Shown piece by piece: positions 1 through 33,424 of a stretch of 33,424 bases of DNA; position 1 is the stretch's first letter, and every line of letters starts with the position of its first letter. Location of the stretch: positions 1 through 33,424 of the forward strand of contig JAKPNF010000139.1 of assembly GCA_029548565.1 (NCBI GenBank). The letters are read 5' to 3'. Source of the stretch: Verrucomicrobiota bacterium (GTDB lineage Bacteria; Verrucomicrobiota; Verrucomicrobiia; Opitutales; JAKPNF01). Position numbers and translations under genes: made by a program. Below the pieces are notes generated by a model. That model was not told the DNA's origin, searched no databases, and saw nothing but the letters and a program-made list of their open reading frames with translations.

Positions 1-1
1 A

Positions 2-319
2 CACCGCCGCCGCCTGCACGCCGAAACCGGCTGCACCTGCGTGGACATGGAACAATCCTTCGTGAAGGCAAAAGTCGACGCACTAAACTTGCCCTTCCTC
101 GGCCTGCGCATCGTCAGCGACACCGGCAAAGAGGAAGTCCCCGAAGAAGCCTTCGCCCGTGTTTATAATATAGCCTCCGGCCGCTACACCTACGGCCGCC
201 TAATGGCCTACCTGTTCACCCACCCCGCCGAAATAAAAAAGCTAAAGGCCTTCACAAACAGCCTAAAGCCCACCCTGCAAAAACTGGCCGACGAGTTGGC
301 GGGTTGGCTTATCGATTAA
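2..319 (+). CDS. Nucleoside phosphorylase / MTA-SAH-nucleosidase-like protein, possibly hopanoid-associated phosphorylase HpnG (5' truncated by window edge)
   Basis: Frame is open from base 2; translation HRRRLHAETGCTCVDMEQSFVKAKVDALNLPFLGLRIVSDTGKEEV has the VDME and LRIVSD motifs of the PNP/MTAN fold. C-terminal YGRLMAYLFTHPAEIKKLKAF... and proximity to hpnH suggest HpnG. Confidence 0.55.
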   Translation, partial: HRRRLHAETGCTCVDMEQSFVKAKVDALNLPFLGLRIVSDTGKEEVPEEAFARVYNIASGRYTYGRLMAYLFTHPAEIKKLKAFTNSLKPTLQKLADELAGWLID

Positions 320-326
320 AACAATA

Positions 327-764
327 TCAGGGATTCTCAGTTTTTTCTTTCAATTGTTGCGCCGCAGCTTTGGCTTCTTGTATCAGATCATCCAATACAT
401 ATTGATTAGTTTCGTTCATCCCCATGCTTTTGGCTTGCTCAATAATTTGGCGGGGCGTTTTTTTGTCCAGCAAGGCCGCGAATTCTTTAAAAGTAATATG
501 CTCGGCCCAATTGGCGCCATATTTTTGTGCGACTAAAAAGGTCGACGAACGCGCCATCAACAAACCTTCGACTTCATTCATCTCCTGCTCTATGAGCAGT
601 CTTGTTTTTTTGGCAGCCGCCTCATTTGAATAATCCAATACACGGTCAAGACCTACTGCTTTGACGATCTGAACTGTCTCATCCTCTCTAGCATCGGAGT
701 TTGCCTGCGGACCACAAGCCGCAAAGATCAACACCAAGCCTAATAACACGAGGATTCTGAACAT
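327..764 (-). CDS. Small putative lipoprotein, unknown function
   Basis: 145 aa; N-terminus MFRILVLLGLVLIFAACGPQ is a signal peptide with a lipobox-like FAAC; the remainder is charged and helical. Confidence 0.65.
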   Translation of the reverse strand: MFRILVLLGLVLIFAACGPQANSDAREDETVQIVKAVGLDRVLDYSNEAAAKKTRLLIEQEMNEVEGLLMARSSTFLVAQKYGANWAEHITFKEFAALLDKKTPRQIIEQAKSMGMNETNQYVLDDLIQEAKAAAQQLKEKTENP

Positions 765-787
765 AAGAATATCAATGTCGGCCTACC

Positions 788-1807
788 CTACTTCGCGTCG
801 GGATTGCGCATGTACTTTATCGTCTGCCACAATCCGCGCGGGCCGCTAAAGGTGTGGTTGACACTGCTCGGCTCATAACCACTGTGAAGCATGCAGTCGC
901 GGCAGCGCTCGTCGCCGCCGACTTGGCCGAAGCGCTTCCAGTCGGTTTTTTCCATCAGCTCCTTGTAGGTGGCGTAGTGCGTGTCCTGCAACAAATAGCA
1001 GGGGCTTTGCCAGCCGAAAATATTGTAGGTGGGGTTGCCCCAGGGCGAGCAGTCGTAGTCGATCTTGCCCTGCAAAAATTGCAGGAACAGGGGCGAAAGG
1101 TTGAAGTGCCAGCTCTTTTTCGAGGGGCTGAGAATCTTTTTAAAGAGCGCTTTGGTGCGGCCGCGCTCGAGGAAAATTTCCTGGTTGGGCGCTTTTTCGT
1201 AGGGGTAGCCGGGGGAGAACATCATGCCCTCGATGCCCAAATTCATGAGCTCGTCGAAAAACGCGCGGACTTTCTCGGGGTCGGCGTTGTTAAAGATAGT
1301 TGTGTTGGTCGTCACGCGGAAGCCGCGTTTGAGGGCCTCCTTGATGCCCTTGACGGCCGCCTCGTAGGTGCCGGGGCGGCACACGCCGCGGTCGTGGTCT
1401 TCGGCGAAGCCGTCCAAGTGCACGGAAATGGTGAACTGCTTGTGCGGCGTGAACTTGTCGATCATGCGCTCGAGCAGGATCGCATTGGTACACATGTAAA
1501 TGTAGCGGCCCTGCTTGATGAGGCCCTCGACGATCTCCGGCATCTGCGGGTGGATCAGCGGCTCGCCGCCTGCTATGGAGACGACGGGCGCCCCGCATTC
1601 GTTGGCGACATCCAGCACTTTTTCCAGCAGCACGTACTGCTTGAGCACTTCCTCGGGATACTGGATCTTTCCGCAGCCCTGGCATTTCAGGTTGCAGCGA
1701 AACAGCGGCTCGAGCATGAGCACGAGCGGGTAGCGTTTGTTGCCCTTAATCTTTTGCTTAAGGACATAGCCGGCGATTTTGAGAGCCTGGGATGCGGGAA
1801 CTGGCAT
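788..1807 (-). CDS. hpnH: Radical SAM protein, adenosyl-hopene transferase HpnH-like
   Basis: MPVPASQALKIAGYVLKQKIKGNKRYPLVLMLEPLFRCNLKCQGCGKIQYP with CxxxCxxC radical SAM motif and HpnH-type N-terminus. Start placed at the internal ATG (1805-1807) rather than the ORF-track start at 2002. Confidence 0.85.
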   Translation of the reverse strand: MPVPASQALKIAGYVLKQKIKGNKRYPLVLMLEPLFRCNLKCQGCGKIQYPEEVLKQYVLLEKVLDVANECGAPVVSIAGGEPLIHPQMPEIVEGLIKQGRYIYMCTNAILLERMIDKFTPHKQFTISVHLDGFAEDHDRGVCRPGTYEAAVKGIKEALKRGFRVTTNTTIFNNADPEKVRAFFDELMNLGIEGMMFSPGYPYEKAPNQEIFLERGRTKALFKKILSPSKKSWHFNLSPLFLQFLQGKIDYDCSPWGNPTYNIFGWQSPCYLLQDTHYATYKELMEKTDWKRFGQVGGDERCRDCMLHSGYEPSSVNHTFSGPRGLWQTIKYMRNPDAK

Positions 1808-1851
1808 AAGCGTGTGCGGAGAAAGAACGATTATCCCGTTTCGCGGGCGGT

Positions 1852-1880
1852 TTGTCAAACGCGCAACGCGCAAATAAGAT
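1852..1880 (+). promoter_or_regulatory. Possible sigma70-like promoter upstream of the metallopeptidase gene
   Basis: TTGTCA (1852-1857), 17-nt spacer, TAAGAT (1875-1880), in the hpnH/metallopeptidase divergent intergenic region. Confidence 0.3.
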
Positions 1881-1910
1881 TGCCGCACGAAATGACACGC
1901 TTCACTATTT

Positions 1911-2303
1911 ATGGTGAAACCGATGCGCAAGACCCCCCGATACCCCGACCTGTCCCGCCGCGCCCGGCACGCGCTGGCCAAGACCTTGCGCAGCCTGCCC
2001 AAAGAATTGCGCGAGACGGCCGCGCCCGTGCCGGTTCTGTTTTACATGCGCCCGAGCAAGGGGCTGCAACAAGAGGGCATCGCACTCGACACCCTCGGCC
2101 TTTTCACCGGCAGCACCTTTGCCGAAACCGTCTCCACCCCGCAGCCGATGCCCCCGCAAATCTTTTTATTTTTGGGCAACCTCTGGCTCTACACGCGCAA
2201 CTGGCCGGGCTTTTTGAAGGAAGTGCGCACGACCTACCTGCACGAATTGGGGCACTACCTCAATCTGGAAGAAGACGACCTGTACGAGCGCGGGCTGGAG
2301 TAG
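1911..2303 (+). CDS. Zincin-like metallopeptidase family protein
   Basis: 130 aa with TYLHELGHYLNLEEDDLYERGLE (HExxH plus ExxDLxERGL context of the zincin-like family). Start could be the internal ATG at 1923. Confidence 0.8.
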   Translation: MVKPMRKTPRYPDLSRRARHALAKTLRSLPKELRETAAPVPVLFYMRPSKGLQQEGIALDTLGLFTGSTFAETVSTPQPMPPQIFLFLGNLWLYTRNWPGFLKEVRTTYLHELGHYLNLEEDDLYERGLE

Positions 2304-2315
2304 CCGCGTCGGTTT

Positions 2316-3206
2316 TTAATGCGCGTGGTCGTGGCCGCAACTATCCGAACCTTGCGGGGCGCGCGGGGGATGGTCATCCGTAAAGACCAGCGGCGCGGGG
2401 CGTTCGCCTTGCATGCGTTCGCTTTGGGGAAGTTTTAATTCGTCTTCCAACTCGCGCAAGCGGTCGTACACAAAGTCTCTTGCGGCGTAGGGGTCGTTGG
2501 TCGGCAGGTCGTTGTAAAAATGCAGCAGGCAGTCGTAGGCTTCGCGCACTTTTCCCATTTTGACCAAAAGTTCCGCGCGGATGCGCCCGGCGAAATACGG
2601 CGCGCGCGGCAGCGCGGAGGCTTTGCCAAACCAGATCGCGGCGTTCTCGGTGTCTTTGAGCACCAGGTTGTAAATTTGCGCTTTTTCGGTGTAGGGCCAG
2701 GGGTTGTTGGGTTCGCGGGTGATGGTTTTATCCAGCAGCTCGAACGCGCGGGCGCACTGCTCCAGGCGCACCTGCTTGACCATCGGGTTTTCGCGGTCGT
2801 CGGGGTTGAGTTTCATCTCGTCGCGCAGGCGCCACACGGGGATGTCGTAGGCCAAAATGCGCGCGCCGTTGCGCCAGAAAAAGGAGTTCGTGGGGTCGAG
2901 CGTGAGCGCCAGGTGTATCATCGTTTCCGTCTTGGCGCGGTCGCGTTTTTCCCAGTCGCCGTTTCCGGAAATCCAGACGAAATCGGCGATCAGCGAGCGA
3001 AAGCCGCCGAAGACCCCCAGCAGCATCCCCTGCCCCAGCCCGTCTTTCAAATCGAGCAGGCTCAACTCCGGCTGCGCGGCGCGGACTTTTTCCCACACCT
3101 GCGTGCTCAGCGGCTTGAGCAGCGCGCCGACCAGCATCAGCACAAGCAGCGGCACGCCGAGCGCTTTGACCCAGCCCCACAGCAGCGTTTTCCAGTTTTC
3201 GTACAT
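2316..3206 (-). CDS. Membrane-anchored TPR-like repeat protein with His-rich C-terminus
   Basis: N-terminal TM segment (LGVPLLVLMLVGALL), helical repeats resembling TPR, tail SCGHDHAH. Start set at MYENWKTLL to avoid overlap with the upstream gene. Confidence 0.6.
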   Translation of the reverse strand: MYENWKTLLWGWVKALGVPLLVLMLVGALLKPLSTQVWEKVRAAQPELSLLDLKDGLGQGMLLGVFGGFRSLIADFVWISGNGDWEKRDRAKTETMIHLALTLDPTNSFFWRNGARILAYDIPVWRLRDEMKLNPDDRENPMVKQVRLEQCARAFELLDKTITREPNNPWPYTEKAQIYNLVLKDTENAAIWFGKASALPRAPYFAGRIRAELLVKMGKVREAYDCLLHFYNDLPTNDPYAARDFVYDRLRELEDELKLPQSERMQGERPAPLVFTDDHPPRAPQGSDSCGHDHAH

Positions 3207-3216
3207 CGGGGGAAAA

Positions 3217-4044
3217 TTAAATTTCGCGGCGGCGGAAGCTGAAGACGGCCAGCCCCAGATAGACCAGCACGTACACAAGCGAGAACAGCGTCACCGACCC
3301 CGCAAGGCTCCAGGGCACCCCGGCGTTGGCGCTGAAGACCATCGGCACGAGCAGATTGTAGTTTTGGAAATTCGGGAAGATCAGTGCCACGTGCTCGACC
3401 GCCCAGGTGTACCACGAGGGATCCATTCTTGTGACCACCTCAATCGCCACGTACTGAATCTGGCAAATGATCAGCACCATGAAGGAAATGACCACGCTGA
3501 ACAAGTTGGTGTTGGAAAAACTCGCGAAAAACAGCGTCAGCGATATCAGCACGCAGTACTTGAGCCACTGCGTCCAGCCAAAGACAAACAGTCCAACGTA
3601 GTTAATGATGCGCCGCCCCTGAAACAGCTCGGCGTATTGCGCGACGATCTGGCTTTCGCGGTAATATAAAAACGCGCCCAGCACGATTATCATCAGCAAA
3701 ATGAACACGCCCAGCAGCGCGGCGACCCCGCAGAATTTACCGGCCAAAAACTCCCAGCGGTGCACGGGCTTGGCCAGAATCGTGAGCGCCGTGCGGTTTT
3801 CGATCTCGGCGAAAAACAACTGCGCCATCATCACGATCGACAAAATGGAGCCGAAAAACACGATCGCCCCCGAACCGAAGTCCGCGATGAACTTCAACTC
3901 CGAGGAGCCGAAGTCAAAGCGCTGGAAATACAGCACCGAGCCAAGCAGCCCCAGCGCGATCAGCGCCAGAAAAAGAAAAAACTTTTGGCGCACGGCCTCC
4001 AAAAAAGTGTTGCCGGCGATGCGGCAGATGCGAAACAGGCTCAT
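3217..4044 (-). CDS. ABC-2 type transporter permease
   Basis: 275 aa, multiple TM helices; N-terminus RICRIAGNTFLEAVRQKFFLFLALIALGLL; gene lies immediately after an ABC ATPase. Confidence 0.8.
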   Translation of the reverse strand: MSLFRICRIAGNTFLEAVRQKFFLFLALIALGLLGSVLYFQRFDFGSSELKFIADFGSGAIVFFGSILSIVMMAQLFFAEIENRTALTILAKPVHRWEFLAGKFCGVAALLGVFILLMIIVLGAFLYYRESQIVAQYAELFQGRRIINYVGLFVFGWTQWLKYCVLISLTLFFASFSNTNLFSVVISFMVLIICQIQYVAIEVVTRMDPSWYTWAVEHVALIFPNFQNYNLLVPMVFSANAGVPWSLAGSVTLFSLVYVLVYLGLAVFSFRRREI

Positions 4045-4050
4045 AAAAAA

Positions 4051-4923
4051 TCAGTCGCGGGTTTTCGTGTCTTCGAGCGAGGGGGCCACCTTTGACAAAA
4101 AGAGGCTGTCCAGCGCGATGCGATCGGGCGCCGCGCCCAGAAATTCGCCGCCCTCGCTGGCGATGAGCGCGCGGATTTGCGCGAGCGTCTCGGGCTTTAG
4201 ATTGCGGGCGGAAATGTTGGTGGTGTCGTGCTTTTCCAAAAGGTCGTCCACCTTGCCCTCGACGACCTTGTGGCCCTTGTCCAAGATGACAATATTGTCG
4301 CACACGCCCTCCACCTGCGCCAGCAAATGCGAGCAAAGGATAATAGTCTTGCCGCGCGCCTTTAGCTCCAAAATCATCTTGGCGATGCTCGCCGAGCCGA
4401 TGGGGTCGACGCCCGCCGTGGGCTCGTCCAAGATCACCAGCCGCGGGTCGTGCACCACCGCCTGCGCGATGCCGATGCGCTGCAACATGCCCTTGGAATA
4501 CGTGCCCACGCGCCGGTCGCTGGCGTGCTGCATGTCGACCAGTTCGAGGACTTCCTGCGTGCGGCGCTCGCGCTGTTTTTTGGGCACACCGCACACGGCG
4601 GCGTAGAACATCACGAGTTCCTTGCCCGTCAGATAACGGTAAAAATACGGGGCTTCCGGCAGGTAGCCCACGTCCACGCGCGAGCGCACCTTTTCGCTCG
4701 GCACGCCATAGACCTCGCAAGTGCCGCGCGTGGCACGCAGCAGGCCAAGGACGACCTTCAGCGTCGTGCTCTTGCCCGAACCGTTGGGGCCCAGCAGGCC
4801 GAAAATCTGGTTGTCCTTCACCTCGAAGGAAAGGTTCTCGACCGCGCGCAATTTCAAACCGCGCAGGCCGAGCCGAAAGTCCTTCGTCAGGCCTTCGATT
4901 TTAATGGCGGGGGTGCTCGTCAT
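4051..4923 (-). CDS. ABC transporter ATP-binding protein
   Basis: Walker A GPNGSGKST, signature YSKGMLQRIGIAQA, Walker B LVILDEP, H-loop CSHLL. Confidence 0.95.
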   Translation of the reverse strand: MTSTPAIKIEGLTKDFRLGLRGLKLRAVENLSFEVKDNQIFGLLGPNGSGKSTTLKVVLGLLRATRGTCEVYGVPSEKVRSRVDVGYLPEAPYFYRYLTGKELVMFYAAVCGVPKKQRERRTQEVLELVDMQHASDRRVGTYSKGMLQRIGIAQAVVHDPRLVILDEPTAGVDPIGSASIAKMILELKARGKTIILCSHLLAQVEGVCDNIVILDKGHKVVEGKVDDLLEKHDTTNISARNLKPETLAQIRALIASEGGEFLGAAPDRIALDSLFLSKVAPSLEDTKTRD

Positions 4924-4948
4924 ACCGTTTTTATTCTAAAAAAAACGC

Positions 4949-5236
4949 CTAGCGCAGCGCAAACCCTTTGCATTGGGGCTTGTCTATTTTTTGGGAATCG
5001 ACCTGGGTTTTTTTAATAAAGTGCCCGAGATCGTCACACACTTGGGACAAAAACGCCTCGGCCTGGTCTTCGCGCCCTTCAATCAAAAGATGCACCCGGC
5101 CGTCCGGCAAATTCTCCACGTGGCCGACGATCTCGTACTCGCGCGCGATTTTTGCGGCATGGTAACGAAACCCGACGCCCTGCACGCGGCCTTCAAACCA
5201 CGCCTGCAAGCGCACGCAACTTTGGGGTGTGTTCAT
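4949..5236 (-). CDS. acyP: Acylphosphatase
   Basis: 95 aa; FEGRVQGVGFRYHAAKIAREYEIVGHVENLPDGRVHLLIEG is the canonical acylphosphatase signature. Confidence 0.92.
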   Translation of the reverse strand: MNTPQSCVRLQAWFEGRVQGVGFRYHAAKIAREYEIVGHVENLPDGRVHLLIEGREDQAEAFLSQVCDDLGHFIKKTQVDSQKIDKPQCKGFALR

Positions 5237-5266
5237 AGAGTATCTATCTGGTTTATAGTAAAGCGT

Positions 5267-6010
5267 ATGACCCCCTCAACCCTTTTTTATATGGACGGGG
5301 CAGTTTTCCCCTCTTACAGTGAGATTATGGAAGGGCCGCACGAGTGCCGCCCCAAGTTTTATGACATGAACCACTTTCCCGATAATTCTTCAGACTCTGA
5401 CTTTGACGGCGGCGAACTTGCCTGGAACGAGCACGATTGGCGAAACTATCTCAATAAAAACGATTCCGACATCGCCCGGTTTTCAAAACTCTATTTTGAA
5501 AACATCGGCCGCGCGGATCGTTTGGACACGGTCGCGCACCTGATGCGCTGGGACAAAAACGACTGGCTGCTAAGCGAGGGCGAAACAAGCGAGCCGTCGA
5601 TCGAGTCCAAGGAAAATTACGAGCCTTACACCCTGCACTGCCAGCCGGTCTTTATCGTCACGCGCGCGCTGTACCAAAAACTGCACGCATGGACGATCGA
5701 ATACATGGGCGCGCGCCCGGCCGAGGCCGTCGCGTTGCATGTGCTCAGCCGCACTTTCGACGAAGGCCACTACAACGCCTGCATGGCCTACGCCGCGCTG
5801 GACATCGGCGAATACATTTTGGCGATCTGCCACTTGAAGCAGGCGATGAGCCACATCAACAACTCCCTCGGCGTGCTGCACGAGCTGCCGCCAAACAGCT
5901 TCGCCCCCAACGCGCACACGCTGCTGTTCGACCTGCGCGAGCTGTGCCTGCGCGTGATCGCGGATTGCCGCGAGGAAAACCTCCGCCGCTTAAACGGCGA
6001 GAACGATTGA
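5267..6010 (+). CDS. Conserved/hypothetical protein
   Basis: 247-aa ORF from ATG 5267 (MTPSTLFYMDGAVFPSYSEIMEG...), GC-rich coding character; no family recognised. Confidence 0.6.
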   Translation: MTPSTLFYMDGAVFPSYSEIMEGPHECRPKFYDMNHFPDNSSDSDFDGGELAWNEHDWRNYLNKNDSDIARFSKLYFENIGRADRLDTVAHLMRWDKNDWLLSEGETSEPSIESKENYEPYTLHCQPVFIVTRALYQKLHAWTIEYMGARPAEAVALHVLSRTFDEGHYNACMAYAALDIGEYILAICHLKQAMSHINNSLGVLHELPPNSFAPNAHTLLFDLRELCLRVIADCREENLRRLNGEND

Positions 6011-6064
6011 CCTTTGCGCCGCGCGCGCGCATAATTTTTTTCAAAAATTCCCCTCGCTTTTACG

Positions 6065-7387
6065 ATGATGAGACATACCCTCGCATTTCTATCGGTGTGC
6101 GCCCTTACGCTCTCGGGCGTCGTCGCCCAAACAGACGCAGTCGTCCTTGAGGCAAAAGTGACCCAAGTCATGCTTGGCGCGGTTGATATGCGTCAGGCCA
6201 ATTTCTGGATTCGCACGCAAGACGGGCAGGATGCCTTTACGGTGAATCTCATTCCCAAAGGAGACACCAAGGCGCAAAAGAAAAGCTTTGGCCCCTTTAA
6301 GGCAAAGGAGGCAGATGCTTTTATCGTCAAGGTCTGCGCGGGTCCGCTGGAACCCGGGACAAAATACGCCTACGAAATTTCCAACATAAAAGGCACGCTG
6401 GAAACCCCTGCCAATTACCGCGACCGCACGCCGCCGCCCAAATATACCGTGGCTCTCGGCGGCGGGCACTACGACAACGACCCGGACTACGACCCGCCTT
6501 TCAAAACCCCCGGCAGCGCCTATCATATTTTTGAGAGCATCACGCACAAAAAGCCGCAACTGATGGTGTGGCTGGGCGACGCCACGATCTTGCGCGAGGG
6601 CGACTGGGGCTCGCGCAGCGGCATTTTTGAGCGCCACAAAAAAGCGCGCGCCACGAAAGAACTGCAGGGCTTGCTTTCGAGCGTGCCCAATGTCGCCGTC
6701 ATCGGCGCGGGCGAAACGGCCAACGGCGACCGCTTCCTGTGGAACATCGCCGACATGAAGGACGCCTTCGAGCGTTACTGGGCAAACCCCTCCTTCGGCG
6801 TGAGCGCCGCCGAGGGCAACCTCGCCACGCAGTTGCGTTTCAACGACGCCGAATTTTTCCTGCTCGACGACCGTAGCCAGCGCGACATGCGCGACCAGTT
6901 CAACCGCTCCAACACCTATCTGGGCAAAGCCCAGCGCGACTGGCTGATCGAGGCGCTCGCCCGCAGCACCGCCACTTTCAAAATAATCGTCAGCAACACC
7001 TCGCTGCTCAACCCTGTTCAGGAAAACAACGACCCCGTCACCGTCCCCAACACCCGCGAGGACTTTTTAAAAACCCTGCGCCTGCGCGACATCAAGGGCG
7101 TCTTCTTCATTTCCGGCAACCGCGCCGCGGGCGAGACGACAAAGTTTGTGCGCGCCAACGGTTACGACCTGTACGACTTCTGCGTCGGCCCCCTGACCGC
7201 CCGCGCCGCCACCGCCCCCTCCAGCATGAACCACCTGCGCATGCCCGGCTCCACCACCGTCGGCAACCAATTCGCCACCCTCACCTTCGACGGCCCCGAA
7301 GACGCCCGCACAGCAACCTTCACCGCCTACGACAGCACCGGCGCCGAACTCTACACCCTCACCCTAAAGCACGAGGGTTTGCAGTAA
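6065..7387 (+). CDS. Secreted PhoD-like metallophosphatase-fold protein, probably degenerate active site
   Basis: Signal peptide MMRHTLAFLSVCALTLSGVVAQ; PhoD-like landmarks AYHIFESITHKKPQLMVWLGDATILREGDW, FERYWANPSFG, AEFFLLDDRSQRD, YLGKAQRDWLIEALARSTATFKIIVSNTSLL. Confidence 0.7.
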   Translation: MMRHTLAFLSVCALTLSGVVAQTDAVVLEAKVTQVMLGAVDMRQANFWIRTQDGQDAFTVNLIPKGDTKAQKKSFGPFKAKEADAFIVKVCAGPLEPGTKYAYEISNIKGTLETPANYRDRTPPPKYTVALGGGHYDNDPDYDPPFKTPGSAYHIFESITHKKPQLMVWLGDATILREGDWGSRSGIFERHKKARATKELQGLLSSVPNVAVIGAGETANGDRFLWNIADMKDAFERYWANPSFGVSAAEGNLATQLRFNDAEFFLLDDRSQRDMRDQFNRSNTYLGKAQRDWLIEALARSTATFKIIVSNTSLLNPVQENNDPVTVPNTREDFLKTLRLRDIKGVFFISGNRAAGETTKFVRANGYDLYDFCVGPLTARAATAPSSMNHLRMPGSTTVGNQFATLTFDGPEDARTATFTAYDSTGAELYTLTLKHEGLQ

Positions 7388-7486
7388 GATAGCAGCACAA
7401 AGATCAATGCGGGGAAAACTTTTTGAATTATCCCTGCTGCAGATTCGCCGCTCGCCGCTGGACATGGGAGCGGCCTCTTTGATAGC

Positions 7487-8122
7487 ATGGGGGACATGGC
7501 GCGCATAAAAAACATTCTCTTTGATTTCGGCGGCGTGATCGTTGATCTGAACCGCGACAACGCGGTCAAAAAATTTCTCGAGCTGGGTGTGCACGACGTG
7601 GACGAGATGCTCAGCGCCTACCAGCAAAGCGGTTATTTTCTCGAGCTTGAGGACGGCCGCCTGAGCGCGCAGGGTTTTTGCGAAAAGCTCTCCAAAGAAC
7701 TGGGGCGACCCGTGCCTTACGAGAAGGCGTCCGAAGCCTGGCGCTCCTTCATCGAAAAAATCCCCGCCTACAAGCTGCGGGAGCTTGAAAAACTGCGCGA
7801 GAATTACAAGGTGTTTATTTTGAGCAACACCAACCCCTTTGTGGTCGAATGGTTCAACACCCCCGCCTGGGTGCCCGAGGGCCGCCCGTTGACGGATTTC
7901 GCCGACAAAGTCTACGCCTCCTGCGAAATCGGTGTGTGCAAACCCGAGCGCGCCGCCTTCGAGATCGTTTTGAAAGATGCGGGCATTCTCGCCGAGGAGA
8001 CCCTCTTTCTCGACGACGGCACAGAGAATATCGCCATGGCCAAATCCCTGGGCTTTCACACCTACCAGCCGAAAAACAAGGAGGACTGGACAGGAGCGGT
8101 GGCGGAGATTTTGGGTAAATAA
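7487..8122 (+). CDS. HAD family hydrolase (HAD-IA)
   Basis: ILFDFGGVIVDLN motif I, FILSNTNPFVVEWF motif II, CKPERAAFEIVLKDAG, LFLDDGTENIAMAKSLGF. Start could be the ATG at 7496. Confidence 0.9.
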   Translation: MGDMARIKNILFDFGGVIVDLNRDNAVKKFLELGVHDVDEMLSAYQQSGYFLELEDGRLSAQGFCEKLSKELGRPVPYEKASEAWRSFIEKIPAYKLRELEKLRENYKVFILSNTNPFVVEWFNTPAWVPEGRPLTDFADKVYASCEIGVCKPERAAFEIVLKDAGILAEETLFLDDGTENIAMAKSLGFHTYQPKNKEDWTGAVAEILGK

Positions 8123-8163
8123 ATACGCAAGCTTTACACCCGCGTGCGGCTTCCTTAGACTGG

Positions 8164-8823
8164 ATGGATATGCACGTTGCGGTCATCCAGTTTCCCGGTT
8201 CAAATTGCGATCAGGACGCCTACCACGCCTTTGCGTCGGTGCTCAAAACGCCTGCCAAATTGGTTTGGCACAAGGACAAAACTCTCGGAGACGCCCGCGC
8301 GGTGATTGTCCCGGGCGGTTTTTCTTTTGGCGACTATTTGCGCTGCGGCGCGATCGCGCGGTTTTCTCCAGCCATGCAGGCGGTCAAGGAGTTTGCGGCT
8401 AATGGCGGCAAGGTCATGGGCATTTGCAACGGCTTTCAGATTCTGTGCGAATCCGGCCTGCTGCCCGGCGCGCTGATTCGCAACAACTGTTTGGAATTTC
8501 GCTGCCAGGAGCAATGGTTGAAAGTTGAGGACTCGACCGCGCACTTTAATAAGGAGACACTCGGGCAGCGCGTCAACATCCCCATCGCGCACGGCGAGGG
8601 CAACTACCGCATCGACGAGGCGGGGCTGGCCGAGCTTGAGAAGAACAAGCAGATTTTGTTCCGCTACGAGGAGAACCCCAACGGGTCGCTGTGCGACATC
8701 GCGGGCATCCGCAACAAGGCGGGCAATGTCTTCGGCATGATGCCCCACCCCGAGCGCGCCGTGGAGCCATTCCATCCCTCGCAACACGGTGTCGCGCTGC
8801 TCAAAGCCTTCCTTGCCGAATAA
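8164..8823 (+). CDS. purQ: Phosphoribosylformylglycinamidine synthase subunit PurQ (glutaminase)
   Basis: VAVIQFPGSNCDQDAYHAF, GGFSFGDYLRCGAIARF, GICNGFQIL, FGMMPHPERAVE. Start may be the ATG at 8170. Confidence 0.96.
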   Translation: MDMHVAVIQFPGSNCDQDAYHAFASVLKTPAKLVWHKDKTLGDARAVIVPGGFSFGDYLRCGAIARFSPAMQAVKEFAANGGKVMGICNGFQILCESGLLPGALIRNNCLEFRCQEQWLKVEDSTAHFNKETLGQRVNIPIAHGEGNYRIDEAGLAELEKNKQILFRYEENPNGSLCDIAGIRNKAGNVFGMMPHPERAVEPFHPSQHGVALLKAFLAE

Positions 8824-8860
8824 TTTTTATAAAAACAAAAACACTTTTTCTTTTTCAAAA

Positions 8861-11152
8861 ATGTCTGCGCCTCTGCCTCCCAATCCCGCGAAGGAACTCA
8901 ATGTGGCCATCACGCCCGAGTTGATAAAATCCCACGGCTTCCAGCCCGACGAGTATGATCTAATAAAAGACATTCTCGGCCGCGAGCCGACGATGACGGA
9001 ACTGGGCGTTTTCTCCGTCATGTGGAGCGAGCACTGCTCTTATAAAAATTCCCGCCTGCTGCTGCGGGGCTTTCCGATGGAGAAAAAGGATCCCAACGCG
9101 CTGGGCAAAGTGCTGGTGCGCGCGGGCGAGGAAAACGCGGGGGTCATCGACATCGGCGACAACTGGGCGATCTGTTTTAAAATCGAGTCGCACAACCACC
9201 CCAGCGCGGTCGAGCCGTTTGAAGGCGCGGCCACGGGCGTGGGCGGCATCATCCGCGATATTTTCACGATGGGCGCGCGCCCCGCGCTGCTGACCAACTC
9301 GCTGCGCTTTGGCGATATTAGGACATCCGCGCAGTCGCGGCGGCTCTTGCGCGGGGTCGTGGCGGGGATTTCACATTACGGAAATTGCATCGGCATACCG
9401 AACGTCGGCGGCGACATTTATTTTGACAAAAGCTACGAGGGCAACCCGTTGGTCAACGCGCTATGCCTGGGCACGCTGCGCCACGACCAGATCAAGCGCG
9501 GTGCCGCCACTGGCATCGGCAATCCTGTTTATTACGTCGGCGCAGCCACCGGGCGCGACGGTTTGGGCGGAGCGGCGTTTGCCTCCAAAGAACTTTCTGA
9601 AACCAGCTCCGAAGACCGCCCTGCCGTGCAAAAGGGCGACCCCTTCATGGAAAAACTGCTGCTGGAAGCCTGTCTGGAACTCATGGAAGTGCCGGGCTTG
9701 GTCGTCGGCATTCAGGACATGGGCGCGGCGGGTCTGACTTGCTCCACCGCCGAAACGGCCTCGCGCGGCAGCTCGGGCATTCAGATTGAACTGGATCTCG
9801 TTCCCCAGCGCGAAACGGGCATGAATTCCTACGAGATAATGCTCTCCGAGAGCCAGGAGCGCATGCTTGTAATCGTCACCAAAGGCCGCGAGAAAGAGAT
9901 CGAGGATATTTTCGCCAAGTGGGACTTGCACGCGGTGCAGATCGGCGAGGTGGTCGAGGGCGACGAAATGATCGTCACGCACCACGGTGTGCCGGTCGTC
10001 AAAATTCCCGCCAAGCGTTTGGCGGACGACGCGCCCCTATGCATGCAGGAAGCCAAAGAACCCGCGACCATCGCGCAGATGCGCGACTGGAAGCCGGAGT
10101 CTTTGCAGCCCGCCGACGAGGCGCTCTTGCAAAAGGCGCTGCCCGCTTTGCTCAACCACCCAACCATCGCGCAAAAGCGCTGGATCTGGCAACAGTACGA
10201 CCACATGGTCATCGCGGGCACCGTGCTTTCGCCCGGGTCCGACGCCGGGGTCGCACGCCTGCGTTTGGGCGACAAGGAAAAGTACGTGGCCATCGCCAAC
10301 GACTGCAACAATTCCTACTGCAAGGCCGACCCCTACAAAGGCGCGGCGATCGCCGTCATCGAGTGCCTGCAAAACCTCGCCTGCTCCGGCGCGCGCGCGC
10401 TGGGGTTGACGGACAACCTCAACTTCGGCAACCCGTACAAACCCGAGTCGTTCTATTATTTAAAGGAGGCGATCAAGGGATTGGCCGAGGCGTGCACTTT
10501 TTACGACATCCCCGTCACCGGCGGCAACGTGAGTTTGTACAACGAAAGCCCCGAGCTGGCGATCGACCCGACGCCCACCGTCTCCATCGCGGGGCTGATC
10601 GAAAAACCCGAGCACGTCACAACGCAGTGGGCCGGACGCGGGCAATCGCTCGTGCTCTTGGGCGACTGGCCGAACGAGCTTGGCCAAAGCATGTATTTGC
10701 AGGAATTGCACGATCTCAAAACAGGAGCCGTGCCCGCGTTTGAATTCGGGAAAATCCAAAAACTGATCGACCTCACGCTGGAATTAATCACGCAGGGCAA
10801 AGTCAAAGCCGCGCACGACATTTCCGAGGGTGGTTTGCTGTCGAGCGTCGCCGAGATGCTTTTTGGGCACAACGAGACGATCGGTGCCACGCTCGACCTT
10901 TCACAAGCGCCCGCTTCCATCCGCAAAGACGCCCTGCTCTACGGCGAAGGCCCCGGCCGCATCATTGTGGCCACGACCGACGCCGACGCCGTGCTGTCTG
11001 CCGCAAGGGCTAAGGGCGTGCCCGCCGCGAAAATCGGCGAGACGAGCGCGCAAGGCAGCGAACTAAAAATCTCCGGCACCGCCCTTTCGTGGGACGCCGC
11101 CGCACTGCGCAAGGGTTGGGAGGACGCCATCCCCTCGCTCATGAATGCCTAA
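8861..11152 (+). CDS. purL: Phosphoribosylformylglycinamidine synthase subunit PurL
   Basis: SVMWSEHCSYKNSR, IESHNHPSAVEPFEGAATGVGGIIRDIFTMGARP, VQDMGAAGL-type, AHDISEGGL. Start set at MSAPLPPN (8861). Confidence 0.97.
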   Translation: MSAPLPPNPAKELNVAITPELIKSHGFQPDEYDLIKDILGREPTMTELGVFSVMWSEHCSYKNSRLLLRGFPMEKKDPNALGKVLVRAGEENAGVIDIGDNWAICFKIESHNHPSAVEPFEGAATGVGGIIRDIFTMGARPALLTNSLRFGDIRTSAQSRRLLRGVVAGISHYGNCIGIPNVGGDIYFDKSYEGNPLVNALCLGTLRHDQIKRGAATGIGNPVYYVGAATGRDGLGGAAFASKELSETSSEDRPAVQKGDPFMEKLLLEACLELMEVPGLVVGIQDMGAAGLTCSTAETASRGSSGIQIELDLVPQRETGMNSYEIMLSESQERMLVIVTKGREKEIEDIFAKWDLHAVQIGEVVEGDEMIVTHHGVPVVKIPAKRLADDAPLCMQEAKEPATIAQMRDWKPESLQPADEALLQKALPALLNHPTIAQKRWIWQQYDHMVIAGTVLSPGSDAGVARLRLGDKEKYVAIANDCNNSYCKADPYKGAAIAVIECLQNLACSGARALGLTDNLNFGNPYKPESFYYLKEAIKGLAEACTFYDIPVTGGNVSLYNESPELAIDPTPTVSIAGLIEKPEHVTTQWAGRGQSLVLLGDWPNELGQSMYLQELHDLKTGAVPAFEFGKIQKLIDLTLELITQGKVKAAHDISEGGLLSSVAEMLFGHNETIGATLDLSQAPASIRKDALLYGEGPGRIIVATTDADAVLSAARAKGVPAAKIGETSAQGSELKISGTALSWDAAALRKGWEDAIPSLMNA

Positions 11153-11193
11153 GAAAATCCTTTAACCAACAAACAAAAAATCTTATTAAAAAA

Positions 11194-11436
11194 ATGAACA
11201 TCCGCGTATTTGTAAACTACAAGAAAAACGTGCTCGACCCGCAGGGCGAGGCGGTCGGCCGCGCCATGCAGAGCCTGAACTTCCCCGCCCACCCCCACGT
11301 GCGCGTGGGTAAAACCATCGAGTTCACCGTCGACGGCCAGGACACCCCCGAGTTTCGCAAAACCCTCGACAAGCTCTGCAATGACCTGCTGAGCAACCCC
11401 GTCATCGAGGACTACCGCTACGAGATCTCGCAATAG
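11194..11436 (+). CDS. purS: Phosphoribosylformylglycinamidine synthase subunit PurS
   Basis: 80 aa MNIRVFVNYKKNVLDPQGEAVGRAMQSLNF...VRVGKTIEFTVDG...NPVIEDYRYEI; located directly after purL. Confidence 0.93.
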   Translation: MNIRVFVNYKKNVLDPQGEAVGRAMQSLNFPAHPHVRVGKTIEFTVDGQDTPEFRKTLDKLCNDLLSNPVIEDYRYEISQ

Positions 11437-11460
11437 CGCCCGTTCTAGCTCTTGAAAACA

Positions 11461-11497
11461 AAAAAGCCGCCCTCGAATTTCCGGGGCGGCCTTTTTG
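11461..11497. terminator. Bidirectional rho-independent terminator between purS and the UAP1-like gene
   Basis: aaaaa-GCCGCCC-loop-GGGCGGC-cttttt; A-tract and T-tract on opposite sides. Confidence 0.85.
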
Positions 11498-11506
11498 TGC
11501 TTTGAA

Positions 11507-12934
11507 TTACTTGCCCAAATACAGCGGCTTTGAAAAATCCAGATGCTGGAGCATGTCTTTCTTTTCCAGAAGCGCCTCGGCGCTGTCGGCGAACAGGGGG
11601 GAGATTTCTATCGGGTGCAGCGGCACTCCCTCTTTGTCCACGGGCACGTCGCAGCCGGCGGCGATGAGCCAGCGGGCGGCTTGGCGTTGCTGGTCGCGCA
11701 GGGAGCTTTGCGGGCTGTCCACGCCCTGCGCGTTTTTGATCGGGGAAAATTCTTCTTCCCGCACGGTTTCGATGACGATGGGGTTTTTCGCCTCGCCGAT
11801 CGCGTCGAAGACGAACATTTCAAATTTGACGGCATTGGGTTCCTTGGGGAAGACAAGCTCGCCGTCTTTGCCCACAAATTCCGCCTTCTTCTTGGCAAAG
11901 TGAAACGGCAAGGTCTGCGCGCCCGCGCCGCCGAGGCTTTCTATCAGCTCGCGGTTGATGATGTGGATGGCGATGGAACCGGCGGCGAATTCCAATTTGC
12001 CGTCGGCCCCGCGTTTTTGCGCCAGTTCATCGGACAGATCGGAGTATTCGATCACGCTCATCTTCCCGTTTTGCATGCAAAACGCGCCGACTTTTTCCAG
12101 CGGGTCAGTCTTCACAAGCGCCTTGGAGCTGAACTGCGAATTGCCCAGCAAATGCCAGCCGACAAAGGCGGGATCCACACAATGGATCAGCGGGTTGTCC
12201 ACCTGAAAATAGCTCAGCAGATCGACGCCCATCTCCTTCATCTTGTCGATCGCCCCGCTGCGTACCATCGCGCGCAGGGAACCGCCGTGCCCGTCGGGCG
12301 ACAGCGCGATGCGGTCGGGGCTTTCCAACAAAATTTTTCCGTTGAAATCAACGACGGGCATCAGCCCCTGCGAGAAAAAATGCACATTCAACTCGCCCAG
12401 TCCGAAAAATTTGTGCTCGCGGAAAAACGCGAGGGTCTGGTCGTGATTGTGGCGGCTGGTCATGATGAACCAGGGAATCGCCGCCCCGTAGCGCATGCGC
12501 GCGGCGCGGATTTTTTCGGCAAAGATTTCGAACAGCGACTTTTTGCGCAGCACCGTGCAGGGGAACGCCCCCTTCGGGCCGTCGTAGCCCAGCCGCGTGC
12601 CCTGCCCGCCCGCCACGGTAAAGCACGCCACGCGCCCCTGCGAAATCGCCTCCTTGCCCACGCGCTCGGCCTGCGCCCAGCGTTTGGGGTCGCCGCCGTT
12701 TTGCGACACCGGCTCAAACGGCGCGGGCATGAGCGCATTCATGTCGCCGACGGCCGCCTGCGATCCCTTGGAATATTGCGCCCACAGGCGCCCGAGTTCC
12801 TTCAAGTCCACGGCGGCGGCGTCCTCTATCAGACCGTCGCGCTGCGTGGGCGTGAGTTTTTTCCAAAAGGCGAAAACCTGTTCTTGTCCGGCGGCTTCGT
12901 AGGCCGTTTGCAATTGTTGAAAGCGTTCGCGCAT
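11507..12934 (-). CDS. UDPGP-family (eukaryotic UAP1-like) UDP-N-acetylhexosamine/UDP-sugar pyrophosphorylase
   Basis: VAGGQGTRLGYDGPKGAFP, KSLFEIFAEKI, FFSQGLMPVVDFNGKILLES, SPDGHGGSL, YFQVDNPLIHCVDPAFVGWH are UAP1-type motifs. Confidence 0.88.
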   Translation of the reverse strand: MRERFQQLQTAYEAAGQEQVFAFWKKLTPTQRDGLIEDAAAVDLKELGRLWAQYSKGSQAAVGDMNALMPAPFEPVSQNGGDPKRWAQAERVGKEAISQGRVACFTVAGGQGTRLGYDGPKGAFPCTVLRKKSLFEIFAEKIRAARMRYGAAIPWFIMTSRHNHDQTLAFFREHKFFGLGELNVHFFSQGLMPVVDFNGKILLESPDRIALSPDGHGGSLRAMVRSGAIDKMKEMGVDLLSYFQVDNPLIHCVDPAFVGWHLLGNSQFSSKALVKTDPLEKVGAFCMQNGKMSVIEYSDLSDELAQKRGADGKLEFAAGSIAIHIINRELIESLGGAGAQTLPFHFAKKKAEFVGKDGELVFPKEPNAVKFEMFVFDAIGEAKNPIVIETVREEEFSPIKNAQGVDSPQSSLRDQQRQAARWLIAAGCDVPVDKEGVPLHPIEISPLFADSAEALLEKKDMLQHLDFSKPLYLGK

Positions 12935-12939
12935 GATGT

Positions 12940-13209
12940 TTAGCCCAATTGTTCGCGCGCCTGGTCGATGCCGCCCAAATTTTGCGCGTTTTCATAGCCC
13001 ATATGCCGCGCCTTTTCCAGCGCCCTGCCCGCGCGCATGCCGCCCTGGCAATAAAAGGCTACCGGCGTTTTTTTGTCGCTGACAAAACGGGGGAGCTGTT
13101 CTTCCAGCTCTTTGAGCGGAATATTGTGCGCCCCGTCCAGGTGGTCGCGGGCAAATTCATCGCTGTCGCGCACGTCGACCAGCACAATGTTTTCAGAGGG
13201 ATGGCTCAT
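12940..13209 (-). CDS. Rhodanese-like domain protein
   Basis: 89 aa; VDVRDSDEFARDHLDGAHNIPL and active-site loop YCQGGMRAGRA. Confidence 0.88.
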   Translation of the reverse strand: MSHPSENIVLVDVRDSDEFARDHLDGAHNIPLKELEEQLPRFVSDKKTPVAFYCQGGMRAGRALEKARHMGYENAQNLGGIDQAREQLG

Positions 13210-13241
13210 TTTTTAAACGCGTCATTCCCATCATTGCGCAC

Positions 13242-13976
13242 TTAGCGCATCAGGTCAAAAGAAATTCCCTTGCCCTTGTCCTGCGCCTCGTTGCGCTGCG
13301 AAAGCGCGGGGCTTTCCGTGATTTTTCGCCGGTTGCTGCCCGCGATCGCCACGGCCGCCTTGCGCGCCTGGGCGAAATAAAACCACGCGAAAATCAAACA
13401 CGCCACGCTGGCCAAAATTCCCGCGCCCGAAAGAATGGCGATGCGCGAAAGCACACCGGCGGCGCTGAGCACCATCACGGGAAAAGTAGCGCACATGCCA
13501 ATGGCGACATCCGTGTTTATCTTGTAGCGTGAAAGCGCGCGCGCCTGCAGGATGCGGTTGGCGTCTTTGGCAAAGCCCACAAACGCGACAAACGCCCACA
13601 GCAGGTGGATCGCCGGGATCAGTAGCACAACGCTCGCGCGCAGCGGGTCGAGCCGCGCGCGGTGCGGGGGCAGCGCCACCCAAAGCTGGTAGGTTATCAC
13701 CGCCAAAATCAGCGGCATGAGCACCAGCAGCACCACGCAGGCCGTCTGCAACGCCATAAAACTGGTGCTGCTGTTGAGCATGTCGAGCACGGTGGGCGGG
13801 GGCAGCGCGTCGATCTGCACGCGCGAGTAATTCAGAAAAAACGGCGCCAGATCCATGTGGAATTGCCGGCGCAGAAAAAAGCCCGCCAGAATGGCCAGCG
13901 GCATCAAAAACCAAAACAACCCGTAGGCCACGGTGAGCACCGTTAGGCGCGCGCTTCGATGATGTGAGCCTGCCAT
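13242..13976 (-). CDS. Polytopic membrane protein, unknown function
   Basis: Several hydrophobic TM segments (VLTVAYGLFWFLMPLAILAGFFL, ACVVLLVLMPLILAVITYQLWV). Start set at MAGSHHRSARL (13974-13976). Confidence 0.65.
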   Translation of the reverse strand: MAGSHHRSARLTVLTVAYGLFWFLMPLAILAGFFLRRQFHMDLAPFFLNYSRVQIDALPPPTVLDMLNSSTSFMALQTACVVLLVLMPLILAVITYQLWVALPPHRARLDPLRASVVLLIPAIHLLWAFVAFVGFAKDANRILQARALSRYKINTDVAIGMCATFPVMVLSAAGVLSRIAILSGAGILASVACLIFAWFYFAQARKAAVAIAGSNRRKITESPALSQRNEAQDKGKGISFDLMR

Positions 13977-14047
13977 AAAGAATTCGTTTACCCATACAAT
14001 AAATGGCAGCCCGCCGGCCTTCAAGCCCTTATGCGAAAAGCGAATGC

Positions 14048-14079
14048 AAAAAAACGCGCCGCGCGCCTAGAGGCGGCGC
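14048..14079 (-). terminator. Rho-independent terminator overlapping the stop codon of the SpoIIE-type phosphatase gene
   Basis: On the minus strand GCGCCGC-CTCTAGGCGC-GCGGCGC followed by GTTTTTTTG; stem spans stop codon TAG at 14067-14069. Confidence 0.6.
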
Positions 14080-15614
14080 AGCACCATCAGCGTGATGTCG
14101 TCGGACTGCTCGGCGCCGTCGGCGAAGGCGTCCACGTCGGTAAAAATGCCCTGCACCATCTGCTTTGTCGGCGCATCCGCGGCGAAAGCGCACGCGGTTT
14201 TTTCCAAGCGCTGCTCGCCGTAAAGGTTGTTTTGCGTGTCGGCGGCCTCGGTCACCCCGTCGGTGTACAGCACGAGCGTTTGCCCCGCTTGCAGGCGCGT
14301 GTGCTGCAACTCAAAGCGCGCGTTTTCATTTATTCCCAAGGGGGTGTCCACCTTCATTTGCAGGTAGCGGCAAGACCCGGCGGCCTCGCGCAGCAGCGGC
14401 GGGTTGTGCCCGGCGTTGACGAAGCGGATCTCGCCGCTTTGCAAATCCAGCGTGCCGACAAACAGCGTCACAAACATGCAGGCATCGTTGCCCAGGCACA
14501 GCACCTCGTTGACTTGCCCGGCCGCCTTGTCGGCGCCGACGGCCGTCAGCGCCGCGGAACGCAGCAGGGTCATCACCCGCGCCATGAACAACGCCGCCGC
14601 CATCCCCTTGCCGGAAACATCGCCCACGGCGAAACACAGACGGTTTTCGTCCAAATAAAAATAATCGTACAGATCCCCGCCCGCCTGTTTGGCCGGCCGC
14701 ATTTGCGCCGCCAAACTCACCCGCGTGTTGTCCGGCAGCGGCTGCGGCAAAAAACTCGTCTGTATCTGCCCGGCCATTTTTAACTCGCCCTCCACGCGCT
14801 CGCGGGCGGCCACCTCGCGCTCGAAATTTTTAAGGTATTCGTCCAGGCGCAGGAGCATTTTTTGAAAGTTGCCGGCCAGCAGCGCCGTCTCGTCGCGCGT
14901 GTGAGCGGATTTTGGCATTAGTGCCTTTGGCACCTGTGTTCCCGATTGGAAATTTTCCAGCGCGGTCTGGCGCACAAAACCCGCCAGCTCGCGCACGGGC
15001 GTCGATATAAAATGGCTCAAAATGATCGCGGCTAGCCCCGCGAAGAAAAGCCCCGCCAGCGACAAAATGGCGAACTTGATCGCCCCGGCCCGGAATTCCT
15101 CGCGGATATATTCCACCGCGATGTCCGCGCCGACCAGGTACATCGTCCCGCCCTGCGACACATACGGCAGCACGGCCGAGCGCACGCGGGTGCCAAAATC
15201 CTCGTCTATCCCCTCGTCGATAACCGGCTCGCCCAGCTCGTAGGCGCGCAGCACGTCGGAGGAAGGGTTTTCGTAGCGGCCAAGCAAGGGCGCGTCGTCG
15301 TCCAGCGAGAAGCGCAACGCTCCCTCGTGCATGACAAGCGCGTACAAAAAAGTGATGCCCACGCGCTGCTGGTAATCCGCCAGGCGTTTTTGCAACTGCG
15401 CGTATTCCTGCTGCGAGACTTCCCCGCGCTTGAGCCGGTCGTGATAATCGGAGGGCATCATGAGGTTGACGGCCTGCGCCGCCGCCTCCAAATGCGCGTC
15501 CACCCCCCGGCGCACCAGCCGCACGCTCGAATAAAAACTCACGCCCGAATACACCAGCGCGCACAGCAGGCAAGCCGCGAAAATCGCCAAAAATAATTTC
15601 AGCCGGATGGACAT
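14067..15614 (-). CDS. Membrane sensor PP2C/SpoIIE-type serine phosphatase with HAMP region
   Basis: N-terminal TM, extracytoplasmic region, second TM, HAMP-like STPVRELAGFVRQ, then GGDLYDYFYLDENRLCFAVGDVSGKGMAAALFMA and LVLYTDGVTEA, typical of RsbU/SpoIIE phosphatases. Confidence 0.9.
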   Translation of the reverse strand: MSIRLKLFLAIFAACLLCALVYSGVSFYSSVRLVRRGVDAHLEAAAQAVNLMMPSDYHDRLKRGEVSQQEYAQLQKRLADYQQRVGITFLYALVMHEGALRFSLDDDAPLLGRYENPSSDVLRAYELGEPVIDEGIDEDFGTRVRSAVLPYVSQGGTMYLVGADIAVEYIREEFRAGAIKFAILSLAGLFFAGLAAIILSHFISTPVRELAGFVRQTALENFQSGTQVPKALMPKSAHTRDETALLAGNFQKMLLRLDEYLKNFEREVAARERVEGELKMAGQIQTSFLPQPLPDNTRVSLAAQMRPAKQAGGDLYDYFYLDENRLCFAVGDVSGKGMAAALFMARVMTLLRSAALTAVGADKAAGQVNEVLCLGNDACMFVTLFVGTLDLQSGEIRFVNAGHNPPLLREAAGSCRYLQMKVDTPLGINENARFELQHTRLQAGQTLVLYTDGVTEAADTQNNLYGEQRLEKTACAFAADAPTKQMVQGIFTDVDAFADGAEQSDDITLMVLRRL

Positions 15615-15665
15615 GGGTGTCTATTCAGTAAATAGAATCCCTAGGCGCTTGGCAAAAGTTTTGCG

Positions 15666-16631
15666 CTAGGCAAAATCGGAAGTCGTTTTCTTTGGGCATA
15701 GCAATCGCCTCAGGCATACTCCGTAAAATATCAGCAAGGCCAGATGCGCAAGGTAGGTGAACACGATCGTGCTCAAAGGTAAAATTTCCACTGGCGTCAA
15801 AAGATTGGGATATACTTCGCGCGCGAGAAAAATAACCGCCCAGCCCCAGTAGATCCATTGCATCCATGCGGGCACACCCCAGCGCAGCGCACGGTACAAT
15901 ACAATGGCATAAACCAGAAACAACGCCATAGGCCAGTTCGTCAGGTAGGCAAGCAACAAGTAATGGATATTTTCAAAAAAGAACGCGAGGATTTGGCCGA
16001 ATGGATAACTTTTTATAAAGCATGAATACAGTAATGCCGAGAGCAGTTGTCCTATCAGATAAATCAACAAACCCAGCACGAAGACAAAAAGTGCATGACA
16101 GCCAAAAATTTTCCAACGCCATTGTGGCGACTGCTCGGGAATTTTCTCGGGCTTTCTCAACCAATAAAAGGGAATCGCGCAAATGAAAATTCCGTAAAAG
16201 AAATAATTCAGCAAAAAGCCGATTATCATTTCGGAAGAAATCTTTTGTTCCGGCACCGTGATGTTATTTTGCAAAATGACAGACAGTGCGGCCAAAAGCA
16301 CCCCTGTCACAAAAAGCACAAGAAACGTCTGCCAACCGCGCCTTTTCATGAAAATCTGCGCGCTGGCCAGAAACACCAGCGGTACGAGCGCCAGAAAAAA
16401 GAAATGCGCAGGGTTGTAGGAAAGTTCCGCACAAACAGATCGCCAAGTGAGTGATTCCGCCTGCTGGATAAGCGCGGGAGGGTAAAAAAAGTACCACGGT
16501 GCCACGATATAAAGCCCATATGAAAGCAGCAATAACCCCAACGCGCGTAGCCCTGTGCCCTTCGTTATTTGCATGACTAAAAAATGCAGCAAAAACAGGG
16601 CGTTGTACAGTGAATTTGAAAACACTCGCAA
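15666..16631 (-). CDS. Polytopic membrane protein, unknown function
   Basis: 321 aa, about 8 hydrophobic segments; the true start may be MQITKGTGLR (16574). Confidence 0.6.
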   Translation of the reverse strand: MRVFSNSLYNALFLLHFLVMQITKGTGLRALGLLLLSYGLYIVAPWYFFYPPALIQQAESLTWRSVCAELSYNPAHFFFLALVPLVFLASAQIFMKRRGWQTFLVLFVTGVLLAALSVILQNNITVPEQKISSEMIIGFLLNYFFYGIFICAIPFYWLRKPEKIPEQSPQWRWKIFGCHALFVFVLGLLIYLIGQLLSALLYSCFIKSYPFGQILAFFFENIHYLLLAYLTNWPMALFLVYAIVLYRALRWGVPAWMQWIYWGWAVIFLAREVYPNLLTPVEILPLSTIVFTYLAHLALLIFYGVCLRRLLCPKKTTSDFA

Positions 16632-16663
16632 AAAATGGAAATTTGTTGTTATGATAAAGGCTC

Positions 16664-17776
16664 ATGAAATCTCCCTTCTTCCTTCTTTCGCTATTGGTTT
16701 TATTCTGCGTGGCGCACACCTTCGCGGCTCCCGTGGGGACGCGGCAGGAGCGCATAGGCAACTATGCCTTTAAGTCCGGCGATTTTGACGGGCCCATCTG
16801 GCGGCAATTTGTGCCCCCGCAGGACTTCCCCCAAAAGATCGACCCGAAGGTGCGCGCGGACAATCCCAATCAGGACGCCTGTATCGGCATTGATAATGTG
16901 ACCGTCACGATCAGCAAGCCCGCCCGCGCCAACAGTTGGCAGCAGCGCGGCAACAACAACCGCACTGTCATCAAGGAGGGCGCGAGTTTCCGGGTCAACG
17001 GTTTCACCGGCCAGCGCGGCAACAAAACCTTCCGCGGCACGATCTCCATGACGGGCGGCTCTCTGGAAGTCAACGACCTGTTCTTTTTATGCGGCGGCAA
17101 CATCTCTGAAGACGGCAATTGCGTCTTCGAGCACACGGGCGGCACCGTGAGCATCCTGAACCTCGCGCTGAACGTGACGAGCCCCTTTCCGTTGACAGCC
17201 TCGCCCAACGCGGTGGGCGTTTATAATTTTTCCGGCGGCACGCTCAATCTGCTAAGCGAGCAGCAAATCCCCGACCGCGTGGGCATCCGCAAAGGCCACG
17301 GCAAGGGCACCTTTCACTGGACGGGCGGCGTGCTCAACGCCAAGTTCCTGAGCGAGGGTATCACCAACAACGGCGGGCGCTTAAGCCCGGGCGGCGAAGG
17401 CGGCATTGGGGAAACCACGCTTGTCAGCGACACGCCGCAGACCTACACGCAAAGCGCCAAGGGCGTCCTGTCGTTGGACATCGGCGGGCGCAGCCGTTTT
17501 GACCGTCTGAACTGGAAGGACAAGACCAGCCGTTCCAGTGTGGTGCTGGAAAGCGGCGCGGTCATTTCCATCAAATACGCGGGCGGCTACAAGCCTTCCG
17601 GCAACGCGTCTTTCCAAATCATCAACACCAACCAGATAAAGGCCGACCGCCTCACGATCGAGGGCGACGGGGCGCGTGATTTTTCCTACGAGATCATCGA
17701 AAGCGGCCCGAAGGCGGGACTGCGTCTGGTTCTTACCCCGGGCAAAGGCGGCAAGCGCCTGGAAGAAGCGCCCTAA
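16664..17776 (+). CDS. Secreted autotransporter-passenger-like beta-helix protein
   Basis: Signal peptide MKSPFFLLSLLVLFCVAHTFAAP; repeated beta patterns (VYNFSGGTLNLLS, TFHWTGGVLNA, NNGGRLSPGGEGGIGETTLVSDTPQTYTQSAKGVLSLDIGGRSRFDRLNW) as in autotransporter-associated repeats. Confidence 0.7.
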   Translation: MKSPFFLLSLLVLFCVAHTFAAPVGTRQERIGNYAFKSGDFDGPIWRQFVPPQDFPQKIDPKVRADNPNQDACIGIDNVTVTISKPARANSWQQRGNNNRTVIKEGASFRVNGFTGQRGNKTFRGTISMTGGSLEVNDLFFLCGGNISEDGNCVFEHTGGTVSILNLALNVTSPFPLTASPNAVGVYNFSGGTLNLLSEQQIPDRVGIRKGHGKGTFHWTGGVLNAKFLSEGITNNGGRLSPGGEGGIGETTLVSDTPQTYTQSAKGVLSLDIGGRSRFDRLNWKDKTSRSSVVLESGAVISIKYAGGYKPSGNASFQIINTNQIKADRLTIEGDGARDFSYEIIESGPKAGLRLVLTPGKGGKRLEEAP

Positions 17777-17911
17777 AAAAGCGCGCGCAAGCCCCTGCCC
17801 TGCAAGGCGATTGCCCGAGAGCGCCGCCGCCGCTTCCCGTATCGGCTTGATTGTTCAATCTGCCGGGCGTAGGATGGGCGTTTTTGACCGCGCACGCGGC
17901 CGCAACTTGCA

Positions 17912-19300
17912 TTGCACTTCATGAGAGTGGGCGCTTCCAACAACCTGGGCAGAGACCGCATCGCACCGCTGCTGTGGCGCTTGGCGCTGCCCGCGATTTT
18001 CGCGCAGGTTGTCAACGCGCTGTACAACATCGTCGACCGTATTTACATCGGGCACATTGCGGAGGCGGGCGCGCTGGCGCTCACGGGGCTGGGCGTGAGC
18101 TTTCCCATCCTTATTATTTTGGCGGCCTTCGGCTCATTGATCGGCGCGGGCGGCCCGCCGCTGGCGGCGATCGCCATGGGCGCCAGGCACGAAGAGCGCG
18201 CCGAGCATTATTTGGGAAACGCGCTGAGCTTCACCGTTATTTTTTCCGTCATCATGACGGTCGTGATGCTGCTGGCCGCCGAGCCGCTGCTGCGCGTGTT
18301 TGGCGCCAGCGACGAGACGATGCCCTACGCGCAGCAGTATCTGGACATCTATTTGCTCGGCACGATTTTTTCCATGCTGGGCATCGGGCTTGGCGGGTTT
18401 ATCGCCACGCAGGGGTTTGCCAAAACCGCGATGATGACCAGCGTCATCGGCGCGGTCGTGAACATTGTGCTGGACCCGATTTTTATCTTTTGGATCGGCT
18501 GGGGCGTACGCGGGGCGGCCGTGGCCACGGTCATCGCGCAGGCCGCCTCGGCCGCGTGGATCCTTTATTTTTTTCTGAGCAAGCAAACGCAACTAAGCAT
18601 TCGAAAAAAATACCTGCCGCTGGACATCCGCGTGCTGCGCCCGATGATCGCGCTGGGTTTTTCGCCGTTTGTGATGCTCTGCGGCGACGTGGCCATCATG
18701 GCCGTCATCAACTCCTCGCTGCTTAAGTACGGGGGCTATCTGGCCGTCGGCGCCATGACGATCACGATCAGCATCAGCGGCGTGGGGTTTATGCCGCTGT
18801 TCGGCGTCACACAGGGCGCGCAGCCCATCATCTCCTACAACTACGGCGCGCGCAAGACGACGCGTGTGCGCCACTGTTTCCGGCTGCTGCTAAAGACCTC
18901 CATCATTTGGGCGACAGGGCTGTGGCTGGTCATGCTGCTGTTTCCAAAAGTGTTCATCGGCATCTTCACCTCCGACCCTCAGTTGACCGAATTGACGGCC
19001 AAGACCATGCGCGTGGCGCTGGCGATGATTTTTTTGATGGGCATCCAATTCTCCTGCCAGCAGACCTTTGTCGCGCTGGGTCAAGCCAAGCGTTCGCTGT
19101 GGCTTTCGGTGACGCGAAAAATCTTCCTGCTCATTCCGCTGGCGCTGCTGCTGCCGCTGCTGTTTTCGGATAACGAAGGCAAAATGTTCGGCGTGCTGCT
19201 CGCCCTACCCATATCGGATTTGCTGGCCGTGGCCATCACCGCGGGCGTCTTCGCCTGGAGCTTCAAACGACTTTTACTAAAACGCCTGCGCGGGTTTTGA
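17912..19300 (+). CDS. MATE family efflux transporter
   Basis: 12-TM pattern; LALPAIFAQVVNALYNIVDRIYIGHI, GVTQGAQPIISYNYGARK. Confidence 0.92.
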   Translation: MHFMRVGASNNLGRDRIAPLLWRLALPAIFAQVVNALYNIVDRIYIGHIAEAGALALTGLGVSFPILIILAAFGSLIGAGGPPLAAIAMGARHEERAEHYLGNALSFTVIFSVIMTVVMLLAAEPLLRVFGASDETMPYAQQYLDIYLLGTIFSMLGIGLGGFIATQGFAKTAMMTSVIGAVVNIVLDPIFIFWIGWGVRGAAVATVIAQAASAAWILYFFLSKQTQLSIRKKYLPLDIRVLRPMIALGFSPFVMLCGDVAIMAVINSSLLKYGGYLAVGAMTITISISGVGFMPLFGVTQGAQPIISYNYGARKTTRVRHCFRLLLKTSIIWATGLWLVMLLFPKVFIGIFTSDPQLTELTAKTMRVALAMIFLMGIQFSCQQTFVALGQAKRSLWLSVTRKIFLLIPLALLLPLLFSDNEGKMFGVLLALPISDLLAVAITAGVFAWSFKRLLLKRLRGF

Positions 19301-19310
19301 CAAGCGCACA

Positions 19311-19347
19311 AAAAAAAGCACCTGCAATTTCGCGGGTGCTTTTTTTG
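19311..19347. terminator. Bidirectional rho-independent terminator between the MATE gene and the small lipoprotein gene
   Basis: aaaaaaa-GCACCTGC-aatttc-GCGGGTGC-ttttttt (one G:U pair). Confidence 0.85.
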
Positions 19348-19366
19348 TAGAAACAAATTTCCTCTC

Positions 19367-19846
19367 TTATAGGAACAGCACCGGCGAATTTTGCTGCAGC
19401 AGTTTGTAAACATCGCCGTCCTTGCGCAGCAGCACGCTGGTGGACGCCCAGTCCGGCGTGATCTCTCCGGTTTCCTTGCGGCCGAGCTTGCGGCGGAACT
19501 GCACGTTGACAGCCAGGGTGTTTTTGTCCGAGGAGGCGATCACGCTGGTGATCGTCCAGTCCAGTTCAATGTAAAAATAGTTAACGAAGCTGCGGCGGAT
19601 GCGCGAGTCCAGCACGGCCGCCGTGCCCAGGTAGTCGGAACTGACCCAGTCCATGAACTGCGTGGCGTTGCGGTTGGTGTAGGCGCCCACGAGGTTGCCG
19701 AGGGACTTTTGCGCCTCGTCGCGCAGCGCCCAGTCCGTGTCTTTGCCGACGGAGGAGAACGACCATTTATTCTGCGCGTTGTTGCAACCCGTCCAAAGAA
19801 AAACCGCCAATAACACGGCGATCAATGAGCGTAACACGGTTTTCAT
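19367..19846 (-). CDS. Small secreted protein/putative lipoprotein, possibly NTF2-like
   Basis: MKTVLRSLIAVLLAVFLWTGCNNAQ signal with Cys; the rest is alpha+beta with LVGAYTNRNATQFMDWVSSDY. Same strand, 28 bp after the outer-membrane protein gene. Confidence 0.6.
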   Translation of the reverse strand: MKTVLRSLIAVLLAVFLWTGCNNAQNKWSFSSVGKDTDWALRDEAQKSLGNLVGAYTNRNATQFMDWVSSDYLGTAAVLDSRIRRSFVNYFYIELDWTITSVIASSDKNTLAVNVQFRRKLGRKETGEITPDWASTSVLLRKDGDVYKLLQQNSPVLFL

Positions 19847-19874
19847 TATTTATTTTCAGGGATTTCTTCGAGGC

Positions 19875-21641
19875 TTAACGCTTCCCATAGGAGGCGTCCA
19901 ACGGAATGGTGACACCCATGGTGAAAACGCTCTCGCGGTAATTGCGGTTGCCTGTTTGGAAATTAAAGTCGTTCAAAAGCGCCTTCAAATAAACGGTGGC
20001 GTTTGTTTTCCAACCGAAAATATTTTCGGGGCGATAGTTGAATGTCACGTTGAAATAGAACTGCTCGGAGTCGTCCACGCGGTCGGAAACAAAGCGGTTT
20101 TGCCCCACTTTGAGGTTTGTGGTGAAGCGCGTCTTGGGCAGGTCGAACACCAGGCCCAGCGAGTAGTCGTACACTTTGTTGATGTCGTTGGTGATGTCGT
20201 CCTGCGTGTAACTGGTGCCGAAATTAAGCGTGGGCTTAAGCGTGAGGTTGGAGCTGAACGAGTGCGTGTAGCCGAAGGACTGCTTGAAGGTGTAGTCGAG
20301 CTTGTCCTTGTCTTTGGCAAAGGAGTCCGCGCGCGTCACGCCAAAGTCCGTTGCGCTGTTGAGCACCTTGAACAGCTCGTCGGAGTAACCCACCGAGCTG
20401 TACACATTGGCCAGTGACTGGTTCCTTGTCTCGATCTCCTGATTCTCCACGGCCACGCTCATGCGCAGGCGGTTCTTCTCGCGCTTGAGCAGCTTGGAGG
20501 TGTTCAAGGTCAATTCGGGGCGGTAAGTCTCCGTGCGGCCGTTGGCATTTTCCAACTGGTTGCGGTACCACAGGAAATTGGCGCCCAACTGCGTGACGGG
20601 CGAGGTTTTGAACGCCCAGCAAATCTGTGTTTTTTCCCTGTCGGTGTCCGCCGCGCCGGTCAGGGTGCGGAACTTCGGGTCAACGCGCTCGTAGAGCACC
20701 GTGAACGTGTGCGGATCGGAAGGCTTGAGCACGCCCTGAACGCGGTGTGCCATGCCCTCGTATTTCTTGCGGGCGGCGTTGGCGCGCGGGCTTTCGTCGG
20801 TCGAGGAAACCGCCGACTCGCCGGAGACGGTGAGTTTCTTGGGGATCAGCTCCAGCGAATAATTCACCGAGCCGATGTCGTTGCGGTAGAGCTGGTCGTT
20901 GACAAGCTGACGATCGGAATCGTCCGTGCGGATGTACGACAGCCCGATATGCGCGCGTTTCTTAAAAAGGTTCTGGCGCAAATTCACACCGGCAACCTGG
21001 CGCTCCTTCACCTTCAAGTCGTCCGCGCGCCACATTTCGTCCCAACGGGCGTAGGCGTAACCCCACATGGCGCGCACATCCAACGCGTTGTCCTTGCCGC
21101 TAAGGTAGGAGAAATTCAAACCCTGCAAGCGCGTGCGGTTGGTGTATTGCGAGTACGACTCGTAAAAATCCCCGCCCACGAGCGTCGCCTTGCCGAACTT
21201 CACCCCAAAGGCCGCCTGGTCGAGACCAAACTTGCTGCCGTTGTTGCGCGTCCTGTCGTCCGAAAAGCGCACCCGGAAGGAATGCGTGTACTGCAAGTTG
21301 CCAAAGTTGCCCTTGCCGGAAAGACCGATCACGTCCCAGTAAGTGAAGCCCTGCTGGTAAGTCGTCGCGGCTTTGCCCGGGCCGCTGATGTTGGCGTAGG
21401 TCACCTCAAAGGTGTTGGTCAGATGAAGCTCGTGCTTGTCGGCGGGGGCCTTTTTCGCCGTGTCGATCGCCTTTTTAGCGGCAGCGGCTTTCTGCGCCGC
21501 CACCTTTTGCTGCTCGGCGGCCTTCTGTTTTTCCTGAGCCGCGCGCACGCTCGCTCCGGTGTCCGCCCCCAGGCACACCCCCAGCGCCAGGATGCCCAAG
21601 GCAGCCCGCCCGATCGCGCGGCGTATGAGGGTTAGATTCAT
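19875..21641 (-). CDS. Large putative outer-membrane beta-barrel protein with N-terminal Ala/Lys/Gln-rich segment
   Basis: Signal peptide MNLTLIRRAIGRAALGILALGVCLGA; AAQEKQKAAEQQKVAAQKAAAAKKAIDTAKK; then many amphipathic alternating strands to the C-terminus. Start set at 21639-21641. Confidence 0.7.
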   Translation of the reverse strand: MNLTLIRRAIGRAALGILALGVCLGADTGASVRAAQEKQKAAEQQKVAAQKAAAAKKAIDTAKKAPADKHELHLTNTFEVTYANISGPGKAATTYQQGFTYWDVIGLSGKGNFGNLQYTHSFRVRFSDDRTRNNGSKFGLDQAAFGVKFGKATLVGGDFYESYSQYTNRTRLQGLNFSYLSGKDNALDVRAMWGYAYARWDEMWRADDLKVKERQVAGVNLRQNLFKKRAHIGLSYIRTDDSDRQLVNDQLYRNDIGSVNYSLELIPKKLTVSGESAVSSTDESPRANAARKKYEGMAHRVQGVLKPSDPHTFTVLYERVDPKFRTLTGAADTDREKTQICWAFKTSPVTQLGANFLWYRNQLENANGRTETYRPELTLNTSKLLKREKNRLRMSVAVENQEIETRNQSLANVYSSVGYSDELFKVLNSATDFGVTRADSFAKDKDKLDYTFKQSFGYTHSFSSNLTLKPTLNFGTSYTQDDITNDINKVYDYSLGLVFDLPKTRFTTNLKVGQNRFVSDRVDDSEQFYFNVTFNYRPENIFGWKTNATVYLKALLNDFNFQTGNRNYRESVFTMGVTIPLDASYGKR

Positions 21642-21737
21642 AGTGGGAACAAGATCCATTTGCGGTTCGTTTGGCGTGTTCGCGCCAAGCCTGCCACGAA
21701 GAAGCAGCGCCGTTATTGGCATCACTCTCTACAAAAA

Positions 21738-21765
21738 GTATAGCCTTACTAAACAAACTTTCAAT
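21738..21765 (-). promoter_or_regulatory. Putative sigma70-like promoter for the outer-membrane protein gene
   Basis: On the minus strand TTGAAA (21765-21760), 16-nt spacer, TATACT (21743-21738), about 100 bp upstream of the start codon in an AT-rich region. Confidence 0.5.
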
Positions 21766-21911
21766 ACTTTTTTGAGCTTTTATCAACGAGTTAAGACCAC
21801 TGGTAAGGTATGCTTTATGGGCTGTTTTTCGAGCAAACAAACCACAAAACAAAGCCGCGCGCGCAAATCGGGTTGAAAGGCGTTTGGGAATTTGCAACAG
21901 TGTCCTTTAAT

Positions 21912-22823
21912 ATGCTCACGTTCGACCAGACAAAAGCCGCGCTGCCCAAAGAGGCGCTGCAGACCATCGAGAACCTGCCCTACCGGAAAATCGGCTCGGG
22001 CAAAGTGCGCGAGATTTACGACTTGGGCGACAAGCTCCTGATTGTGGCCAGCGACCGGCTCTCGGCCTTCGACGTCGTGCTGCCCGACGGCATTCCCGGC
22101 AAGGGAATCCTGCTGACGCAGATCAGCCTGTGGTGGTTCGCCCAAACGGCCGACATCATGCAAAATCACCTGGTCGAAAACCACGACGCGGCCCTGGCCG
22201 AGCTGCTCAAAGACCGCCTCGAGCTGCAACACCGCGCGATGCTGGTAAAAAAACTGCGCCCCATGCCGGTGGAAGCCGTCGTGCGCGGCTACCTGGCCGG
22301 CAGCGGCTGGAAGGACTATTTGAAAACCGGCGCCATCGTCGACCACCAACTGCCCGACGGCATGCAGGAAAGCCAGCAATTGCCACAACCCTTGTTCACG
22401 CCCTCCACCAAGGAAAGCGCGGGACACGACGAGCCGATCAGCCTGAAACGCTGCGAGGAAATTTTGGGCAAGGAAATTTTCGAAAAAGTGATGGGCACCT
22501 CGTTGGCACTGTACCAACGCGGCGCCCAGCGCGCCGACAAAGCCGGCCTCATTTTGGCCGACACCAAATTCGAATTCGGCACCGACGAGAACGACAACAT
22601 CTTTTTGATCGACGAGGTGCTCACACCGGACTCCTCGCGCTACTGGCCCAAGGACGGTTACGAAATCGGGAAAACCCCGCACGCCTTCGACAAGCAATAC
22701 GTGCGCGACTACCTCGAAACGCTCGACTGGAACAAACAAGCCCCCGGCCCGCGCCTGCCCGCCCAAGTCATCGAGCAAACGCAAGCGCGCTACCTGGATG
22801 CGATCAAGCACTTCATGGCGTAG
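21912..22823 (+). CDS. purC: Phosphoribosylaminoimidazole-succinocarboxamide synthase
   Basis: YRKIGSGKVREIYDLGDKLLIVASDRLSAFDVVLPDGIPGKG, VRGYLAGSGWKDY, DTKFEFG. Start set at MLTFDQ (21912). Confidence 0.95.
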   Translation: MLTFDQTKAALPKEALQTIENLPYRKIGSGKVREIYDLGDKLLIVASDRLSAFDVVLPDGIPGKGILLTQISLWWFAQTADIMQNHLVENHDAALAELLKDRLELQHRAMLVKKLRPMPVEAVVRGYLAGSGWKDYLKTGAIVDHQLPDGMQESQQLPQPLFTPSTKESAGHDEPISLKRCEEILGKEIFEKVMGTSLALYQRGAQRADKAGLILADTKFEFGTDENDNIFLIDEVLTPDSSRYWPKDGYEIGKTPHAFDKQYVRDYLETLDWNKQAPGPRLPAQVIEQTQARYLDAIKHFMA

Positions 22824-22829
22824 GACTAC

Positions 22830-23570
22830 CTAGCAATCGCACTGTCTGGCGTCTTTCCAACGCACGACCACGCGTGTGCGCTCCGTCTGCCCGGAGCTGA
22901 GAATGTGAAACGACTGCTCGCCCAGCACACGGCACGAGGCGGCGATGCGCTCGCCCGGAAAAACCTCCTGCAAAAACCACATGCCGATCGATTGCGGCTC
23001 GTGGTTCAGGCAAAATTCCAGGCTCAGCGGCTCCATCGCCCAGGTGATATAGACGGCGTTGTTGACGTGGTTGTTTAAGTCTATGTCGTCCTTGCGCACG
23101 CCGAAATCCGACTGCAGCAGGGCGCCCTCTTGCGGAAATTGCGGGCGTTCAAAATCGGTGTCGTCGGCAAATTCCAAAACATTGGGCCATTGCCCCAACA
23201 CGCTCAGCCGCGCGATGCGGCGGGCTTTCAAATCAAACAGCACAAACAGCGTGCGCGCGGTGGCGACCAGCTCACCCTTTTCGTCGGTGATGATGAACTC
23301 GCGGTCGGTGGACACTGCCGTGCGCTTGCTCGGCCAGGTGGTGATGGTGATGCGCTCGCGCCAGCGCGGCAGGCGCTTGAAAGACAGCGTGGATTTTGAC
23401 AGCGCCCAGCCCACCCCCAATTCCTTGAGCCGCGCGTGCCCCACGCCTATCTGGTCGGCGTGCGTGCTGGCGGCCTCCTGCATCAATGAAAGCAACGCCG
23501 CGAGTTTCAAGCGCCCCTTGCTGTCCACGTCGCTGATGCGCACGCGGTAACTGCCCACAAATTTGCTCAT
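22830..23570 (-). CDS. Acyl-ACP thioesterase family protein (hotdog fold)
   Basis: MSKFVGSYRVRISDVDSKGRLKLAALLSLMQEAASTHAD and DIDLNNHVNNAVYITWAMEPL, the FatA/FatB-type catalytic NxH region. Confidence 0.85.
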   Translation of the reverse strand: MSKFVGSYRVRISDVDSKGRLKLAALLSLMQEAASTHADQIGVGHARLKELGVGWALSKSTLSFKRLPRWRERITITTWPSKRTAVSTDREFIITDEKGELVATARTLFVLFDLKARRIARLSVLGQWPNVLEFADDTDFERPQFPQEGALLQSDFGVRKDDIDLNNHVNNAVYITWAMEPLSLEFCLNHEPQSIGMWFLQEVFPGERIAASCRVLGEQSFHILSSGQTERTRVVVRWKDARQCDC

Positions 23571-23709
23571 GCAGAAAATTCTAAAACACCGCCGCGCATG
23601 CACGAAGCCTTTTTTACTTTAAAAACACACGGCGCATGGATAAAGAAATTGCCCAGCGTACCCCTTTCTCTCATAGTTACAAAAAGAAAAACGGATTTTT
23701 AACCCCCTT

Positions 23710-24849
23710 ATGAAAACGTTCTGTTTCCTGCTGCTGACCTTGCCTGCGTGCGCTTTGGGCGTCGGAATCTTTGGCCAGCAAGACAACTTTATCTCCAACG
23801 GCAGCTTTGACACACGCGGCGGTTGGTCGGGCGATGGTTCCATCGCCCAGGATCCCACCGACAAAAACAACAAAGTATATTCGGTCAAACTGGATGGAAA
23901 GCTGAAAAATTTTTCCACCTCAGTCACCATGCCGAAGGAAAACAAGCCCCTGGTACTGCGTTTTCGTGCCTACGCCAGCAAAACATTTGAACTTGTCAAC
24001 CCCACCAAACCGGCCGCGTTCACGCTGGAGGTTCGCATCAAGGATTTTGGGTTTTACAGATACAATGAGCCTTTGCCCTGTATTTTGACCGAGCGCGCGG
24101 CATGGCAGGAATTCAGTTTCCCGGTAAAGTCCATAGGCAAGGAATCTTGCGAGCTGCGCTTTGCCATCCCCTTGAGCAAAGGCGAGCTGCTCTTTGATGA
24201 CTTTGTGCTCTGCTACGCAGACGAACAGGATTCCTGCGCACAATCGAAAAACAAAAAGGAAACTCCTGCGCCCCGCGATGTGTACAAATCCGAAAATTTG
24301 CTCACCAACGGCAACTTCGAATCCTCGACGCGCCCATGGGGCGGAGATGGCAAGATAATCGAGGATCCCCGTGAAAAAGGACAAAAAATATACAGACTCC
24401 CTTTGCGGCACGATTCCCGTGGCGCAGAAAACTCGCAGGCGCTTTATCGCCGCCACACATTTTCTCAAAAAGACGAAAAGAAGCTCTTCGAACTTACCTT
24501 TCGTGCCCGCCCGCACTTCGCGAGCTCGGAAATTCCTCAATTCATTTCCGGTCACTTGCTTGTTGGCCGCGTGGCCGACCCGAAAACCAGAGTGTCCGGT
24601 TTGGGAACCACCACCCAGATCAGGTTTACGGAAAACGACAAGTGGATCGGCGTTCGCCACTTGATAGCCACCGCTCCCGAACAGGGTTTCTATGAGGAAA
24701 AAAACTTAAAAAAATACCTGGATTTCTATCTGAAACTGCAGGTCGCAATTGGCGAGGGCTACATTGATTTCGACGACTTTGTCCTGCGCGAAGTCGACCC
24801 GGCCAAGTATACGAAAAAACCGGGAGTTTTTGAGCTGTCCAACCCTTAA
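23710..24849 (+). CDS. Secreted protein with two CBM-like beta-sandwich modules (paralogue of next gene)
   Basis: Signal peptide; FISNGSFDTRGGWSGDG ... LLFDDFVL and LLTNGNFESSTRPWGGDG ... IDFDDFVLREVDPAKY, resembling CBM4/9-type modules. Confidence 0.7.
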   Translation: MKTFCFLLLTLPACALGVGIFGQQDNFISNGSFDTRGGWSGDGSIAQDPTDKNNKVYSVKLDGKLKNFSTSVTMPKENKPLVLRFRAYASKTFELVNPTKPAAFTLEVRIKDFGFYRYNEPLPCILTERAAWQEFSFPVKSIGKESCELRFAIPLSKGELLFDDFVLCYADEQDSCAQSKNKKETPAPRDVYKSENLLTNGNFESSTRPWGGDGKIIEDPREKGQKIYRLPLRHDSRGAENSQALYRRHTFSQKDEKKLFELTFRARPHFASSEIPQFISGHLLVGRVADPKTRVSGLGTTTQIRFTENDKWIGVRHLIATAPEQGFYEEKNLKKYLDFYLKLQVAIGEGYIDFDDFVLREVDPAKYTKKPGVFELSNP

Positions 24850-24861
24850 TTTTTCTTTCCC

Positions 24862-25968
24862 ATGAAACGCCCTCTCCTGCTTTTACTCGCCCTGCCCCTG
24901 TGCGCCTTTGGCGCCGCCAAACCCGCCGACGCGCAGGAAAATTTTATCTCCAACGGAAGCTTTGACTCGCGCAGCGGCTGGTCGGATGATGGCACCGTCT
25001 CCTCGGACTCGGACGACAAACAAAACGGTTTTTATGTGGTGAGGCTCGGGCTGAAGGAGAAATCCTTTTCCACAAAGATAAAGCTGCCGAAAACAAAAAA
25101 GCCCATGCAGTTGACCTTTCGCGTGCGCCCCAGCGCGCAGTTTGAACTGGCCAACCCATCTTATCCCGATGCGTTCTCGCTCGTGCTCAAGCCCAGGATC
25201 CAGCGCGAATCCGGCAACGGACCACTGGGAAAATCTGCGGAGGTGATAGACGAACGCGGACAATGGAAAGAAATCACAGTGCCTGTGGAAACAAGAAGGG
25301 AGACCGAATGCGAGCTGATCGTGACCGTTCCTGCGGGCAAAGGCGAGATCGCCTTTGACGACTTTTCGCTCGTATACGACGTCAAGGGCGAGGAAGACGA
25401 GGACGAAGACGAGGAAAAATCCTCCTCCAAAAAAGAAGACAACACCCGCCCGCCTTCCGCCGATGTTTATCGCTCGGAAAATATTTTGCCCAATGGCAAC
25501 TTCGCATCCGTGCACCACTGGCGTGGGGACGGAAAGATCATCACCGATCCCAAAGACCAAAACCGCATTTACACTCTGTCCATGCGCGGCAGCGAGCAGT
25601 CGCTTTTCCGGCGGCAGACCTTCACGCTCAAGGACAGCAAAAAACTCTATGAGCTGACCTTCCGCACCCGCGTGATAGCCGACGATGCGGCCGCCGTCAA
25701 AGAAGGAAAATATTTCCAAATTTCGCAGGAGCAATACACCCCCAAAAGAGGTTCTTACCGAAAGACAAACACGCTAAGCCCAAAAATCACCGAACTGGAC
25801 AAATGGGTGGGCGTGCGCTACCGGATCAACACTTCACAACTGCTGGATTTTTATCTGGAGGTCACGGCCGCGCCCTTCAAGGGCATCATCGACTTTGACG
25901 ACTTTGTCCTGCGCGAGGTAGACCCCGCCAAATTCAAGGCCGAGGACGGCGTTTTCGAATGGCCCTAA
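24862..25968 (+). CDS. Secreted protein with two CBM-like modules and acidic linker (paralogue of previous gene)
   Basis: Signal peptide; FISNGSFDSRSGWSDDG ... AFDDFSLVYD, linker GEEDEDEDEEKSSSKKED, ILPNGNFASVHHWRGDG ... IDFDDFVLREVDPAKF. Confidence 0.7.
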   Translation: MKRPLLLLLALPLCAFGAAKPADAQENFISNGSFDSRSGWSDDGTVSSDSDDKQNGFYVVRLGLKEKSFSTKIKLPKTKKPMQLTFRVRPSAQFELANPSYPDAFSLVLKPRIQRESGNGPLGKSAEVIDERGQWKEITVPVETRRETECELIVTVPAGKGEIAFDDFSLVYDVKGEEDEDEDEEKSSSKKEDNTRPPSADVYRSENILPNGNFASVHHWRGDGKIITDPKDQNRIYTLSMRGSEQSLFRRQTFTLKDSKKLYELTFRTRVIADDAAAVKEGKYFQISQEQYTPKRGSYRKTNTLSPKITELDKWVGVRYRINTSQLLDFYLEVTAAPFKGIIDFDDFVLREVDPAKFKAEDGVFEWP

Positions 25969-26077
25969 ACCCAAAACTTCCTCTCAAAAGCCTTTTTCTT
26001 GCTCTCGGACTTGCAAAATGCCGGCAAGGGTGTAGGTTTTTCTTTACTCCCTCAAAACAAAAACTCTCTCAACTCTT

Positions 26078-26578
26078 ATGGACCATAAAATAAGCATAGA
26101 CCTCCTCAACAAGGCGGTGGCGGACGAACTGTTGTCCGTCCACCAGTACATGTACTTTCACTTTCTGTGCGAGGATCGCGGCTACGGCCCGCTCGCCGGA
26201 ATTTTCAAGCGCATTTCCATCACGGAAATGATCCACGTCGAGAAACTGGCCGAGCGCATTTTATTCCTCAAAGGCGAGGTGATCATGAAGCTCTCCGGCC
26301 CCGTGCAGTACATCCACGAAGTGCCCGAAATGCTCAAGCACTCGCGCGAGCTGGAGCAAACAGCATCCGACAACTACAACCAGTGGGCCAAGATCGCCTC
26401 CGAGAACAGCGACCGCGTAACGAAAAAACTGTTCGACTCGCTGCTGGCGGTGGAAGAAGACCACGAGGACATCTTCGATGTGGAGTTCGACAACCTGGAA
26501 AAACTCGGCGACCACTACATGGCGCTGCAGGCCATCACCCACAGCAAGGAAGCCGCCAAGGGCGAGTCTTCCGACTGA
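26078..26578 (+). CDS. bfr: Bacterioferritin
   Basis: LLNKAVADELLSVHQYMYFHFLCEDRGY, EMIHVEKLAERILFLKGE (heme Met and ferroxidase E/H), VEEDHEDIFD. Confidence 0.93.
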   Translation: MDHKISIDLLNKAVADELLSVHQYMYFHFLCEDRGYGPLAGIFKRISITEMIHVEKLAERILFLKGEVIMKLSGPVQYIHEVPEMLKHSRELEQTASDNYNQWAKIASENSDRVTKKLFDSLLAVEEDHEDIFDVEFDNLEKLGDHYMALQAITHSKEAAKGESSD

Positions 26579-26610
26579 GTTTAAAACGAAAAAGACTTTT
26601 ATTGTCTTTC

Positions 26611-26641
26611 AAAAAAGCCCGGGATAACCCGGGCTTTTTTT
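26611..26641. terminator. Bidirectional rho-independent terminator between bfr and an alpha/beta hydrolase gene
   Basis: aaaaaa-GCCCGGG-ataa-CCCGGGC-tttttt; perfect 7-bp stem. Confidence 0.9.
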
Positions 26642-27479
26642 ATGGCTGCGTTTTCAGTGAGAAATTTTTCGGGTCTTCGATAAACGCCTGGACAAGCGGC
26701 CAGTTCGGCGAAGTGGCGCTGGGCAGGTATTCAAAATGATTCGCGCCTTTAAGCGACACAAAATAGTTGGGCGCGGGCGCGGCGGCGTGCAAACGTTTTC
26801 CGTTGCGAAAAGGCACGACGTTGTCCGCCGTGCCGTGCATGATGAGCACGGGGCAGCGCGCCTTGCGGATGAAAAAGCGGTTGTCCAAGGGGCTGACCGG
26901 ATACAAGGTCAGCGGCATCACCGCGTCAAAGCCGCTGTAAAAGGCGCCGAGCAGCACAAGCGCGCGCGGCTCCCCGTTGGCCGCCAGATAACACGAGGGG
27001 TGACTGCCCAGCGAATAGCCCATCACCACGATCGTTTGCGGCGGCACGTTTTGTTTCTCTGTCAAAAAATCCCAGGCCGCCTGCGCGGCGCGGCGCAGGC
27101 CCGCCGCCGTTGGTTTGCCGCCGCTGCGCCCGTAGCCTTCATAATCGTAGGCCAGCACGCTATAACCTTTGCTGAAAATATCCGCCATCAAGGTCGTGAG
27201 CTGTCCCAAGTCCTCGCCGTTGCCGTGCGAGTACAAAACCGTGTAACGGGCACTTTCGTTTTTCAAATAACGCGCGGCGATCGGCGTATTCTCGCGCGTG
27301 TGCAATTGAATGTAGCTCTTCTGCGTTTCCAATTCGTAAAAAACTTTGGGCACGGGAAACGCGATTTTTTCCGCCACGAAAAATCCCGCTGCAAAAACGC
27401 CGAGATAAAGCAGTGGCAAACAAACCAGCAGGCGCGGCACAAATTTTTTTCCCATGAAGGTAGCTTCAAATTTTTTCAT
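26640..27479 (-). CDS. Membrane-anchored alpha/beta hydrolase
   Basis: N-terminal TM; VLYSHGNGEDLGQL, YDYEGYGRSGGKP, nucleophile GYSLGS, MHGTADNVVP, GANH. Confidence 0.88.
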   Translation of the reverse strand: MKKFEATFMGKKFVPRLLVCLPLLYLGVFAAGFFVAEKIAFPVPKVFYELETQKSYIQLHTRENTPIAARYLKNESARYTVLYSHGNGEDLGQLTTLMADIFSKGYSVLAYDYEGYGRSGGKPTAAGLRRAAQAAWDFLTEKQNVPPQTIVVMGYSLGSHPSCYLAANGEPRALVLLGAFYSGFDAVMPLTLYPVSPLDNRFFIRKARCPVLIMHGTADNVVPFRNGKRLHAAAPAPNYFVSLKGANHFEYLPSATSPNWPLVQAFIEDPKNFSLKTQP

Positions 27480-27561
27480 TTACAAATCAACTTATTTTGA
27501 CGGGTTTTATTTCCCTTTACCTGTTGCAAAAATAATTGTAATTTGAAAAAATAAAAAGGAT

Positions 27562-28029
27562 ATGACGAATCTGGACGACATCAGCTTTCATGGACGCAAT
27601 GGGCAACCGTACAAGGAATTGGCGTACCTCATCGCGATGGTTTACAACATCGTCAACCACAAGCTGGAGGTGCTGCTGCGCAAACACGGCATTTCGTTGC
27701 CCAAGTTCAATATTCTCATGATATTGAAGCGCCACGGCGGCGAACAGGGCATGAGCCAAAAGGCCATCAGCGACGGGCTCATCATTTCCGACGGCAACAT
27801 CACCGGCATCCTCGACCGCATGGAAAAGGAAAACCTCCTCATGCGCGTGCAGCATCCCAAGGACCGCCGCGTCAACCTCGTGCGCATCACGCCCAAGGGC
27901 AGCCAGCTGCTTGTCGAAGTCATGCCCAAGTATGAAAAAATCCTCGAGACCGACGTGGGCAAGATCACCTCCGTCCAGCAAAAGACGATCATGCCGATTT
28001 TCTACAAATGGGCGAAGCAGTTGACCTGA
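27562..28029 (+). CDS. MarR family transcriptional regulator
   Basis: 155 aa wHTH: KFNILMILKRHGGEQGMSQKAISDGLIISDGNITGILDRMEKENLLMRVQHPKDRRVNLVRITPKG. Confidence 0.92.
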   Translation: MTNLDDISFHGRNGQPYKELAYLIAMVYNIVNHKLEVLLRKHGISLPKFNILMILKRHGGEQGMSQKAISDGLIISDGNITGILDRMEKENLLMRVQHPKDRRVNLVRITPKGSQLLVEVMPKYEKILETDVGKITSVQQKTIMPIFYKWAKQLT

Positions 28030-28048
28030 TTAAAACTATCTCTCCTTT

Positions 28049-28081
28049 TAAAACCGCCTCCGCTCGTGAGGCGGTTTTTTA
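28049..28081. terminator. Rho-independent terminator between marR-type gene and alpha/beta hydrolase gene
   Basis: AAACCGCCTC-cgctcgt-GAGGCGGTTT-ttt; 10-bp stem including A/T tracts. Confidence 0.9.
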
Positions 28082-28098
28082 ATGCCCGCAAGGCGGTT

Positions 28099-28926
28099 TC
28101 AGTAATCCGAATTCTCCGCTTCCAATGTCCCGATAAAACGCCTGATGCCGTCCCAGTAACGCTCGGGAGATTTTTCCGCGATGTCGTAATGCCCTGCCCC
28201 GCGCACCCGCGCGAAATATTTTGGCTCCCTGGCGGCGGCGTGGAGTTTTACGGAATTGGAAAAGCGCGTGACGCCGTCGCGCGTGCCGTGCAGCAAATAA
28301 ACCGGACAGCGCGCCCGCGCGATGCGCGCGCGGTTGTTGAGCCACTTGTGCCACGGCACAAAATTGAAGGCGAAGACGGCTTCCAGCGGGCTGGCAAACG
28401 CCCCGACAAGCACCATCGCGCGCGCGGTGTATTTTTGCGCCAGGTAACACGCGGCCGACCCGCCCATCGAGCAGCCGATCAGCGCGATGTCCATTTCGGG
28501 GATTTTTTTGTCGGCCGTCAAAAAATCCCACGCCGCGTCCGCCGCCGCGTACAGCCCCTGCTCGCCGGGCTTGCCGCCGCTGCGCCCGTAACCGGTGTAG
28601 TCGTAGGCCATCACCGAAAACCCGCGCGCATGAAAATCCTTGAGCAGTGGAAGAATTTCCCCGATGTCCTCACCGTTGCCGTGCGAATACAAAAGCGTGT
28701 GCTGCGCCTGCGGGTTTTCCAGCCACAACCCCGCGATCGGCACGCCTTCTCGTGTCTCAAGCCGCACAAAGCCCGCCCGCTCATCCAACACATAAGAGGC
28801 CTTGGGCGCGGGAAAAGCGATCCGCTCTCCCAGCCGGTACACAAGCAGCACCAGTATAATATATACAACAAGCGCCCCGACTAAAACCCAGGGCAAAATT
28901 TCCAGCGCTGCCTGCATGGCGATCAA
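28099..28926 (-). CDS. Membrane-anchored alpha/beta hydrolase (paralogue of 26640-27479)
   Basis: LLYSHGNGEDIGEILPLL, YDYTGYGRSGGKP, nucleophile GCSMGG, LHGTRDGV, GAGH. Confidence 0.87.
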   Translation of the reverse strand: MIAMQAALEILPWVLVGALVVYIILVLLVYRLGERIAFPAPKASYVLDERAGFVRLETREGVPIAGLWLENPQAQHTLLYSHGNGEDIGEILPLLKDFHARGFSVMAYDYTGYGRSGGKPGEQGLYAAADAAWDFLTADKKIPEMDIALIGCSMGGSAACYLAQKYTARAMVLVGAFASPLEAVFAFNFVPWHKWLNNRARIARARCPVYLLHGTRDGVTRFSNSVKLHAAAREPKYFARVRGAGHYDIAEKSPERYWDGIRRFIGTLEAENSDY

Positions 28927-30425
28927 GTGGCCTTGGTCGAGTTAATCAGGTCGAGCATGGTGGCGCCCAACTCGGGGGATTGGCGCAAATCCTCAAGGGC
29001 TTTCAAATAGCGGCGCAATGCCTCGTCGCGCTCGGCGAGGATTTCGAGGCCCTCGGAATTGCCCTCGCTGTCCAGCGCGGCGCGCAGGTCTATCACGCGG
29101 AATTTGTCCAGCGGGCGGGCGGGCTGGTAGCGCAGCTCGATGCCACCGTTTTCACTCTCAAATTCCACGGCCGCCATGACCTGGCGCTCGCACATTTGTG
29201 TGAGCGCCTCATTGACCATGTACAGCGGCGCGCCCAAGCGCTCGCTCAGCTCCTGGGCATCGTAGGGCTTTTGCGCGTTTTCAAAACGGCGGGCGGCCTG
29301 CAAAAAAATCGACAGCGCCAGCAGTTGCCGCACAAAGGGGCTGGCGTTTTTCCAGGCGCGCTCGTGGGCGACCAGCTCCATGTTTTGCACCGCGTAGGTG
29401 ATCTGCCCCCCGATCAGCATGAACAGCCAGAAAATATACAGCCCGAACATCAGGACAATGGCGATACCCAGCGAACCGTAAAAGCTCTGCTGTTTGACCA
29501 CCCAGTTGACGTAGAAAAAGGACAGGTAGTAATTCAACACGATGAGAATCGTGACGACCGCCCCGCCCACAAAGGCAGGCGCCCAGTTGACGCGCGTGTT
29601 GGGGATGAAGCGGTAAAAACAAGTCAGCAACAGCAACAACAAGCACAACGCCAACACCGGCGCGCCGAAACTCGCCAGGCGGTCAAGCCCCAGCGGCAAT
29701 TTTGTGGCGACGCTCTCCACGTTGCGCACAATGGCCGAGCCGGTGGCCAAGCCCGCCACGGCGAAGGCCAAAATGGAACCGAGTGTCAACACCGTCCAAT
29801 AGCCAAACACGCGCTGCGCCAGCGAGCGCCCGCGGCGCACGCCCCAGATCTGGTTGAACATATTTTCAATGGAAATAAGCAGCCGAATGCAGATGACAAC
29901 CAGCATGAGTGAGCCCACTACCCCCATCGCGCCAGAGCTTGCCTTTTTGACAAGGTTCTCGATGATCTGAACGATCTGCGGGTTGATGTTTTCTTTTTTC
30001 GCGTCCGTGCTTTGCTCGTCGGCCATCTGGGTTTGCGCGACCTGTTGGTCGAGCGGGTCGCTGTCGATCAGCGTCATTTGCGGGGCGATGAACTCGATGG
30101 CCTGATGGAGCTTTTCCACCGCGAAATCCTCCGCCTTGTCCTTGAAGATGAAGCCGGAGATCATGATCGCCATCATCACCATGGGCGCCAGCGCGATGAT
30201 GGACGCGTAAGACAGCGAGGCCGCCTGCGAGGGAATTTTATTTTGGCCGACACCCTGAATCGTCAGCACGATCATGCGCAGCAGCCCGTAAAGGCGGCGC
30301 AGCGGTTTTTGGCGGCTTGCCTGCGGTTGCACCTGCCAGATTTTTTCGTCCCACTTTTTGAGCTGCTCGCGCAGGTTCAGTCGGGGTTTTGGGGCGGTGG
30401 AATTTTTTGCGGTGTCGTCGGCCAT
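28923..30425 (-). CDS. YihY/BrkB family membrane protein with C-terminal cytoplasmic domain
   Basis: 500 aa; QAASLSYASIIALAPMVMMAI, NQIWGVRRGRSLAQRVFGYWTVLTLG, PNTRVNWAPAFVGGAVVTIL, SFYGSLGIAIVLMFGLYIFWLFMLIGGQITYA. Confidence 0.92.
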   Translation of the reverse strand: MADDTAKNSTAPKPRLNLREQLKKWDEKIWQVQPQASRQKPLRRLYGLLRMIVLTIQGVGQNKIPSQAASLSYASIIALAPMVMMAIMISGFIFKDKAEDFAVEKLHQAIEFIAPQMTLIDSDPLDQQVAQTQMADEQSTDAKKENINPQIVQIIENLVKKASSGAMGVVGSLMLVVICIRLLISIENMFNQIWGVRRGRSLAQRVFGYWTVLTLGSILAFAVAGLATGSAIVRNVESVATKLPLGLDRLASFGAPVLALCLLLLLLTCFYRFIPNTRVNWAPAFVGGAVVTILIVLNYYLSFFYVNWVVKQQSFYGSLGIAIVLMFGLYIFWLFMLIGGQITYAVQNMELVAHERAWKNASPFVRQLLALSIFLQAARRFENAQKPYDAQELSERLGAPLYMVNEALTQMCERQVMAAVEFESENGGIELRYQPARPLDKFRVIDLRAALDSEGNSEGLEILAERDEALRRYLKALEDLRQSPELGATMLDLINSTKAT

Positions 30426-30434
30426 GGGAAAAAA

Positions 30435-31274
30435 TCAGGAGGGGTTGTAGTCCGGCTCGGTGTTCCAGCGCAGTTTTTTACGCAGGATGTCGAAATAGGA
30501 ATAGCCGTCCGGCTGGATGAGCTTGAGCGGGCGCTCGTGATGGCGGATAGTCAAAGGGCAAGGTTCCTTGCCGCCGAATTTCAAATAACCGTCGAGGGCG
30601 ACCTGCGGTTGCGTGTCCTCGGCCAGCACCTCAAAAACGCTGTCCTTGGGAAAAATAACCGAACGGTTGGACAAGGTGTGCGGGCAGATCGGCGTCATGG
30701 CGATGGCGCGCATGTCCGGGTGCATGATGGGCCCGCCGGCCGAAAGGTTGTAGGCGGTCGAACCCGTGGCGCTGGAAAAAATCAGCCCGTCGCCCGCGTA
30801 GACGGAGACAAGCTCGCCGTTGGCCTTTACCTTTAAAGAGATGATGCGAAAGGTGTCGGTGTTTTTTAAAACCACGTCGTTGAGCGCGAGGGCCTGCTTG
30901 CCGTCGGCCGCCGTGGCCTGCAGCACATGGCGCAATGCAATCTGATAATCCCCTTTGATGATTTTTGGCAACTGCTGCAACGCCTGCGCTTCCGAGAGCG
31001 TCACCAAAAACCCGAGCTTGCCGCGGTTGACCCCAAAGACCGGCACATCGTTGGCCACGGCAGCCTCCACCGCTCCCATGAGCGTGCCGTCCCCGCCGAT
31101 GACGCAACACCCATCCATCCCCTTGAGCGCCTCGGCGTTTAACGGGTAGTCTGCTATCAGATGCGCCTGCGCCCCCAACTCGCCCGCCCGACGCTGAAGC
31201 GCCTCGGCGACTTGCGGGGCACGGGTCTTGGTGGGATTGACGACAAGCGCCAAATTGCGCAACGGCTGCGGCAT
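30435..31274 (-). CDS. nadK: NAD kinase
   Basis: CVIGGDGTLMGAV, FGVNRGKLGFL, GDGLIFSSATGSTAYNLSAGGPIMHPD. Confidence 0.95.
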   Translation of the reverse strand: MPQPLRNLALVVNPTKTRAPQVAEALQRRAGELGAQAHLIADYPLNAEALKGMDGCCVIGGDGTLMGAVEAAVANDVPVFGVNRGKLGFLVTLSEAQALQQLPKIIKGDYQIALRHVLQATAADGKQALALNDVVLKNTDTFRIISLKVKANGELVSVYAGDGLIFSSATGSTAYNLSAGGPIMHPDMRAIAMTPICPHTLSNRSVIFPKDSVFEVLAEDTQPQVALDGYLKFGGKEPCPLTIRHHERPLKLIQPDGYSYFDILRKKLRWNTEPDYNPS

Positions 31275-31384
31275 GAATAAAAAAGTACATCATTTCCCCA
31301 TTTAAATCAACACGGCAGGCGGATTGACACTTTCATCTTCCGCGTTGCGTAACGGCAAGGCTTGTGATTAAATTTCACCTTATC

Positions 31385-31864
31385 ATGAACTCCGTTTTAC
31401 AGCTCATCATGGAAGGGGAATCGCTGACGACCGCGCAGATGGCGGAAGTTTTGAAAATTTCCCACGAAGAAGTCGAAAAGCAGCTTGCCCAGCTCAAGGA
31501 ACAGGGCAAGGTGCTCGGCTGGCGCCCGATTTTGAACCCCGACATGGATGAAAACAGCGTGCGCGCGGTCATCGAGGTGAAGATCAGCCCCGAGCGCGAG
31601 GGCGGCTTCGACCGCCTGGCGCAGCGCATCAGCCAGTTTGAGCAGGTGGAAAATTGCTACCTGATGAGCGGGGGGTATGATCTGCTATTGTTCGTGCGCG
31701 CGCAGAATCTGCGCAAGGTAGCGGCCTTTGTGTACGAGCGCCTAGCGACGATCGGCGGGGTGGTATCCACCTCCACGCATTTTATTTTGCGCCCTTACAA
31801 GGAACAGGGCTTTTTGCTTTCGGGGCAGCAGGGCAACCCCGACAAGCCCATGATCAGCGCCTAA
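31385..31864 (+). CDS. Lrp/AsnC family transcriptional regulator
   Basis: MNSVLQLIMEGESLTTAQMAEVLKISHEEVEKQLAQLKEQGKVLGWRPILNP, then an AsnC-like ligand domain (VENCYLMSGGYDLLLFVRAQNLRKVAAFVYERLATIGGVVSTSTHFIL). Confidence 0.88.
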   Translation: MNSVLQLIMEGESLTTAQMAEVLKISHEEVEKQLAQLKEQGKVLGWRPILNPDMDENSVRAVIEVKISPEREGGFDRLAQRISQFEQVENCYLMSGGYDLLLFVRAQNLRKVAAFVYERLATIGGVVSTSTHFILRPYKEQGFLLSGQQGNPDKPMISA

Positions 31865-31895
31865 CCCCATCGGCGGTTTCGCGCGTATTTTTCCT

Positions 31896-33071
31896 ATGAA
31901 AGACAACTCACAGCGTTTCGTGGCTCAACACGTCGCCGGGATTCCCCGCAGCGGCATTCGCGATTTTTTCTCCATCGCGGCAGAGATGAAGGACGCTATT
32001 TCCCTGGGAATCGGCGAGCCTGACTTTGTGACGCCCTGGCATATCCGCGAGGCGGCCATCTACGCGCTGGAGAAGGGAAAAACCTCTTACACCGACAACC
32101 GCGGCCTGCTCGCGCTGCGCCGTGAGATTTCCAAATACGTCGAGAAGCGCTTTGAGGTTTCCTACAGCCCCGAGACGGAAATTCTCGTGGGCGTGGGCGT
32201 GTCGGAAAATATCGACCTTGCCCTGCGCGCGCTGCTCAACCCGGGCGACAAGGTGCTCTATCACGAGCCGTGCTACGTCTCGTACAGCCCCTCCGTGGCG
32301 CTGGCTTTCGGCGAGGCGATCGCGGTGCCGACGTTTGCGAAGGACAACTTCGCCATCACGCCCGAGGCGCTCATCAACGCCTGGCAGCCCGGCTGCAAAA
32401 TCCTAATGCTGAATTTCCCGACCAACCCCACGGGCGGCACGGTCGACAAAAAGGCGCTCGAAAAAATCGCCGCCTTCGTCGTCGAGAAGGACATGGTTGT
32501 CATCAGCGACGAGATCTATTCGGAGCTGACCTTCGAGGGCGAGCACACGAGCATCGCCAGCATGCCCGGCATGCGCGAGCGCACGATTCTTTTGCACGGT
32601 TTTTCAAAGGCGTTCGCGATGACGGGCTTTCGCATCGGCTACGCCTGCGCTCCGGCCGCGATCATCGAGGCGATGATGAAAATCCACCAGTACTGCATGA
32701 TGTGCGCGCCCATCCTCAGCCAGGAGGCCGCCATCGAGGCGCTGCGCAACGGCGAAAGCGCCATGCTTGAAATGCGCGAACAGTACCACCGCCGCCGCGA
32801 TTACGTGGTGGCGCGCTTCAATGAGCTTGGCCTGCCCTGCCACCTGCCACGCGGGTCGTTCTACGCCTTTCCGGACATTTCCTCGGCGGGACTTTCCTCG
32901 ATGGAATTCGCCACGCGGGTGATCCACGAGGCCAAGGTCGCCATGGTGCCGGGCACCGCCTTCGGCCCCAGCGGCGCGGGTTTTGTGCGCGCGGCGTTTT
33001 CCACCAGCTACGAAAACCTGATCGAGGCCACCGAGCGCCTCGGCCGCTGGCTGGACAAAAATCGCAAATAG
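31896..33071 (+). CDS. PLP-dependent class I/II aminotransferase, AlaT-like
   Basis: SLGIGEPDFVTPWHIREAAIYALEKGKTSYTDNRGLLALRREI, LNFPTNPTGGT, ISDEIYSELTFEG, HGFSKAFAMTGFRIGY (PLP Lys). Resembles Bacillus AlaT (YugH). Confidence 0.94.
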   Translation: MKDNSQRFVAQHVAGIPRSGIRDFFSIAAEMKDAISLGIGEPDFVTPWHIREAAIYALEKGKTSYTDNRGLLALRREISKYVEKRFEVSYSPETEILVGVGVSENIDLALRALLNPGDKVLYHEPCYVSYSPSVALAFGEAIAVPTFAKDNFAITPEALINAWQPGCKILMLNFPTNPTGGTVDKKALEKIAAFVVEKDMVVISDEIYSELTFEGEHTSIASMPGMRERTILLHGFSKAFAMTGFRIGYACAPAAIIEAMMKIHQYCMMCAPILSQEAAIEALRNGESAMLEMREQYHRRRDYVVARFNELGLPCHLPRGSFYAFPDISSAGLSSMEFATRVIHEAKVAMVPGTAFGPSGAGFVRAAFSTSYENLIEATERLGRWLDKNRK

Positions 33072-33099
33072 TTTTCGCGCTTCGGCGCCTGTTTAAAAA

Positions 33100-33424
33100 A
33101 TGCAAATCAACCGCTCAGTCGCGCTAGTGGGGCGCCCCAATGTCGGCAAGAGCCGCCTGTTCAACCGGCTGGCGCGCCGGCGCATCTCCATCGTGCACGA
33201 CGAGCCGGGCGTCACGCGCGACGTGGTGTCGGCGGTGGTGGACGACGATTATTTGCTGATGGACACGGGAGGCCTGGGCATGGAGATCGCAGGCACGCCC
33301 GCGATGCTCACAAAGGCCACGCACGAGCAGGTGGACTTCGCCATCGCCAGCGCGGTGCTGATTATTTTGGTCGTCGACGCGCAGACGGGCCTTGTGCCGC
33401 AGGACGAGCAGATCGCCAAGCGCC
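33100..33424 (+). CDS. der: Ribosome biogenesis GTPase Der (EngA), 3' truncated by window edge
   Basis: Own translation from ATG 33100: MQINRSVALVGRPNVGKSRLFNRLARRRISIVHDEPGVTRDVVSAVVDDDYLLMDTGGLG; G1, G2 and G3 motifs of the first GTPase domain. Confidence 0.93.
   Translation, partial: MQINRSVALVGRPNVGKSRLFNRLARRRISIVHDEPGVTRDVVSAVVDDDYLLMDTGGLGMEIAGTPAMLTKATHEQVDFAIASAVLIILVVDAQTGLVPQDEQIAKR

Follow-up and report, generated by a model that had tools for sequence, protein, structure and literature searches.

Judged by its sequence, the 440-aa protein encoded at positions 6065-7387 of the window (the whole stretch of 33,424 nucleotides analysed here, from a Verrucomicrobiota bacterium) is a PhoD-fold protein, related to PhoD by descent, in which most ligands of the metal site have been lost. 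It is probably a secreted pseudoenzyme of the PhoD/purple-acid-phosphatase fold, that is, a former metal-dependent phosphatase that now serves as a binding or scaffold protein. Metal-dependent phosphoester hydrolysis would have been given up, and a binding or scaffold role outside the cytoplasm may be what remains. The loss is shared by relatives that evolution has kept intact and, thus, the whole clade probably represents an old, conserved, and working "dead enzyme" that binds rather than cuts. The features on which this reading is built are collected in Table 1.

Table 1. Features of the pseudo-PhoD locus, with positions in the window
Feature	Position	Strand	Remarks
Consecutive genes: acylphosphatase, ABC transporter ATPase, ABC-2 permease, TPR-like protein	2316-5236	-	Divergent from the partner gene
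Gene of 214-aa uncharacterised protein (partner gene)	5366-6010	+	Stops 54 bases before the pseudo-PhoD start
Pseudo-PhoD gene	6065-7387	+	440 aa; N-terminus resembling a signal peptide, beta-rich N-terminal domain, and PhoD-fold domain that lacks most metal ligands
ALGGGHY, aa 130-136	6452-6472	+	Aligns with PhoD GSC; Gly134 instead of the Fe ligand Cys180
WLGDATILREGDW, aa 169-181	6569-6607	+	Asp207 position kept (D172); Tyr210 position is Ile175
VAVIGAGETANGDRF, aa 210-224	6692-6736	+	At the place of WDDHDYGPN; Asp265 to Gly214, Asp266 to Ala215, His267 to Gly216
LLDDRSQR	6860-6883	+	Non-ligand block also present in canonical PhoD relatives; D268 invariant in these and in the clade
FFISGNRAAGETTKF, aa 347-361	7103-7147	+	Contains the SGNRAAGE block
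SGNRAAGE	7112-7135	+	At the place of SGDxH; Asp436 to Asn352, His438 to Ala354

The relationship to PhoD is carried mainly by profile comparisons. The Pfam PhoD model (PF09423) matches the protein at 44.2 bits, above the cut-off of 27, with the match confined to aa 257-387, while hhalign aligns the clade profile with canonical PhoD at 100% probability over 406 columns. Each of the nine proteins in alignment A1 likewise matches PhoD (E <= 0.01), and the best solved-structure match by profile search is Bacillus PhoD (2yeq); as a direct sequence query of the PDB, the single 440-aa protein gave no useful match. Two AlphaFold models, built from two shallow alignments, are of low confidence (pLDDT 52 and 59, pTM 0.57 and 0.66), sufficing for fold recognition and being too weak for pocket measurement. 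With both models, Foldseek ranks 2yeq first among solved structures, ahead of purple acid phosphatases. VPS29 is found among the weak fold matches. The TM-scores to 2yeq are below 0.5 and, therefore, the models back the fold assignment only jointly with the profile evidence. Membership of the PhoD family by descent is consequently read from a score above the Pfam cut-off, together with full-length profile and fold similarity, the fold part of which comes from these low-confidence models. The original prediction of a secreted PhoD-fold protein agrees with these matches and with an N-terminus that, judged by eye, is signal-peptide-like; of the structural superposition that it had proposed, the fold assignment held in both models, whereas the pocket was not seen directly at this confidence.

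In B. subtilis PhoD, the ligands with mutants are Cys180, Asp207, Asp265, Asp266, Asn271, Asn272, and Asp436, and a tyrosine ligand has been described as well (PMC4223295). Nine positions were scored, namely Cys180, Asp207, Tyr210, Asp265, Asp266, Asn271, Asn272, Asp436, and His438, of which Tyr210 and His438 were placed via the chain numbering of 2yeq (the number in the paper minus 56) and the tyrosine ligand of that paper. In multiple and profile alignments, the three odd blocks of the window copy align with the GSC, WDDHDYGPN, and SGDxH motifs of PhoD, and the residues found are Gly (180), Asp (207), Ile (210), Gly (265), Ala (266), a gap (271), Asn (272), Asn (436), and Ala (438); His267, outside the nine, is replaced by Gly. 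Two of the nine ligand positions are thus kept in the window copy, the second of which (Asn272) hinges on the placement of a short gap. The motifs quoted in the original prediction are all present, with coordinates right to within a few bases, and its claim that Asp/His ligands are replaced in two blocks understated the loss.

The ligand set of PhoD enzymes (Cys or Asp, GDxxY, WDDHD..NN, and GDxH) is, hence, largely missing from the window copy and from the clade, in which zero to two of the nine positions are kept in all 36 members. Purple acid phosphatases are the sister group of PhoD (PMC4223295), and they provide the second-best fold matches. However, the Fe-site ligands that they have in common with PhoD, on which the comparison was scored, are lost in the window copy except for Asp207, so that the protein does not carry the purple-acid-phosphatase ligand set. 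Even this Asp, which lies in the LGD block and was not listed in the original prediction, is rarely retained: 34 of the 36 clade members have Asn or a different residue there. Residue 353, beside the lost Asp436 and His438 in the SGNRAAGE block, is a clade-specific basic residue (Lys in 33 of 36, Arg in the window copy), and E357 in the same block is invariant within the clade. Moreover, R177 and D180 in WLGDATILREGDW are near-invariant across both the clade and the canonical relatives.

The genome that carries the gene (2.14 Mb, 97% complete) has no second PhoD-family gene at the cut-offs used. A first search covered 52 genomes from the same order and gave matches in 26 of them. When the A1 profile, made from nine close relatives, was searched in 177 genomes of the order, it recovered 36 full-length orthologs (the window copy included) at 390-694 bits, one per genome, with all other matches at or below 320 bits; an additional copy, L099, is partial, being cut off by the edge of its contig. 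These orthologs belong to families f1 (that of the window), f11, f17, and f21, and the gene is single-copy in every genome with a match in f11 and f21. Among canonical relatives, all nine ligand positions are kept in 28 of 29 proteins and eight in the remaining one. Ligand-poor proteins also occur in f22, where four proteins keep none of the nine positions, and in f3 (L012). Wider searches, through 384 genomes at class level and 388 at phylum level, in which few candidates were scored per genome under strict cut-offs so that members elsewhere are possible, gave a single match above 390 bits outside the order, L128; its site is intact and, thus, it was rejected as a clade member despite its score. 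It comes from another order of the class and is the nearest canonical relative found. A scan of genome contigs returned three distant canonical PhoDs only, and a scan of viral contigs with the clade profile found no relative. PhoD-like domains are nevertheless encoded on viral contigs (L120-L127), embedded in long proteins (about 650-1280 aa); the four that were aligned show a WDNHD-type motif. In two other PhoD relatives, L017 and L118, Gly takes the place of the Cys in the GSC block and the remaining ligand blocks appear intact, which possibly represents an intermediate or a different iron site.

Trees were built without the ligand blocks. In the first, ligand-poor and canonical proteins are split at one branch (SH-aLRT 99), and the same split is recovered in the second (ultrafast bootstrap 100, SH-aLRT 100), with one state change, recovered in every bootstrap tree sampled. 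The alternative that several families lost the ligands independently was rejected, since the tree needs one change only. L128 is the nearest canonical sister of the ligand-poor clade, the f22 proteins nest inside the clade, and f11, f17, and f21 each form a monophyletic group, as expected under vertical inheritance; L012 has a long branch and an unsure placement, and was omitted from the second tree. Pairwise dN/dS values (Nei-Gojobori) for clade pairs with measurable dS range from 0.05 to 0.34, most of them near 0.1 and the highest being two f21 pairs (0.22 and 0.34), compared with 0.077 and 0.035 for canonical pairs; some pairs are synonymously saturated, and the figures come from clade pairs, the window copy having no close relative. 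The single-clade tree with one change and the mostly low dN/dS indicate, at the level of sequence comparison, one ancestral loss of the ligand set followed by vertical inheritance under purifying selection. Catalytic residues lost clade-wide beside ligand-complete canonical relatives, together with purifying selection, are what a pseudoenzyme should present, and the original suggestion of a pseudo-phosphatase repurposed for binding is supported in this respect, its binding part being the more conjectural.

The window copy is divergent and sits on a long branch in the tree, as a decaying gene, or one whose odd blocks arise from sequencing or frame errors, might. However, its reading frame is open and without stops, its GC3 resembles that of neighbouring genes, and the same loss is found in 35 other genomes at low dN/dS, which makes decay or error highly improbable. 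Chance or sequencing error is rejected because the replaced blocks recur in the 35 orthologs besides the window copy, and a frameshift because no hidden DDHD or SGDxH is present in the other two forward frames of 6641-7180.

Conservation within the clade is unevenly distributed. The DDHD block is more variable than the protein background (2.32 versus 1.86 bits). The SGD block has a variability near that of canonical PhoD (1.18 versus 1.05 bits), but Gly and Lys replace the PhoD Asp and Val. Clade-specific near-invariant residues include P123, S301, A303, K306, N316-P317, K353, N389, P394, and E412. These new residues and the conserved, altered SGD block fit a retained function other than the original catalysis and, judging by their places in the PhoD motifs, the clade-specific residues would line one pocket. 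Under the proposed mechanism, after the single ancestral loss of the Fe/Ca ligand set and its vertical inheritance, the former active-site loops would have been remodelled into GGx, LGN/LGD, NP, and SGGKxxGE with its conserved Lys/Arg. The remodelled loops could hold a ligand or partner, possibly anionic or phosphorylated, without metal. Against the pseudoenzyme reading, it can be argued that the residues may have been conserved for the sake of folding and not of binding, and that the window copy, on its long branch, retains Asp207 and possibly Asn272.

The protein might also have remained an enzyme that uses the same pocket, either with an altered metal site or with chemistry that needs no metal, given that the pocket blocks are partly conserved with near-invariant Lys and Glu, and that acidic residues occur in HYDNDPDYD of the window copy besides the retained Asp207. 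Nevertheless, the clade has no conserved His or Cys, and E387 and E412 are its only new near-invariant acidic residues, since D180, D261, D268, E330, and E357 are common to the canonical PhoD relatives and occupy non-ligand positions. As the HYDNDPDYD acidic run is, moreover, only partly kept among orthologs, continued catalysis seems quite unlikely, and the changed metal site offered by the original prediction as an alternative to binding is the less likely of its two options.

VPS29 keeps the phosphoesterase fold, has given up catalysis, and plays a scaffold role, as do other pseudoenzymes of the wider metallophosphoesterase fold. Such precedents, the presence of VPS29 among the weak fold matches, and the DDHD block, now more variable than background, could mean that the conserved part of the clade proteins is a protein-protein contact surface and that no ligand binds in the former pocket. 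This seems fairly unlikely, as the SGD-derived block is as conserved as in canonical relatives, with residues of its own. The secreted pseudoenzyme with a remodelled binding site, thus preferred here, would resemble VPS29-type proteins in having a phosphoesterase fold presumably without catalysis and what may be a binding or scaffold role. However, VPS29 is eukaryotic, intracellular, and from another branch of the superfamily, whereas the clade consists of secreted bacterial proteins descended from PhoD. With PhoD itself (PF09423; 2yeq), the clade has in common the overall fold, the domain order, secretion, and many non-ligand residues, but it is devoid of most Fe/Ca ligands and has acquired near-invariant residues of its own at the former site and near it. 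Among the open-access papers searched with the terms used, no description of a PhoD pseudoenzyme was found. The clade would offer a clear natural example of a single switch from enzyme to pseudoenzyme with long conservation afterwards, and canonical relatives are available for comparison. Moreover, phoD genes are a widely used marker of organic-phosphorus use in soil and marine studies, and the window copy scores above the Pfam cut-off for PhoD although it has lost most catalytic metal ligands; thus, clade proteins could be miscounted as phosphatases.

Strand and spacing suggest that the pseudo-PhoD gene is probably co-transcribed with the conserved upstream gene of the 214-aa protein. The 214-aa family adjoins the clade gene or sits one gene away in 32 of 37 loci (the window counted), and is also found upstream of the f22 copies and, across a gap, of the f3 copy, while in four f21 genomes of one genus the partner gene lies elsewhere. 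The family is present in 146 of the 177 genomes of the order, nearly always once, including genomes of about 0.8 Mb without a PhoD match, and it matches no family in Pfam or NCBIfam. No signal peptide is apparent in the 214-aa partner and, therefore, direct contact with the secreted pseudo-PhoD is not assumed. A more specific proposal, considered unlikely, is that these order-restricted, secreted, metal-free PhoD descendants have turned the Fe/Ca site into a Lys pocket that senses or carries a phosphorylated or anionic ligand and is functionally linked to the upstream gene.

According to orthologs, the partner gene starts at 5366; the open reading frame called at 4973-6010 (+) is too long at its 5' end, since 4973-5365 overlaps the acylphosphatase gene at 4949-5236 (-), and was rejected in that form. 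Eight f11 loci (L064, L065, L069, L073, L075, L078, L079, and L081) have one extra gene between the partner and pseudo-PhoD, and related open reading frames occur in L155, L159, and L165. This extra gene encodes about 260-310 aa, and its member L165 weakly matches sigma-70 region 4, below the cut-off. The acylphosphatase/ABC-2 layout on the opposite strand upstream is kept in several families of the order.
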